Shown here: positions 1 to 64,000 of the stretch, piece by piece | Layout: every line of letters starts with the position of its first letter | How positions within the stretch are numbered: position 1 is the first letter of the stretch | DNA from: Salaquimonas sp. | GTDB lineage: Bacteria > Pseudomonadota > Alphaproteobacteria > Rhizobiales > Rhizobiaceae | Direction of reading: 5' to 3' | Assembly: GCA_028289365.1 (NCBI GenBank) | Contig: JANQQM010000060.1 | Span: 54,601 to 118,600, forward strand | Length of the DNA stretch: 64,000 nt | Position numbers and translations under genes: made by a program | The notes under the pieces: generated by a model | Databases searched by the model: none | What the model saw: the letters and a program-made list of their open reading frames with translations, nothing else | Told to the model about the DNA's origin: nothing

Positions 1-462
1 AAACGAATCTACGTTCTCTCCACGTGAGATCATTTTTGCTACTTCGCAAAAAGGCTTCAAATTCTCAGGTGAATGGGATGTAAACCAGGCGGGTCTAACC
101 AAAATTAGACAGGAAACTAGCGAGGGCTTTGTAACCGCTAAGTTCAGCGCTAGTACTGCCCCCATCGAAATCCCGCCAATCGGAATGGGCTTGTCACTGC
201 AAGTTTGGACGATGGTCGAAAAATCCAAAGCAAATCGAGAAAGCGAATAGCACTCACTTTCTCCACGAATCGAGTTTCCGTGTCCCCTGCACTCCATCAC
301 GATATGCCGGTATTTGTTGCTTTTGGGGAACACTTCTGCTGGCTGTTTGGCATCCCCGCACAAGCCGTGTTGGAAGGCAACTAGAGTTTCTCCTTCATCC
401 TCTTGGAATACGGTCAGATCGCTTCCAAGACGTTTATCCGCGATGACCGTGTAACCCTCCAT
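1..462 (-). CDS. alpha/beta hydrolase, partial (runs off the window start)
   Basis: Hand translation of the minus strand from ATG at 462: MEGYTVIADKRLGSDLTVFQEDEGETLVAFQHGLCGD..HIVMECRGHGNS..PIPIGGISMGAVLALNLA; HG motif and G-x-S-x-G nucleophile elbow. Missing from the ORF track because it is truncated. Confidence 0.75.
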   Translation of the reverse strand, partial: MEGYTVIADKRLGSDLTVFQEDEGETLVAFQHGLCGDAKQPAEVFPKSNKYRHIVMECRGHGNSIRGESECYSLSRFALDFSTIVQTCSDKPIPIGGISMGAVLALNLAVTKPSLVSCLILVRPAWFTSHSPENLKPFCEVAKMISRGENVDSF

Positions 463-475
463 CCGCGTCTATTTC

Positions 476-1039
476 CTAGTTGAAACTAGGATTATCGACG
501 ATTAAAGGCTCGCCAAGCTGTTCGACAACCAGTTTGGCCATCCCACGATCAAGGATCTCTCCATAATCGTGACCTGTCTCGACGTCACAGCACCATACAA
601 AAACCAGATCATCGCTTCCTGTGTTGATTGATCGGTGGGCCCAATCAGGTGGAATGTATGCACAAATACCGGGCCTCATTTCGATCGCTTTGGTTTCTTC
701 CTGCCGGGATTGAAGTAGTAGAATTCCAGACCCGCTTTGGGTGTAGTAGATTTCACTCAGATCCCTACGTTTGTGGTAATGACCTCTCGTCATAAAATAC
801 TCGCGTCCAATTTTCCCCGGTCGCATTGTGGTCGTCCCAAAAAATAAATCACTTCCGGCCTTTCGGTACTCGATGACCTCATATGCGATCTGTTCTGGAT
901 CCTCTGCGACAAGCGCTTCAAATGCATCTTTGTCCTGATAGATTTGCCCCAGTTCGCACACCTTTTTTAGGTATCGCCCGGTAGCCGGTTCCATGACGCC
1001 AGTGTTGGGGTTGATATCAATACTCTCTGGAGACAGCAT
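476..1039 (-). CDS. cupin-type glucose-6-phosphate isomerase
   Basis: 187 aa; REYFMTRGHYHKRRDLSEIYYTQSGSGILLLQ...MRPGICAYIPPDWAHRSINTG cupin metal-binding pattern typical of archaeal-type GPI (PF06560-like). Confidence 0.8.
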   Translation of the reverse strand: MLSPESIDINPNTGVMEPATGRYLKKVCELGQIYQDKDAFEALVAEDPEQIAYEVIEYRKAGSDLFFGTTTMRPGKIGREYFMTRGHYHKRRDLSEIYYTQSGSGILLLQSRQEETKAIEMRPGICAYIPPDWAHRSINTGSDDLVFVWCCDVETGHDYGEILDRGMAKLVVEQLGEPLIVDNPSFN

Positions 1040-1063
1040 TTCTTCGATTCATCCTTTTGCTTG

Positions 1064-1855
1064 TTAATCATTTGACATCGATTTAGCGCCGGTCATGATG
1101 GCAACTGCATCAGACATCGAGCACTTTTTTGGATCGACAACGGCGCTCCGCCGTCCTAGGCGGTGAATGTGAATTCGATCAGCAACTTCAAAAACGTGGG
1201 GCATATTGTGAGAGATCAGAACAATCGAAAGTCCGCGTTCCTTCACCTGTTGAATCAGATTTAGGACCCGCCGACTCTCTTTGACCCCTAAAGCCGCCGT
1301 TGGTTCGTCCATGATTACTACTTTGCCGCCGAAAGCTGTCGCTCTAGCGATCGCTATTCCTTGACGTTGCCCACCCGACAAATTCTCGACAGCTTGATCC
1401 ATTTGCTGAACAGTTATTAACCCAAGCTCAGTCAGTTTATCACGAGCAAATTGCGTCATCTTACGTCGATCCAAACATCTGAACAGACTTCCTGTGAGCC
1501 CCGAAAATCGTTCCTCCCTCCCTAAGAACATGTTATCTGCGATTGACATTGCGGGTGCGAGGGCGAGGTTCTGATATACGGTTTCGATCCCGGCGCGGCG
1601 TGCATCCAAAGGGGATCTGAAGCTCACAAGTTGCCCCTCAAGCCAAATTTGACCTTCGTCAATCTGAACCGCTCCACAAAGAGCCTTGATCATGGTTGAT
1701 TTACCGGCGCCGTTGTCTCCAATTACAGCAAGCACCTCGCCGGGGTATAGGTCGAAGTCGGCATTATCGATTGCCACAACGTGTCCATAAGCCTTTGAAA
1801 GTCCACGGGCGTGTAGGATTGGCTTGAGGTCAGGCCCCGTTGACGACACATTCAT
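1064..1855 (-). CDS. sugar ABC transporter ATP-binding protein
   Basis: Walker A GDNGAGKST, signature LSGGQRQGIAIARA, Walker B VVIMDEPTAALG. Confidence 0.92.
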   Translation of the reverse strand: MNVSSTGPDLKPILHARGLSKAYGHVVAIDNADFDLYPGEVLAVIGDNGAGKSTMIKALCGAVQIDEGQIWLEGQLVSFRSPLDARRAGIETVYQNLALAPAMSIADNMFLGREERFSGLTGSLFRCLDRRKMTQFARDKLTELGLITVQQMDQAVENLSGGQRQGIAIARATAFGGKVVIMDEPTAALGVKESRRVLNLIQQVKERGLSIVLISHNMPHVFEVADRIHIHRLGRRSAVVDPKKCSMSDAVAIMTGAKSMSND

Positions 1856-2943
1856 CTAGTGCTCCTCCGGAACCACTGATCGAGGCCGACAGCTACAATG
1901 ATTAGCGCTCCAACCGTGAACTCCTGCCAAAGGACTTCAAGGCCCGAAAGCGCCAGACCATTTCGAAAAACGCCAACGATGATGGCGCCGATGAGCGTAC
2001 CAATGATTGACCCTCTTCCACCGAACAGCGAAGTACCACCGATTACGACAGCGGTTATTGCATCAAGATTGGCGGTCTGACCCGCCAACGGGCTAACCGC
2101 TCCAATTCGACCAATGCTAACCCAGCCTGCAAAGGCACAAATCAGGCCAGCCAAGGTGTAAACCGCAATCAGCGTCTTTGTGGTATTGATGCCGGTCAAC
2201 ATCGCCGATTCCGGTTCACCGCCTGTAGCATAGATGTGTCGGCCAAACGCTGTACGGTTCAGTAAGTACCAAACCAATGCTGCCAAAAGCAGCATGAATA
2301 ACGTGCCGAGTGTAACTACCGCGCCGGCACCTAACACATATCTGCTTCCCATGAATTGGAGGAGGGGCGCTATTGCCTCAACATCTTGCGACCTGATCGT
2401 TTCGGATCTGGAGACGTAAAGGACCATGGCGTTGAACATGCTCCAGGTGCCCAGCGTTACGATAAATGGCGGCAATCTAAGCAACGCCACGAATACGCCA
2501 TTTAAAAACCCACAAGAAGAACCAACCAGTAAACCCAGCATCAGGCTCAGCTCCGGTGGGAATCCCCAAACCACAGCGACCCGCCCCATAACGACCGCAG
2601 ACAAGATCATTATTGCACCCACAGATAGGTCAATTCCGGCGGTCAAAATCACTAGCGTCTGAGCTGTTGCAAGAACACCAATAATCGTTACTTGTTGTAG
2701 AACAAGCGAGAGGTTGAAGGGTGCAAAAAACTTTGATCCTGCGGCGTATGAAAAGAAGAGAATTCCAATCAACAAGACGATAAACGGCACAGACGTTGGA
2801 TGCGTTTGCAAAAATATGCGAAACCGCATCCAAGCGTTTGTATCAGCTGTTTCAAAGGTCGCTACCTGTTCAGAGGCTCCGGTGAGGCCCTGCTCTTCTT
2901 CGCGGGGTTTGGTGTCCGAGTTGTTCATCAGTCGCCTTGTCAA
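1852..2943 (-). CDS. sugar ABC transporter permease (RbsC-type)
   Basis: Multi-TM; GIDLSVGAIMILSAVVMG and DAITAVVIGGTSLFGGRGSIIGTLIGA motifs of BPD_transp_2. Confidence 0.92.
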   Translation of the reverse strand: MTRRLMNNSDTKPREEEQGLTGASEQVATFETADTNAWMRFRIFLQTHPTSVPFIVLLIGILFFSYAAGSKFFAPFNLSLVLQQVTIIGVLATAQTLVILTAGIDLSVGAIMILSAVVMGRVAVVWGFPPELSLMLGLLVGSSCGFLNGVFVALLRLPPFIVTLGTWSMFNAMVLYVSRSETIRSQDVEAIAPLLQFMGSRYVLGAGAVVTLGTLFMLLLAALVWYLLNRTAFGRHIYATGGEPESAMLTGINTTKTLIAVYTLAGLICAFAGWVSIGRIGAVSPLAGQTANLDAITAVVIGGTSLFGGRGSIIGTLIGAIIVGVFRNGLALSGLEVLWQEFTVGALIIVAVGLDQWFRRSTR

Positions 2944-2953
2944 GAAACAGAGT

Positions 2954-2984
2954 GATGCAAGGCCCGGCCCAGAGGCCCTGCATC
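2954..2984 (-). promoter_or_regulatory. intercistronic hairpin between substrate-binding protein and permease genes
   Basis: GATGCAaGGCC-N9-GGCCcTGCATC inverted repeat directly downstream of the SBP stop. Confidence 0.55.
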
Positions 2985-3009
2985 TCTCGGGAGGTCGCTT
3001 TCACAGGGT

Positions 3010-4029
3010 TCAACCCCAGCAAAGCTCCAGTCCACGCTTTGTATCGACAGAAGGAACGCCCTCAACTGGATTGTCAGTGATAAGCAACACGCCAGTGTCG
3101 AAAAAGTCCTTGCCCGGTGTCGTACCAGGCTTCTCGCCCGAGATGATATGCTTGGCGAGCGCTTCAATTCCTAGCGATCCCATTTTATCCAGGAACTGCA
3201 TGGATGTTGCGCCGATGACGCCATCTTTTACATTTCGGACGCCTGGGCACCCGCCATCGATGGAAACAACCAGCACAGATCCATCGTCCTTGCCGACCGC
3301 TTTTAATGCTTCCCATGCACCAGCTGCACTAGGCTCATTGATGGTGTAGACAACGTTGATGTCCGAGCACAGTTGAAGAAGCTTTTCCATTGCGGTCCGG
3401 CCTCCATCTTCAGAACCCGCAGTCACTTCATGGCCACAAATACGAGGGTCGTCCTCGTCCCCTATCCGTGTTGGATCCTTTGTGTCGATACCAAAACCGT
3501 CCATGAAGCCTTGATCTCGCAAGTAGTCGACCGATGGTTGGCTGATCGCGAGATCGAGAAACGCTATCTTGGCTTCCTCAGCAGCATCACCAAGCTTACC
3601 CGCAGCCCATTGGCCGATTAACCTGCCGGCCTCAAAGTTATCAGTACCGTATGTGCCATCTGCGGCATCGATAGGTTCTAGCGGAGTGTCCAGAGCAATG
3701 ACGATGATGCCGGCCTCTCGTGCGCGTGTAATCGCCGGCACAATTGCTTTGGTGTCACTTGGGGTAATCAAAATCCCTCGTGCCCCAGCGGCCATGAGGT
3801 TCTCGATGGCCTCGACTTGTCCATCGTTGTCGCCGTCAAACTTTCCTGCAAATGCCCGAAGATCTAGCCCAAGGCGTTCAGCCATTTGCTCGGCGCCTTC
3901 ACGCATCTTCACAAATCCTGGATTTGTATTCGTTTTTGTGATGATGCCGACGACAGGCTGATCTGCAAATGCCATCGTGGACACCGATGCCAACATAGCG
4001 CCCGCAAGCAGGCTCTTTAAGAGTTTCAT
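3010..4029 (-). CDS. sugar ABC transporter periplasmic substrate-binding protein
   Basis: Signal peptide [22 protein letters not shown]; peripla_BP_4-type sequence [27 protein letters not shown]. Likely start at internal Met (4029) rather than track start 4071. Confidence 0.9.
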
Positions 4030-4098
4030 GTACTCCTCCCTATTTTTCGCTTGATTGGGTGGGCGAACCATTTAGAAAAAAACACTAGTTGTCAATAG

Positions 4099-4115
4099 TT
4101 TCTTTCCAAAAGAAA
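4099..4115. promoter_or_regulatory. putative ROK-repressor operator TTTCTTT-CCA-AAAGAAA
   Basis: Perfect 7-bp inverted repeat upstream of the SBP gene, same half-sites and spacing as 5438-5454. Confidence 0.6.
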
Positions 4116-4203
4116 TTATCTAACGCTTGCAAAACATTGCGTCTGAGCGTTGAATGACGCCAAAAAGTTTGTCAAAACGTGATACAAACTTGGAGGTTAA
4201 CCG

Positions 4204-5391
4204 TTGGCAGATCAGAGACTTACACGACATCTGAATGAACTGAGCATCGTCAATTTGCTTCGGAAGGAAGGTGTCGTCACCAGGTCGGAGATTGCCAAGA
4301 CACTTTCACTCACACCTGGCAGCGTAACCAAGCTGATCTCCTCGATGCGTGGCCGAGGCCTGGTCATGGAGGTCAATCAGCGTGGTGGAGAAAAGAAAGA
4401 CGGGCGAGAACCGGGCAGACCAGGTATCGGTGTTTCGCTGGACCCTAACGGAATGTTTTTCGTCGGGGTCGAGATCGATGTCGGACTGCTGAGATGCGTC
4501 CTGCTAGACCTAAGTTGTGGGGTGAGAGAGTCATTCGAGCAGACTATTTCCGCACAAATCACCCCACGAGAGGCCGCAGAGATGGTGGGCGAGATCGTAG
4601 AGAACCTTCAAAACAAACGGCTGTATTCCGGGAAAATCAGAGCACTGGGAGCCACTGTTCCGGGTCTGGTTACAAACTCAGGCCATATTGTTCACCTTCC
4701 TATCCTTGGATGGAAAGATGTCGACTTTCAAGCCTTGCTGTCAGAAAGGACCAATTTGAGATGTATGGTAGAGAATAATGCGAATGCGGCTGCCTTCGGC
4801 GCGTCTTACACACATTCTGAGATGTCAGAACAGTGCGTTGTTCATCTGAAGATTGGTGTTGGATGCGGTGGTGCGGCTGTTGTCAACGGGCGATTGTTAA
4901 GGGGTGGATCGGGGACAGCGAGCGAATTTGGGCACATTCGCGTTTCCGACAAGGGCCCCACCTGCAGTTGTGGCCAAACTGGTTGCTTGGAAACTTGGGT
5001 AAACATTGCCGCGCTTTCCAGGGCTTACAATAACGGTCCGGTATCAGGAAGAGATATGGGACTACCAACCCGAGTTGCGGAAGCTGCTGATGGGGGTGAT
5101 CAAGCGGCGACTGAGGCCATTGAGAGCATTGCGGTCAATTTGGGTGTCGGAATTTCGATTCTTTCGAATGTATTCAATCCGTCTTTGGTCGTACTTGGGG
5201 GCATTATGAGGCCGGTATTGCGTCTGGCTCTCGAAAATGTCCAACAGGAAGTTGCGAGACGTGTTGTACCCGGAATCATGCCGCCTGATGTCGTTTTGTC
5301 TCCGCTCGGACTTCCGGAATGTGCCGTTGGAGCCGCCGCCATTGCGCACTTGGACGCATTTGATGTGGCTGCGTATAACGACCCTTTCTAG
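4204..5391 (+). CDS. ROK family transcriptional regulator (NagC/XylR-like)
   Basis: N-terminal HTH (VTRSEIAKTLSLTPGSVTKLISSM) and ROK signature with CSCGQTGCLETW. Confidence 0.92.
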   Translation: MADQRLTRHLNELSIVNLLRKEGVVTRSEIAKTLSLTPGSVTKLISSMRGRGLVMEVNQRGGEKKDGREPGRPGIGVSLDPNGMFFVGVEIDVGLLRCVLLDLSCGVRESFEQTISAQITPREAAEMVGEIVENLQNKRLYSGKIRALGATVPGLVTNSGHIVHLPILGWKDVDFQALLSERTNLRCMVENNANAAAFGASYTHSEMSEQCVVHLKIGVGCGGAAVVNGRLLRGGSGTASEFGHIRVSDKGPTCSCGQTGCLETWVNIAALSRAYNNGPVSGRDMGLPTRVAEAADGGDQAATEAIESIAVNLGVGISILSNVFNPSLVVLGGIMRPVLRLALENVQQEVARRVVPGIMPPDVVLSPLGLPECAVGAAAIAHLDAFDVAAYNDPF

Positions 5392-5427
5392 GGACATAAT
5401 CACTCATCGAGCTCAGGCTTTGATTGA

Positions 5428-5467
5428 CTAATAATAATTTCTTTCATAAAGAAACTATTATTATTAG
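5428..5467. promoter_or_regulatory. putative ROK-repressor operator with extended inverted repeat
   Basis: CTAATAATAA-TTTCTTT-CAT-AAAGAAA-CTATTATTATTAG just upstream of the Gfo/Idh/MocA gene; core identical to 4099-4115. Confidence 0.6.
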
Positions 5468-5481
5468 TGCCGGGAGCAATC

Positions 5482-6561
5482 ATGTCGGAACCAGAGGTAG
5501 AAAAGTTGCAGGTTGGCGTGCTGGGTTGCGGCCCGATATCGCAGGCGGCCCATTTCGATGCGTTGGCTAAGGCTTCTAATGCGGAGCTGTACGCTATCTG
5601 CGACGTTGCACAAGACTTGCGCTCCAACGTGGCGGCGGCATACGGACCTACAGCTTGTTACGGAAACTATGACGAAATGCTAGACGACCCTAACGTTCAG
5701 GCCGTTATCATCGCAACATCTGATCCGTTCCACGTACCAGCATCACTAGACGCCATCTCAGCGGGCAAACATGTTCTGTGCGAGAAACCAGCCGCCATAT
5801 CTGTACGGGAGGTGCTCGACTTAGGCGAGGCCGTAAAAGCGAGCGGCCTCGTGTACCATGTCGGTCATATGAAAAGATACGATGCTGGAATTCAATCGGC
5901 TAGGGAGTTCGTGGAAAATGAAATCGGAGAGATCTTGGGTTTTAAGGGATGGTATTGTGATTCCACACATAGATACCAAGTGACCGACGCTGTTCAACCC
6001 AAAATCCAAAAGAGCATCAACTCAAAGAGGCCAGCAGATGATCCGAAAGCGAACCTCGCTCGGTACTACATGCTCGCCCACGGCAGCCATTTAATTGACA
6101 TTGCGCGATATCTCGTTGGAGAGATTGTTGAAGTAGACGCCAAGTTAACGAAGAGATTTGGTGCTTATTCCTGGTTCATCGATACACTGTTCGCCGATGG
6201 GTTTCACGGCCATCTGAATTTGACCGTACCTGTGCGCATGGACTGGCATGAAGGATTTGAGATTTTCGGCGAAAACGGAAGTGTTATTGCTAAAACCTAC
6301 AACCCTTGGCTTTTCAAGAGTACCGACGTTGAGATTTTTCGAGAACGAGACGCTTCCACAATTAAGCCATTAGGTGCGGATGGGCACTTCTATCGCCGCC
6401 AAGTTGAGGGATTTGCAGCAGCTGTCTTCGGAAAGGAACCAGAAAATAGTTCCAAGATCGATGATGCGATCGCATCGGTGCGCACCATGTCTGCTATTTC
6501 TCAATCCGTCCTAACTAAGCGTCCGGTAAGGGTTGCTGATGCTATGGGAGAAATCCGCTAA
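5482..6561 (+). CDS. Gfo/Idh/MocA family oxidoreductase
   Basis: Rossmann GCGPISQAAHFDAL and CEKPAAIS motif; ATG at 5482 is more likely than track start 5467, which lies at the edge of the operator repeat. Confidence 0.9.
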   Translation: MSEPEVEKLQVGVLGCGPISQAAHFDALAKASNAELYAICDVAQDLRSNVAAAYGPTACYGNYDEMLDDPNVQAVIIATSDPFHVPASLDAISAGKHVLCEKPAAISVREVLDLGEAVKASGLVYHVGHMKRYDAGIQSAREFVENEIGEILGFKGWYCDSTHRYQVTDAVQPKIQKSINSKRPADDPKANLARYYMLAHGSHLIDIARYLVGEIVEVDAKLTKRFGAYSWFIDTLFADGFHGHLNLTVPVRMDWHEGFEIFGENGSVIAKTYNPWLFKSTDVEIFRERDASTIKPLGADGHFYRRQVEGFAAAVFGKEPENSSKIDDAIASVRTMSAISQSVLTKRPVRVADAMGEIR

Positions 6562-7389
6562 ATGAAGCTTGGTATCTTCGCAAAAACGTTCAGTGGCAGC
6601 GACCCGGTTGAGATTCTCAAGAAGGCAAGCTCTTACGGCTATGACGGTGTACAGTATAATTTCCATTGCTCAGGAATAGGCTCGCTACCGTCTTACATAA
6701 GCAAGAAAGTTCTGGAAGAAGTTCGGTCTGCCGAATTCGCTACGAAAGTAGAGGTATTCGCGATTTCTGCGACTTACAACATGATACACCCTAAGCAAGA
6801 GACGAGGGAAGAGGGAAAAGCGAGTGCTATCCGAATCATAAACGCAGCCAAGGAGCTTGGGATCAAGACAGTCACGCTCTGCACCGGGACCTACTCCGTG
6901 GATGATATGTGGTGCTACCATCCTATGAACCGCTCGGATGAAGCATTTAAAGAGCTATGCGCGGAAGCAGGCTCAGTACTTGACGCAACTGGTGGGTCCA
7001 CAGTTCAACTGGGAATAGAGCCAGAGCATGGGAATGTGATTTACTCTGCGAAACGAGCGCGAGAATTCTTAGATTTGATGAGTGACGAAAGACTAAAGAT
7101 AGTTATCGACCCAGCCAACATCATTGATCCTGAGGACCTAGAGTCATCCGAAGCGATCATCTGCGAAGCCGTTGAACTTCTTGGCGAACGAATTGTTATT
7201 GCACACGCAAAGGATCGCGCTGTAGACGATCACATCGTCGCTCCAGGACAGGGCGTAGTTGATTTTGGTGTTCTTCATCAGGAACTGAAACGCATTGGTT
7301 TTGACGGACCAATGATCACTCATGGATTGGACGAAGTTTCGGCTGGACCAACAGCTCAATTTCTTAAAAGTAAGTTTGAAATTCCGTAA
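6562..7389 (+). CDS. sugar phosphate isomerase/epimerase (TIM barrel, AP_endonuc_2)
   Basis: MKLGIFAKTFSG..YGYDGVQYNFHCSG; IEPEHGNV; VIDPANI; HAKDR. Confidence 0.88.
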   Translation: MKLGIFAKTFSGSDPVEILKKASSYGYDGVQYNFHCSGIGSLPSYISKKVLEEVRSAEFATKVEVFAISATYNMIHPKQETREEGKASAIRIINAAKELGIKTVTLCTGTYSVDDMWCYHPMNRSDEAFKELCAEAGSVLDATGGSTVQLGIEPEHGNVIYSAKRAREFLDLMSDERLKIVIDPANIIDPEDLESSEAIICEAVELLGERIVIAHAKDRAVDDHIVAPGQGVVDFGVLHQELKRIGFDGPMITHGLDEVSAGPTAQFLKSKFEIP

Positions 7390-7715
7390 GCGTCACTTTT
7401 GGCAACTAATGGCGACGAACCCTTGGTCTGGGAAAACATGCTTTCCGAGAACCACCATTACCTGCGTCAGTATTCGACTGAGCATCTAGTCAGTGCAAAA
7501 GCACGTATTTCTATTGGTGAATCGATGCGAGAGAAATTGTAAGCAATTTCTTGGTATCATACTTGCGTCTGGACAACGTACTGGTTCTCATAGCCACCTC
7601 CCCTACGATCGCGGGGCGGAAAACCTCCTCGATCTAGTTGATATCGCCTACGATGAGCGACAAGTGGCTTCGCGTTGCGCGCGCAACGTCGCATCCAAAT
7701 CTTGGTTTCTTTGGG

Positions 7716-7746
7716 CATAGCAGACATTAGACAAATGTCTGCTATG
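7716..7746. repeat. perfect 13-bp inverted repeat with 5-nt loop
   Basis: CATAGCAGACATT-agaca-AATGTCTGCTATG. Confidence 0.7.
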
Positions 7747-7916
7747 TCCGAGTAGCTGAATTTGGTTTGGGTCGCAGCGAATGTCTGCTTAGGGCCATTT
7801 CCGGACCACTTACTATACATTCTTTGACTTCTGCTATTGCGGTAATTTCAGACGTTGTGGATCTAGGGTTGTTTGCCATTCCCGGCGTTGTGCCACCAAG
7901 TTGGCTACATTGATGG

Positions 7917-8783
7917 ATGAGGCCAATTGATAACAGTTATGGCCACCCCTATGCGATCTTATCAGTTTGTATAGGTGCGCCTGGTACAAAGGTCAGAGAC
8001 AATTCTCGGACCTATGCAATGAACGCCAAGCAATCGCAGATACTACCAATTAACAGGAGCATGCCGGTCGTGGCAGTCTTCGGCGCGATGCTATTTCCCG
8101 GTCGTGATGAAGCCGAACTGCGCGAAGCTCATCTTGCCCATTATCATCGCAAACCGTTGCGCGAATTTCATGATGATGGCGGTTTGGTATCTGCCGAACA
8201 CATTCGACTGCTGACCAATCCGGGGGTTGATCCCCGCGAGTATGATCTGCATTGGGATCGCGGCGTGGCGGTTGGAGAAACTGTCAAGGTATTGTTTGGA
8301 CTGATCCTTAACCATCCTGAATATGCGTCGTGGAACAATGCCACCCGCAAGGTTTCTGAATTTCGGATGAAAGCCAATGAAAGTGCAGATGCAAAACAGC
8401 AAGAAAAGGCCCCCGCTTCGCGTAAGTACCTAATGGAAGCGCGTGCGAAACTGGCCGGCGTCGAACATCTTTGGGGTGCCTATGCGCTTAGGGGTTATCA
8501 GCTACAGAGTAAACCGGATATCGGCTATACGATTGAGACCGACCTGCATTATTTTCTGCTTGAGGCAGAAAAGCTACGCCACACACTGGCAAGCCGTATA
8601 CCGGATCGCGCCAAGGCCAAACCGTTCCTATCAACTGGTGGCTGGCGTGTTCCACCTGAATGGGAACCCCCAAAACAAAAGCCCGACTGGCCAGAGGCAG
8701 CCGGGGAAATTAATCATTTCTCATTGGACGAAGAATTGATTTGCGGACTTAAGCCGGTCGGACGGAAAAAAAATAGAATTTAG
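7917..8783 (+). CDS. hypothetical protein in accessory module
   Basis: 288 aa open frame, likely starting at an internal Met; no family recognised; upstream of the ParB-methyltransferase. Confidence 0.6.
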   Translation: MRPIDNSYGHPYAILSVCIGAPGTKVRDNSRTYAMNAKQSQILPINRSMPVVAVFGAMLFPGRDEAELREAHLAHYHRKPLREFHDDGGLVSAEHIRLLTNPGVDPREYDLHWDRGVAVGETVKVLFGLILNHPEYASWNNATRKVSEFRMKANESADAKQQEKAPASRKYLMEARAKLAGVEHLWGAYALRGYQLQSKPDIGYTIETDLHYFLLEAEKLRHTLASRIPDRAKAKPFLSTGGWRVPPEWEPPKQKPDWPEAAGEINHFSLDEELICGLKPVGRKKNRI

Positions 8784-8870
8784 GGTTGTCACCGGCTCAG
8801 GTGACAAATTGCGCACCCTGATCACGGTCCCTACGTTTCGGAAAACGCCCATCCGAAGCGGAGTAAAATC

Positions 8871-10232
8871 GTGAAAGCGCATCTTGAAAACCTCGAAGTC
8901 AAAGTCGTGCCGATCGGCGCGCTGAGACCCTATGCACATAACGCCAGAACCCATTCCAAACAGCAGATTGCCCGGCTTGGTGACCTAATCCATAACTATG
9001 GCTGGCTTGTTCCGATCCTGATCGATACAAATTTCGAAATCATTGCCGGTCATGGCCGATTGGAAGCGGCAAAGCTCATCAAGCTGAAAAACGTGCCGGT
9101 CATCCAGATCGAGCATCTTAATGAAACCCAGATCCGGATGTTTCGGCTTGCCGACAATAAGATTGCCCAAGAGGCAGATTGGAACTTTCCAAATCTCAAA
9201 TTCGAAATCAACGAGCTCATTGATGAGTTTGCAGGTGAGTTCGACATATCCGCAGGCACTGCCTTCGATCACGGCGAAATCGACCGAATACTTGGTACGG
9301 CGGTTGCTCGTGACAACGAAAACGATGAACTTGCCGAGGAAGACATTACCGGTCTGCCTGTAACGCAGGCTGGAGATACATTCGAACTTGATGGAAAACA
9401 CCGCATCCATTGCGGTAATGCCCGCGATCGGCAAGCTTACATAGCGGTGATGGCGGACAAGAAAGCCGAGATGGCGATAACCGATCCGCCCTATAATGTA
9501 CCGATTGCCGGCAATGTCTCAGGCCTGGGTCAAAATCGTCACCAAGAGTTCCTGGAAGCCTCAGGCGAAATGGACCGTAACGGGTTTATCGACTTCCTAA
9601 CCGAACCCTTCAAGCTTATGGCGGAATACACCATTGATGGTGCCATCATTGACGTGTTCATGGATCATCGCCACGCGCTTGAGATCATTCTGGCAGGCGA
9701 AAGGGCATTCACGCAGCGCCTGAATATCTGTGTGTGGACGAAGACGAATGGCGGCATGGGCTCGCTTTATCGCTCAGCCCATGAGTTCGGGTTCATCTTC
9801 AAATCCGGCAAGGCACCACACATCAACAACATCAAGTTGGGCAAATATGGACGCAACCGAACCAATGTGTGGTCTTATGCCGGGGCAAACAGTTTTGGGA
9901 TCGGCCGCGATGAGGCACTTGCCATGCATCCAACCGTCAAACCGGTAGGGATGATTGGTGATGCGGTCCTGGATTGCTCCAATATCAATGGCATCGTGCT
10001 CGACCCCTTTATGGGGTCAGGAACCATTCTGATTGCCGCCCACCGCACCGGCCGGCAAGCCCGTGGTATCGAACTTGATCCCAAATATGTCGACGTGGCC
10101 CTACGCCGGTTTCGGCGTGCCACCGGAATTGAACCTATCCACGTTCAATCCAACAAAACCTTTAGCGAACTTGAAGCGGAAAGAACCGAGCAAGCCAAGA
10201 AGGACCATCCAATTGAAGGAGATGCGGCATGA
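8871..10232 (+). CDS. ParB N-terminal domain fused to DNA adenine/N4-cytosine methyltransferase
   Basis: ParB-like LRPYAHNARTHSKQQIARLGDLIHNYGWLVPILID..IIAGHGRLEAAK; methylase DPPYNVP and DPFMGSGTILIAAHRTGRQARGIELDPKYVDVAL. Confidence 0.93.
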   Translation: MKAHLENLEVKVVPIGALRPYAHNARTHSKQQIARLGDLIHNYGWLVPILIDTNFEIIAGHGRLEAAKLIKLKNVPVIQIEHLNETQIRMFRLADNKIAQEADWNFPNLKFEINELIDEFAGEFDISAGTAFDHGEIDRILGTAVARDNENDELAEEDITGLPVTQAGDTFELDGKHRIHCGNARDRQAYIAVMADKKAEMAITDPPYNVPIAGNVSGLGQNRHQEFLEASGEMDRNGFIDFLTEPFKLMAEYTIDGAIIDVFMDHRHALEIILAGERAFTQRLNICVWTKTNGGMGSLYRSAHEFGFIFKSGKAPHINNIKLGKYGRNRTNVWSYAGANSFGIGRDEALAMHPTVKPVGMIGDAVLDCSNINGIVLDPFMGSGTILIAAHRTGRQARGIELDPKYVDVALRRFRRATGIEPIHVQSNKTFSELEAERTEQAKKDHPIEGDAA

Positions 10233-10654
10233 GTGCTGGTGATTACCGGGTTGGATATAAAAGGCCTCCCAAGGAATATCAGTTCAAAAGTGGGTCAGGT
10301 AATCCGCGTGGCCGACCCAAGGGCGTTCGCGATCCGGATGCGGTGTTCCGGAAGGTGCTGAACGCCAAGGTTACGATCAACCACAATGGTAGAAAATCAA
10401 AAACCACCATCCGAGAGGCGCTGGTCTGGGCAGTGTTGGAGCTTTCAACGACGGGTGACACCCGAGCCATGCAGTGGGTCTCGAAACTCCTTTATCGGTT
10501 CTACGCCGAGCAACCGAAAGAGGTTTCGAAGGAAGAAAGTCAGCGCTCGCACGATGAATTGATGGCTCAACTGAAACAGATGGCGACAAACAGCATCACC
10601 ATGGAGAGAATGTATGGCAAAGACCTACACAGGTTACGAAAACAAGAAACGTGA
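10229..10654 (+). CDS. DUF5681-like protein
   Basis: VGYKRPPKEYQFKSGSGNPRGRPKG N-terminal signature. Confidence 0.8.
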   Translation: MSAGDYRVGYKRPPKEYQFKSGSGNPRGRPKGVRDPDAVFRKVLNAKVTINHNGRKSKTTIREALVWAVLELSTTGDTRAMQWVSKLLYRFYAEQPKEVSKEESQRSHDELMAQLKQMATNSITMERMYGKDLHRLRKQET

Positions 10655-11093
10655 CAGCAGGGGCCGTTGGCTGCCTAATAGCAGCGGCAATCCTAAGGGC
10701 CGACCACCGGGTCGCAAACGAAACTGGGCTGCGATTGCCGCAATATTAAATCAACCGGTTCCAGTCAGACTGGCAGATGGGACAATCGAACATGTCGATG
10801 CGTTGGAACGTTCGTTCAAAGCCCTCTGTGCAAAAGCCCTCAAACTTGACAGAAAATCCCTCTTCGAGGCGCTGGAGATTATGGAGCGGGTCACGCCAGC
10901 AGACGACCCAGAGCCAGCAAAAAGTGAAGATGATTGGGAGAAGACGAAGCAGGAAATACTTGCCGCGTTCCCTGAGATCAACGCGCCTGAAAACAAAGGC
11001 AAGGCACCTGCTGCAGTCATGGCCATGTCGTTATTCCGGGCGGAAGTCGAAGCCGAGCTTGATGAAAAGGGGATCACTGCACCAGAGGATTAA
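10614..11093 (+). CDS. DUF5681-like protein (second, adjacent)
   Basis: GRWLPNSSGNPKGRPPGRKR signature; overlaps the preceding CDS. Confidence 0.75.
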   Translation: MAKTYTGYENKKRDSRGRWLPNSSGNPKGRPPGRKRNWAAIAAILNQPVPVRLADGTIEHVDALERSFKALCAKALKLDRKSLFEALEIMERVTPADDPEPAKSEDDWEKTKQEILAAFPEINAPENKGKAPAAVMAMSLFRAEVEAELDEKGITAPED

Positions 11094-11326
11094 ATCTGCC
11101 AGGCAAGTTGGCGTGGATAGTTAGCTGAAGCATTCACGCGACCACCGATATTTGCCAATTCCGACAAACTACGCAAAACCGTCGATTGGATTTGACCAGC
11201 TCACACTGGCAACAAAAAGCCGAAAGCGGATGTTTGCTGCATCGCAAGCGGAATCGTTCCAGTAGACAGGAAACTGTCATCAGGTTCGGAGCCGATGAAC
11301 GGTCGTAAAGGGCCAATTGGCGTCAT

Positions 11327-11649
11327 GACCGGCAAGTGAATCTACGCCTTGTTCCAAGCACCCGACAATCCGATCCCGTAAAGAAACCTACCTCATCCCT
11401 GACGCGCTCTATGGGATCGAATATTTGATCGACGGAGAAAAACGATATCGCTTCTGGGCGCTTGAATGCGAGCGCATCAGTCTGAAATTTCGTTCCGATG
11501 TGAAGAGCTCTAGTCTAGCGCCAAAACAGGTAGCCTATGATGCATTAATAAGAGATCGAAAATACAAGACACGTTGGTCAATTCCCAACCTGAAGCTGCA
11601 ACTTGTCAGATCAAATCGTCTCGATAACTCTCAGCCCACAATCATTTAG
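11327..11649 (+). pseudogene. decayed fragment resembling replication-relaxation family protein
   Basis: RSRKETYLIPDALYGIEYLIDGEKRYRFWALECERISLKFRSDVKSSSLAPKQVAYDALIRDRKYKTRWSIPNLKLQLV; same-frame stop TGA just upstream at about 11324. Confidence 0.45.
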
Positions 11650-11736
11650 TTCGCCATCTTCAAACGGCATCACGTCAGGTCGGTCGTTATTAACCTTACG
11701 CATTGCTACCTTGCGAATCGTCCGACGACATTTGAT

Positions 11737-12759
11737 TTAGGGAAGATTCACATCAACCATAAGCTTCATAATTGATTGTTGATCCTTGTCGATTTGCGCA
11801 TAAGCGGCAGACCAAGCTTCCAAAGGGTAATGCCCGTCGACTAGCGGTTCCAACACTAATCCACTAGCGAGCAAATCCCGCGCCTTTAGCCAGTCGTCCA
11901 TCCAGTACATCATCGAACCCTTGACTAGGAGTTCGTGCTCTCCAACGCGCGCCAGATCGACTGGTGGGCTGTCACCAAACACACCCACAATTAGAATAGT
12001 GCCTCCTTTCTTGATCGAGGGAACGAGCGCAGCGATCGTCTGGCTCACGCCAGCCGCCTCGACGCCAAGCGAAAATCCTTCACTGCCAAAGACTCTCTCA
12101 GCTGCAATTTCAACAGTCTCATTCATGGAATTTGCGGTATGTTCGATACCGCATGCATTGGCACGTTTCAGACGAAGATCGTTTATGTCTGTAAGAAGCA
12201 CATTCGCTCCTTCCAATTTCGCTACCTGTGCAATCAAGTTGCCGATAGGGCCAGCACCGGTGATTAAAATATTTTGATTCTTGACATTACCGAGCCTGGA
12301 AACAGCATGGACAGCAACTGCGACCGGCTCCATGAATGCGCCCTGATTGAGGTTGAAGTCATCTGGAAGTGAAACAATTCGGTCGGCTTTGGTAACAAAA
12401 TAGTCTTGACCACAACCATCGGCCTGAAAGCCTCTTACTTTTAGATTTTCACAAATGTTGAAGTTCTCATTGCGACAAGATCGACATTCTCCGCAGATGA
12501 TCTGCGGCATAGCAGTGACTAACTCACCGGGTTTTAAGTCTGTTACCTTCGAGCCTAAACAATCGATAAATCCACAAAATTCATGGCCCTGGACAACCGG
12601 AAATGGTGTGAACGGATGTTTACCATGCCAGACATGAATATCCGAACCACAAATCCCAATTCTCGCGACCCTGATGCGAACTTCATCTGGGCCGGGTTCC
12701 GGAATTGGAACCTCCCTGAGTTCCATCTCGCCTGGGGATCTGACCAGTTGCTGTTTCAT
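11737..12759 (-). CDS. zinc-dependent alcohol/sorbitol dehydrogenase family protein
   Basis: GICGSDIHVWHG, GHEFCGFI, four-Cys structural Zn site CGECRSCRNENFNIC, GAGPIG. Confidence 0.92.
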   Translation of the reverse strand: MKQQLVRSPGEMELREVPIPEPGPDEVRIRVARIGICGSDIHVWHGKHPFTPFPVVQGHEFCGFIDCLGSKVTDLKPGELVTAMPQIICGECRSCRNENFNICENLKVRGFQADGCGQDYFVTKADRIVSLPDDFNLNQGAFMEPVAVAVHAVSRLGNVKNQNILITGAGPIGNLIAQVAKLEGANVLLTDINDLRLKRANACGIEHTANSMNETVEIAAERVFGSEGFSLGVEAAGVSQTIAALVPSIKKGGTILIVGVFGDSPPVDLARVGEHELLVKGSMMYWMDDWLKARDLLASGLVLEPLVDGHYPLEAWSAAYAQIDKDQQSIMKLMVDVNLP

Positions 12760-12768
12760 TTTTGCCTC

Positions 12769-14241
12769 TCAGAAGTCAGCGCTACGCTCCGGACCTTTGC
12801 CAGAATGCGACATCATTGCATTAAAGTGTTTAAGCAGAAGGTCGTTCTTCAGACCTTGATGTTCGGGGCTGTCCCATAGATCAATGTGTTCGTCAGGATC
12901 TGTGTTATGGTCAAAAAATTCCCCGATCCCGGCGTCATGATAGATACATAGTTTGTAGCGGCCATCAAAATACATGCTGCCACGAGAACCGACGCTGCCG
13001 TCATAATTAATGGCGTCATAATATTCCGAAAGGACGTATGGTTTGTGCTCGTGTAGATCAACATCGCCGGTCAGCAGTGGCTTGAGCGATCGTCCCTGCA
13101 TATTGGCTTGCCATGAAACACCAACGAAATCCAAGATCGTCGGCGGAATGTCTACCAATTCCACAAGTGCGTCGGACACTTTTCCGGGCAAGACCGACTT
13201 TGGATAAGCAATAAGCAACGGCACATGCACAAGGCCTTCATAAAAACGGCATCCTTTGTACAATAATCCATGGTCCCCGAGCATCTCTCCATGGTCGCTC
13301 GTAAAGATGATCAAGGTATCATCAAGCTGATTAGTGCCAGTTAAGGTCTCAAGCAGCTCGCCGATCATATCGTCGATTAGCGCGATCATGGCGTGATAAG
13401 AGGCTCTAAGTTTTTGTGGATCAACGCGAACCGGCGGTCGATCGTGAGCGCCTTCTTCAGTGGTCTCTAAAAAGTCTCCATCGTCATCGATATAGTTAGG
13501 GTCGAAAGCATTCTGAGCTTGTTGATCGACCCGGCCCATAAGCTTGTCGTGATGCTCAATATCACCAGGACGAAATACGGGTTTTGGCATGTCCCTTGGG
13601 TTGAACTTTGCTAGATACTCCTGTGGCGGATCGAATGGGGGATGTGGATCAAAGAGATTAATTGAGAGCAACCAATCCTTATCTTTGTTTCGATCAATGA
13701 ACTCCTTTGCTCTCTCCCCAGCCCAGGTGGTTTGGTGGAGATCCGCTGAGACCCCAGTCCGGATCGAGCCCTTTTGATCCTCATATAACTTATGTGGATC
13801 AATATCCTTGGCAACAAGCCAGTTTTGGTAGTCATGACCCTTATCCCAATCCGGGTCCGGGTGTTGGCTCCAGTAGAATTCGTCATAGCCATCGTCTGGC
13901 CGTTTTTCGACAATGCCTTGGGCACGCGAGAGATGAAGTTTGCCGATGAGACCAGTGTGATAGCCTGCGTCTTTTATTAGTTTTGGAAGCAGCGGCAAGT
14001 GATCTGGAAAGCCAACATTCCCGTTTCGATGCACCTGATGGGAAATCGGATAAAGGCCGGTTAGAAAACTTGCTCGGCTCGGGGTACAGATCGGGCTTTG
14101 GCAATAGGCACGGGTGAACACAACTCCGCGCTCTGCGATCGTATCGATATTCGGCGTTCGGGCTCCAGGATATCCAAGGCAGGAAAGCGTGTCCCATCGC
14201 TGCTGATCAGTGCATATCCATAAAATGTTTGGTCTTTTCAT
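12769..14241 (-). CDS. sulfatase (type I, Cys-type formylglycine motif)
   Basis: MKRPNILWICTDQQRWD..; SPICTPSRASFLTGLYP contains C-T-P-S-R sulfatase motif; no obvious signal peptide. Confidence 0.93.
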   Translation of the reverse strand: MKRPNILWICTDQQRWDTLSCLGYPGARTPNIDTIAERGVVFTRAYCQSPICTPSRASFLTGLYPISHQVHRNGNVGFPDHLPLLPKLIKDAGYHTGLIGKLHLSRAQGIVEKRPDDGYDEFYWSQHPDPDWDKGHDYQNWLVAKDIDPHKLYEDQKGSIRTGVSADLHQTTWAGERAKEFIDRNKDKDWLLSINLFDPHPPFDPPQEYLAKFNPRDMPKPVFRPGDIEHHDKLMGRVDQQAQNAFDPNYIDDDGDFLETTEEGAHDRPPVRVDPQKLRASYHAMIALIDDMIGELLETLTGTNQLDDTLIIFTSDHGEMLGDHGLLYKGCRFYEGLVHVPLLIAYPKSVLPGKVSDALVELVDIPPTILDFVGVSWQANMQGRSLKPLLTGDVDLHEHKPYVLSEYYDAINYDGSVGSRGSMYFDGRYKLCIYHDAGIGEFFDHNTDPDEHIDLWDSPEHQGLKNDLLLKHFNAMMSHSGKGPERSADF

Positions 14242-14327
14242 TCCTCTTTACTCCGCCAGGCACCTACGCTGTGAGAAAAATCTTCGACGTTCATATGTGA
14301 TGTCGTCATGCTCCCAATACTTGCGCG

Positions 14328-15410
14328 TCATGCAGCCGGATCCAGACGAACGCCATCCGGCCCAAAAACATGAACGGTACCTGTGACAGATATTTTTATG
14401 TCATCGCCACGTTTGAGGTCGGTCTCGCCGTCCGCGCGTATAACGAGAACCTGACTATTGCTCCCTTGCCCGATCTCGGCGCGAACAATCGCCTCTGAGC
14501 CAAGTTCTTCAACGCCAGTTACATTGGCGGCCATTCCATTTCGGGCAATCGAAAGATGCTCTGGCCGAAAACCAATAGTGACTGTCTTGCTGGAAATTTC
14601 CGCGACTTGTTTTTGGACATTGTCCTTTATTGGAACAGCCTGCCCATTTATTTTGATGCCATCCCCGTCGGTCTTCACCTCAACGAAATTCATCGCGGGT
14701 GTGCCGATAAACCCCGCAACAAACAGATTTGCTGGTTTGCTGTAGAGATTTCGCGGTTCGTCAACTTGTTGCAATACGCCATCTTTCAGGACTGCAACCC
14801 TGTGACCCATTGTCATGGCTTCGACCTGATCATGGGTGACATAGACCGTAGTCACGCCAAGGCGAGCTTGTAAGTCGACCATTTCCGACCGGGTTTGATC
14901 TCTAAGTTTCGCATCGAGATTTGAAAGCGGCTCATCCAACAGATAGACTGAAGGGTGACGCACAATTGCTCGACCCATGGCAACTCTTTGGCGTTGGCCG
15001 CCCGAAAGCTGTGCCGGCTTCCTATCCAGATATTGCGTCAATTCGAGAATACGGGCAGATTCCGCCACGGCCTCATCGATCTTATCTTGCGACTGCTTAG
15101 CCAAACGGAGCGGGAAACCAATATTTTCCGCTACTGTCATATGCGGATAGAGCGCATAGCTCTGGAAAACCATAGCAATGTCGCGATCTTTGGGCTCGAC
15201 CTCATTGACGATGCGTTCCCCAATCAACAAATCGCCGGAAGAAATGTCTTCAAGTCCTGCAATCATGCGCAGGATGGTAGATTTACCGCACCCTGATGGT
15301 CCCACCAGTACCAGGAATTCACCATCTCGGATGTGCAGATTGAGATTATCGACTGCCTTCAGCCCATTTGGATAAAGCTTATTCACCCCTTCAAATAGGA
15401 TATCAGCCAT
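14328..15410 (-). CDS. carbohydrate ABC transporter ATP-binding protein (UgpC/MsmK/MalK type)
   Basis: GPSGCGKSTILRMIAGLE, LSGGQRQRVAMGRAIVR, C-terminal TOBE region. Confidence 0.95.
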   Translation of the reverse strand: MADILFEGVNKLYPNGLKAVDNLNLHIRDGEFLVLVGPSGCGKSTILRMIAGLEDISSGDLLIGERIVNEVEPKDRDIAMVFQSYALYPHMTVAENIGFPLRLAKQSQDKIDEAVAESARILELTQYLDRKPAQLSGGQRQRVAMGRAIVRHPSVYLLDEPLSNLDAKLRDQTRSEMVDLQARLGVTTVYVTHDQVEAMTMGHRVAVLKDGVLQQVDEPRNLYSKPANLFVAGFIGTPAMNFVEVKTDGDGIKINGQAVPIKDNVQKQVAEISSKTVTIGFRPEHLSIARNGMAANVTGVEELGSEAIVRAEIGQGSNSQVLVIRADGETDLKRGDDIKISVTGTVHVFGPDGVRLDPAA

Positions 15411-15524
15411 AGGTTCTTTCTCCTGCTATTTTATGTCCGACACCGTCTCCTACTTGCGGCGTGTTGACGGGTTTGCCGAACGAATGGGAGGCGGTGTACG
15501 AAGTCATCAAGAAAGGCATTTGGA

Positions 15525-16352
15525 TCATCCTTTCACCGAACCAGATGCGAGGCCGGAAATCATGTAGCGGCGAACCAGGAAACCAAATGCGACAGCTGGA
15601 CCAACGATGAATACTGATGCCGCTGCGATTTTCCCCCATTCCGTTCCTTCAAAAGCAAGAAAATTGACGATCGCGACGGGAAGCGTAACGACTTCGGAGC
15701 GGGTAAGGATCAATGCAAAAAGAAATTCATTCCAAGAGAAGATGAAAGCCAGGATAGACGAGGCGAGGATACCACCTTTAAGCAGCGGCAAATCAACCAA
15801 GATCAGGGTTTCCCAAGGGGTGGCTCCGTCGATCTTGGCCGCTTCGGTAAGCTCCCTGGGTATGGATGACCAGATCGGCGTCAACATCCAGATAATGAGC
15901 GGTACATTGAAAATCATATGCACCAGCATCAATCCGAAATGGGTATCGAGGACCCCGAGCCGGTTGTAAACTACAAAATACGGTAGGAGATAGACCATGC
16001 CCGGAACCATTCGAATCAGCAAAATGGCCAATAATGAATTCTTTCGAATGGGTCCTCGTAGGTTTCTTAATCCATAAGTGGCTGGGATTGCGACAAGCAG
16101 CGAAAGTAGTACAGCGCCGACTGAGACAATGATGCTGTTCTTGATCGCATGTAAAAATGCTGAATCGCCAAATACCCCGAAATATGCCTCAAATGTAGGC
16201 GTGAAGAAGAGCTTGGGAGGATTGGCAAACGCGTCCAGCCGCGTCTTAATTGAAAGTAGTACTAGCCATAGGAATGGAGCGATTATGACGATTGCCCAGA
16301 CCAAACCAAAGGCATACAGGCCAAACGTAACGGATCTTGGACGCACCCTCAT
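15525..16352 (-). CDS. carbohydrate ABC transporter permease (MalG-type)
   Basis: Multi-TM; PRELTEAAKIDGATPWETLILVDLPLLKGG EAA loop. Confidence 0.93.
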   Translation of the reverse strand: MRVRPRSVTFGLYAFGLVWAIVIIAPFLWLVLLSIKTRLDAFANPPKLFFTPTFEAYFGVFGDSAFLHAIKNSIIVSVGAVLLSLLVAIPATYGLRNLRGPIRKNSLLAILLIRMVPGMVYLLPYFVVYNRLGVLDTHFGLMLVHMIFNVPLIIWMLTPIWSSIPRELTEAAKIDGATPWETLILVDLPLLKGGILASSILAFIFSWNEFLFALILTRSEVVTLPVAIVNFLAFEGTEWGKIAAASVFIVGPAVAFGFLVRRYMISGLASGSVKG

Positions 16353-17290
16353 TTGCTGCCTCCCTCGGTTTCAATGCTCCGCAAAAGCAAATTCGTGGCT
16401 GGCGCAAGCAACATGACGAGCAGGGCTAGGAAGGTTAGGATCATGGCTGAGGCGTAACCAACCTTCAGGAAGGTAAAGCCGGAAACAAACGAATAGTAGT
16501 TTACCGTCTCGGTCGATCCCGCAGGACCCCCGGAAGTCATGACAAAAATGATCGGAAAAATGGCTAGTGCCTCCATGATCCTGAATACCAGGACCACAAG
16601 TGCAGTTTCTTTCAAAAGCGGAAGTGTGACGAATTTGATCTGCTGAGTCCACGTTGCACCGTCAATACGCGCGGCTTCATAAAGATCGCGCGGAAACGTT
16701 TGCATCGATGTGAAGAACATGATCGCCACAAACGGTGTCCAACCCCAGGTGGCTGCGATGATAATCGCGATCATCGCGGTCATCGGTTCAGACAACCAGG
16801 TTGGGCCGGTGATCCCGATCAAACTTAGATAGTAGTTGATCCCGCCCAGTTGCGGTGTGAACAATACTTTCCACATTAATCCCATGACGATGGGCGGGAA
16901 GAACATCGGCACAATGAAAATAACACGAAGCCAACCTAGGCCCTTTAGGCGTTCATTCATCACAAGAGCTAAGAAAAAGCCGAAGATCAGCTGAAAGGCC
17001 ACTGGTCCGAAAATGAGGATGGCACTTTGCCAAAGGCTGGAAAGAAAACGTTCGTCCCGGAAGAGTTGTATGAAATTGTCAAATCCGATAAATCGCGTTG
17101 GTCTTGGACTCACATAGGAAATATTGGTCATGCTGAGGCCGACCGTGAACAGGATCGGTACAACCGTTAAGGCAGCGATTATGATCATTGCAGGCGCAAG
17201 AAAGCGTCGGTAACCGGCATTTGCACGGCGGTTCATCGCTTTTTGCAAACCTTTATCGATCTCGTGATATGTCGGTCCATTCGTATTCAC
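16349..17290 (-). CDS. carbohydrate ABC transporter permease (MalF-type)
   Basis: Multi-TM; PRDLYEAARIDGATWTQQIKFVTLPLLK EAA loop. Confidence 0.93.
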   Translation of the reverse strand: MNTNGPTYHEIDKGLQKAMNRRANAGYRRFLAPAMIIIAALTVVPILFTVGLSMTNISYVSPRPTRFIGFDNFIQLFRDERFLSSLWQSAILIFGPVAFQLIFGFFLALVMNERLKGLGWLRVIFIVPMFFPPIVMGLMWKVLFTPQLGGINYYLSLIGITGPTWLSEPMTAMIAIIIAATWGWTPFVAIMFFTSMQTFPRDLYEAARIDGATWTQQIKFVTLPLLKETALVVLVFRIMEALAIFPIIFVMTSGGPAGSTETVNYYSFVSGFTFLKVGYASAMILTFLALLVMLLAPATNLLLRSIETEGGSK

Positions 17291-17333
17291 ACTGCATCTA
17301 CCTTATTGCTGAACCAGACGAGCCAATTGCTTC

Positions 17334-17366
17334 AAAAAAAGGCGGCCCAACGGGTGCCGGGCCGCC
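17334..17366 (-). terminator. intrinsic terminator/attenuator between SBP gene and permease genes
   Basis: Minus strand reads GGCGGCCC-ggcacccgtt-GGGCCGCC-TTTTTTT. Confidence 0.8.
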
Positions 17367-17405
17367 TCAAGCGCCGGTCTTCTGGGAGGATCTTAACGCG
17401 GCAAG

Positions 17406-18743
17406 TTACTTGAGGTAGCCCTCATTTTTGAGGATCTTAGCGATGTCCTCATTAGCGTCGTCCAAAGCCTGCTGAGGGGTCTTCTGCCCGATTTCAGCCT
17501 CTTGTACGGCCTGACCCATCCGCTCTCCGACAAGGCCCCAGCCCGGGAAAGGTGGATAATAGTCAGCAGGAGCTTCGTTTAATGAAGCTTGATAGACTTT
17601 GAGAAATTCCCCGCCACCAAAATCGAAATTGTATTTTCCGACGAAATCCGGATGTTCCCAAACCGCATTGCGAGTAGTGGCAAGGTAGTTTGAATTCTGA
17701 GACACTTTGACCATAGTATCCGCGCTGGTCGCCCATTCGAGGAACATGTAGGCCGCTTCAGGTGCATCAGAATTACCAGCTACACATAGTCCATGCGATG
17801 CAAATGATGGCTCTGGCCCAGCCACTCCGCCAGGAACCACGGCAAAGCCAAGATTACCAGAAACCTTCGACTGCTCAGGATCAAGGATTCGCCCTGCAAG
17901 AGGCGCCCCATCAATCACCATGGCCACCGTGCCTTGTTGCATAGAGGTCACCACGTCATCGAACACAAAGCTTACAGCACCTTCTGGGGCGTAGTTTTGC
18001 TTTAGATTTACAAAAGTCTCGAGCGCCTGTACCGCCTCGGGTGAGTTCACAGTCGGTGTATAGTCATTTGGGAAATCCTTAAAATACTCCGCACCATGAC
18101 CGTAGAAAAACAAATTAAACGCCCAGATGTTTCCTGCCGAAGAAGCCGGACTTCCTCGGAGCGCCAACGCCGGTAGGCTATCACTGTGAACCGCGGCTGC
18201 TGCCTTGACAAAGTCATCGAATGAAGTTGGCGGCATTTCCACGCCAGCGTCTTTGAATTTATCAATCTGATAGTAGAGCATTACGGTCGCAGCAAAGAAG
18301 GGGAGACATTGCTGCTTACCGTCTACTGCCATGCCAGTTAGTGTCGACGGAATGAAGTCGTCAATATTTAGTTGAGCTGGGTCAGAAACATCTGTTCCGA
18401 CAAAATCGGCAACGGGCTTGATCCAACCATTGGCGGCATAGAGCGGCATATTTCCACTTTGTACCCCGACGATGTCGAACGCGCCGGATCCGGTCGCAAG
18501 CTCCAGCTGAGCCTTTTGAAGGGCGGCGGCTTCCGACAGTGTTTCGATGTTGACCTTAATTCCGGTCTCTGCCTCAAATTCAGGAACCAGTTCCGCCAAT
18601 CCCGGAAGGAACGACGCACCGTGATATAGGACATTGATTTCGGTTCCCTCGAACTTGCGCTTATCCTGCGCAATCGCCGAGCTTGCCATCAGTGCCAAAG
18701 CGGTGGTTGTTATTAGAGCGGACCGCAAGTTTCGTTTGGACAT
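17406..18743 (-). CDS. carbohydrate ABC transporter extracellular substrate-binding protein
   Basis: Signal peptide MSKRNLRSALITTTALALMASSAIAQ; SBP_bac_1-type sequence; start corrected to 18743. Confidence 0.92.
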   Translation of the reverse strand: MSKRNLRSALITTTALALMASSAIAQDKRKFEGTEINVLYHGASFLPGLAELVPEFEAETGIKVNIETLSEAAALQKAQLELATGSGAFDIVGVQSGNMPLYAANGWIKPVADFVGTDVSDPAQLNIDDFIPSTLTGMAVDGKQQCLPFFAATVMLYYQIDKFKDAGVEMPPTSFDDFVKAAAAVHSDSLPALALRGSPASSAGNIWAFNLFFYGHGAEYFKDFPNDYTPTVNSPEAVQALETFVNLKQNYAPEGAVSFVFDDVVTSMQQGTVAMVIDGAPLAGRILDPEQSKVSGNLGFAVVPGGVAGPEPSFASHGLCVAGNSDAPEAAYMFLEWATSADTMVKVSQNSNYLATTRNAVWEHPDFVGKYNFDFGGGEFLKVYQASLNEAPADYYPPFPGWGLVGERMGQAVQEAEIGQKTPQQALDDANEDIAKILKNEGYLK

Positions 18744-19234
18744 GATTACCTCCATGTCTTCAAGAGTTGTGTTTGGGCAATTGCGCTGCGGCTGAACTGC
18801 CAATCAACGCAGATTCCGTTGAGGCGAATTTTGGTGTTAAATTTCGCACGACGTGAAAACCGTGGCCGCCATAACAACGGTGTTCGCGATGGGCATCTCC
18901 AAGGAGACAGCGTGTTTCGCGAACCAAGGGAACCCGAAGACCTGGCAAACATGACGTGAACACCATGCGCTGACAGTGGCGGGTAGCAGAAAGAACAATC
19001 TTCTCTAGTTGATTTCCAACAGCGAACAAGCTCCACTGGGTTTGCCACCGAAACGGCAAATGGGGCAGTTTCAAATCTTCTGTCGGACCTCCCAGTCCAA
19101 GATAATTGCACATCTCGTTTTCAGCATCGTCTTTTGACCATGCCTTCCTCCCTATCCTGAAGCATGCAAAGAAATTGGACATCTGGGTAAGGCTAAGATT
19201 ATATGCCCTATGCAAAAAACGTATAGGTCAGCAA

Positions 19235-20107
19235 ATGAGGAGTATGAGGCAATTTGTAATCGTCGCAGATTGCGGCAGTATTTCCCGGGCTGCGGCACGC
19301 TTGAACATTTCGCAACCCACCTTGTCGCGATCAATCCGTAACTTAGAAGCAAACCGCGGCGTCGAACTTTTTAACCGACATGGCGAGGGGGTGACATTAA
19401 CCCAATATGGGCAAATCCTCTACGCGCACGCGGTGAGCATTCTAAATCAATATGATCGGGCCAACGAAGAAATCCGTCAGCTACAAGGAAGCGGCAAGGC
19501 TTCGTTGAGGATCGCCGCTGGCGACCTTTGGGGCTATGTTCATTTGCCGACAGCGGTAAAGGAATATTCGGATCGACATCCAGACGTCCTAGTCGACTTG
19601 GAAATTGTAAGCCACGCAAATCGTCTCGATGGGCTTCGAAATGGAACATATGATTTGGTATTCGGCATCATCGACCCATCGGTTGAAGCGCTGTACTCAA
19701 TGACCTTCCTAAAGCTTAAGAAAGAAGGTTTTCATATTTACGGAGATAGCCATCATCCATTGCGTGGCGTCCATCGAATTCGAAAGCGCGATTTGGCCGG
19801 TCATCGGTGGATAAATCACCAGTTTGAATTTGGGCTCAATGATGATGCCGGAGAAGGCCAAGAGCGTGACTACGCTGTTAAGGCCAATACACTTTTGAGT
19901 GCAATCCAAGTAATGCGGGGTTCACAATTACTTATCTCCGCTTCTAGTGGGTTTGACGATCTCCTAAAAACGTTTGGAATACTGCCTATATGCAGTGACG
20001 CGACACGACAAGTGCTCGATAGCGGCGCTATTTTTTGGGGTGATTTACAGGAGAAACCCATGCTGCGCTATTTTGTGGAATCAGTGAAACGCCAAGTAAA
20101 TGGCTAA
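19235..20107 (+). CDS. LysR family transcriptional regulator
   Basis: LysR HTH MRQFVIVADCGSISRAAARLNISQPTLSRSIRNLEANRGVELFNRHGEGVTLT; likely start internal to the track ORF (19106). Confidence 0.92.
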   Translation: MRSMRQFVIVADCGSISRAAARLNISQPTLSRSIRNLEANRGVELFNRHGEGVTLTQYGQILYAHAVSILNQYDRANEEIRQLQGSGKASLRIAAGDLWGYVHLPTAVKEYSDRHPDVLVDLEIVSHANRLDGLRNGTYDLVFGIIDPSVEALYSMTFLKLKKEGFHIYGDSHHPLRGVHRIRKRDLAGHRWINHQFEFGLNDDAGEGQERDYAVKANTLLSAIQVMRGSQLLISASSGFDDLLKTFGILPICSDATRQVLDSGAIFWGDLQEKPMLRYFVESVKRQVNG

Positions 20108-20551
20108 CGCATTACGATGCAATGAGGGAGTGTTGCACAAATTCAAAATGCACCCCAGCAGCACAGACTGGCGCCGCGATCAACAGTTCAGTGCCTAATA
20201 CAATCGGCATGCGTTTGGTTTCTTTGGCCAAGTCACGCCTAAATTCTAAATCTTCGGACCACCAGATTATTCCATCCAGATCTATAAAACTTGTAAGCAT
20301 ATCAATGCGGTCTACAACGCTCTTAGCGGAGGCAAAAAGACGCTGTTCTTCGACACTTGAATGCATTCATGCGCGCATCAGGCGCTGGACCGGCAAGAGA
20401 AGCTGATTTCCGACTTCTCAGCTAAGAACTCCAACCGATGCCGAGTACGTTTCAACAAGCGAGCGTACAACGAGCAATGCTCTCTTAGCTTAATCTGAAT
20501 GAATACCTTGGTCGTGACTCAGGCGTGGTTATGGAAAGGGGCTATTGCATT

Positions 20552-21925
20552 CTAAACAACCGGGCCAAGCTTCAGTTTGCTTCCGTCAAAGAAACGTGAG
20601 TACCTGAAACGGTTCAAGTTATGTGTAGGCTCCTTTTGTAAAGCAATGTCGGAAACAATCTTGCCAACGCCAGGCCCCATCCCAAAGCCATGGCCACTCA
20701 TGCCAGTCGCAAGTATCAACCCGGGAAATTCAGAGACCCGATCAACAACAGGAACAATGTCCGGCATGAAGTCGATCATGCCAGCCCAACTTTTCAGGAT
20801 TCTTGGACGCCCAAGCTGGGGAAACAGTATTGAAAATTCTCGGATCAAACTCTCGACGGCATCGCGATTTGGTTCAGGATCCAAAACGCGAGTTTTTTCG
20901 AATGGACTGATTTGGTCGGAGTTCCATCTCTTTGGGATCCACCCATCAGGAAATCCGAGAGGACCAAACAATCTGAGCCTAGGGTTGGCAAGACTCGATT
21001 TTAGAGTTGGGAGATAGTGCTTCATACTTCTGATTGCGTGCCATCCCAGATACATGTCTTGAGGATTGCGATCTGAAAGCGTGTATCCACCATCTTCTCT
21101 ACGCCGTATTGCAAGGCCTTCATCGATAGCCATTCCGGGTAGTATTTCCGGCAGAACTTCCGTTTGAGCTACCGTACCCTTGACGGACAATTGTGGAAGA
21201 CGAACGCCATGTTGCTGCAACAGCAGCGAAGACCATGCACCACCAGCTAGTACAACCTGTTCAGATCGAACAGAGCCATGTTCGGTTACAACGCCAACAA
21301 CTCTACCAGCCTCAATGTAGAGTGAACGCACAGCGCAGTCTTCAAGAATTGCGACCCCCTCAGTATGCACTAACCTCGCCACCGCCGGAACTGCTTTCCA
21401 TGGTTCCGCTCTGGCGTCGCTGGGCGTCGATATACCGCCGACCCAAGGGCTATCGCCGCGCCCTTCCCCGGCATTGTGATCAATTTTTTTGGCAAGCTCC
21501 TCAGAGGATAGCCAGGTCGTCTGCAGTTGATGCTCTTTGGCAACTTCAATCCACTCTGCAAATTTTTCCAATCGCGGTTCTTCTCGTGCCAGGTAGGTGC
21601 AACCACCCCTAACAAAACCGGTTTTGCCATTGAGTTCGAGGTCAACTTCTTCCCAAAGTCTGTTGGCTTCCATGACGATTGGCAGTTCAGCGGCATCCCG
21701 TCCTTGCTGGCGCAACCATCCCCAATTTCTGCTGGATTGTTCACCAGCAATGCGCCCCTTCTCGACCACCAGGACCTTCATGCCCTGGCGATTTGCATAT
21801 AGGGCGGTGAAGATTCCGACTATGCCGCCGCCGATCACCACCAGATCAACGGCCTCCGGGAGATGATCTGAAAATTGCTTTGGCGAGCTCGCGGTGATTT
21901 CGGCCTGTGAGTGAACTTTGACCAT
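20552..21925 (-). CDS. FAD-dependent oxidoreductase (DAO family)
   Basis: Rossmann VVIGGGIVGIFTALYANRQGMKVLVVEKG; DAO-type C-terminus ATGMSGHGFGMGPGVGKIVSDIAL. Confidence 0.9.
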   Translation of the reverse strand: MVKVHSQAEITASSPKQFSDHLPEAVDLVVIGGGIVGIFTALYANRQGMKVLVVEKGRIAGEQSSRNWGWLRQQGRDAAELPIVMEANRLWEEVDLELNGKTGFVRGGCTYLAREEPRLEKFAEWIEVAKEHQLQTTWLSSEELAKKIDHNAGEGRGDSPWVGGISTPSDARAEPWKAVPAVARLVHTEGVAILEDCAVRSLYIEAGRVVGVVTEHGSVRSEQVVLAGGAWSSLLLQQHGVRLPQLSVKGTVAQTEVLPEILPGMAIDEGLAIRRREDGGYTLSDRNPQDMYLGWHAIRSMKHYLPTLKSSLANPRLRLFGPLGFPDGWIPKRWNSDQISPFEKTRVLDPEPNRDAVESLIREFSILFPQLGRPRILKSWAGMIDFMPDIVPVVDRVSEFPGLILATGMSGHGFGMGPGVGKIVSDIALQKEPTHNLNRFRYSRFFDGSKLKLGPVV

Positions 21926-21964
21926 ATTGGCAAATCTCCACCTGCCTGCTCAAGATCTCAATCG

Positions 21965-23032
21965 CTAAGCGACTGACGTGATATGTGGCCGAAGTAATTC
22001 GAGATCCGCTTCGCTAAGTCTATCCGCTGCTTCATCGCGATGATGCCAATAGGGATATATGAGCGGCTGCAAACTGACCTCGTCGAGACTGCTCCGTTCT
22101 TCGGCCGTGAGTTTTAGCTCTGCTGCAGCGAGATTGTCTTTAAAGTGAGCTTCAGTTCGACCACCGATAATGACGGATGTGACGGCATTTCGACCGATGA
22201 GCCAAGCGAGTGCAACCTGGGCTGCCGAAACCTCCCTCTCTTTCGCTATTGATAGCAATGCCTCTACAATGTTCCAAAGCCGGCCTTCATCGCGAATTGG
22301 GGGCTCCTTCCATCCTGCGAACTGACGCGAGCCCTCAGGTGTAGATTGATCGCGACGGTGCTTTCCAGTCAGCAATCCACCGGCAAGTGGGCTCCAAACC
22401 AAAACACCAAGACCTTGATCCTGGGCGATGGGAAGCAACTCATACTCGGCATCCCGAGATTCTAAGGAATAGTGTATTTGTTGGCTAACAAAACGTTGAC
22501 GTTTGTCATTTGCACTGACACCGAGCGCTTTCATTATGTGCCAGCCTGCGAAATTGGAGCACCCTATGTACCGGACCTTTCCATCACGAATGAGGGTATC
22601 AAGTGCCTCAAGCGTTTCTTCCAAAGGAGTCTCGCCATCCCACTCGTGCAACTGGTAGAGGTCGATCACGTCAGTTTTCAATCGTTTCAAGCTTGCTTCG
22701 CAGGCTGCGATCAGATGCTGTCGCGACGATCCAACATCGTTCGGACCCTCTCCCATGCGGAAACGAGCTTTTGTGGAAATCAGCACTCCGCTTTTACGTT
22801 TGCCGCCAAGGGCATCACCAACGATTTTTTCGGATAGGCCGTCGGAGTAAACATCTGCGGTGTCAATCATATTTACACCAGCGTCGAGGCTCATATCAAT
22901 TATTCGGGCTGCTTCAGGAACTCCGAGCTCGCCGATTTTCTCCGCCCAGCCGACGCCACCGAACGTCATTGTACCGATTGTCATCGTCGAGACTCTAAGG
23001 CCTGACCGTCCTAACAGTCTGTACTCCATCAT
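21965..23032 (-). CDS. aldo/keto reductase
   Basis: MEYRLLGRSGLRVSTMTIGTMTFGG..DTADVYSDGLSEKIVG; DVIDLYQLHEWD. Confidence 0.93.
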   Translation of the reverse strand: MMEYRLLGRSGLRVSTMTIGTMTFGGVGWAEKIGELGVPEAARIIDMSLDAGVNMIDTADVYSDGLSEKIVGDALGGKRKSGVLISTKARFRMGEGPNDVGSSRQHLIAACEASLKRLKTDVIDLYQLHEWDGETPLEETLEALDTLIRDGKVRYIGCSNFAGWHIMKALGVSANDKRQRFVSQQIHYSLESRDAEYELLPIAQDQGLGVLVWSPLAGGLLTGKHRRDQSTPEGSRQFAGWKEPPIRDEGRLWNIVEALLSIAKEREVSAAQVALAWLIGRNAVTSVIIGGRTEAHFKDNLAAAELKLTAEERSSLDEVSLQPLIYPYWHHRDEAADRLSEADLELLRPHITSVA

Positions 23033-23146
23033 TCTCTCCTATCAATTGATTCGCCGATTTCTGTTGGCCAATTGAAGCCTTAGTGCGAATAGAGAGCACG
23101 AAGTGATGCTCTGGCCCCTCGCGGGATGTCTTGCTCGACTTCGCGC

Positions 23147-23986
23147 TTAGCTAAGTGCCCTGGAGAGACGATTTATTGAGTCCTCCAAAAATTTTTTTGG
23201 CTCCAATCCGTACCGCCCAGCGTTCATTTCCACAGTCAGAAGTCCGCGGTAGCCCTGGTCATCCATGTACTGCAGGTACTCTTGCATTGGCAGATCACCG
23301 TCTCCCCAAACCATGTGGGATGAGATAGGCGGGACTGCATCGACAAAATGACAGTGTATGATCGTCTCGCCATAGAGATCAAAGTGCTCGGCAGGCTCTT
23401 CGCCTTGGATCGCCATGGCGCCGGTGTCCAAGGCGGTCTTTAAGTTGGATGAGCCAACCTCGTTCAGATACCTCTTTAAGTCCGTTGCCGTTAGGACAAG
23501 ATTAGTCTCTTGCGGCTGAAGGGACTCAGTGATGCATATCACGCCAAGGGATTGCGCATATTCGGTAATCTCCCGCATTGCTTTAACAGAGCGTAGCCAG
23601 GCAGTTTCTGCCGGTTCCTCGTAATAACCCCAGCCACATGTCACGAACAAAAGGCGGCAGTTTAAGTCCGAACAGATTTCAACTGCACGCTTAAAAAATG
23701 CAATACTCGAATTTCGGAGAGTCTCATCTGCGGAGGCTATGTTCACTGGATACACCATCTGCTCAGGTGTGTAACATGCAAGTTCAAGGCCTCGCGATAT
23801 CAGACTTTGCTTAAGTCCAGCAACCTCTGCTTTACCAACATGATCGACATGAAAATGTGGTGCCCACCCCCACATCTCAAAGTGCTTGATTCCCAGTTCC
23901 GCCATATCATTGAGACAGGTCTCCAGAGAGAATTTTCCGTATCCGAAATTAGACCCACTAATATTGTCAGGTGTTAGATTCTGCAT
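23147..23986 (-). CDS. sugar phosphate isomerase/epimerase, FrlC-like
   Basis: TIM barrel; ELGIKHFEMWGWAPHFHVDH, CYTPEQMVYPVNI, ITESLQPQETN, HCHFVDA. Confidence 0.75.
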   Translation of the reverse strand: MQNLTPDNISGSNFGYGKFSLETCLNDMAELGIKHFEMWGWAPHFHVDHVGKAEVAGLKQSLISRGLELACYTPEQMVYPVNIASADETLRNSSIAFFKRAVEICSDLNCRLLFVTCGWGYYEEPAETAWLRSVKAMREITEYAQSLGVICITESLQPQETNLVLTATDLKRYLNEVGSSNLKTALDTGAMAIQGEEPAEHFDLYGETIIHCHFVDAVPPISSHMVWGDGDLPMQEYLQYMDDQGYRGLLTVEMNAGRYGLEPKKFLEDSINRLSRALS

Positions 23987-24081
23987 GGTTGATTCCTTTC
24001 GACGGCGAGCATCGGCCTTTGTTCTGCAAGTGCCGTTTCTGGACTTCACTCTTTCACTGCACTCCGTTCGTAAGAGACTTT

Positions 24082-24828
24082 CTAGATGCATTCTTTCAAG
24101 TTTCTGGTTTGTGGCGGTAACCGGAAGAACTGCGGCGCAACGGAAATTTCCGGCGTATAGGCGCGCGGATTTTGCTTCAGCACAAACAAGACGGTATCAG
24201 CGACATCTTCGGGTTGAAGCAGTTGAGTTCGATCATCTTCATGATTTTGCGATCTTTGAAGCGTATCAGCGGCACCGGGATTGATAACGGTGGCCTTCAC
24301 GCCATGTTCAAATCCCTCTGCATCAATAACTTGAGTAAAGCCAACAACACCAAATTTCGACGCAACATAGGGTCCCATATGATTGCTCCCCACCTTACCG
24401 GAACCCGAACCAATGTTGATGATGTGGCCAGAGCCTCGTTCACACATTTGCCCGAATACGGCTTGAGTGCAGAGCATTGTCCCCTTCAGATTGACGTCGA
24501 GGACAAAGTCCCAGTCGTCCTCTTGAATATCAACAATAGCGCTGTGCACTGCCACGCCACCATTGTTGACAAGGATGTCGACTTGGCCGAATTCAGCGTC
24601 TGTTTTGTCGACCATGTTGCGAATTTGATCGGCATAGCGAACATCAGTTTTGACCGAAATCGCTTTCCCGCCCAGACTGTTAATTTCCGAGGCAACAGTA
24701 TCGATTTCCTCCACGTCCGGTGAGGCCAGACAAACGTTTACCCCTTCCGCATGAAGAGCAAGTGCAATCGCCTTGCCAAATCCGCGGCCACCTCCGGTCA
24801 CAATTGCAGCTTTTCCCTTTATATCCAT
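24082..24828 (-). CDS. SDR family oxidoreductase
   Basis: MDIKGKAAIVTGGGRGFGKAIALAL; NNGG; YVASKFGVVG. Confidence 0.93.
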   Translation of the reverse strand: MDIKGKAAIVTGGGRGFGKAIALALHAEGVNVCLASPDVEEIDTVASEINSLGGKAISVKTDVRYADQIRNMVDKTDAEFGQVDILVNNGGVAVHSAIVDIQEDDWDFVLDVNLKGTMLCTQAVFGQMCERGSGHIINIGSGSGKVGSNHMGPYVASKFGVVGFTQVIDAEGFEHGVKATVINPGAADTLQRSQNHEDDRTQLLQPEDVADTVLFVLKQNPRAYTPEISVAPQFFRLPPQTRNLKECI

Positions 24829-24844
24829 AACATCGCCTGCTTTC

Positions 24845-25747
24845 TCATTCTTTCGCCACAAAATGACCGGGCTCGACTTCCACATGTTCAACACGAACAG
24901 GTCCCTCACCCGCCGGCCAACGGGGACTAGGAATCTCACCAGTTAACAGCAGTCTTTCCTTTCGTTGCCGTGGATCAGCTATGGGAGCGGCCGACAGCAA
25001 TTTTTTGGTATAGGAATGGGTTGGGTTCTCGAATACCTGAGCACGCTTGCCGATTTCGACTATTTGCCCTAAATACATGACCGCCACGCGATGAGCCATG
25101 CGCTCGACAACAGCCAAGTCATGGGTGATAAAGAGATAGCTTAATCCCATGTCGCGCTGCAGTTCCATCATAAGATTGATGACCTGCGCTTGCACGGAAA
25201 CATCCAGCGCTGACACTGATTCATCAGCAATCACGAGCTTGGGCTGAAGGGCCAGCGCGCGTGCAATGCATACCCGCTGGCGTTGCCCCCCCGAAAACTG
25301 GTGAGGAAACTGCTCCATGTGGCTTGCCATCAAACCGACGCGTTCAAAAAGTCTTGCCACACGATCCCGAAGTTCAGAGCCTCGCTTTGCCAGGCCATGA
25401 ATGATCAAAGGTTCAGATACAGAATAACCAACGGATCGACGTGGATCGAGGCTGGCAAACGGATCCTGGAAGATCATTTGCATCTTGGCGCGATGCGGGC
25501 GCATCTGCGATGTCGACAGACCTCTGATCTCTTGATTGTCGAGTTTGACGCTGCCACCATCTGCTTCGAGCAATTTACATATCAATTGTGCAAGCGTTGA
25601 CTTTCCACAGCCACTTTCACCCACAACTGCCAGCGTTTCTGAATGTTGAATTTCAATGTCAACATGTTCAACGGCGTGGACCTTCGATCCATCAGCAATT
25701 GGGAACACTTTCTGGAGGTCGTGGACCTCAAGCAATGGAGTTGTCAT
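24845..25747 (-). CDS. peptide ABC transporter ATP-binding protein (DppF/OppF-type)
   Basis: GESGCGKSTLAQL, QFSGGQRQRVCIARALAL; oligo_HPY C-terminus. Confidence 0.94.
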   Translation of the reverse strand: MTTPLLEVHDLQKVFPIADGSKVHAVEHVDIEIQHSETLAVVGESGCGKSTLAQLICKLLEADGGSVKLDNQEIRGLSTSQMRPHRAKMQMIFQDPFASLDPRRSVGYSVSEPLIIHGLAKRGSELRDRVARLFERVGLMASHMEQFPHQFSGGQRQRVCIARALALQPKLVIADESVSALDVSVQAQVINLMMELQRDMGLSYLFITHDLAVVERMAHRVAVMYLGQIVEIGKRAQVFENPTHSYTKKLLSAAPIADPRQRKERLLLTGEIPSPRWPAGEGPVRVEHVEVEPGHFVAKE

Positions 25748-26604
25748 TCGTCCTCCTCCTGAACTAGATCGAATAGCTCAGGTTCGGTCTTGCCAGTCAT
25801 TGACCCTAAACGCGGGATAGAGGCGAGGAGAGCTTGCGTGTACTTCGCTGTTGGTTTTTCAAATATGTCATATACAGTTCCGGTCTCGACCACTCTAGAA
25901 CGCTTCATCACAACAATGTCGTCTGCAACTTCCGCAACCACACCCATGTCGTGGGTGATCAACATGACCGATGCCCCGGTCTGATCCTGCAGATCCTTCA
26001 TCAAGCCCAACATTTGGGCCTGGATCGTTACATCGAGTGCCGTTGTTGGTTCATCGGCAATGAGTAGTTTCGGATCGCACGACAATGCCATTGCGATCAT
26101 CACCCTCTGACGCATCCCACCGGATAATTGATGCGGATAGTCACTGAGAACTTTTTCGGCACGTGGGATGCGTACCATTTCATACATTTCAAGGGCTTTG
26201 CTATATGCCTCTTGCTTTGAAAGCCCCTGGTGCAACTGAATTGCCTCAATGACCTGATTGCCAGTTGTGTAGACAGGGTTGAGGCTAGTTAGCGGCTCCT
26301 GGAACACCATGGAAATCTCATTGCCGCGAATATCACGCATTTCCCGTTCGGACGCTTTGATCAGATCAATTTCCGATCCGTCTTTCCGTTGAAACAAGAT
26401 TTCGCCGCTATCGATTTCAGCGCGCGTTCCCAGAGTAACAAGTCTCATAACTGAGAGCGCAGTGACGGACTTTCCGGAGCCGCTTTCACCAACAACGGCT
26501 GTTGTCTTGCCTGGATAGAGATCGAACGAGAGATCTTTTAACGCTGTAAAGGTACCAAATCTAACGGTGAGATTTCGAATGGATAGGAGCGGTTTGTCAG
26601 CCAT
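25744..26604 (-). CDS. peptide ABC transporter ATP-binding protein (DppD/OppD-type)
   Basis: GESGSGKSVTALSVM, LSGGMRQRVMIAMALSC; start corrected to MADKPLLS at 26604. Confidence 0.94.
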   Translation of the reverse strand: MADKPLLSIRNLTVRFGTFTALKDLSFDLYPGKTTAVVGESGSGKSVTALSVMRLVTLGTRAEIDSGEILFQRKDGSEIDLIKASEREMRDIRGNEISMVFQEPLTSLNPVYTTGNQVIEAIQLHQGLSKQEAYSKALEMYEMVRIPRAEKVLSDYPHQLSGGMRQRVMIAMALSCDPKLLIADEPTTALDVTIQAQMLGLMKDLQDQTGASVMLITHDMGVVAEVADDIVVMKRSRVVETGTVYDIFEKPTAKYTQALLASIPRLGSMTGKTEPELFDLVQEEDE

Positions 26605-27524
26605 CACCGCCCCCTTAGCTTGGGATTGATGGCGTCCTGTATGCCGTCTCCGATCAAGCTTAGACTTAATACCGTCAGAAAAACCATAAGGCCCGGGAAG
26701 GTGACGCCCCACCAATTGACCAGAAAATACTGACGATTGAGCCCAACATAGTAGCCCCAGCTCAAACTGTCCGGATCGCCAAGGCCAAGGAAAGCAAGAC
26801 CCGCTTCAAACAGTATCGCAGCACCCATGGTCAGCGTTGCCTGCACAATCAAGACCGGTAGTGTGTTTGGCAGGATCGTCAGCAAGATGATACGCGCATT
26901 CGAAGCCCCAATTGAACGGGCGGCTTTAACATATTCAAGGTTCTTCTGCTTCAAAAATTCAGATCGAGTCTGTCGAGCGATCGGCGGCCAGGATATCACT
27001 CCGATGGCCAAAACAATCGTGGTAGTAGACGCCCCGAATAGAGCCACCACCACAAGGGCAAATAATAGTCCAGGGAGAACTTGGAAGAACTCGGTGACTT
27101 TCATCAAAGTGCGGTCGATAATGCCGCCGTAGTACCCTGCGAGCGCACCGATCAATGCCCCCACAGTAACGATTAACAGAGCGGCAAAACCAGCCACTTC
27201 CAGCGTAGTGGACCCACCATGCATAACGATCAGCGCAACGTCACGTCCGAGATAATCGGTTCCGAGAAGTGGCCCTCCATCCGTGAATGGTGCGGTATGG
27301 CGCTTTCCAGCATAGGCAAATTTGTCTGCCGAAAAGAATAGCGGCAGAATGTAGCTGACAAACAAAATTACGATCATCAGACCGGCTCCAAAAACGGCTG
27401 CCTTGTTCGCCATGAACATGCGCAGTCCCTGATTTCGGTCTGCCGGCGGAATGTGCGCGACTTGTGTTGCGGAACCTTGGTGAGCCAAATCAAGCCCCCT
27501 CAATTCGAATTCGTGGATCGACAA
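26604..27524 (-). CDS. peptide ABC transporter permease (DppC-type)
   Basis: GTDYLGRDVALIVMHGGSTTLEVAG; EYVKAARSIGASNARIILLTILPN. Confidence 0.93.
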   Translation of the reverse strand: MSIHEFELRGLDLAHQGSATQVAHIPPADRNQGLRMFMANKAAVFGAGLMIVILFVSYILPLFFSADKFAYAGKRHTAPFTDGGPLLGTDYLGRDVALIVMHGGSTTLEVAGFAALLIVTVGALIGALAGYYGGIIDRTLMKVTEFFQVLPGLLFALVVVALFGASTTTIVLAIGVISWPPIARQTRSEFLKQKNLEYVKAARSIGASNARIILLTILPNTLPVLIVQATLTMGAAILFEAGLAFLGLGDPDSLSWGYYVGLNRQYFLVNWWGVTFPGLMVFLTVLSLSLIGDGIQDAINPKLRGR

Positions 27525-28470
27525 GGCGGTAGACTATGTCAGTGAACAGGTTCGCTAGAATTACTGTCGCAGATACCATGGTCAGAATGGCAAGAAGAAC
27601 GTTCGTATCTCTTGTGAGCACAGCCTCGAATGCCAACCGTCCCAGCCCTGGCCAGTTAAAGACGGTTTCCACCAATATCGCGCCGGAAAGAAGTACCCCG
27701 AACTCCATTCCAAGAATTGTGATGATGGGGATCACCGCGTTTCTCAAGGCATGCTTGATCATGACCGGGCCCTCGCTCAGTCCCTTCGCCCTCGCTGTAC
27801 GGATATAATCGGATTGCAAAACTTCTAGCATCGACGCTCGAGACAGACGGGCATAGGAAGCCAGAAAAATCACGCCGAGTGATATGGTCGGCAAAATCAG
27901 ATGCCGCACTGTATCAAGTGCTCTCTCAACAAAGGGCGCATCGTTGGCAAGCCGCAGATCGTTCATTCCAGCAATAGGCAACCACTCAAGCCAAACTCCG
28001 AAAACAAGCAATAACAAGATACCCGTCCAGAAAACTGGCATGGCAAAACCGATTAGAGCGAAAACGGTCAGGCCAGCACTGAAGAAGCTGGTTGGATGGC
28101 GAGCTGCTATAGACCCAATGGTAACGCCAATCAAAACAGCGAAGGTCAGCGCTGAGAGCGCGAGCAACAACGTAGGAAATATGCGCGGCGCGATCATCTC
28201 TAAGACAGGCTTGTTGCCAATAGGTGACCAACCAAAATCACCTGTCAGTACGTTTCCGACATAAGTGAAGAGCTGAACATGAAAAGGTTGATCGAGCCCA
28301 ATCTGCTCTCGAATAAGTTCGTTTTGCTCTTCTCGCGCATCCCCAAGGCCGCCGCTTGACAGCGCATCAACCACGTCACCAGGCGCAAGATGAACAAGCA
28401 CAAAATTGAATACGATAACTGCCAAGATCAGCAAAAACGATTCAAGTATCTTGACCGCGACCGCTTTCAT
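27490..28470 (-). CDS. peptide ABC transporter permease (DppB-type)
   Basis: LVHLAPGDVVDAL; DYIRTARAKGLSEGPVMIKHALRNAVIPIITILG. Confidence 0.94.
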   Translation of the reverse strand: MKAVAVKILESFLLILAVIVFNFVLVHLAPGDVVDALSSGGLGDAREEQNELIREQIGLDQPFHVQLFTYVGNVLTGDFGWSPIGNKPVLEMIAPRIFPTLLLALSALTFAVLIGVTIGSIAARHPTSFFSAGLTVFALIGFAMPVFWTGILLLLVFGVWLEWLPIAGMNDLRLANDAPFVERALDTVRHLILPTISLGVIFLASYARLSRASMLEVLQSDYIRTARAKGLSEGPVMIKHALRNAVIPIITILGMEFGVLLSGAILVETVFNWPGLGRLAFEAVLTRDTNVLLAILTMVSATVILANLFTDIVYRLVDPRIRIEGA

Positions 28471-28487
28471 TTAGGTTTCCCCTATCA

Positions 28488-28515
28488 AGGAATGGCCGCC
28501 CAAGCGGCCATTCCT
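28488..28515 (-). promoter_or_regulatory. intercistronic 12-bp stem-loop between peptide SBP and permease genes
   Basis: AGGAATGGCCGC-4 nt-GCGGCCATTCCT perfect inverted repeat, no T-tract. Confidence 0.7.
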
Positions 28516-28536
28516 GTTTCACATTTTAAGATTCAA

Positions 28537-30147
28537 TTATTTATCGATCCACACTTCAGCCCAACTGTCCATCCAGCCCCATACGCCATCGGGCGGATTC
28601 TCAATGGAATTCTGCATGCGCGTGAACCAAACTTCGTTGGTCAGATAGATCACCGGGACATCGGCATTGATCATTTCCTGAGCTTCGAAGTAGAGCCGCT
28701 TGCGCTCATCAACATCCAACGCAAATCCAGCCTCGGCAAGTTTGGCATCAACAGCTTCATTGCAGTACCCGCTCATGTTCGAAAATGCGACGCCGACCTT
28801 GATATTGTCACAATTGTAGCTGCGGTTCACGCCGATCACGGGATCACCCCAGTTCCAAAGGCCAACCAGAGAAATCTGGTAGGGCGAGTTTTCAGCGGTG
28901 ATTTCCTTAAGCTGCGTTACTTCATCGGGCTTCACGTCGATCTGCAGGTCAACACCGATTTCAGCCCATTGACGCTTTAGCACTTCAGCACCAGTTTGAA
29001 GTGGTCCTGGGTGTGTGGAAATCGTCAGTTCCAGACCATCTGGATAACCAGCTTCTGCAAGCAGCGCCTTTGCTTTCTCTACATCACGATCATAGCAGTT
29101 TGCATCTGCGTTGTAGAACGGGCTTTGGCTCTGAATGCCGGTGCATTGACGCCGATGCTGTCCCGCATAAACGACGTCGTTGTACTCTTCCCAGTTGTAG
29201 CCATACCAAAGGGCCTGACGAACACGAACATCTGAAAGAACCTCGTCGCGAACATTGAGCTGGATCCAAGGAATAGCACCGATAGCCTCAAAACCTTTGT
29301 CGATCACTTTGATGTTCGGGTTCTGACGCGCCCGATCAATATCGTCGCCGGCCCAGATACTGACCATGTCAAACTCGCCGGATTCAATTCCAAGCGAGTT
29401 GGTCGATGGATCCGGAACAACATTGAAGATCACTTCATCAAGGTAGGGAAGTCCTTCAACAAAGAAGTCTTCATTTTTGACAAAGTGGATTTTGGCGTTG
29501 CCGTTCCATTCTTTCAGTTTGAACGGGCCGGAACCCACCACGTCTTGCGTCAGACGGGGATGGGTCGCCATGTCCTGTCCGTCATTGTATATGTGCTCTG
29601 GAATGATGGGTAAAAGACCTGGGGTCAATGCCATCATCAATGCAGGATGAGGCTGTTTCAGATTGATTGTGCAGTCCTTGCTGTCGCCACCGTCGACACC
29701 TGTGACCGGGGCGAACATCGGCTTGAATGGATGGTTTTCCTGGCTGGTCTTGATACTGAACGCAACGTCCGTACAGGTAATGTCCTCGCCATCATGGAAG
29801 CGAGCCTCCGGATGAAGGGTAAAGTCGAACTTCTTCCCGTCATCGGCAAAAGACCATTCTGTCGCGAGATAGGGAACTGGCTCATAGTCATCTGACAACC
29901 GGATCAATCCGGCATTGAGTTGAGCGCCCGGAATATTTCGCAGACCAGATGCAACGACACCGATTGGGTGAGTCATCGGAATATGCAGACCAACTACAAA
30001 TGACCCACCAGCTTTGTCACCGGGCTTGTTTTCCGGATGTAGTAGATAATTGTCTTGCGCAACGGCAGATGCTGTTCCTAGTGATAGCGACAATGCAGTC
30101 GCTGCTACATAATGCAGCCACGGTTTCCTTTGGTTTTTGGCAGCCAT
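28537..30147 (-). CDS. peptide ABC transporter substrate-binding protein
   Basis: Signal peptide MAAKNQRKPWLHYVAATALSLSLGTASAVAQ; SBP_bac_5-type body (DLNPGL/FHDGEDITCTDVAFSIK); start corrected. Confidence 0.93.
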   Translation of the reverse strand: MAAKNQRKPWLHYVAATALSLSLGTASAVAQDNYLLHPENKPGDKAGGSFVVGLHIPMTHPIGVVASGLRNIPGAQLNAGLIRLSDDYEPVPYLATEWSFADDGKKFDFTLHPEARFHDGEDITCTDVAFSIKTSQENHPFKPMFAPVTGVDGGDSKDCTINLKQPHPALMMALTPGLLPIIPEHIYNDGQDMATHPRLTQDVVGSGPFKLKEWNGNAKIHFVKNEDFFVEGLPYLDEVIFNVVPDPSTNSLGIESGEFDMVSIWAGDDIDRARQNPNIKVIDKGFEAIGAIPWIQLNVRDEVLSDVRVRQALWYGYNWEEYNDVVYAGQHRRQCTGIQSQSPFYNADANCYDRDVEKAKALLAEAGYPDGLELTISTHPGPLQTGAEVLKRQWAEIGVDLQIDVKPDEVTQLKEITAENSPYQISLVGLWNWGDPVIGVNRSYNCDNIKVGVAFSNMSGYCNEAVDAKLAEAGFALDVDERKRLYFEAQEMINADVPVIYLTNEVWFTRMQNSIENPPDGVWGWMDSWAEVWIDK

Positions 30148-30232
30148 TTTGGCACCTCCCTTTTTTGAGTTTAAACTCGTTACGTTCTGCCTATAGAACC
30201 TGTGTCGCGCATCCATACGATGCGCTGATCAG

Positions 30233-31084
30233 TTAAGTTGCTGTTTCCTTCTTTAGTCGGTTAGAAGCAGGAATTGCCGTGGCCTTCCGCCCTCGCCCGA
30301 ACGCTGCTTCGACCTGACAAATTTCGGACGCAAATGCTGCCGCTGTTTGCATCGCGGCTGGTATCGGCGTTCCTTTGAGATGTTCGATGACAAAAGCGGC
30401 AGTGAAGGCGTCCCCAGCCCCCAATGTGTCGACAACATCTGTCTTTACGATGCTCTGTTTGAAAAATTCGCCTTGTGAAAGGCAGATGGCCCCTTCCGAA
30501 CCACGCGTAACGAGGACAATACCAGGACCAAATGAAGCGACCTGCGTTGCCAGTTTTTCTGCTTTTTCCGAGCCTCCATCCGCACTGGACAGAACCGCAA
30601 TCCCGATATGCGGTGCTATCCTGCCCAGGGAGGAGACTGTATATTTGTCTGAGAAGTCGTAGGAAAGTTGGCGACTTGCACCGGCAATTGTGCCAATTTT
30701 GTCGTCCAGCATGCTGTTTACACCAACATAGACCAGGTCGAACAGACCCATGTAAGTTTCATCATCTTTCTCAAGTTGATATTCTTCGACGGTGTAGAGA
30801 TGGCTGCCATCAAACCAGCGATCACCATCTGAATGGCGTACCCGTGACCAAGACGTTTCGCTAGCCGTTCGGCGCAGCCTTGGACAATTCACGCCTTCTG
30901 CATGAAGCGCATCTTCGATCTGTAGGCCGAATGCATCGTCGCCGATGCACCCCATATAGTGGGATTGAGCCCCAAGTTTCTTGGCATAAACAGCAAAGTT
31001 CAGGGAGTTGCCGCCGGGATACTGCATCCCTCGATCGACATAAATGTCTATTGTATTATCGCCAAGGCCGAGGACGTTCGACAT
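30233..31084 (-). CDS. PfkB-family kinase, fructoselysine 6-kinase (FrlD)-like
   Basis: GDNTIDIYVDRGMQYPGGNSLNFAVYAKKLG.. YDFSDKY.. DTLGAGDAFTAAFV resembles FrlD. Confidence 0.75.
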   Translation of the reverse strand: MSNVLGLGDNTIDIYVDRGMQYPGGNSLNFAVYAKKLGAQSHYMGCIGDDAFGLQIEDALHAEGVNCPRLRRTASETSWSRVRHSDGDRWFDGSHLYTVEEYQLEKDDETYMGLFDLVYVGVNSMLDDKIGTIAGASRQLSYDFSDKYTVSSLGRIAPHIGIAVLSSADGGSEKAEKLATQVASFGPGIVLVTRGSEGAICLSQGEFFKQSIVKTDVVDTLGAGDAFTAAFVIEHLKGTPIPAAMQTAAAFASEICQVEAAFGRGRKATAIPASNRLKKETAT

Positions 31085-31086
31085 TC

Positions 31087-32115
31087 TCAGTACTCTACTT
31101 TCCACATATAGCGACGGGTCTCCAGTGGGTGATTATGTAACTCCGCGAGGTTTTCTCCGATCACATCGAGAGCAACACCAATGATGTAGGGTGCAACGAT
31201 TGGCCGGATTTCCGGTTCGATCCCCGGCATCTCGAAATCTTTGGAATCGTAGACCACGAGGCGCTTGCCATAGGTCTCACAGAACCTGACGGTTCTTTCC
31301 ATCAGAGGTCGACTTGGATCTTCGCCGAGTAGCAACAAGATGGGCACATTCTCATCAACAACCTCAAACGGTCCGTGGAAGAACTCAGCCGATTCAAGCG
31401 GCGTTGAGTTCAACCACTGCATCTCCATGAGCGTGCAAACCCCGAATACATAGGCCGTGCAAAACATTGGACCAGATGCGATGTGGTATATGACCTTGTC
31501 ATGCTCAAGATCCCTCGCCTCTTGAGCTGCGCGAGCAGCATTGCCAGCTTTCGTCAACGCTGCCGCTTTGGGAAGCGCCTTGAGTGAAGACAGCAACTTT
31601 GATTCAAGCGGCCAATTGTCCTTTGCCGCAAGCAATCCACCCATAAAGCCAATCATGGCGATCGCCATGGAGGTATGAGGCAAACCAACAATGTCCCGCT
31701 CAACTTCAGAGGTTAGGATTGCGTGTTGAACATTCTGCGCCAGCGGTTTGTCTTCCGTAGTTGTAAAGCCAACAGTGATGGCTGGAAAATCTGCCAGAAA
31801 CTTTGCAGCTTCGACTGTTTCTTTCGTTGTCCCTGACTTGGATCCCATTATGACGAGCGTCCGTTCGTCCAACCTCGGTGGCACCTGCGTCATGAATTCG
31901 GCCGGGAAATAACGACGTACTTCTAGTGACCCGCTGTAGTGTTCTATCCAATATTGAAGCGCCAGCATGGATCGGTTGGGCGCGCCGCATGCAACGAAAA
32001 ATACGCGGTCAACCTTGCTGGCTAACCGTTTACCCAGTGCTGCTGCTTCATCTACGACGTTTGCAGCACCCTGCAGCGCGGCTTCAGTTTCATTCTGGTC
32101 TACTACCGCGTCCAT
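31087..32115 (-). CDS. SIS-domain protein, fructoselysine-6-phosphate deglycase (FrlB)-like
   Basis: VDRVFFVACGAPN.. VIYHIASGPMFCTAYVFGVCTLMEMQWLNSTPLESAEFFHGPFEVVDENVPILLLLGEDPSRPLMERTVRF closely follows the FrlB pattern, ends in EY. Confidence 0.82.
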   Translation of the reverse strand: MDAVVDQNETEAALQGAANVVDEAAALGKRLASKVDRVFFVACGAPNRSMLALQYWIEHYSGSLEVRRYFPAEFMTQVPPRLDERTLVIMGSKSGTTKETVEAAKFLADFPAITVGFTTTEDKPLAQNVQHAILTSEVERDIVGLPHTSMAIAMIGFMGGLLAAKDNWPLESKLLSSLKALPKAAALTKAGNAARAAQEARDLEHDKVIYHIASGPMFCTAYVFGVCTLMEMQWLNSTPLESAEFFHGPFEVVDENVPILLLLGEDPSRPLMERTVRFCETYGKRLVVYDSKDFEMPGIEPEIRPIVAPYIIGVALDVIGENLAELHNHPLETRRYMWKVEY

Positions 32116-32140
32116 TCACTGTCCCTCGACTAAAATAATA

Positions 32141-32163
32141 TGTACCAATAATAATCTGGTACA
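32141..32163. promoter_or_regulatory. putative GntR operator TGTACCA-N9-TGGTACA
   Basis: Perfect 7-bp half-site inverted repeat in the divergent intergenic region between SIS and SDR/GntR genes. Confidence 0.6.
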
Positions 32164-32214
32164 TAAACCAAAGTCAATATGTTACAGTGAAAAAGAATCG
32201 GAGCTAGAGAGTGG

Positions 32215-32919
32215 ATGAAGAAAGTCGTTTTGATCACAGGTGCTGATGGGGGCATCGGCAGCGCTATTACCAAGGAATTGGTGGAACATGGGTACAGATT
32301 GAGCCTGGGTGCGTTGAATCCGGATCAGCTTGAGGAGCAGTTCGGCCCTCAAACTGATGATATACGCTTTCATAAGTTGGACGCATTTGATCCCGCCACG
32401 GCCGAGGCGTGGGTATCTGCTGCTGCCAAGAGGTTTGGTCGGATTGATGGGCTAGTAAATGCCATTGGATTGGCTACCCGTGTTACATTGATGGATGACA
32501 ATGATGAAGAGCTAGACAAGCTTTGGGAGGTCAACGTCAAAACTCCCGCTCGTCTCACCCGCTTATGCATGCCCTATTTGGAAGTTTGTGGCGAAGGCCG
32601 GATTGTTAATCTCGTATCACTTGGTGGCAAACGCATTGCCAATGTGCCTATGGGATATGGCGTAACCAAATTCGCGGCTATGGGCCTGACACACTCAACA
32701 AGAACCCATGGTTGGGATAAAGGTGTCAGAGCGACTGCAATCTGTCCTGGATGGGTCAGCTCTCCGATGAGCGTGAACTCCAAAACGCGCAATATAGAGC
32801 CGGAGGAGATGACGCAACCTGAAACCATTGCCCAACTGGTCCGTACCGCTCTGGAGCTTCCAAACAATGCGGCCATGGCAGAGATGGTCGTAAATTGTGA
32901 ATTCGAGGACCTATTTTGA
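32215..32919 (+). CDS. SDR family oxidoreductase
   Basis: KVVLITGADGGIGSAITKELVEHG; YGVTKFAAMGLTHS. Confidence 0.92.
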   Translation: MKKVVLITGADGGIGSAITKELVEHGYRLSLGALNPDQLEEQFGPQTDDIRFHKLDAFDPATAEAWVSAAAKRFGRIDGLVNAIGLATRVTLMDDNDEELDKLWEVNVKTPARLTRLCMPYLEVCGEGRIVNLVSLGGKRIANVPMGYGVTKFAAMGLTHSTRTHGWDKGVRATAICPGWVSSPMSVNSKTRNIEPEEMTQPETIAQLVRTALELPNNAAMAEMVVNCEFEDLF

Positions 32920-33740
32920 ACGATTTATGTATATCAGAGCGGCAAAAAGTTGCCAGCCTTGGCGTAGGAGACTACCAAGTAGTTGACTTCAGGGAGGTAA
33001 ATCAACTCTTGCGCAATGACGAAAACACAACAAGCTTTGTTTATGAACAAACACAACAAAGTATTCTCGATCTAATCGAGAGAAAAAATTATGTCGCTGG
33101 AGACAGAATTCCATCCGAACGCGATCTTGCTGAACGCTGCGGGGTGCATCGTGCAACAGTCCGACGCGCCATTGAAAACCTCATTGAACTTGGAATCCTG
33201 GAAAAAAAGGGAACTAGCGGAACATTCATTCCGGCTCCGGTGGTACGGCGGCCAGTTTCACGAACCGCACTGTCTCACTCAATTTCAGAGATTGTAAGAC
33301 AATGCGGCGGTGAACCTGGTGGTAAGCTTCTCTTCTTTGAAGAGAACCTTGCGGGTCAACGGATTTCGGACCGGCTTGGCGTAGAAGTGGGCGAACCAAT
33401 GTTCGTCATCAAAAGGTTACGGACCGTGACCGACCTTCCTTTTTGCCTGGAAACAACATGGATACCATGTCAACTCGTCGAGGGACTGGTCGCAGATGAT
33501 GTTCTTGGAAACACCTCATTTTATTCACTCTTGAAGGATCGCTACGGGATAGAAATAGGAACATCGGAAGCGACGATCCACTCTGCGACAATCGGCTCAC
33601 GCGACGCCAGCCACTTGAATTTGCGGTCCGGTGAAGCGGCTCTTGTGGTTAACTCGGTAACTTCCGACAGATCCGGAAGGCCAATCGAGTACCTAACATC
33701 TCTCAATCATCCTAAGCGAGTGATGTTTACCATCGAGTGA
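32916..33740 (+). CDS. GntR family transcriptional regulator (HutC/UTRA type)
   Basis: wHTH GDRIPSERDLAERCGVHRATVRRAIENLIELGILEKKGTSGTFI followed by UTRA-like effector domain. Confidence 0.92.
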   Translation: MNDLCISERQKVASLGVGDYQVVDFREVNQLLRNDENTTSFVYEQTQQSILDLIERKNYVAGDRIPSERDLAERCGVHRATVRRAIENLIELGILEKKGTSGTFIPAPVVRRPVSRTALSHSISEIVRQCGGEPGGKLLFFEENLAGQRISDRLGVEVGEPMFVIKRLRTVTDLPFCLETTWIPCQLVEGLVADDVLGNTSFYSLLKDRYGIEIGTSEATIHSATIGSRDASHLNLRSGEAALVVNSVTSDRSGRPIEYLTSLNHPKRVMFTIE

Positions 33741-33919
33741 TGTGAATTCCCAACTGATTATGGCGAGGAAACTCTTTCCTTTACTAGCTTGATACGACTG
33801 AAGAGTTCTATATGGTTTGATTTTGTTGAATGAAAAACTGGGCACTGCAACTTTATCTATTCGACACATTGTCCGAGTATTGGCCAAATTCTTGAGGCTA
33901 ACCTAGGCGGAACTTCTAA

Positions 33920-34315
33920 ATGTTGAAGTGGTTTGTTCGTGCGATGTTAATCGCTGTAATTGGGTTCGCCGGGTACGCTTTCTATGATTATTATCGTGGA
34001 GGATTCTTCAGCGCGCCGGATCTTCAAGAGGGCGATTTTCTGTTGTCCTACACCTCAGGCTTCAAAGCCGTGATGCGTGGCATTCAAGACGAGCGAGAAA
34101 CCCGTCGATATCTTGGTATCGAGGCAAATGACGTGCCCAGTTGGTACAAAGATGCATGGTCGATCTGCCGCGCTCCATCAGCAATGGAATTAGACGAGTT
34201 TGAACAGTCTGGTGCATTTGGTCCTGGCAGCAGATTCGATGCCGTTTGTGAAATAGATGCCGATGGTGACGTATTCATTAGGGGTCGGATCGTGACAGTA
34301 CCTAAACTCGACTAA
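33920..34315 (+). CDS. hypothetical membrane-anchored small protein
   Basis: 131 aa with N-terminal TM MLKWFVRAMLIAVIGFAGYAFYDYY. Confidence 0.6.
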   Translation: MLKWFVRAMLIAVIGFAGYAFYDYYRGGFFSAPDLQEGDFLLSYTSGFKAVMRGIQDERETRRYLGIEANDVPSWYKDAWSICRAPSAMELDEFEQSGAFGPGSRFDAVCEIDADGDVFIRGRIVTVPKLD

Positions 34316-34672
34316 TCCAGAATGTCTTGACTGGTTTGTTCTCGGAGCAGAACTCCGCGCACTGCACTAAGTGCTATACTCCTAGTGTGGATTTCGGCCG
34401 TATCTTTGTTCGCATTCGAGTTTGTAGAATAGAATAGAACCATTCGCTTATTGTCTTTGGAAAGCACAACGTTTCTGGTTGGAACAGATCCTCGAGTGGG
34501 ATTTTCTTCCCAATGAATCATGATTAGACCGGGTAATTGCATTGCAATATACTGTGTGCAGGGGTTTGCTCAAGCTTGCCAAAAAATGACGAACCTGTAT
34601 GAAATTGCAAAAGGTCACAGGTGAGTCAGGGGAGTTATCAAATCTCACTGCAGCAGATTTGAAAATCAGTTT

Positions 34673-36418
34673 TTGCAACAAAAAAAAAATTGTTTTCGGC
34701 AGTTGAATATCCCTGTCATTGATGTGTTTGCGGGGCCAGGCGGCCTTTGTGAAGGCTTCAGTAGTTATAAAGATAACAAAGTACGTTTTGATGTAAGGCT
34801 ATCTATCGAAAAAGACGCCGTTGCGCATCAAACACTTCTTCTTCGTGCGTTTTTCCGGAAGTTTGATTTAGGCAAAGTACCGGAAGAGTATTATCAATAT
34901 GTACGAGGTGAAATATCCAAGAATACTCTTTTTAAGCGGTTCCCGCGTGAAGCGAAACAAGCATCCGAGGAAGCCTGGTGCGCCGAGCTTGGGGAGACGC
35001 AACGGCACGAAGTCCACAACAAGATTGCTGGTGCGATTGGCCAACACGAGCATTGGCTACTGATAGGCGGACCTCCGTGCCAAGCATACTCGATGGTGGG
35101 CCGAAGTCGGATTCTAGGTAGACTCCGGGAGGCAATTCCGGAAACGATCGCGCGGGAATTGGAAGCCAACATCAGAAAGCGAAGTGGCAACCTAAACCCA
35201 AATGAATTTGCAGTGGCTTTTGCGGAAGCTGCGAAGGAACACGCAAAGGATGTATTTCACGAGGACCACCGTCATGACCTTTATAAAGAATACCTGGAAA
35301 TTGTTGCTGTCCACCAACCAAGCATATTTGTTATGGAGAACGTTAAAGGCATCCTCTCGAGTAAAGTTAGAACCCAATACATTCTAGAGAGTATTTTGAC
35401 CGACTTAAGATCTCCTTGGAGTGCGCTCGACTCTGAACGACGCCAAGCTCTAGAAAAGCCGTTTAAAGCTTATGAATATGAGCTGCACTCTTTTGTTGTA
35501 AGTAAGACAGATGGCCAAGAACCGTCATGGAACGAGTTTGTAATAAGCGCTGAAGAGTATGGTGTTCCGCAAAAAAGACACAGATTGATTCTTCTGGGAA
35601 TTCGAAATGATATCTCTGAAAAGCCTAACGTTTTGAAGAAAAACAAAAGAACGGTTTCCGTCAAAGACGTAATAGGTAACTTACCTAAACTGAGAAGTCA
35701 TATCTCGAGACGACCCGATGATCAGGCTGAGTGGTCAAATGCTATCAAAGAGGGCGCAGAACGATCTGTCATTCCAAATATCGAAAACTGCGAAGTGCGA
35801 TCCATTGTCAATGGTGCTATTGATAACCTTGCCGAGGAATGTTCAGTAGGCGGGCGGTTTATTAGAGGAAACTATTTTCCTGCTGTAACACTGGGAAAAT
35901 GGTTGGAAGACAAAAAGCTGAATGGAGTGATTCAACATAGGGCACGAGGACATATGGTTTCGGACCTTCTACGTTATTTATTCGCTGCATCGCATGCTCA
36001 ATTTACAGGAACATCGCCAACGCTGTATGAATTCCCGAAAGAACTGCTTCCGAACCACAAAAATACTGAAAATCTAAAGAATGGTGCCGGTAGAAAACAG
36101 AAAGGAGTTATTTTCGAAGATCGATTTAGAGTACAGACGGCAGATACACCTGCTAGAACAATAACTTCCCACATTTCAAAGGATGGTCACTACTATATCC
36201 ATTACGATCCGGCTCAATGCCGTAGCCTTACCGGAAGAGAAGCCGCTCGCTTGCAAACATTTCCCGATAACTATTTCTTTGAAGGAAATCGAACTGAACA
36301 ATATCACCAAATTGGGAATGCAGTTCCCCCTTTCTTGGCTTTTCAGCTAGCTCATATTGTCGCCGATCTGCTTGATAGAACTACTCGTTTTCAGAGGCAA
36401 AAGAGTGGACGTTCTTGA
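34673..36418 (+). CDS. dcm: DNA (cytosine-5-)-methyltransferase
   Basis: Motifs I DVFAGPGGLCEGF, IV GGPPCQAYSMVGRSR, VI VMENVKGI, VIII QKRHRLILLGIR, X QIGNAVPPFLA. Start uncertain because of an A10 tract near the TTG start. Confidence 0.93.
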   Translation: MQQKKNCFRQLNIPVIDVFAGPGGLCEGFSSYKDNKVRFDVRLSIEKDAVAHQTLLLRAFFRKFDLGKVPEEYYQYVRGEISKNTLFKRFPREAKQASEEAWCAELGETQRHEVHNKIAGAIGQHEHWLLIGGPPCQAYSMVGRSRILGRLREAIPETIARELEANIRKRSGNLNPNEFAVAFAEAAKEHAKDVFHEDHRHDLYKEYLEIVAVHQPSIFVMENVKGILSSKVRTQYILESILTDLRSPWSALDSERRQALEKPFKAYEYELHSFVVSKTDGQEPSWNEFVISAEEYGVPQKRHRLILLGIRNDISEKPNVLKKNKRTVSVKDVIGNLPKLRSHISRRPDDQAEWSNAIKEGAERSVIPNIENCEVRSIVNGAIDNLAEECSVGGRFIRGNYFPAVTLGKWLEDKKLNGVIQHRARGHMVSDLLRYLFAASHAQFTGTSPTLYEFPKELLPNHKNTENLKNGAGRKQKGVIFEDRFRVQTADTPARTITSHISKDGHYYIHYDPAQCRSLTGREAARLQTFPDNYFFEGNRTEQYHQIGNAVPPFLAFQLAHIVADLLDRTTRFQRQKSGRS

Positions 36419-36815
36419 CCAAAAGCAACGTTCCTACAATATGTCCCGGATCAAATCTCGGGACACAAAGCCTGAGTTAATACTCAGAAAAGCTCTCTGG
36501 GATGAGGGCCTGCGGTACAGAATCAAAAACAAACTCCCAGGCAAACCAGATGTTGTTTTTAGAAAGAAGAAAATCGCAATATTTGTCGATGGGTGTTTCT
36601 GGCATAAGTGTCCCAAGCATTTTAAACTACCCAAAACACGAACTGATTTCTGGCGAGATAAAATTCAGTCGAATGTCGACCGTGACAAGAAATCAGTTAA
36701 AGAACTAGAAGTAGCTGGTTGGTACGTGCTTCGTTTTTGGGAACATGAAATAGCGAATAATTTGGAGCAGGTAATGTCTAAAATATCAAATGCATATCAT
36801 GTTTTGAATGAGTAG
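36405..36815 (+). CDS. vsr: very short patch repair endonuclease Vsr
   Basis: RSYNMSRIKSRDTKPELILRKALWDEGLRYRIKNKLPGKPDVVFRKKKIAIFVDGCFWHKCPKH; GTG start at 36405 overlaps the dcm stop. Confidence 0.93.
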   Translation: MDVLDQKQRSYNMSRIKSRDTKPELILRKALWDEGLRYRIKNKLPGKPDVVFRKKKIAIFVDGCFWHKCPKHFKLPKTRTDFWRDKIQSNVDRDKKSVKELEVAGWYVLRFWEHEIANNLEQVMSKISNAYHVLNE

Positions 36816-38086
36816 ATTCCCGGCCGAGCCATTTGTTTTGAAACGTTAAAGGCCACCTGATTGAGAATCTCTTCCCGGAATCGAAACCATACACTCGTTT
36901 GCCGAAATTTATTGTGGGAGAAACGAGTTAAGTAATTAGCTGAAATTCTAAATACATAGCACTGATCATCAAAATCGATACCGGGGAACTCGTATATATC
37001 CTGAGAAGGCTTTTTGGTGCTAAATCCTCCTTTCTTTGCCGCGATACCGAGTACATATGGAAGGAATTTTTGATCATGGTTGGCATAATCACAAGCTGGT
37101 TGGATTTGCAAAAAATATAATCCTTCTTGTCCCTCAAACTGGTCATTTTTGAATTTGAAGTGCTTTTTCACCTCAGAAATATTGTATCCGATTTCTCTTT
37201 TAAGCCTGCTGTCATCCCAGGTGATTTTTAGAACAGCACCACGTTCTCTATGCGGTTTGTTTCCGCTTAATGTCGACGTATGGATCATGCGATTTAGCCG
37301 AGCGCCAACGGCTAGTTTGGGTTCTCCAGCAGGATGCCTAAATGCGTTCTTCCACACCAACTTCTGATTTGCGGAAACCGGAAGATGTACAAGACTATCA
37401 CTAAATATCGGCGTAATCGCTTGGTTGATAGCCTGCATCTTGTCAGAATCCACGTGACGATCTCCCATAGCCTTCGACGCCAATTGACTGAGCAGTGCAT
37501 TTAATTGTTTGGGGTAATCCTGACTATTTCTTTTGTCATCCGGAATCAGACTATCAACAGTTGCAAGTGTAATGCCAGCTGCCCGGAGCGTACGAGCTTC
37601 CCAATCGATCAATGCCGCAATTTGAGGGTTTTTATTAATTGAATCTGTCAGCGCTCCAAGCAAATTGCAATCAGTCTTCAACCGACCATCTGCTGTTATA
37701 TATTTGTTCTTATTTACTGCAATGACAGCGACCGGGCATTTCTTTTGCTCAAGTCTGTTATCAAGATAACTTTTTAGTTCGTGCGCCTGACCAGCATACC
37801 GCGTCCACAATATCAATACAAATGGACCGTTTTCTACGCTAACAAGTTCATCCAGCAATACGCTGATGACCGCAAAGTGCTTTTCTTTATTTTGTTCATC
37901 GTTGCCCAACAAGTGCAAATCTGAAAACAGTACTCGTACATGATTGACCATATCATAAGGAGTTGTTTTATCATTTGAGTAATGTATTGGAATGTTCGCT
38001 AACCTTAATTCATTCAACCCGCTTACTAAGGCATCCAAGTGAGATTTATCATCATCTATCGCTATAATTTTAGGTGACAGCATCAT
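36797..38086 (-). CDS. receiver-like (REC) N-terminus with large uncharacterised C-terminal domain
   Basis: MMLSPKIIAIDDDKSHLDALVSGL..VRVLFSDLHLLG..FVLILWTRY pattern of a REC fold; start corrected to about 38086, overlapping the upstream ATPase stop. Confidence 0.65.
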   Translation of the reverse strand: MMLSPKIIAIDDDKSHLDALVSGLNELRLANIPIHYSNDKTTPYDMVNHVRVLFSDLHLLGNDEQNKEKHFAVISVLLDELVSVENGPFVLILWTRYAGQAHELKSYLDNRLEQKKCPVAVIAVNKNKYITADGRLKTDCNLLGALTDSINKNPQIAALIDWEARTLRAAGITLATVDSLIPDDKRNSQDYPKQLNALLSQLASKAMGDRHVDSDKMQAINQAITPIFSDSLVHLPVSANQKLVWKNAFRHPAGEPKLAVGARLNRMIHTSTLSGNKPHRERGAVLKITWDDSRLKREIGYNISEVKKHFKFKNDQFEGQEGLYFLQIQPACDYANHDQKFLPYVLGIAAKKGGFSTKKPSQDIYEFPGIDFDDQCYVFRISANYLTRFSHNKFRQTSVWFRFREEILNQVAFNVSKQMARPGIYSFKT

Positions 38087-40280
38087 TTTCTTCCTCAAAC
38101 AAAAAAGCAACAACTGCACCATCATATTCAAGCGGTATTCCGGCATCTACTGCATTCGTAAAAATCAACCGGGCATTATTGATCTGTAAAGCCATATTTG
38201 TATAGTACAAGCCCAATCCAGTTCCTCGTTTGCCGTTATTTGTGATCTTCCTAGTAAAGAATGGTCGTATCAGATCTTCTGGTGTATCTTCTGCCTGAAA
38301 TCCGGGGCCATTATCCGCTATTACCAATGCTGGACCATCGCCTAGATTATAAGATACACCAATATATATTGCTCTTTTGGGAGCTTCACTCTGATCCGTA
38401 TCAGGCCAGCGTACCTGCAACCAATGAATTGCGTTGTCTAAGACATTTGTTAAGCAATTGAGCATCATACCAAATGCAAATTTTGCCTGAAAATCTGTCT
38501 TGTCAGAATCAATGAGAGGGGCTTCTATCCTGACCTTGTGATAGACCAATCGTCCCCTATAAAATCTGCGGGCCTGTCGGATAACTTTAGAAATCGGCTG
38601 TAGTTTAATTGGGTCCTGACGAAGAATATCTGTGATATTATCTAGCAGTTTATCGAGGTGTTCAGCCTGCGCTTGGACTTCCTTAAGCGAACTTCCGCTA
38701 GCAGCGGATTGCGACAGTGCTTTCACACCGCGCACGACTTCATGGAATACAATCTGAAGGCTGAGGTTCGACATGCCAGCATGCAGCATTGTCTCCCGCA
38801 TATCTTCGTAATCGATCTCAATTTTCTTGATGAATTTTTCAAGTTGATCTTGGACCTTCAATTCCGTAGCTTTTTTGCGAAGCTCTGCTAGAGGGACGCG
38901 AATCTTTTCAATTTCGGGGTCAGCTTTTTTCTTGGTTACAAGGCGAATCCTGTTCTTATCTTTTGAATACTCTGGCATAAATGCGAATATTGCGCCCCGC
39001 ACCAGTGCTTTAAAATTCAGATAAGTCTCATTTTCAACAAAGCCTTCGCGATTAGCTTTCTCCCGGAGTTCTTCACTCTCATCAAGTCGGATATTTATTG
39101 CACCTGCGACAATATTATTACTTACCCGCTGCGCTGGTTCTTGAATTCGCCAAAGATCGAGACCTAACCAATCGTCTCCAGGTTCTCCATAATTGTAAAC
39201 GCGGATCCCGTCGCGATAGACCCTAATGCCTCCATTGGCGTTTAAATAACCAGCAGCATCGCTAAGTGAAGGTACATATTGTTGGGTAATTCTATCCCGG
39301 TCGAAGATGTAAAACTCGCCCGATATGGGACCAATACCTAATTGCATTTCTGATGTTGCAGTTAGTGTTCTTTTGTAAATTACTTCACCTGAATCTTCAT
39401 ATTCTTCTCGTGGTGAAGGAACTGAAAAACTCCGCTTTTTCTGTTCGATCGTCCTGTTTTCCAAAGAAAGTTCTGGCACTCTACGAAAGTGATACTTCGT
39501 TGAAATCTTTCCATCTTCAATTCGAAACTGACAACGCCAAAATGCCAGTTTGAATATATCATCAATCGAACGAATCCCCTTGAGCCATCCTTCGTGCCCA
39601 GGCAATTCTAGCCTGGCCTCAAAGTTTGATGCAGGAAGGAGTGATTTTTTTGTTGCCAGGGGATCTAGATCAAACGGTGAGTTCATGGATACGATTTGCC
39701 GGTAGAGTTTTCGAATTTCTCCTCTGCTCCATTCGGTACCGCGTAAATCCGAAATAGTAATTTTAGTTCCTGTACTGCGTCCTTTAAATACTTCTGGCTT
39801 TCTGAAAAGGACTGAAACAATCGTTTCATCCAAAAATTTCTTTTCGAGTAATTTGTCCCAGTTGATTGAGATCACACATTCATCTTGCCCAGATGCCCGG
39901 GTTATTAATTCAATTTTATTTCCAAGTTTATGCGAAGCGAACCTACCCAGTCCTTTTTCGCCCAACGGTAATCGACCTTTTTTTGTACGTTTCTTTTCTT
40001 GTCGCTGCTTTTCTCGATGATCGTCCCCTGGGACCAGCCACACATTCTTAATAGTTTGCATGGACATTCCAATACCGTCATCACGTACCACAATGCGTCG
40101 GTTTTTCTTTTCAATATCGTGAAATGATACTGTAACTATGCCAGCATCAGCATCATAAGCGTTCTTCACCAACTCAAAAACAGCCAGTCTTGCGCTTCCA
40201 ATTAGTTGATCTCCCAGAAGCTGCAGTAAGCGCGCGCGTGGCCGAATAGGTAATTGGAGTACAGAATCATTAGATGTCAT
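38070..40280 (-). CDS. dual-GHKL ATPase / histidine-kinase-like protein
   Basis: N-terminal Hsp90/MutL-type site (AVFELVKNAYDADA; VVRDDGIGM; LGEKGLGRFA), central H-box-like FHEVVRGVKAL, C-terminal HK-type site (NCLTNVLDNAIHWL; IADNGPGF; GTGLGLYY). Confidence 0.85.
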   Translation of the reverse strand: MTSNDSVLQLPIRPRARLLQLLGDQLIGSARLAVFELVKNAYDADAGIVTVSFHDIEKKNRRIVVRDDGIGMSMQTIKNVWLVPGDDHREKQRQEKKRTKKGRLPLGEKGLGRFASHKLGNKIELITRASGQDECVISINWDKLLEKKFLDETIVSVLFRKPEVFKGRSTGTKITISDLRGTEWSRGEIRKLYRQIVSMNSPFDLDPLATKKSLLPASNFEARLELPGHEGWLKGIRSIDDIFKLAFWRCQFRIEDGKISTKYHFRRVPELSLENRTIEQKKRSFSVPSPREEYEDSGEVIYKRTLTATSEMQLGIGPISGEFYIFDRDRITQQYVPSLSDAAGYLNANGGIRVYRDGIRVYNYGEPGDDWLGLDLWRIQEPAQRVSNNIVAGAINIRLDESEELREKANREGFVENETYLNFKALVRGAIFAFMPEYSKDKNRIRLVTKKKADPEIEKIRVPLAELRKKATELKVQDQLEKFIKKIEIDYEDMRETMLHAGMSNLSLQIVFHEVVRGVKALSQSAASGSSLKEVQAQAEHLDKLLDNITDILRQDPIKLQPISKVIRQARRFYRGRLVYHKVRIEAPLIDSDKTDFQAKFAFGMMLNCLTNVLDNAIHWLQVRWPDTDQSEAPKRAIYIGVSYNLGDGPALVIADNGPGFQAEDTPEDLIRPFFTRKITNNGKRGTGLGLYYTNMALQINNARLIFTNAVDAGIPLEYDGAVVAFLFEEENDAVT

Positions 40281-40388
40281 ATGCGAACTCTACTCCATTT
40301 CTGAATTATGATCCCACGACATTCTGTATTTGGTAGATATAATCAAAAATGAAGGAAAAAAATAAGTTGGAAAGAAACAGATACAACA

Positions 40389-41312
40389 ATGAAAATTTGG
40401 ATGCTTACCATTACAGGTCGAAAAAAATATTGGGGAAACGAACAATATGGCAACGACCCTATTCGTAGCTACAGTTATGACAGCCTGGTCCAAAATCATA
40501 AAGCTCTTGCAATTAACGACATTATTATTATCCGGGAAGGTGAACGACTTACCGGCCTTTCTACCATAGATCAGATACACCAGAAAGCTGGCTACAAAGA
40601 GCTAAATGAGTGTCCAGTTTGCCGTTCTAATCGAGTTAGGTTCAGGCGAACAATTAAACCACATTGGAAATGCGCATACGGTCATCAGTTTGATGCGCCT
40701 GAAAAAGCTGTCCGTAATGTTGTTGTCTATGACGCAAAATTTGAAGAACAGTATAGAGAACTGACTCCAAACATCGATTGGCGCAGGCTTCGAAGTCATT
40801 TCAGCAATAAAAGTGCCCTATCGATACGGAATGTATCACTACAGTCTCTGCTAAAATCTAATGACATCGAACTAAGACCGTTGCAACTCATCCTAAGACG
40901 CCTGTTGGACGAAAATCCCGCAAATTCAGGCGGTCAAAAAGATCCAAAATCAGCAATATATAACGCGAAGAACGCGCTAGGTGAGCTCGTAGATTTTTTA
41001 GAAGGATGCAGGGCTAGTGACGATACGGATCCCCGTAACGGCAACAAATTGGAACTTCCAATTGATACCGTTCAACTCACCGCGCTTTGGTCAGAGATTG
41101 AAGTAATTCGAGATCAATTAGACAAACCAGAAGCAGTTCTTCAGAATTCTAAAGAACCTAGTTTCGTTATGCAGCAAACCAAGAATTTTTTGTCCGAATT
41201 TATTAAGGGTGCGGGAAAAACTGCAGGCGCACTTGCGGCGGCAGGTATTGCAGCCAAGTTATTCGGCTTACTAGATGCAATAATCTTAGCGTTGAAAATG
41301 CTGACGCCGTGA
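40389..41312 (+). CDS. EVE/PUA-like N-terminus + zinc ribbon + helical region with hydrophobic C-terminal tail
   Basis: MKIWMLTITGRKKYWGNE..AINDIIIIREGERLTGLSTIDQIHQ; CPVC..WKCAYGHQF zinc-ribbon; tail AGKTAGALAAAGIAAKLFGLLDAIILALKML. Confidence 0.6.
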   Translation: MKIWMLTITGRKKYWGNEQYGNDPIRSYSYDSLVQNHKALAINDIIIIREGERLTGLSTIDQIHQKAGYKELNECPVCRSNRVRFRRTIKPHWKCAYGHQFDAPEKAVRNVVVYDAKFEEQYRELTPNIDWRRLRSHFSNKSALSIRNVSLQSLLKSNDIELRPLQLILRRLLDENPANSGGQKDPKSAIYNAKNALGELVDFLEGCRASDDTDPRNGNKLELPIDTVQLTALWSEIEVIRDQLDKPEAVLQNSKEPSFVMQQTKNFLSEFIKGAGKTAGALAAAGIAAKLFGLLDAIILALKMLTP

Positions 41313-41540
41313 CGAAATCTTGTCCTACTGTCGGTAAATCTTAGGTCGGCAACTGAATATTTCATACTGTTTGTAAACTTCACTCGAAACCTCTATCAAT
41401 TTCTATCGTTCTTTGCGAACTGGCCGATTCCAACCGGAAGGCGGTCCTATAGCGAATCTTCCATATTTATCGACTGGACTTTGCGTGCAAAGGAAGCGTC
41501 AGTGTGGGTGTGTTGGAACTTCGAAGATTGGATTGAAAGG

Positions 41541-41717
41541 ATGGCTGAGGCGGAGGAGATAGCGAGACTCATCGGCAAGGTGCGGTTCCGACTGGGTCAG
41601 GCGCACAATATTGCAAGGGCGGCCGAGACCTGTGCAGCGGAGGATTGTCGGGAGCGCGTGTTTCGTCTGCTGGAGGAGCTGCAAGGGTTGGCGCGTGAAG
41701 TCGGTCATTTGGTCTAG
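41541..41717 (+). CDS. small hypothetical protein
   Basis: MAEAEEIARLIGKVRFRLGQAHNIARAAETCAAEDCRERVFRLLEELQGLAREVGHLV from internal ATG; composition differs from the AT-rich module to its left. Confidence 0.4.
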   Translation: MAEAEEIARLIGKVRFRLGQAHNIARAAETCAAEDCRERVFRLLEELQGLAREVGHLV

Positions 41718-41880
41718 GCCGCTATCATCAGCACCTATCCCGACATGAATGAGGCCGACCGCAGCGAAATGCCGTAAGGAGAGCAGCATTTTCCTCAAAC
41801 CATTTGCCTGGTGGTCGTTACCGGGCCTGTGGCAGTGGAGGCGCTGGAACGGTCCGGTGCCTGATCGGAAGAGGAAATGA

Positions 41881-42154
41881 TATGCTGACCACACAACAAA
41901 CAGCAAGGAAAGTTGGATCGAACTCCGCAAAGCCAAGCCGAAAAATAGCTAAAACAAGCAAGGCAGACAAGATCATCAACCTGCTAAAACGCAAGCGCGG
42001 CGCCTCTATCATTGAGCTTGCTGAGGCAACCGGCTGGCATGCGCATTCCGTGCGAGGTTTTCTGTCGGGTACGGTGAAGAAGAAACTCGGCCACGCGCTG
42101 ATTAGCAAGCCGGACAACAAAGGCTTACGCCGTTACCAGATCATTGAAGCCTGA
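41881..42154 (+). CDS. DUF3489 domain protein
   Basis: KADKIINLLKRKRGASIIELAEATGWHAHSVRGFLSGTVKKKLG. Confidence 0.85.
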
Positions 42155-42157
42155 TCG

Positions 42158-42625
42158 ATGGCTTCACACGGGAAGTCAAAGCCAATTGACCTTAAAGAAA
42201 TCTCCGTGCTGGACACACTTGGCAGGACCGAGCTTATTGAGTGCTGGATCAGAATGCATGGGCGCACGCCGCCCAAGCATCTTTCTGCAATATTCCTGCG
42301 GCGGGCGCTGACCTATGAATTGCAATGCCGACAACTGGGCGGGCATTCTCCATCAGTTCGAAGGGCGCTCAAGACTGCGTTGAAACAGGATGAAGAGGAA
42401 GCAGCTTCACCATCAACAGCCCCTATCCTGTCCGCCGGCACCCAGCTTGTTCGTGAATGGAATGGCCGAACCTACCGCGTAGAAGTAGCAGAAGACGGTT
42501 TTTCGTTTGACGGCAAATCCTACCGATCGCTCAGCGCCATCGCCAACAAGATCACGGGTACGAATTGGTCAGGGCCACGCTTCTTTGGCCTGGTAAAACG
42601 GTCGGGTTCGGACTCACAAAGATGA
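42158..42625 (+). CDS. DUF2924 domain protein
   Basis: GTQLVREWNGRTYRVEVAEDGFSFDGKSYRSLSAIANKITGTNWSGPRFFGL. Confidence 0.88.
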   Translation: MASHGKSKPIDLKEISVLDTLGRTELIECWIRMHGRTPPKHLSAIFLRRALTYELQCRQLGGHSPSVRRALKTALKQDEEEAASPSTAPILSAGTQLVREWNGRTYRVEVAEDGFSFDGKSYRSLSAIANKITGTNWSGPRFFGLVKRSGSDSQR

Positions 42626-44262
42626 AGAAGATCCGCTGCGCGATCTATACACGCAAATCCTCCGAAGAAGGCCTGGAGCAGGACTTCAACTCACTTGATG
42701 CACAGCGTGAGGCCTGTGCATCTTACATTGCCAGTCAGAAGCATGAAGGCTGGACGCTGTTGCCAAATCACTATGATGATGGCGGTATCTCGGGCGGTCA
42801 TCTGGAGCGCCCTGCCCTGCAGCAACTATTGTCTGATGTGGATGATGGGGCAGTTGATCAGATCGTCGTCTACAAGATCGACCGATTGACGCGATCGCTG
42901 GCCGATTTTGCCAGGCTGGTCGATCGCCTTGAAACAGCTGGTGCCTCCTTCGTTTCGGTTACACAATCCTTCAACACAGCAACCAGCATGGGACGTCTAA
43001 CCTTAAATGTCCTGCTTTCCTTTGCCCAGTTTGAACGTGAAGTCACCGCAGAGAGGATAAGAGACAAAATAGCTGCCTCAAAGCAAAAGGGACTGTGGAT
43101 GGGTGGCAGCATTCCGCTTGGCTATGACATTGCCGGGCGAACACTAACAATCAATGAAGGTGAGGCTGAAACGGTTCGGACCTTGTTTGATCTCTATGAG
43201 AAGCACGGAACCGTCCGGGCTGTTGTCGCTGAAGCCGAACAACTGGGATTGCGCTCCAAGGTCCGAACATCACCAAATGGAAGGACTACGGGCGGAAGGC
43301 TGTTTGATCGCGGTCATGTTAATTACCTGCTGACCAATCCGGTCTATGCCGGCAAGATCCGTCACAAGAGCAAGATCCATAACGGATTGCATCCAGCCAT
43401 CATTGAACCGGATCGGTGGCAGGCGGTACAGGCAAGCTTGATGGCACAGGCATCACGTTGCAGGCGGAACCAACGGGACGGTTCCAGGGTATCCCTACTT
43501 GCTGGAAAGCTAAGAGATGAAACCGGCGACAGACTGACGCCAAGCCATACCAACAAGCATGGACAACGCTATCGCTATTATGTCTCTCATCGTTTGATCA
43601 GGCATTCAGGAGAAGCGCATCAAGATGGCTGGCGGTTGCCAGCTAGGCAGCTGGAGGACAGAATTGCAAACGCTGTGCTGGATCATCTGAAAGGCGAGGC
43701 TGCGAGCGATCTATTGCTTGAAGCGACTGCCGACAATATCGCAAAACTTCAAGAGATGATTGAGGCCATGAAAGAAGGTGATCAGAACAGATCACACCTT
43801 TTGTCGCTGATCAACGAAATCCGGCTGGAACCCGGATCTGCATCCATCACCTTGGACCTACAGAAGACAGGCAAGGCACTGAATGTAGATCCGGCGCTCA
43901 TCAATCTGAACCATTTACAGTTCTCTTGCCACTTCCAGACCAGAAAACGTGGTGTGGAAACACGGCTAATCCTTGGTCAGGCAAATCAATCCGTTGACCC
44001 GTTACTGATCCGAAACATCGCCAGGGCCCATCATTGGTATGAAGCTATCAAATCAGGTCTTTCCTATGAGGAGATTGCCAGGCGCGGTCAGGTATCAAAA
44101 CACCGGATCATGCAGACCATCCACCTGGCATTCCTGTCACCGCAAATCGTCAAGGCCATCCTGCAAGGCAATCAACCGACAGACCTGACCACGAAGAAAC
44201 TTCTGCGCAACCCACCTCCCTCATGTTGGAAAGCGCAAATCCAACAGCTGAGCGCGTTATAG
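42622..44262 (+). CDS. large serine recombinase (resolvase N-terminal + recombinase domain)
   Basis: MKKIRCAIYTRKSSEEGLEQDFNSLDAQREACASYI; YKIDRLTRSLADFARLVDRLE; recombinase Zn-ribbon-like central region. Confidence 0.93.
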   Translation: MKKIRCAIYTRKSSEEGLEQDFNSLDAQREACASYIASQKHEGWTLLPNHYDDGGISGGHLERPALQQLLSDVDDGAVDQIVVYKIDRLTRSLADFARLVDRLETAGASFVSVTQSFNTATSMGRLTLNVLLSFAQFEREVTAERIRDKIAASKQKGLWMGGSIPLGYDIAGRTLTINEGEAETVRTLFDLYEKHGTVRAVVAEAEQLGLRSKVRTSPNGRTTGGRLFDRGHVNYLLTNPVYAGKIRHKSKIHNGLHPAIIEPDRWQAVQASLMAQASRCRRNQRDGSRVSLLAGKLRDETGDRLTPSHTNKHGQRYRYYVSHRLIRHSGEAHQDGWRLPARQLEDRIANAVLDHLKGEAASDLLLEATADNIAKLQEMIEAMKEGDQNRSHLLSLINEIRLEPGSASITLDLQKTGKALNVDPALINLNHLQFSCHFQTRKRGVETRLILGQANQSVDPLLIRNIARAHHWYEAIKSGLSYEEIARRGQVSKHRIMQTIHLAFLSPQIVKAILQGNQPTDLTTKKLLRNPPPSCWKAQIQQLSAL

Positions 44263-44480
44263 GCAGGAATTGCCGCCGCTATTGGTAGGATCAGTCACCA
44301 ATTCACGCATCAGCGCAATGCCAAACCCCAGTCCCCAAAAAGCCGAACCGAGACAAAGCCATATAAACGAGCCAATATGAGGGGTAATCTAGTCTCAGGT
44401 CTTGGGCCACTGTTATAACCCATTGAAACTACGCAGCTATTGCCAGGCAGGAGATACTGGTGTGGATTTACGAGAGTGGG

Positions 44481-44555
44481 TGGCTGGGGCGGCTGGATTC
44501 GAACCAGCGCATGGCGATACCAAAAACCGCTGCCTTACCGCTTGGCTACGCCCCA
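44481..44555 (-). tRNA. tRNA-Gln (anticodon TTG)
   Basis: Reverse complement TGGGGCGTAGCCAAGCGGTAAGGCAGCGGTTTTTGGTATCGCCATGCGCTGGTTCGAATCCAGCCGCCCCAGCCA folds as a cloverleaf; encoded CCA. Confidence 0.92.
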
Positions 44556-44725
44556 ACAGGACGACCGGACACTCCGGACGAGCGCGGATTGTATACCGAT
44601 TCCGGCTTCGTGCTGCAAGCGCTGCTTTCTCGATTATTAATCGGTCCTCTTGATGTCGAGCAGCGTCAGCCTTCGGATCCGGCTTGATAGGCTTTGAATG
44701 GGCGTTTATATACCGACTCCATTGT

Positions 44726-44802
44726 CGGAGTGTGGCGCAGTCTGGTAGCGCACCTCGTTCGGGACGAGGGGGTCGCAGGTTCAAATCCTGCCACTCCGAC
44801 CA
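44726..44802 (+). tRNA. tRNA-Pro (anticodon CGG)
   Basis: CGGAGTGTGGCGCAGTCTGGTAGCGCACCTCGTTCGGGACGAGGGGGTCGCAGGTTCAAATCCTGCCACTCCGACCA. Confidence 0.95.
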
Positions 44803-45022
44803 ATAAAACAATGGCTTAACAAGCCTGGTGTCGATCCAACTTACGGATTTAGCACGAAAAACCGGTCCAGATGTCGAAATTTGACGAGAATTTTGCGTCG
44901 CATATTCGGGCAGCCGCCTTTTCGGAATTCCAATCGTGCCATATCAGGGACCTGAACGCCCTTCTTGACAATCGTTGACCACTGATAAATTGCCATGCTT
45001 TCCGGGCCGGCATAGCTGCAAG

Positions 45023-45811
45023 TCAGGACATGATCAGCCCGCCATCGACGTTGATGGTCTGGCCGGTGATGTAGGCAGCGTCCCTGGATGCCAAAAAAGC
45101 GACCAGCCCAGACACATCTTCCCCTGTTCCAACCCGGCCTATGGGGACCTGTTTTTCTACCCAATCGTTCATCAGTCCGCCAGGCTCGTATCCGCCAAGC
45201 AGTTCCCCCCATTTTTCATCATTATAGGTCCACATGTCGGTATCGATTATGCCGGGACAAATGGCATTTACCGTTATTTGCTCCTTGGCGACTTCCTTTG
45301 CCAGACTCTGGGTTACGCCGACAACGCCGAATTTCGATGCCGCGTAGTGAGGTGTGTAGATGAACCCTTGGCGGGCCTGGCCTGATGCCGTGTTTATCAG
45401 CGCACCACCCTCGCCATGTTTGCGCATGCAGGCGATCGCCTCCTGACAACACAAGAACACGCCCTTGGTGTTCACATCCATGATCAGGTCCCATTCAGCT
45501 TCTGTCATGTCTTCAATCTTGGCGATCGTTATGACACCTGCGTTTTGAATGGAGATATTGACCTCGCCAAATTTGTTCTCGGCAAACTTGTAAAGTTCCT
45601 TCACCTCATCGACCAATGACACATCTGCCACCATGGATTCGGCATTCGCGCCATCATCTCGAAGCGCCTGTGCAATTGCTTCAACCCTGTCATCAATGGC
45701 GCTGACAACGACGTTCGCTCCTTCATTGGCAAAGCGTTTGGCGATTGCTGCACCGATACCGCCGCTGGCACCGGTAATGACAGCAGTTTTTCCTGAAAAG
45801 CGCTTGTCCAA
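45023..45811 (-). CDS. SDR family oxidoreductase
   Basis: FSGKTAVITGASGGIGAAIAKRF; NAGV; YAASKFGVVG; TGQTINVDGGL. Confidence 0.94.
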   Translation of the reverse strand: MDKRFSGKTAVITGASGGIGAAIAKRFANEGANVVVSAIDDRVEAIAQALRDDGANAESMVADVSLVDEVKELYKFAENKFGEVNISIQNAGVITIAKIEDMTEAEWDLIMDVNTKGVFLCCQEAIACMRKHGEGGALINTASGQARQGFIYTPHYAASKFGVVGVTQSLAKEVAKEQITVNAICPGIIDTDMWTYNDEKWGELLGGYEPGGLMNDWVEKQVPIGRVGTGEDVSGLVAFLASRDAAYITGQTINVDGGLIMS

Positions 45812-45823
45812 AGATTTAGCCTC

Positions 45824-46633
45824 CTACCAACACACAAAACCACCATCGACGATCAGGTCGATGCCGGTGACAAAACTCGATGCATCACTTGCGAGAAAAA
45901 CAGCAGGTCCGGCCATTTCTTCCGGCTCGGCGACGCGTTGTATCGGCGTATCTGCTGCGAAGCCTTTCAATTGCTCAGCAACTTCCGGCCGTTTGTTCAT
46001 CGGTGTCAGTGTATAGCCCGGACTAATCGCATTTACTCTGACACCGCTAGCGGCCCACTCAGTTGCCAGACTCTTTGTCATGTGAATGACGGCAGCCTTT
46101 GAAGAGTTGTAATGGGCTTGCGTCAGACCACGATTGGAAATTGACCCCGACATGGACGCGATGTTGATGATGGAGCCCTTTCCCCTCGGCAGCATGGATT
46201 TGGCTTCTGCCTGACAGGACAGAAAAAGTCCTTCGACATTGACCGCATATAAAGATCGCCACTGGTCAATCGACATGTCCAAAGCGGGAGCCGCATTTGC
46301 AACACCGGCATTATTCACCGCAATCGTCAACTTGCCGAGCTCGGCCTCGGTGCGGGCGACGGCAGTCTCCATGTCACCGGGAACTTCAATCGACGCTTCA
46401 ACCGTTACGGCATTTCGCCCCGTATCACGTACCTGCTGTGCGGTTTTTTCCAATCCGCCGCGAGATGCATGCCCCACACAAGCTATATCGGCACCTGCCT
46501 GTGCCAAGCCTATCGCGATCGCCTGTCCAATCCCGCTACCGGCACCGGTGACAAGTGCAACTTGTCCAGTCAGGTCGAACTGTTCAGGTATCGTTTTTGT
46601 CACCTCGAGCTCTCCCTCGCCATGAACCGTCAA
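45824..46633 (-). CDS. SDR family oxidoreductase
   Basis: LTGQVALVTGAGSGIGQAIAIGLA; NNAGVA; YNSSKAAV; VDGGFVCW. Confidence 0.94.
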   Translation of the reverse strand: MTVHGEGELEVTKTIPEQFDLTGQVALVTGAGSGIGQAIAIGLAQAGADIACVGHASRGGLEKTAQQVRDTGRNAVTVEASIEVPGDMETAVARTEAELGKLTIAVNNAGVANAAPALDMSIDQWRSLYAVNVEGLFLSCQAEAKSMLPRGKGSIINIASMSGSISNRGLTQAHYNSSKAAVIHMTKSLATEWAASGVRVNAISPGYTLTPMNKRPEVAEQLKGFAADTPIQRVAEPEEMAGPAVFLASDASSFVTGIDLIVDGGFVCW

Positions 46634-48141
46634 TTGAATTGTGTGGCAAGTTCCATGACCGAGACATCATTGGCTTGAGTACGGTCAAGAATGCCCTGAG
46701 GAGACCCGTCCGCCATCACCATGATCCGGTTTGAAAGACCAAGCACCTCTTCAAGATCGGAACTGACCACGACAACAGCTATTCCCCTGCTCGCGAGTTC
46801 GACAACAATCTCGTAGATCGTGGAACGAGCGCCGACATCAATTCCCCTGGTTGGCTCATCAAGGACGACAATCTCGGGATCACGGGCGAGCCATTTTGCC
46901 AGCACCACTTTCTGCTGGTTCCCTCCGGACATCTCGTCTGCATCCTGCCAACCCTGTCCTTTTACACCGAATTTTTCGATACATTCGCCGGCAAACTTGC
47001 GGACCCAGCCCTTTGTTATCCAGCCGCTTCTGGTCACCGACTGCCTATTCGCATAACCGATATTCTCCTCGATACTGTGATCGAGTACCAGGCCCTGCAA
47101 TTTTCGGTCCTCCGGGACGAGCACCATGCCATTGCGGATGGCATCGGCCGGTGTCCTGGGCGTAACTTCCTGTCCTTTCAAAAATACCTGACCGGAGGCA
47201 ATCGCGTCTGCTCCGGTAATGGCTCTGACCAATTCTGTTCGCCCTGCCCCAACCAGCCCGGCAATCCCAAAAATTTCACCCGCATTCACCCGGAAACTGA
47301 CATTCGAAAATGAGTCGTCCGAAGCGCTTACATTCCTGACATCCAGCAATGTCTCTTCACCAGGAGACGGGATTTCCGGAAACATGCGTTCAAGGCTGCG
47401 GCCGACCATGGCCTCGACGATCGAACGAACCGGAACATCCGCGCTGTCGAATTCCTGGACTTTGTCTCCATCGCGCAGGACCACGATGCGGTCGGCAATC
47501 TTCCGGATTTCTTCCAGCCTATGGGAAATATAGATGATCCCGACACCTTCAGACTTAAGCTGCTCAACTTGCTTGAACAGCAGTTCTGTCTCGGCTCCGC
47601 CGAGCGCAGCGGTTGGTTCATCAAGAATGAGCAATTTTGCATCCAGCGTCAGCGCCTTGGCAATTTCAATCAGTTGCTGATTGGCCGTGGAAAGACCTTC
47701 GACCAGTCGCTTGGAGGAAATATTCAATCCGAGTCTCTGGAGACCCTGACTGGCCCGCTTCTCCATATATGCTCTGTCAACTCTACCGTGCCTCATCGGA
47801 TACCGGCCGACGAAAATATTCTCCGCAATCGAGAGGTGAGGCAACAGAAGAAGCTCCTGGTGGATCATGGCAATACCACCTTCAATTGCTTCTTTTGGAC
47901 GTGCGGGAGAATAGGTCGCCCCCTGCCACATCATTTCACCCGCACTGGGCTGGATGGCGCCGGAAATGATATTCGACAATGTCGATTTTCCGGCGCCATT
48001 TTCACCAAGCAGCGCAACGACCTCACCTGGACGGACGTTTAGGTCAACGCCGTGCAGTACTTCAGTGGGACCAAAACTCTTTCTGATCCCACGAAGCGAG
48101 AGTAATGCAGGAGCGTCAGGCGAAGCCAATACGTTGCTCAA
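46630..48141 (-). CDS. sugar ABC transporter ATP-binding protein (RbsA-type, two ATPase domains)
   Basis: GENGAGKSTLSNIISGA; second domain MSGGNQQKVVLAKWLARDPEIVVLDEPTRGIDVGA. Confidence 0.95.
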   Translation of the reverse strand: MSNVLASPDAPALLSLRGIRKSFGPTEVLHGVDLNVRPGEVVALLGENGAGKSTLSNIISGAIQPSAGEMMWQGATYSPARPKEAIEGGIAMIHQELLLLPHLSIAENIFVGRYPMRHGRVDRAYMEKRASQGLQRLGLNISSKRLVEGLSTANQQLIEIAKALTLDAKLLILDEPTAALGGAETELLFKQVEQLKSEGVGIIYISHRLEEIRKIADRIVVLRDGDKVQEFDSADVPVRSIVEAMVGRSLERMFPEIPSPGEETLLDVRNVSASDDSFSNVSFRVNAGEIFGIAGLVGAGRTELVRAITGADAIASGQVFLKGQEVTPRTPADAIRNGMVLVPEDRKLQGLVLDHSIEENIGYANRQSVTRSGWITKGWVRKFAGECIEKFGVKGQGWQDADEMSGGNQQKVVLAKWLARDPEIVVLDEPTRGIDVGARSTIYEIVVELASRGIAVVVVSSDLEEVLGLSNRIMVMADGSPQGILDRTQANDVSVMELATQFN

Positions 48142-48167
48142 TCAATCCATGTTGGAATCCAACTCCA

Positions 48168-49109
48168 TCACGGATGTTTTTCGACGAATTTTTGTGCGTT
48201 TTCACATGTGGTCAGAACCGCGTTCGGAATTTGCCGGGCAGGAACCACCGCATCATTGACCACTGCAATTGCCGAATTCACCGCCAGGACGCCCATTGCC
48301 TGGGTGCTTTGCGTTGCAGTGACGATGAATGGCGTGTCGCACTTGGCCAGAGATTCCAGAGCGGCAACATCACCGTCGTAGCCACCTACGAAAATCTGGT
48401 CAGACAGGCCTGCACCTTCCACTGCCTTGGCCGCACCCATGGCAATAGCATCTGCCTGGCCAAAGATGATCTTGATGTCCGGATGGGCCTGAAGCATGTT
48501 CTGACCAATGGAAAAACCTTCGTCCGGCGACCACATCTGTGTCCACTGCTGATCGACCAGCTCAATTCCTGGGTTCTCGTCGATTGCGCGCTTGCAACCT
48601 TCATAGCGCTGCACTTCCGGTGTCGTGCCCTTTTGGCCATGAATGATGACCATCTTGCCCTTCCCTTCAGCAAGACCGATCAGGTGGGAACAGACTTCAT
48701 AGGATGAAAGAATGTTTTCGCCGTAAATGACGGTATCGCCAGGCTCGCCTTCAGGCTCGCGGTCAACATTGATCACCGGGATACCTTCTGCCCGGGCGAG
48801 GCGCGTCGGAACTGTTGCCGCAGCAGCACCAGCAGGAATGTAAATGAAAGCGTCGATGCCCTGTGTCAACAGATCCTGCACCTGGCTAACCTGGGTATTG
48901 GTGTCGCCTTTTGCGTCAACCGTGATGACCTCGATGCCAAGTTTTTTGGCGTATCCTTCAACGCCCAGTTTGATCTGGTTGAAATAATCTGCCTGAAGAT
49001 TTGGAACCGCAAGCCCGATTTTCTCGATGCCCACTCCCTGAGCGGACGCTGTTCCAGCGATACCTGCAATTGCAGTAGCTGCAAACATTGCCTTGATGAT
49101 TGACTTCAT
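48168..49109 (-). CDS. sugar ABC transporter substrate-binding protein (RbsB-type)
   Basis: Signal peptide MKSIIKAMFAATAIAGIAGTASAQ; peripla_BP_4; start corrected. Confidence 0.93.
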   Translation of the reverse strand: MKSIIKAMFAATAIAGIAGTASAQGVGIEKIGLAVPNLQADYFNQIKLGVEGYAKKLGIEVITVDAKGDTNTQVSQVQDLLTQGIDAFIYIPAGAAAATVPTRLARAEGIPVINVDREPEGEPGDTVIYGENILSSYEVCSHLIGLAEGKGKMVIIHGQKGTTPEVQRYEGCKRAIDENPGIELVDQQWTQMWSPDEGFSIGQNMLQAHPDIKIIFGQADAIAMGAAKAVEGAGLSDQIFVGGYDGDVAALESLAKCDTPFIVTATQSTQAMGVLAVNSAIAVVNDAVVPARQIPNAVLTTCENAQKFVEKHP

Positions 49110-49187
49110 GGATATCTCCTCCTTGTTGAATTGGTCCATTTTTAGATGGTACCTGTTACGGCCCAAGCCCGAGCCATTAGTGAGATT

Positions 49188-50237
49188 TCATTTCTTTCTA
49201 TGCTTGAACGTTTCGGCGGCCACAGCGAGTACAATGACCAGACCGATGATGACGGATTGCAGAAATGGTGAAACGCTTAGTAGGTTCAGCCCATTGCGAA
49301 GCACGCCAATTATCAGCACGCCAATAATCGTACCGCCGACACCACCGGTGCCGCCGGACAGGCTGGTTCCGCCAATGACAACCGCGGCAATCGCATCGAG
49401 TTCGTACGCTATACCGATGCTGGGTTGAACCGCGTCGAGCCTTGCTGCAAGCGTGACGCCGGCAAGTCCGGCCAACATGGCGCAGAACATGTAAACAAGC
49501 ACCGTTGAGCGCTTAACATTAATGCCTGCCAGTCGGGCAACTTCGGGATTGCCGCCGATCGCATAAAGCGATCTTCCACCGGCGCGATACCGCTGGAAGA
49601 GGATTGCAACGACAAACACCGCCAGCATTATCGCGACAGTAGTTGTCAGAAATCCGCCATGACGAATTATCGCTGACAGGTTGAACCATGGGGGAAACCC
49701 GATGAGCTGAGAACCATCGGTGATCATGTTTGCCAGTCCCCTGGCAATCGACATCATGGCGAGTGTGGCCACAAAGGCGGGAACCTTGAATTCGGTTATC
49801 AGAATGCCGGCGACAATTCCCACTACAGCGGATGCCGCCAAAGCGCCGATGATGGCGATCCCCATCGGCATGCCGGCAACAATATTCAAATAGCCTAGGA
49901 CCATCATGGAAAGCGCCAGCACCGAACCGACTGAGAGGTCAATTCCGCCAATCAGGATAACAAAGGTCATTCCGACCGCGATAATCCCCAATACGGTTAT
50001 CTGGTCCAGGATGTTCAGGAAATTTCTTAGCGAAAGAAAAGAGTCTGTAGCAAAGCTTAGCACGATGCACAGGGCAATCAGGCCCAGAAGAGGACCGGTC
50101 GAACCACCAAACAGGTTAGAGAGCTTGAATCGCCCTGTTTCTTTCTGTTCACCCCCTCCGGTGACAGTATCTCCGACATCCGTTTGTGCCAATTCAGATC
50201 CCACCCATTCCATCTCTGGCGGCAAGGCAAATCGCAA
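49188..50237 (-). CDS. sugar ABC transporter permease (RbsC-type)
   Basis: GGIDLSVGSVLALSMMVLG; DAIAAVVIGGTSLSGGTGGVGGTIIG. Confidence 0.94.
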   Translation of the reverse strand: MRFALPPEMEWVGSELAQTDVGDTVTGGGEQKETGRFKLSNLFGGSTGPLLGLIALCIVLSFATDSFLSLRNFLNILDQITVLGIIAVGMTFVILIGGIDLSVGSVLALSMMVLGYLNIVAGMPMGIAIIGALAASAVVGIVAGILITEFKVPAFVATLAMMSIARGLANMITDGSQLIGFPPWFNLSAIIRHGGFLTTTVAIMLAVFVVAILFQRYRAGGRSLYAIGGNPEVARLAGINVKRSTVLVYMFCAMLAGLAGVTLAARLDAVQPSIGIAYELDAIAAVVIGGTSLSGGTGGVGGTIIGVLIIGVLRNGLNLLSVSPFLQSVIIGLVIVLAVAAETFKHRKK

Positions 50238-50595
50238 TTATCATTCTATCGAGACCTCCTCCACGATGAAAAATAATTTTTGGCTTTCCTAATTGTTCAA
50301 TAGAACTAGAAACGTTAACCAATGTCAATGGCGCTGAACCATGCACCAACTCCAATCCGATATTCCAGCCGAGAGAACAACTTCGATGCCAGTATATTCC
50401 TAAATTCCGTGATTATCAGCGAACTTCATAGAGCGGTTGTATGTGGGCGCTCGATTCTATCCACAATATATTTTGAACACGTCATTTGTCCGAAAATTGC
50501 CTAACTAGAAAAAATTGGTGTAATTTTGCATTTTGAAAATTAATATGTTCATATAGTTTGTTGTATCCGTTTTGCGGGTTTGGAGGAGAAACCGC

Positions 50596-51921
50596 ATGAG
50601 CAATCCATATTTCGCTGACGCGTTGCTCGCTCGAGCCGAGGAAAAAGGCCCTGTCACCATTGGGCTGGCTGGCGCGGGCCAGATGGGTACAGACATTGTC
50701 GTTCAAGTCTCGCTGATGCCGGGCATACGTATTGGGGCCATCTCAGAAATTCGGCCTGATGGTGCAGTGGAGGCGCTGAAAATTGCGGGCTATGATGAGA
50801 ATGATTTTGCCTATGCATCAAATGCCAATGAGATCGATGCGGTGATTGAAGCGGGCAAGGTGGCAATTACGGAAAACCTGGATGCGCTAGCGGCCGCGGG
50901 ACGGTTGGACGTGGTGGTTGATGCGACCGGAAACCCCAATGTCGGTACGATGTTTGCCCTGGAAGTCATGCGAAACGGCAAGCATATCGTTATGTTGAAT
51001 GTGGAAGCGGACATAACAATCGGCCGATATCTAAAGGAACAGGCGCGCAAGGCAGGTGTGGTCTACACCGGCGCAGCAGGTGATGAACCGGCCTGTACAC
51101 TCGAGATCATCGGATTCGCGCGCAGCCTGGGCATGACAGTTGTTGCAGCAGGAAAGGGCAAGAACAATCCGCTGAAACTGGATGCCGTACCGGAAGAGTA
51201 TGAAACCGAAGCGCGACAGAGAAACATGAATGCGCGCATGCTGGTGGAATTTGTCGACGGCTCCAAAACGGCAATCGAAATGGTAGCGATTGCCAACTCT
51301 ACCGGCCTGGTCCCTGATGTACCCGGCATGCATGGGCCAACCGCCACGCTCGACGAATTGTCTTCAGTTTTGTGTCCACGCAAAGATGGCGGAATATTAC
51401 ATCGAAAGGGCGTGGTCGATTATTCGATTGGCAAGGGTGTAGCACCGGGTGTGTTCTGCATTGTTGAGACACAACATCCCCGAATCTTGGAGCGTATGAT
51501 CGATCTGAAGATGGGTAATGGACCCTACTTCACCCTATACCGGCCGTATCACCTTACCAGCATCGAAGTTCCACTCTCTGCCGCTCGCGCGGTAATTCAC
51601 AATACCGCAGACATGGTTCCCCTGGATAACCCGGTAGCTGAGGCGGTTGCTGTCGCCAAGCGCGACCTCAAACCAGGTGAGACGCTTGGAATGATCGGTG
51701 AATCCGAATATCGTGGCATGGCCATAAACTGGCAGGAGGGAAGAGATGCGGGCTGTATTCCAATCGGTCTCGCAGAAAAAGCGATAATCAATGAGCCGGT
51801 CAAGGAAGGGGATATGCTCACATACAAGAATTGTACGCCTGACGAGTCACTCATAATTACAAAACTCCGTCGGCAACTGGATCAATTGGACGGTCAGCTG
51901 ACCGGATCCAACGTCGCCTGA
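50596..51921 (+). CDS. NAD(P)-dependent homoserine dehydrogenase-like oxidoreductase with SAF-type C-terminus
   Basis: IGLAGAGQMGTDIVVQVSLMPGIRIGAISE; C-terminal AVAKRDLKPGETLGMIGE..EPVKEGDMLTYKN. Confidence 0.8.
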   Translation: MSNPYFADALLARAEEKGPVTIGLAGAGQMGTDIVVQVSLMPGIRIGAISEIRPDGAVEALKIAGYDENDFAYASNANEIDAVIEAGKVAITENLDALAAAGRLDVVVDATGNPNVGTMFALEVMRNGKHIVMLNVEADITIGRYLKEQARKAGVVYTGAAGDEPACTLEIIGFARSLGMTVVAAGKGKNNPLKLDAVPEEYETEARQRNMNARMLVEFVDGSKTAIEMVAIANSTGLVPDVPGMHGPTATLDELSSVLCPRKDGGILHRKGVVDYSIGKGVAPGVFCIVETQHPRILERMIDLKMGNGPYFTLYRPYHLTSIEVPLSAARAVIHNTADMVPLDNPVAEAVAVAKRDLKPGETLGMIGESEYRGMAINWQEGRDAGCIPIGLAEKAIINEPVKEGDMLTYKNCTPDESLIITKLRRQLDQLDGQLTGSNVA

Positions 51922-51932
51922 GGCCTACGGTT

Positions 51933-53441
51933 ATGCGCGATATCGTTGTGGGCGTCGATGCATCCACGACAGCTGTCAAAGCCATCGCTTTTGATTCTTC
52001 TGGAAAACCTATCTACGAAGCAAAGGCTTCATACCCGCTTGCAACACCCAAACCTGGCCATGTTGAACAGGATGCGGAAGACTGGTGGCGAGCGCTTTCA
52101 AACACCTTGAAACAATTGACGCAAGAGGTATCCCCGGCGCGCATCGCAGCTATCGCTCTCACCCATCAACGGGAGACATTTGTCCTGGTGGACAAGCACG
52201 GGCAACCCATTCGTCCGGCGATCCTCTGGTTGGACGAACGTTCCCGCGCGGAAGTCGCGGAACTCTCTGCCAAACTGGGTCGGGAAAACATCCGCGATTG
52301 GAGCGGCAAACCGCCAGACCCGACGCCCGGACTATACGGATTGATGTGGCTCAACAAACATGAGCGCGGCTCGCTCGATCAAGCTGATTTTGTAGCCGAC
52401 ACCGGGACCTTTCTTCACTTTCGCCTGACAGGTGAGCGGACAGCAAGCCTTGCAAGCGCGGATCCATTGGGGATCGTGGATCTGCAGGCCCGCAACTGGC
52501 GGCCGGAGCTCGTCGATGCAGCAGGACTGGGTTCGAAACAATTGCCGAAACTTGTTGCACCGGGTGCCGAGGTCGGGCGCGTTAGTGCCGAAGCATCCGA
52601 AGCCTGTGGTCTTGAAAAGGGCACACCTGTTTATGGCGCGGTCGGCGACGGACAGGCAAATGGGCTCGGTCTTGGTGTCACGGAAGAAGGAAAGGCTTGC
52701 CTCTCGCTTGGCTCAGGTGTTGTTTTTGGCATGTATGTTTCTCGATACGCAATGTCGGATGCCTATCGAATGCTGACTGCCCCTGACGGCAAGGGCTTTA
52801 TGCTGGAAACCGTAATAAGATCTGGAATGCAACTCCTCGAATGGGTCATGCGCACAACAAGGTACGACGCAGTCAACGAGCTTGAAAAGCTGGCGCGCGA
52901 AATACCGCCTGGTTGCGACGGGTTATTAACGCTTCCATATTTCTCCGGCGTCATGAGTCCTTATTGGGACGAGACCGCCCGGGGTGCGATGGTTGGCTTA
53001 TCGCTTGATCACACGCCGGGGCATCTGTACCGATCTGCAATCGAGGCAATCTGCTTTGAACAAGCAATTGCTACCACCTCTGTTGAGGAAAGCCTTAATG
53101 TCAGGGCTTCCAATATCGTGGCAAGTGGAGGCGGCACAAATTCCCAACTAATCATGCAGTGCCTGACTTCGATCATGGGCAGGCCGATTGCCATCTCTCC
53201 GGTCAAGGAAGCTGCTGCCCTGGGGGCCGCGATGCTGGCAGCGATCGGCGCCGGATGGTTCACGGATACAAAGCAGGCCGCCGCCTCAATGTGCACCGAA
53301 CCCACCGAACTTATTGAGCCGGACTCGAATTTGGTCGAAAACTACGGCCCGCTCAAAACCGTATATGAAGACCTCTATTCAGAATTGAAGCCGACCAGTG
53401 ATGCGTTGGCAATTCTGTCATCAGGGCATGATGGTTCTTAA
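51933..53441 (+). CDS. FGGY carbohydrate kinase (xylulokinase-like)
   Basis: DIVVGVDASTTAVKAIAFDSSG; HVEQDAEDWW; ILWLDERS. Confidence 0.92.
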   Translation: MRDIVVGVDASTTAVKAIAFDSSGKPIYEAKASYPLATPKPGHVEQDAEDWWRALSNTLKQLTQEVSPARIAAIALTHQRETFVLVDKHGQPIRPAILWLDERSRAEVAELSAKLGRENIRDWSGKPPDPTPGLYGLMWLNKHERGSLDQADFVADTGTFLHFRLTGERTASLASADPLGIVDLQARNWRPELVDAAGLGSKQLPKLVAPGAEVGRVSAEASEACGLEKGTPVYGAVGDGQANGLGLGVTEEGKACLSLGSGVVFGMYVSRYAMSDAYRMLTAPDGKGFMLETVIRSGMQLLEWVMRTTRYDAVNELEKLAREIPPGCDGLLTLPYFSGVMSPYWDETARGAMVGLSLDHTPGHLYRSAIEAICFEQAIATTSVEESLNVRASNIVASGGGTNSQLIMQCLTSIMGRPIAISPVKEAAALGAAMLAAIGAGWFTDTKQAAASMCTEPTELIEPDSNLVENYGPLKTVYEDLYSELKPTSDALAILSSGHDGS

Positions 53442-54391
53442 TCGGCCAGTAATCCCCTGGCCGCATCTTCGTCCGTGACCAAAGTGGTTACTCTTATAAA
53501 GGAAAGCGCGGCCCGCAATGCTTCAATCTTTTCGTTACCGCCAGACAACAATACGATTGAAGGTATTTCTGCCAGGTCCGCCAATGGGATACTGCATGCC
53601 CGTTCATTGACGGGATGCGAGACCAGGGAACCGTCTGCCTTGATGAAATGTCCCAACACGTCGCCCACTGCTCCCGACTCGCCCAATTCATCCCATTCGT
53701 GCGGCCTGATAAACCCGTAATCGGCAATCGGATTGTCTCTGGAAAACGAACCTGTGCTGATGATTGCCATATTTGCACGCTGTGCCCAGTGGAGGACGTC
53801 CTGAATGCTGCGCTGGCTCATGAAAGCGGTCTGGTGATCAGGCTCGTCTGCAAAAACGGGCACTGGCAAAACGTAACACTCCGCGTTCAGTCGCCTTGCC
53901 AGTTCGACTGCCGCACCCGCAGGATTCAATGGCGAAGAACGGGTCAGGCCGCCAAGCAAAGATACAATAACGGAACGGGCCACCTGTCGCTCCGGGATCT
54001 GGCTGATAGCCGCTTTGATGGTTCGACCCCAACCAATTCCGACCACATCTCCCGGTGAAATTCGTGAGGAAAGATATTCGCCGGCGGCATGACCCACAAG
54101 GCGTGGCGCATTTCCCGTCTCGTATGCGGATGGAACAACGATCGCTTCTGCCAGCCCAAACCGGTCGACAAGCCTTGATTGCAACTCAAGGCATGATTTC
54201 AAGCGATTACGAATCTTGAACTGAACAATTCCGTCTTCGCGGGCAGCCGAAAGAAGGCGGTGTACCTTTACGCGGCCGACACCCAGCATCTCAGCGATGC
54301 GTTCCTGTGTCTGGCCTTCGACATAATAATGCCAGGCTGCACGGGCCTTCACGTCATTTTCGTTTTCCTGGTAAGTTACATTTTCATTCAT
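53438..54391 (-). CDS. sugar-binding transcriptional regulator (SorC/DeoR family)
   Basis: AAWHYYVEGQTQERIAEMLGVGRVKVHRLLSAAREDGIVQFKI HTH plus sugar-binding domain; start corrected. Confidence 0.9.
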   Translation of the reverse strand: MNENVTYQENENDVKARAAWHYYVEGQTQERIAEMLGVGRVKVHRLLSAAREDGIVQFKIRNRLKSCLELQSRLVDRFGLAEAIVVPSAYETGNAPRLVGHAAGEYLSSRISPGDVVGIGWGRTIKAAISQIPERQVARSVIVSLLGGLTRSSPLNPAGAAVELARRLNAECYVLPVPVFADEPDHQTAFMSQRSIQDVLHWAQRANMAIISTGSFSRDNPIADYGFIRPHEWDELGESGAVGDVLGHFIKADGSLVSHPVNERACSIPLADLAEIPSIVLLSGGNEKIEALRAALSFIRVTTLVTDEDAARGLLAD

Positions 54392-54591
54392 AATACAAAT
54401 AAACTGCTTAGAAGGTGTACCATCCATGGTCTTCCATTTTGTCGAATGTAGCGACACTCGACAAAACTGGCAATGAACCCACATTTTCCGGCGCTTGCGT
54501 TATCCTCGCATCCTGGTAACTCGATAAGATGAGCGGCAGACCTCGATTGATTGCAAACAGGCCAAGCTAATCTTGGAATTCGGGATGAGTT

Positions 54592-55266
54592 TCACCAAGG
54601 AATTGTCTTGCCGCTGGAGTCAAGAAAGCTACCGGTGTCTGTTGGTTTTAGACCTTCCAATACGCCCAGTATCTTCCTTGCGGCTTCCTCAGGCGCAACT
54701 GACGGATGGCTGCGGTAATTACTGGTAAGGCTGGTTGCAACTGTACCCGGATGCAAAGCAATACAGACCAGCTGCTTATGGCTTCTGGCGAGTTCAATCG
54801 CGCTGGTATGGATCAGCTGATTGAGGGCGGCCTTTGAAGCCCGATAGGCGTACCAGCCGCCGAGCCGGTTATCGCCAATGGATCCAACCCGGGCAGACAG
54901 GGCAGCAAACACTGCAGGCCGGTCTTTCGGGATGAAGGGTATCAGGTGTTTCAGCAATAATGCTGGTCCGACAGCATTTAGAGCGAATTGCTGTGACAGC
55001 GCATTCGGATCTAGCGCCTTTAGCGTTTTCTCCGGCTGGTAATTGTCAATCACCAACGCGCCGGTTGTAACGATCATTAATTCGAATTGTCCGTCCAAGC
55101 CGCTGATGGCCCGCTTTATGCTTTCCTCATTGGTGATATCCAGGCCGTCTATGCTTCGCGACAGGGTCACGACCTCATAAGCGCGCGCATCCAGCTCTTC
55201 CGATATTGCCCTGCCGATACCACCACTGGCACCGATTACCAGTGCTCGTTGTCTGATTTTATCCAT
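54592..55266 (-). CDS. SDR family oxidoreductase
   Basis: RALVIGASGGIGRAISEEL; GWYAYRASKAALNQL. Confidence 0.9.
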   Translation of the reverse strand: MDKIRQRALVIGASGGIGRAISEELDARAYEVVTLSRSIDGLDITNEESIKRAISGLDGQFELMIVTTGALVIDNYQPEKTLKALDPNALSQQFALNAVGPALLLKHLIPFIPKDRPAVFAALSARVGSIGDNRLGGWYAYRASKAALNQLIHTSAIELARSHKQLVCIALHPGTVATSLTSNYRSHPSVAPEEAARKILGVLEGLKPTDTGSFLDSSGKTIPW

Positions 55267-55281
55267 TATCGCGCCAATAAC

Positions 55282-55725
55282 TCAGTTCAACGCCAGTATT
55301 GAGCCGTTGAGCAGCGTCGCGAATGACACCCAAGCGGCATAGGGCACAAACAGCCAAGCCGAGAGACGGTCGCGCGACCAGGTGACGAATATGAATGCCA
55401 GGATTGTCATCAACAACAAGACAATTACGACAAGCGCCATGCCGACCTGCTGGGCACTAAAGAAAATCGGCGACCAGGCAAAATTCAAAGCGAGCTGCAC
55501 GCCCCATATTTTCATGGCCGTACCTGAGGGCTCGCTTTGCCAGATGCGCCAACCGGCAATTGCGATCAAGAGATAGATTACCGTCCATACCGGGCCAAAA
55601 ATCCAATTCGGCGGATTAAAGGATGGTTTGGCAAGTTCCGCATACCAAGCGCCGGGCGCGGTCATGGTGCCGATAAGAATGCCGCCACCCAGTACCAGTA
55701 AGACAAAGACAATAAGTGATTTCAT
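55282..55725 (-). CDS. TspO/MBR family protein
   Basis: WYAELAKPSFNPPNWIFGPVWTVIYLLIAIAGWRIWQ. Confidence 0.95.
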   Translation of the reverse strand: MKSLIVFVLLVLGGGILIGTMTAPGAWYAELAKPSFNPPNWIFGPVWTVIYLLIAIAGWRIWQSEPSGTAMKIWGVQLALNFAWSPIFFSAQQVGMALVVIVLLLMTILAFIFVTWSRDRLSAWLFVPYAAWVSFATLLNGSILALN

Positions 55726-55741
55726 TGTAAATCTGACCAGC

Positions 55742-56728
55742 TCAGCGTGGTTTCACAAAGGATGGGTCGGGTTCGCCCTTCAGGCATGCAACAATCCATG
55801 GGTAACTATCAGTCACGTAATATCCATAGCTGCCATTCACCGTCATTCCGTTACATTCATCAAGATCGCCAGCATTGGTAAACTCATAGTCAGCCCGATA
55901 AAGGCCGTCATAGGTTCCGCCCGGATTGCCGTCACCATCGGGACGGGAGCCCCTTTTCAGTGTGTAGCCGGATACGACTTTGCGTACCTTGCCGTCTGCA
56001 TCCTTGAAATAGGATCCGTAGACCGGAAACCCGTCTGAGGCAAAGCCAATCACGGGCGAACCATCGGGACCCGGATTGTCGTCGAACAGCGCGTCCGGAT
56101 TGCCATGATAATGATAGCGTCCATCCGGCTGGGTATGGGCATGGTGATCGTCTTCTGCAAAGGTGGCAAATTCCGACATGGGGTCCAGGAGCCAAGGATC
56201 GCTTGCGCGGCAGCCGGCTAGCACATTCCCGTTTGCATCTGCCTGCGGGCTGGTTGGCCGGTAACATCCGGCAGATTGTATATCGACAACTGCACCATTC
56301 AGCAGGATAGCATCAAAACTGGTCTGCTCGAGCTGGCTAATAGTGTCTGTTGCCTGCGGATTGCGGGTAACCTTGAATGTGTGCCCGATGGCAGCCACTT
56401 TCGAGGCGAAGTCGCGTCGCGAACCGCCGCCGACATCATGGTTTGGAATTCCATTTGACTGGATCGTGCAGTTGTCCTCACCAACCTCAATAATAACAGC
56501 GCCAGCAAGCAGTTTGTTTTGTTGGATATCCGTTATCTCAGAGACATAAATGTTTGCATGATCGGCGCAGTCCGCTGAAGTATTCGTCAAAATCTTGTTG
56601 GTTATGTCGATACGATCGGGATTGGAGTCGGCGGCCTTTTCTACCTGGGTGGCATCCTGAGCGATAGATGGTATCGCGAATAGGACACTCGCGGTAACGG
56701 TCATCCCAAATACAAGTATATTTCGCAT
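55742..56728 (-). CDS. YHYH domain-containing secreted protein
   Basis: DDHHAHTQPDGRYHYHGNPDALF; signal peptide. Confidence 0.88.
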   Translation of the reverse strand: MRNILVFGMTVTASVLFAIPSIAQDATQVEKAADSNPDRIDITNKILTNTSADCADHANIYVSEITDIQQNKLLAGAVIIEVGEDNCTIQSNGIPNHDVGGGSRRDFASKVAAIGHTFKVTRNPQATDTISQLEQTSFDAILLNGAVVDIQSAGCYRPTSPQADANGNVLAGCRASDPWLLDPMSEFATFAEDDHHAHTQPDGRYHYHGNPDALFDDNPGPDGSPVIGFASDGFPVYGSYFKDADGKVRKVVSGYTLKRGSRPDGDGNPGGTYDGLYRADYEFTNAGDLDECNGMTVNGSYGYYVTDSYPWIVACLKGEPDPSFVKPR

Positions 56729-56952
56729 TATTTCCTCCTGCCTGTCAGTTTGCCCGGGTTTTGATGGCCAATACAGCAGTTTTGTTAGCTAGTGCAGTAA
56801 AGGCAATATGTCCACGTCGGGTACACCAACAGGAACCAGGAGGCCTGCAGAAAACCTATTTCGCGAATGCACGGCTAGATAGCTGAATCGAAATAATTGA
56901 CCACGCATTATTCGATCTGGTTAACTTGGACCTCAATGCGGAGTGATTTCCA

Positions 56953-57660
56953 ATGGCTGAGACTGTTTCTTCAGAAGACGTGAACGCGCAAGCGACGCGA
57001 TTGCGCGACTGGCCAGATCTGATCTACCTCCTGCATGAATGGGAAACGCTTTACCGGCAAGGCTCAACCGGTGGCAGCAAGATCATCCGGGGGCATCGGC
57101 GACGGGTTCGCGATACGCTGTCGAATATCGTCGACAGCAATCCGGAAGTATCTTTTCGATCTGCCATGCAACTTCCCGTGACCGCGCATCTGCCAAGAGC
57201 GCTCGATCTGGGTGCCCGTAATGCGCTGGCCGGCATGAGCAACGCATTGGGTCGGGTCACAGATTTGCTGACCTGGGAGTATGGATATTCACGGGTACCC
57301 AAAGCTCTGGTTCAGAAATATGGCTATTGCGAAATACTTGGACCAGCGGGGCCCGTCAGATCCGATCGAATGATCCTGGGATTCGTTCTGTTTGCGCCAA
57401 ATACGACCTATCCCCAACACTCCCATTCCGATATTGAGGAAAGTTATATTTCGATTGCTGGTGCCTGGTCTGAAAACGATCTGGCTGTTTATGCACCGGG
57501 TTCGTTAATCTTGAACAAACCTGGAGAAGAACACCGCATCACCACCGGACAAACTGACCCTTGCCTGCTGGCCTATGCCTGGATAGGCCCGCATGATCGT
57601 CTTTCGACGCCAGGCATGAAGTTCTCCAGGACCCGGAAACGAACCGAACATGGTATTTGA
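56953..57660 (+). CDS. dddL: dimethylsulfoniopropionate (DMSP) lyase, DddL-like
   Basis: C-terminal cupin YPQHSHSDIEESYISIAGAWSENDLAVYAPGSLILNKPGEEHRITTGQTDPCLLAYAWIG typical of the DddL family; size 235 aa. Confidence 0.8.
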   Translation: MAETVSSEDVNAQATRLRDWPDLIYLLHEWETLYRQGSTGGSKIIRGHRRRVRDTLSNIVDSNPEVSFRSAMQLPVTAHLPRALDLGARNALAGMSNALGRVTDLLTWEYGYSRVPKALVQKYGYCEILGPAGPVRSDRMILGFVLFAPNTTYPQHSHSDIEESYISIAGAWSENDLAVYAPGSLILNKPGEEHRITTGQTDPCLLAYAWIGPHDRLSTPGMKFSRTRKRTEHGI

Positions 57661-57901
57661 GCCGATTAAACCATCAGGGTTCTACCTCCCGTGGCGGATC
57701 AGCGTTCAGGAATTTTCAGACCATAGAATATTGGAGCGAGAACAAGATTTTCGTTTTGTTGTTGTCCAGCCTCTTTCAATTTCGCCGAGTATGGGGAACA
57801 ATCGAAAGCTGCCAAGAGCTTGCACGAAATTACAACATCAATACTGAATATGTTGAGATTGTCAGCCCCGTCTGTACCTGTAAAACAAATGGAACCCCAA
57901 G

Positions 57902-58903
57902 ATGAAGCAATCAATTCATTCGATCTACTTAGTTGTTGCAGTCTTTACTGCATTGGTCCTGTCGATATCGGTGCTTCAAGCCCAGGAAAACGATCCCCTG
58001 CCGTCCTGGAACGAAGGTGAGGCAAAATCGAGCATTATTGATTTCGTTACTGCCGTCACAACCGAGGGAGGCGCGGATTATGTAGCGCCGACTGACCGTA
58101 TCGCGACGTTTGACAATGATGGCAATTTGTGGGGCGAACAGCCACTTTATGTGCAGCTCGTATTTGCGCTGGACCGCGTAAAGGAGATGGCGCCGCAAAA
58201 TCCTGAATGGAAGGATACCGAGCCGTTCAAATCGGTTTTGGCTGGAGATATGAAGGGGGTCGCAGCAACAGGCAAGGAGGGTCTGGCGAAGATTCTGGCT
58301 GCAACCCACACAGGAATGACGAGTGAGGAATTCACCAGGATTGCCAAGGAGTGGATCGAGACTGCCCGACATCCGGAACTGAATAAGCCATACACTTCGC
58401 TGATCTACCAACCGATGCTTGAAGTCATCGATTACCTTCGAGCCAATGATTTCAAGGTGTTCATCGTTTCAGGTGGCGGTATCGAATTCATGCGACCGTG
58501 GACGGAGAAGGTCTATGGAATTCCTTCCGAATATGTTGTCGGCACTTCGATCAAGACCGAATACAAGGTCAGGGATGGTGAGCCGGTGATCATGCGGCTG
58601 GCGGAGATCGATCTGGTTGACGACAAGGCAGGTAAGCCGATTGGCATTCACCGGTATATCGGCAAGCGCCCGATCGCCGCATTTGGCAATTCTGACGGCG
58701 ATTTCGAGATGCTGGAATATACAACTTCGGGGCCTGGCCGCCGGTTCGGCATGATCATTCATCATGACGATGCAGAACGCGAATATGCCTATGACCGTGA
58801 TTCTCATATCGGCCGGCTGGACAGGGGTCTGGACGAAGGTCCCAAACGCGGCTGGACGATCGTCAGCATGAAGAACGACTGGAAAACGATCTATCCGGAA
58901 TAA
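57902..58903 (+). CDS. secreted HAD-family phosphatase-like hydrolase
   Basis: Signal peptide; TFDNDGNLWGEQP (DxDxxL-like motif I), FIVSGGG, AFGNSDGDFEML. Confidence 0.85.
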   Translation: MKQSIHSIYLVVAVFTALVLSISVLQAQENDPLPSWNEGEAKSSIIDFVTAVTTEGGADYVAPTDRIATFDNDGNLWGEQPLYVQLVFALDRVKEMAPQNPEWKDTEPFKSVLAGDMKGVAATGKEGLAKILAATHTGMTSEEFTRIAKEWIETARHPELNKPYTSLIYQPMLEVIDYLRANDFKVFIVSGGGIEFMRPWTEKVYGIPSEYVVGTSIKTEYKVRDGEPVIMRLAEIDLVDDKAGKPIGIHRYIGKRPIAAFGNSDGDFEMLEYTTSGPGRRFGMIIHHDDAEREYAYDRDSHIGRLDRGLDEGPKRGWTIVSMKNDWKTIYPE

Positions 58904-58952
58904 ATCAAAGTGAGGCGAACTGGCTGATCAGAACCCAAGAGAGGAGCCAAAA

Positions 58953-59726
58953 ATGCGAATAGTAATAAACCTGATAATCGCCTGGTTTTGCCTGGCATTT
59001 ATATCTTCCACGACAAGTTTGAATTCTGACGCAAAGGCTCAGGACCAGACCGTGGACCCGGCCGCAATCGAGGCATTAAAGCAGATGGGCGCTCATCTGC
59101 GGACACTGGAAAACTTTTCGATGACTGCCCATACCACGCAGGATGCATTGCTGCCGGACGGGCAGAAGATTCAGGTCTCGGGAATATCGATCTATTCAGT
59201 ACGCGCTCCGGACCGCATGAAACTGGAAGTCGATACAGATGCTCAACACCGCATCTACTTTTATGATGGCAAGTCGGTGACGCAATTTGCGCCGCAATTG
59301 AATCTGTATGCGGTCTTTGACGCGCCCGGATCGATTTCCGAAACCCTCCAACATGCCCGCAAGCTGTATTCGGTCTCGTTGCCACTTTCCGACCTGTTTT
59401 ATGCCGGCGCGAACGAAGAGGCGATGAATAAAATTACCTCGGCAATCTATGTTGGCGATACGTTACTGGATGATCATTGGTGCAGACATTATGCCTATCG
59501 CGTCCCGAATGTGGATTTTCAGGTCTGGATCAGGCGCGATGGTGATCCGTTGCCCTGTGAATTTGTTACCATTGACCGGACCAATCCTGCAAAACCCAGG
59601 GATGCTGCTCTGATCAGTTTTGACCTGGATGCAAAGTTCGATGATCAGGTTTTCATGTTCTCGCCGCCATCCGGCGCATCGAAGATCGAATTTGACCCGG
59701 CAAAACAAGCTGCAAGCGACAATTGA
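58953..59726 (+). CDS. DUF2092 domain protein
   Basis: LKQMGAHLRTLENFSMTAHTTQDALLPDGQKIQVSG..RAPDRMKLEVDTDAQHRIYFYDGKSVTQFAPQLNLYA. Confidence 0.8.
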   Translation: MRIVINLIIAWFCLAFISSTTSLNSDAKAQDQTVDPAAIEALKQMGAHLRTLENFSMTAHTTQDALLPDGQKIQVSGISIYSVRAPDRMKLEVDTDAQHRIYFYDGKSVTQFAPQLNLYAVFDAPGSISETLQHARKLYSVSLPLSDLFYAGANEEAMNKITSAIYVGDTLLDDHWCRHYAYRVPNVDFQVWIRRDGDPLPCEFVTIDRTNPAKPRDAALISFDLDAKFDDQVFMFSPPSGASKIEFDPAKQAASDN

Positions 59727-59736
59727 GGAGAACGGC

Positions 59737-60324
59737 ATGATTAGCATCAGAAAAACATTGGCCTTGTCCTCAGCGCTTGCGCTGGCAATCGGTGTAGTCT
59801 TGATTGCCGCCAAGGACGCAGATGCAAGGCGTGGTGGCGGTGGCCATCATGGTGGTGGACATCATGGTGGTGGACATCACGGTGGCGGTGGACATCACGG
59901 CGGCGGTGGACATCATGGCGGTGGCGGTCATGACGGTGGTGGCGGTGGACATCACGGTGGCGGCGGCCATCATGGCGGTGGTGGACATCACGGTGGTGGC
60001 GGTGGACATCACGGTGGTGGCGGCCATCATGGCGGTGGAGGCCATCATGGCGGTGGCGGAAATCATCATCACCACCATCATCATCACCACCACGGGAATG
60101 ATTGGAACAATTGGTATGACGACGGATTCTGGCCCGGCTATGTGACCGGCGTAGCGGTCGGTGCAACAATCGGCGCAATAGGAAGTGCCGTCTACACCCT
60201 TCCTCCCGGCTGTGTTGTTGTCGATTATGGCGGGATTGCCTACCGGCATTGCGACGAATACTGGCTGCAGCCGCGATATCAGGGTTCACGCGTCATTTAT
60301 GTGCGCGTCAATCCGCCGTTCTGA
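59737..60324 (+). CDS. secreted Gly/His-rich tandem-repeat protein
   Basis: MISIRKTLALSSALALAIGVVLIAAKDADARR then (GGGHH)n/(GGGGHH)n repeats, NH10 run and a conserved C-terminus GCVVVDYGGIAYRHCDEYWLQPRYQGSRVIYVRVNPPF. Confidence 0.8.
   Translation: MISIRKTLALSSALALAIGVVLIAAKDADARRGGGGHHGGGHHGGGHHGGGGHHGGGGHHGGGGHDGGGGGHHGGGGHHGGGGHHGGGGGHHGGGGHHGGGGHHGGGGNHHHHHHHHHHGNDWNNWYDDGFWPGYVTGVAVGATIGAIGSAVYTLPPGCVVVDYGGIAYRHCDEYWLQPRYQGSRVIYVRVNPPF
59832..60095 (+). repeat. tandem GGT/GGC-CAT/CAC repeat tract encoding Gly-His repeats
   Basis: Iterated ggtggcggtggacatcacggtggcggc.. units ending in a 10-codon His run. Confidence 0.85.
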
Positions 60325-60339
60325 TTTGAATTGCCGATT

Positions 60340-60375
60340 CCATCCCTGCACGTCAATCCAGATGTGCAGGGATGG
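60340..60375. terminator. candidate bidirectional terminator between convergent genes
   Basis: CCATCCCTGCAC-N12-GTGCAGGGATGG perfect 12-bp stem. Confidence 0.6.
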
Positions 60376-60395
60376 TGGCTTTCAAGATTTAGTGG

Positions 60396-60731
60396 TCAAT
60401 CGAGGTGGAACACCTCTTCCATCGGGGCCCACCATTCGCCTTCCTTGCGGGTCTCAAGCGGTACTTGCATGGGTCCGCACAGCTTCCACCATTCCTTGGT
60501 CTTCGGGTCATCGGCAATAGCCTGATTGTCCGATTCAAAATCGGTCCCAGTATATTCCCAATAGGCAAACATCACGTTTTCGGGTTCGCGCAGGAAAATC
60601 GAATAATTGGTGATATTGCTCGCCGACAGCCGATTGAGTATCTCCGGCCAAACATCTGCATGAAGGCGTTTATATTCGGGAATATCCTCCGGACGGATGC
60701 CAATCATCAATCCCATGCGGGTCATGCCCAT
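60396..60731 (-). CDS. L-rhamnose mutarotase family protein
   Basis: RMGLMIGIRPEDIPEYKRLHADVWPEILNRLSASNITNYSIFLREPENVMFAYWEYTG. Confidence 0.9.
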   Translation of the reverse strand: MGMTRMGLMIGIRPEDIPEYKRLHADVWPEILNRLSASNITNYSIFLREPENVMFAYWEYTGTDFESDNQAIADDPKTKEWWKLCGPMQVPLETRKEGEWWAPMEEVFHLD

Positions 60732-60751
60732 TCCTTTCCTTAATGTCAGGC

Positions 60752-61927
60752 TCAGATCGCCAGTTTGGTCCAGGCGCTGTTGCGCTTGCTCGACCGGACG
60801 CAGGCGTCAACAAAGGCAACACCTTTAACCCCGTCCTGAACGGTCGGATAGATGACTTCCGCGTCTGCACTTTCCTTATTCTGCGTAGCACGGATGGCAC
60901 GGGCAGCTTCCGTGTAAATATTGGCAAAGCCCTCCAGATACCCTTCCGGGTGTCCCGGTGGAACGCGCGAAACACGCCCCGCCGCCTCATCAGATCCGGC
61001 GCCAGCCCGGGTTATCAATCTCTTGGGTTCGCCAAGCGGTGTGTACCAGAGATAGTTGGGATCCTCCTGGCTCCATTCCAGACCGGCTTTCGAACCGTAG
61101 ATCCGAATGGAAAGCGCATTTTCATTACCTGGCGCGACCTGACTTGCCCAGAGCATTCCGCGTGCACCGTTTGAAAAGCGCAACATTACATTTGCGTTGT
61201 CGTCGAGCTGGCGCCCCTCTACGAATGCGCTGAGATCAGCAGAGAGTTCTTCAACATCCAGGCCGGTCATGAAACAGGCCAGGTTATAGGCATGGGTGCC
61301 GATGTCTCCGGTGGAGCCCCCTGCCCCCGCCTGAGCCGGATCTGTCCGCCACGCAGCCTGTTTCTGTCCGGTTGATTCCAGATCCTGCGACAGCCAATCC
61401 TGTGGATATTCCACCTGCACAACCCTGATGTCGCCAAGCTCGCCATCGGCAATCATCTGCCTTGCCTGACGAACCATCGGATAGCCGGTATAGTTGTGGG
61501 TCAGCACGAAGATGGCGCCAGTCTTTTCAACCAGAGCTGCAAGCTTCTTGGCATCGCCCAGCGTAGAGGTCAACGGCTTGTCGCAAATGACATGAATTCC
61601 GCGCTTGAGGAACTCGCGTGCCACCGGATAGTGCATGTTGTTGGGGGTCACGATTGCGACAGCCTCGGCGCCATTTTTCAAGCGTGCTTCGCGTTTTGCC
61701 ATGTCCAGATAGGTGCCGTAATTCCGGTCATCCGCGAGGCCTAGTTCGGCCCCGGATTCACGCGCGCGATCTGGATCAGAGGACAACGCGCCCGCAACCA
61801 GCTCGTAGTGATCATCAATGCGTGAAGCGATCCGGTGAACAGCGCCGATGAATGCTCCCTGCCCGCCACCAATCATGCCAAGGCGAATACGGGATGGCCG
61901 CGCTTCGCTACGTCCTTCAATTGCCAT
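60752..61927 (-). CDS. Gfo/Idh/MocA family oxidoreductase
   Basis: RLGMIGGGQGAFIGAVHRIA; ICDKPLTSTLGDAKKL; GDIGTHAYNL. Confidence 0.93.
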   Translation of the reverse strand: MAIEGRSEARPSRIRLGMIGGGQGAFIGAVHRIASRIDDHYELVAGALSSDPDRARESGAELGLADDRNYGTYLDMAKREARLKNGAEAVAIVTPNNMHYPVAREFLKRGIHVICDKPLTSTLGDAKKLAALVEKTGAIFVLTHNYTGYPMVRQARQMIADGELGDIRVVQVEYPQDWLSQDLESTGQKQAAWRTDPAQAGAGGSTGDIGTHAYNLACFMTGLDVEELSADLSAFVEGRQLDDNANVMLRFSNGARGMLWASQVAPGNENALSIRIYGSKAGLEWSQEDPNYLWYTPLGEPKRLITRAGAGSDEAAGRVSRVPPGHPEGYLEGFANIYTEAARAIRATQNKESADAEVIYPTVQDGVKGVAFVDACVRSSKRNSAWTKLAI

Positions 61928-61939
61928 GGTTCCTACTCC

Positions 61940-62995
61940 CTATTTGATGCCCAACATCCGGCGATTGGCGGCTTCGTCAGTTCCGCCTGCGGCAAAATCA
62001 TCAAAGGCCTTTTCGGTGACCTTGATTATGTGGTTGGCGATGAATGGCGCTCCCTCGGCGGCACCCTGCTCGGGATGCTTGATGGCACACTCCCATTCCA
62101 AGACCGCCCAAGATTCATAGTCATAGAGGGCCAGTTTCGAGAAAATGGCTGAAAAATCCACCTGACCATCGCCGAGCGAACGGAACCTGCCAGCCCGTTC
62201 TGCCCAAGGCGCATAACCTGAATAAACACCCTGGCGCCCTGTCGGATTGAACTCCGCATCCTTGACATGGAACGCGCAGATGCGCTCGTGGTAGATATCG
62301 ATGAACTCCAGATAGTCGAGCTGCTGCAGCAGGAAGTGCGACGGATCATAATTGATCTGGCAACGCGGATGACCGTTGAGCCGTTCAAGGAACATTTCAA
62401 AGGTGGTTCCGTCGAAGACGTCCTCACCCGGATGAATTTCGAAACCGACATCGCAACCCGCCTCATCAAACGCATCGAGAATTGGTTTCCAACGCTTTGC
62501 CAGTTCGTCAAATGCAGTTTCAATCAACCCGGCCGGCCGTTGCGGCCAGGGGTAGAGATAGGGAAAGGCTAGTGAACCCGGGAATGAGACGTGGGAGGCA
62601 AAGCCCATATTGGCAGAAGCCTTGGCAGCCAGTTTCATCTGCTCGACCGCCCATTCCTGCCGGGCCTTCGGATTTCCCCTGACCTCAGGCGCAGCAAACC
62701 CGTCGAATGCCTCATCATAGGCCGGATGCACGGCAACGAGCTGGCCCTGCAAATGGGTTGAAAGATCTGTGATTTCGATGCCTGCATCCTTACAGGTTCC
62801 AATCAGTTCATCGCAATAGGTTTTGCTGTCGGCTGCCTTGGCAAGATCAATTAGGTTACCGTCCCAGCTGGGGAGCTGGATACCCTTATAACCGTGGCCA
62901 GCCGCCCATTCGGAGACTGTCTTGAGAGAATTGAATGGCGGCTCATCCCCACCAAACTGAGCCAGAAATATCGCCGGACCTTTCATCGTCTTCAT
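61940..62995 (-). CDS. sugar phosphate isomerase/epimerase
   Basis: TIM barrel; GFEIHPGEDVFDG; INYDPSHF; FHVKDAEF. Confidence 0.9.
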   Translation of the reverse strand: MKTMKGPAIFLAQFGGDEPPFNSLKTVSEWAAGHGYKGIQLPSWDGNLIDLAKAADSKTYCDELIGTCKDAGIEITDLSTHLQGQLVAVHPAYDEAFDGFAAPEVRGNPKARQEWAVEQMKLAAKASANMGFASHVSFPGSLAFPYLYPWPQRPAGLIETAFDELAKRWKPILDAFDEAGCDVGFEIHPGEDVFDGTTFEMFLERLNGHPRCQINYDPSHFLLQQLDYLEFIDIYHERICAFHVKDAEFNPTGRQGVYSGYAPWAERAGRFRSLGDGQVDFSAIFSKLALYDYESWAVLEWECAIKHPEQGAAEGAPFIANHIIKVTEKAFDDFAAGGTDEAANRRMLGIK

Positions 62996-63049
62996 CGTTC
63001 ATGTCTCCTTCGTTTTTTTGTGTTGGCTGCGTTCAAACGGAGCCAGAAA

Positions 63050-63898
63050 TCATGCTTTTTCCCAGGTCTCCCGCAGAAAATCATGTCCAAATCGGTACAC
63101 TTCCTCACGAGCCGGGAAGAAATCGCGCCATACCCGTGTCGCTGCTGCCAGCTCGGGCAAGGCCCTGCCAAAGGACTCCACCGTGCACCACCGATCATAT
63201 CCACCCTTCTTGAGGGCTGACATAGTCTCGATCCAGGGCACATGTCCCTTTCCAGGTGTGCCGCGATCGTTTTCCGAGAAGTGTACGTGCGAGATCGCGC
63301 CAATATTGGGCGTAATGACGCCGACCGGGTCCTTCTCCTCGATATTTGCATGGAAGGTATCGTAGAGCAGACCGTAATTTTCGGCTCCCACCTTGCCAAC
63401 AATGTCCGCTGCGTCCTCGACCGTGTTTAGTACATAGCATTCGAACCTGTTGAGCGGTTCAACGCCCAATGTGATGTTTCGCTCGGCTGCGTAGGCGGCG
63501 GCTTTCTTGTGGACTGTAACCAGATTGCTCAGTTCCTCTGCGGTCGGAGGCTCGCCGGAGAATATTCCCAGGGGTTGATGGAACGGGCCGCAAAGCACAT
63601 CGCCGCCGGCAGCCTCAACACAATCGATGGCCCAGGAGATATGACCCAGTGCTGCCTCCTGGACGCCGGCATCGCTACTGAGGCAGCTATGGGCCTCGTC
63701 CGGCATGACGCAGACTGCCGTTACGCCCAACCCGTTGTCCCGGGCAGCATTACCAACCTTTTCGAAATGCTCCGGCTCACCGCCAAAAATCGGCAGTTCG
63801 ACACCGTCATAGCCGATCTTTTTCAGGTCTTCGAAGATGGAGAAGTGTTCTTCGGCAACATCCGTGGTCCACAATAAGAGGTTAAATCCCAACAGCAT
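63050..63898 (-). CDS. hydroxypyruvate isomerase-like TIM-barrel isomerase
   Basis: GYDGVELPIFGG; LGVEPLNRFECYVLNT; LLYDTFHANIEE; HVHFSENDRGTPGKGH. Confidence 0.9.
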   Translation of the reverse strand: MLLGFNLLLWTTDVAEEHFSIFEDLKKIGYDGVELPIFGGEPEHFEKVGNAARDNGLGVTAVCVMPDEAHSCLSSDAGVQEAALGHISWAIDCVEAAGGDVLCGPFHQPLGIFSGEPPTAEELSNLVTVHKKAAAYAAERNITLGVEPLNRFECYVLNTVEDAADIVGKVGAENYGLLYDTFHANIEEKDPVGVITPNIGAISHVHFSENDRGTPGKGHVPWIETMSALKKGGYDRWCTVESFGRALPELAAATRVWRDFFPAREEVYRFGHDFLRETWEKA

Positions 63899-63935
63899 GA
63901 CGTTTCTCCTGTAACTTCACTGGCAATTGCACACC

Positions 63936-64000
63936 CTACTCTGCCTTGAGCGGCAATGTTTCCATTGCGGTTCTGGTATCCTCAAAGGAGGTAATTCCGG
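63936..64000 (-). CDS. C-terminal fragment of a CDS truncated by the window end
   Basis: Minus-strand reading GITSFEDTRTAMETLPLKAE-stop; resembles a Zn-dehydrogenase tail, weakly. Confidence 0.35.
   Translation of the reverse strand, partial: GITSFEDTRTAMETLPLKAE

What the first reader, a model, noticed from the sequence alone, without database searches (positions are those of the whole stretch)
34673..41312. Candidate new defence module: Dcm + Vsr + receiver-like protein + dual-GHKL kinase-like ATPase + EVE/Zn-ribbon/hydrophobic-tail protein
Seen: a complete C5-methyltransferase and overlapping vsr, but no recognisable cognate restriction nuclease. Instead there is a tightly overlapped REC-like/GHKL pair on the opposite strand, and a divergent gene with an EVE-like N-terminus, CxxC..CxxxH ribbon and hydrophobic tail. 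The block looks more AT-rich than its flanks and sits next to a serine recombinase cassette. Established: GHKL (MutL/Hsp90-like) ATPases are known to associate with restriction-modification loci, and two-component-like architectures occur in defence (e.g. Detocs). Inference: the five genes form one system in which the GHKL/REC pair senses or restricts and the EVE-tail protein reads modified DNA and/or acts as effector.
Basis: partly seen in the sequence, partly recalled or inferred. Interest (0 to 1): 0.78.

Follow-up and report, generated by a model that had tools for sequence, protein, structure and literature searches.

The report
Methylase-linked histidine kinase with toxin-fold effector
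Next to a DNA-methylating enzyme this bacterium carries a paired sensor kinase and response protein whose business end resembles the fold of cell-poisoning proteins; the same kinase, response protein and methylase sit together in bacteria of many phyla, which suggests a little-studied defence or guard system that watches DNA methylation.

Summary
All five ORFs are present. They lie in a 42% GC block inside ~51% GC flanks, beside a serine-recombinase cassette ending at tRNA-Gln. The 736-aa protein is a MutL/MORC-type GHKL ATPase fused to a histidine-kinase core. The 449-aa protein is a receiver-domain response regulator. The pair is widespread and co-inherited. In 49 homologous loci with complete ±8 kb flanks, the regulator is adjacent in 49, a C5-methyltransferase nearby in 48 and Vsr in 29; the 307-aa protein is in none. 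So the conserved unit is kinase + regulator + C5-MTase (± Vsr), not five genes.

The association was already reported (Bellieny-Rabelo 2021: HEF_HK/Response_reg_2; Iyer 2008: paraMORCs), but this clade is missed by both Pfam models. New here: the regulator's C-terminal domain carries an invariant Cys-Asp motif, shared with Response_reg_2 proteins, and its predicted structure resembles CcdB/MazF-fold toxins.

Best mechanism: the clamp-kinase senses improperly methylated or foreign DNA, phosphorylates the receiver, and unleashes the toxin-fold output, with the MTase marking self. Phosphorelay parts are well supported; trigger and effector activity are inferred. The 307-aa protein shares its N-terminus with HNH endonucleases, lacks HNH, and is a local accessory; its EVE label is unproven.

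The parts
34673..36418 (+). C5-cytosine DNA methyltransferase, 581 aa, all catalytic motifs
   Evidence: PF00145 E=1e-40; closest PADLOC model DrmMII E=1e-85; motifs; all 70 C5-MTases scanned from homologous loci are PF00145
36357..36815 (+). Vsr very-short-patch-repair endonuclease, overlapping the MTase end
   Evidence: PF03852 E=4e-30, TIGR00632 148 bits over cut-off
36797..38146 (-). Response regulator: receiver domain (D31/D32, phospho-acceptor D76, T115, K146) plus a C-terminal CcdB/MazF-like output domain with invariant G303 and C352-D353; true start probably about 38086
   Evidence: invariants over 74 homologues; AlphaFold2 pLDDT 91, receiver fold by Foldseek; output-domain model and Foldseek
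38070..40280 (-). Soluble sensor kinase: N-terminal MutL/MORC-type GHKL ATPase (E36, N40, D67, G69, G71), middle domain (KxNREG), DHp-like helix with H513, C-terminal HK ATPase (N612, D615, N616, D656, G658, G660, G688, G690)
   Evidence: invariants over 49 homologues; profile hits MutL and histidine kinases in PDB, H513 lines up with the H-box His of LvrB
40389..41312 (+). 307-aa accessory protein: N-terminal ~125 aa shared with ZnR-HNH endonucleases, CxxC..CxxxH ribbon, no HNH, hydrophobic C-terminal tail (about residues 282-305)
   Evidence: absent from the other kinase loci
41804..44262 (+). DUF3489 / DUF2924 / large serine recombinase cassette beside the module (mobility genes, not part of the mechanism)
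   Evidence: PF11994, PF11149, PF00239, PF07508; second copy in the same genome at 84.6% identity
44481..44555 (-). tRNA-Gln; its 3' end is the right edge of the inserted DNA
   Evidence: homology to congeners resumes exactly at 44481 in two of three congeners

Best explanation
A mobile, C5-methylation-linked two-component conflict module. SHOWN by sequence and comparison: a soluble protein joins a MutL/MORC-type GHKL clamp ATPase to a histidine-kinase core (invariant H513, intact ATP site). It overlaps and is co-inherited with a response regulator carrying a receiver domain (invariant D31 and D76, nearly invariant D32 and K146). The pair practically always sits with a C5-MTase and often with Vsr. 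SUGGESTED by structure prediction: the regulator's output domain has a CcdB/MazF (PemK) toxin-like fold with an invariant Cys-Asp pair. INFERRED mechanism: the GHKL clamp closes on, or is loaded by, DNA whose 5mC state or integrity is abnormal (unmethylated invading DNA, or loss of the resident MTase). This activates the kinase, the phosphate passes from H513 to D76, and the receiver releases the toxin-fold domain to arrest growth or inactivate the invader. The MTase supplies the 'self' mark and Vsr repairs the T:G mismatches produced when 5mC deaminates. The 307-aa protein is a local accessory, possibly reading DNA and tethered to the membrane.
For: Pair adjacency 82/85 and 49/49; C5-MTase 48/49; Vsr 29/49 in complete loci across many phyla. 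Kinase-regulator distance matrices correlate r=0.86, kinase-MTase only 0.29, kinase-Vsr 0.53, all 0/200 permutations: a fixed pair that swaps MTases but keeps a C5-MTase. REases near the pair vary (EcoRII, MvaI/BcnI, AspBHI-Mrr, Z1/AIPR) and families of these kinds appear at only 26 of 82 loci. Phosphorelay residues conserved. Output-domain Foldseek: CcdB 0.99, CcdB 0.99, MazF 0.98, MoxT 0.91, further toxins 0.63-0.77, all other listed hits 0.23 or less; PemK-like in BFVD. Same Cys-Asp and C-terminal Gly motifs in Response_reg_2 proteins. Module absent from five congeners, low GC.
Against: No experiment: neither phosphotransfer, toxicity nor phage defence is shown here or in the papers read. 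Foldseek E-values for the toxin fold are only 0.014-0.1, and the toxin active-site residues could not be mapped; the invariant Cys-Asp is not, as far as I know, a MazF or CcdB catalytic feature. The trigger (DNA methylation state) rests only on gene neighbourhood. Some relatives sit beside real REases, where the pair could be purely regulatory.
Confidence: 0.45

Rival explanations
1. Regulatory two-component system for the R-M locus: the kinase senses cell or DNA state and the regulator tunes expression or activity of the MTase and any REase, without killing anything (the reading offered by Bellieny-Rabelo 2021).
For: Strict linkage to C5-MTase with variable REases; HK/REC architecture; some neighbouring MTases carry HTH domains.
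Against: No DNA-binding domain was recognised in the regulator; its output domain looks like CcdB/MazF rather than a transcription factor; many loci have no recognisable REase to control.
Confidence: 0.25
2. MORC/MutL-like restriction machine: the GHKL protein loops or clamps DNA, and the regulator output domain (or Vsr) cuts DNA not methylated by the cognate MTase, so the pair is the missing restriction half.
For: paraMORC GHKLs are tied to R-M systems (PMC2292703); N-terminal profile hits MutL; a C5-MTase is kept even where no REase is seen.
Against: The output domain matches no nuclease fold of the restriction-enzyme kind; the kinase and receiver residues are invariant, which a pure nuclease/ATPase machine would not need.
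Confidence: 0.15
3. Methylation-addiction module: the pair kills when its resident C5-MTase is lost, stabilising the mobile element that carries it.
For: Near-obligate C5-MTase linkage with MTase exchange; on plasmids and beside an insertion at tRNA-Gln; toxin-like output fold.
Against: Shares the untested premise that methylation is what is sensed; it could coexist with the defence reading.
Confidence: 0.1
4. All five genes including the 307-aa protein form one conserved system with the 307-aa protein as modified-DNA reader or effector.
For: The 307-aa gene is divergent from and next to the kinase gene; its N-terminus is shared with HNH proteins, some of which lie near dcm/vsr.
Against: No homologue beside any of the other kinase loci; PF01878 EVE not matched; C-terminal half has no detectable relatives.
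Confidence: 0.05

Closest known systems
HEF_HK (PF19191) / Response_reg_2 (PF19192) TCS-like pairs, Bellieny-Rabelo et al. 2021, PMC8011034
   Same: HATPase_c_3 + DHp-like + HATPase_c kinase; adjacent REC-like regulator with Asp/Lys/Thr signature; C5-MTase and Vsr neighbours. In 8 PF19192 loci fetched, MTase, GHKL (~1000 aa) and regulator (~590 aa) lie together, with Vsr in several. Kinases align full length (hhalign prob 100, E=1e-52); receivers align (prob 86); Cys-Asp and C-terminal Gly motifs of the output domain are shared
   Different: Window kinase is ~735 aa and regulator ~430-450 aa; none of 74 regulators or 49 kinases matches PF19192/PF19191; the output domain was not recognised in that work
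Prokaryotic MORC / paraMORC ATPases, Iyer et al. 2008, PMC2292703
   Same: N-terminal GHKL plus middle domain, R-M neighbourhoods with Dcm and Vsr
   Different: The families described there end in RE-fold, TIR or unknown domains; a receiver partner is not described there (0 occurrences of 'receiver')
Detocs (HK/receiver anti-phage system; own knowledge)
   Same: Logic: kinase senses infection, receiver-linked effector acts
   Different: No MutL-like clamp and no MTase/Vsr link in Detocs, as far as I know; PADLOC scan gave no match for the regulator
Shedu type I-D / VcSduA (GHKL + DUF4263), PMC12137116
   Same: GHKL ATPase proposed to control an effector; phage defence demonstrated
   Different: Effector is a fused PD-(D/E)xK nuclease; no kinase core or receiver described
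CcdB / MazF / PemK toxins
   Same: Predicted fold of the regulator's output domain
   Different: Fused behind a receiver; larger; invariant Cys-Asp; no detectable sequence similarity
BbrUII/HgiDII restriction enzymes (NF050001)
   Same: N-terminal GHKL domain, E=2e-24
   Different: 86 bits against a cut-off of 550; only residues 19-182 align

Membership tests
HEF_HK / Response_reg_2 TCS-like pair | match to PF19191 in the kinase | tested here: not met
   Window kinase: no hit at E<=1; PF19191 not among the 25 most frequent families of 49 kinases
HEF_HK / Response_reg_2 TCS-like pair | match to PF19192 in the regulator | tested here: not met
   0 of 74 regulators at E<=1; own genome not hit by PF19192
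HEF_HK / Response_reg_2 TCS-like pair | HATPase_c_3 + DHp-like His + HATPase_c architecture | tested here: met
   49/49 carry both ATPase domains; H513 invariant
HEF_HK / Response_reg_2 TCS-like pair | adjacent regulator with DD, phospho-Asp, Thr, Lys of REC | tested here: met
   D31, D76 invariant; D32, K146 >=90%; T115 invariant in the first six; adjacency 49/49
HEF_HK / Response_reg_2 TCS-like pair | C5-MTase / Vsr neighbourhood | tested here: met
   48/49 and 29/49; 70/70 scanned are PF00145
paraMORC / MORC | N-terminal GHKL with conserved ATP motifs in R-M neighbourhoods | tested here: met
paraMORC / MORC | S5 domain and membership in a named paraMORC1-5 family | not tested
   no paraMORC reference alignments on hand
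Type II restriction-modification system | cognate restriction endonuclease | tested here: not met
   only Vsr and weak GHKL-region REase hits
Two-component system | His-to-Asp phosphotransfer between the two proteins | not testable with these tools
   residues present; biochemistry needed
CcdB/MazF toxin superfamily | CcdB/MazF fold | tested here: inconclusive
   Foldseek probability 0.98-0.99 but E 0.014-0.021
CcdB/MazF toxin superfamily | toxin active-site or gyrase-binding residues | not testable with these tools
   no sequence alignment possible
EVE domain (307-aa protein) | match to PF01878 or homologous profile | tested here: not met
   no Pfam hit; PF01878 hits two other places of the genome, not this one; hhalign prob 0.2 although the N..GD motif is lined up
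Detocs | DtcA/DtcB/DtcC homologues | tested here: inconclusive
   no PADLOC hit to the regulator, but whether that 2023 library holds Detocs models was not verified

The most novel reading that the evidence does not exclude
A widespread immune or guard module in which a MutL/MORC-type DNA clamp has become a histidine kinase that watches the cell's 5-methylcytosine state and, through a phosphorelay, switches on a CcdB/MazF-fold effector: two-component signalling used as the killing arm of a methylation-based self/non-self system.
Probability: 0.3. Interest if true: 0.82.

Novelty: new variant of a known kind. Interest (0 to 1): 0.62.

Why it matters
A receiver domain driving a toxin-fold output, controlled by a fused MutL-type clamp kinase and tied to a C5-MTase, would link three fields usually kept apart: epigenetic self-marking, two-component signalling and toxin-like effectors. 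The module recurs in Pseudomonadota, Acidobacteriota, Chlorobi, Chloroflexota, Actinomycetota, Gemmatimonadota, Spirochaetes, Planctomycetes and others. I found no function assigned to its published sister group since 2021. The output domain and its invariant Cys-Asp give a concrete residue to mutate, which makes the function directly testable.

Tried and rejected
(1) Single-sequence scan of genome contigs with the regulator found nothing; an alignment of the kinase reached 348 relatives, of which 80 were kept. (2) PADLOC/NCBIfam give no system name for the pair. (3) EVE assignment tested three ways and not supported; a profile of its N-terminus finds mostly zinc-finger/ribbon proteins in PDB. 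(4) The 307-aa C-terminal half finds no relatives in plasmids or the loci and no viral relatives were found for the protein. (6) Looked for att direct repeats around the block; none of 16 nt or more that would mark borders; no left edge could be placed. (7) 'The pair replaces the REase' was weakened by finding EcoRII, MvaI/BcnI, AspBHI-Mrr or Z1/AIPR genes near 26 of 82 loci, though neighbours of the other 56 give few REase hits. (8) A literature search for HEF_HK/Response_reg_2 found, besides the 2021 paper, only one unrelated paper.
Full report
WHAT IS THERE. The five ORFs are real and at the stated places. The block 34.5-41.3 kb is 41.6-43% GC at its core inside 50-53% flanks. MTase and Vsr have intact catalytic motifs. 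The 736-aa protein carries two GHKL ATPases, HATPase_c_3 at the N-terminus and HATPase_c at the C-terminus. The 449-aa and 307-aa proteins match no Pfam, NCBIfam or PADLOC model beyond a weak Zn-ribbon in the latter.

NEIGHBOURHOOD TEST. Plasmid homologues of the 449-aa protein (Rhizobium, Agrobacterium, Burkholderia; 27-29% identity) all lie directly behind a dual-GHKL gene and near dcm and vsr. A scan of one genome per bacterial and archaeal species with the kinase alignment gave 348 relatives; the best 80 were analysed together with the plasmids. The scan used kinase motifs only, so the neighbours are an unbiased readout. Among loci with complete +/-8 kb flanks the regulator is present in 49/49, a C5-MTase in 48/49 and Vsr in 29/49. 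All 70 C5-MTases scanned are PF00145. For comparison, 150 whole genomes of the phylum hold 42 Vsr matches in all and 88 of 150 have any C5-MTase match. The 307-aa protein has no homologue in any of these loci. Distance matrices: kinase-regulator r=0.86, kinase-Vsr 0.53, kinase-MTase 0.29, each 0/200 permutations. So kinase and regulator are one inherited unit, while the C5-MTase is nearly always present but often exchanged. REases near the pair are of several unrelated kinds (EcoRII, MvaI/BcnI, AspBHI-Mrr, Z1/AIPR) and such families were seen at 26 of 82 loci.

ANATOMY OF THE PAIR. In 49 kinases both ATP sites are invariant (E36, N40, D67, G69, G71; N612, D615, N616, D656, G658, G660, G688, G690), as is H513. 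The profile matches MutL with its N-terminus and histidine kinases with its C-terminus, and H513 lines up with the H-box histidine of the kinase LvrB. In 74 regulators D31 and D76 are invariant and D32 and K146 nearly so; the AlphaFold2 model (pLDDT 91) has a receiver domain with response regulators as best matches. Regulator genes start within a few bases of, or overlap, the kinase stop. In the window the homologous start is M21/M22 (about 38086), so the 77-nt ORF overlap shrinks to about 15 nt.

OUTPUT DOMAIN. The C-terminal half of the regulator has invariant G303 and C352-D353 and nearly invariant N285, A355, Q356, R422, R441 and G443. Modelled alone (pLDDT 90.6) its Foldseek matches in PDB are led by CcdB (probability 0.99, twice), MazF (0.98) and MoxT (0.91), with further toxins of this fold at 0.63-0.77; all remaining listed hits have probability 0.23 or less. 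The E-values are weak, 0.014 upward. PemK-like proteins appear in the viral library too. I take the fold as likely, not proven.

RELATION TO PRIOR WORK. Bellieny-Rabelo et al. 2021 (PMC8011034) described HEF_HK kinases (HATPase_c_3 + DHp-like + HATPase_c) paired with Response_reg_2 regulators (91.6% linkage in 644 regions), enriched for C5-MTases and Vsr, and related them to paraMORCs (Iyer 2008, PMC2292703). The window proteins do not match those two Pfam families and neither do their homologues. To test kinship I fetched eight PF19192 loci: they show a C5-MTase, a ~1000-aa GHKL and a ~590-aa regulator together, with Vsr in several. The kinases align over full length (hhalign prob 100, E=1e-52) and the receivers align (prob 86, E=5e-6). 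The eight Response_reg_2 proteins share as invariants a Gly, the Cys-Asp pair (context LLCIQASCDS, like LVxIxAACDYAQ here) and the C-terminal Gly, and hhalign lines these motifs up (low probability). So the window belongs to a sister clade of that published system, and both clades probably share the same output domain, which the paper did not report.

THE 307-aa PROTEIN. Its first ~125 residues with the CxxC..CxxxH ribbon are shared with HNH endonucleases of Rhodococcus and Paenarthrobacter plasmids, two of which lie near dcm and/or vsr, and of one relative in the same class. It has no HNH; it ends in a hydrophobic stretch (Kyte-Doolittle mean 2.0 over 19 residues at 282-302) without known relatives. 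EVE membership failed three tests, although the N..GD motif is lined up. I treat it as a local accessory, possibly a DNA-reading module with a membrane tail.

MOBILITY. The DUF3489/DUF2924/serine-recombinase cassette recurs elsewhere in the same genome at 84.6% identity. In congeners the tRNA-Gln/tRNA-Pro pair is present and in two of three homology to the window resumes exactly at 44481, the 3' end of tRNA-Gln. The kinase is absent from five congeners (those assemblies are 80-88% complete). The left edge was not found.

MECHANISM. Shown: phosphorelay residues, dual ATPase, gene overlap, near-obligate C5-MTase linkage. Suggested: toxin-like output fold. Inferred: DNA or methylation sensing by the MutL-like clamp, and growth arrest or invader inactivation as output. 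The exchangeable but ever-present C5-MTase fits a self-mark or guarded partner better than a mere regulatory target, and the absence of a recognised DNA-binding domain in the regulator speaks against a classical transcription factor. Confidence in the full chain is moderate (0.45); that this is a kinase/receiver pair functionally tied to C5 methylation I hold at about 0.85.

Noticed in passing
window 42023-44486: The serine-recombinase cassette has a second copy in the same genome (contig C154, L149:7414-9877, 84.6% identity); its end coincides with the 3' end of tRNA-Gln here, while no tRNA was found beside the other copy.
   Followed up: partly
window 36797-38146: The annotated start of the 449-aa ORF adds about 20 residues that homologues lack; translation probably starts at about 38086.
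   Followed up: yes
L001, L005, L006, L031: Some rhizobial relatives combine the kinase pair with dcm, vsr, EcoRII, HNH, a second GHKL ATPase, an EcoRII-N effector-binding protein and a DEAD helicase in a ~12 kb block, a possible multi-layer R-M/MORC island.
   Followed up: no
L002, L034, L036, L059, L072: Other relatives carry the pair next to Dcm-Vsr-GHKL-Z1-PD-(D/E)XK-AIPR systems, so the pair co-resides with a second, different GHKL-based R-M system.
   Followed up: no
L090:1501-2469; Rhodococcus/Paenarthrobacter plasmid loci L091-L093: A family of HNH endonucleases with an uncharacterised N-terminal domain plus Zn-ribbon, in two of three plasmid cases inspected near dcm and/or vsr: possible uncharacterised modification-dependent nucleases.
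   Followed up: partly
phage records MT838277.1 and MT837790.1: Two short human-faecal phage-collection contigs (5.5 and 6.2 kb) encode relatives of the kinase (45% and 27% identity), so the module may ride on phage or be packaged host DNA.
   Followed up: no
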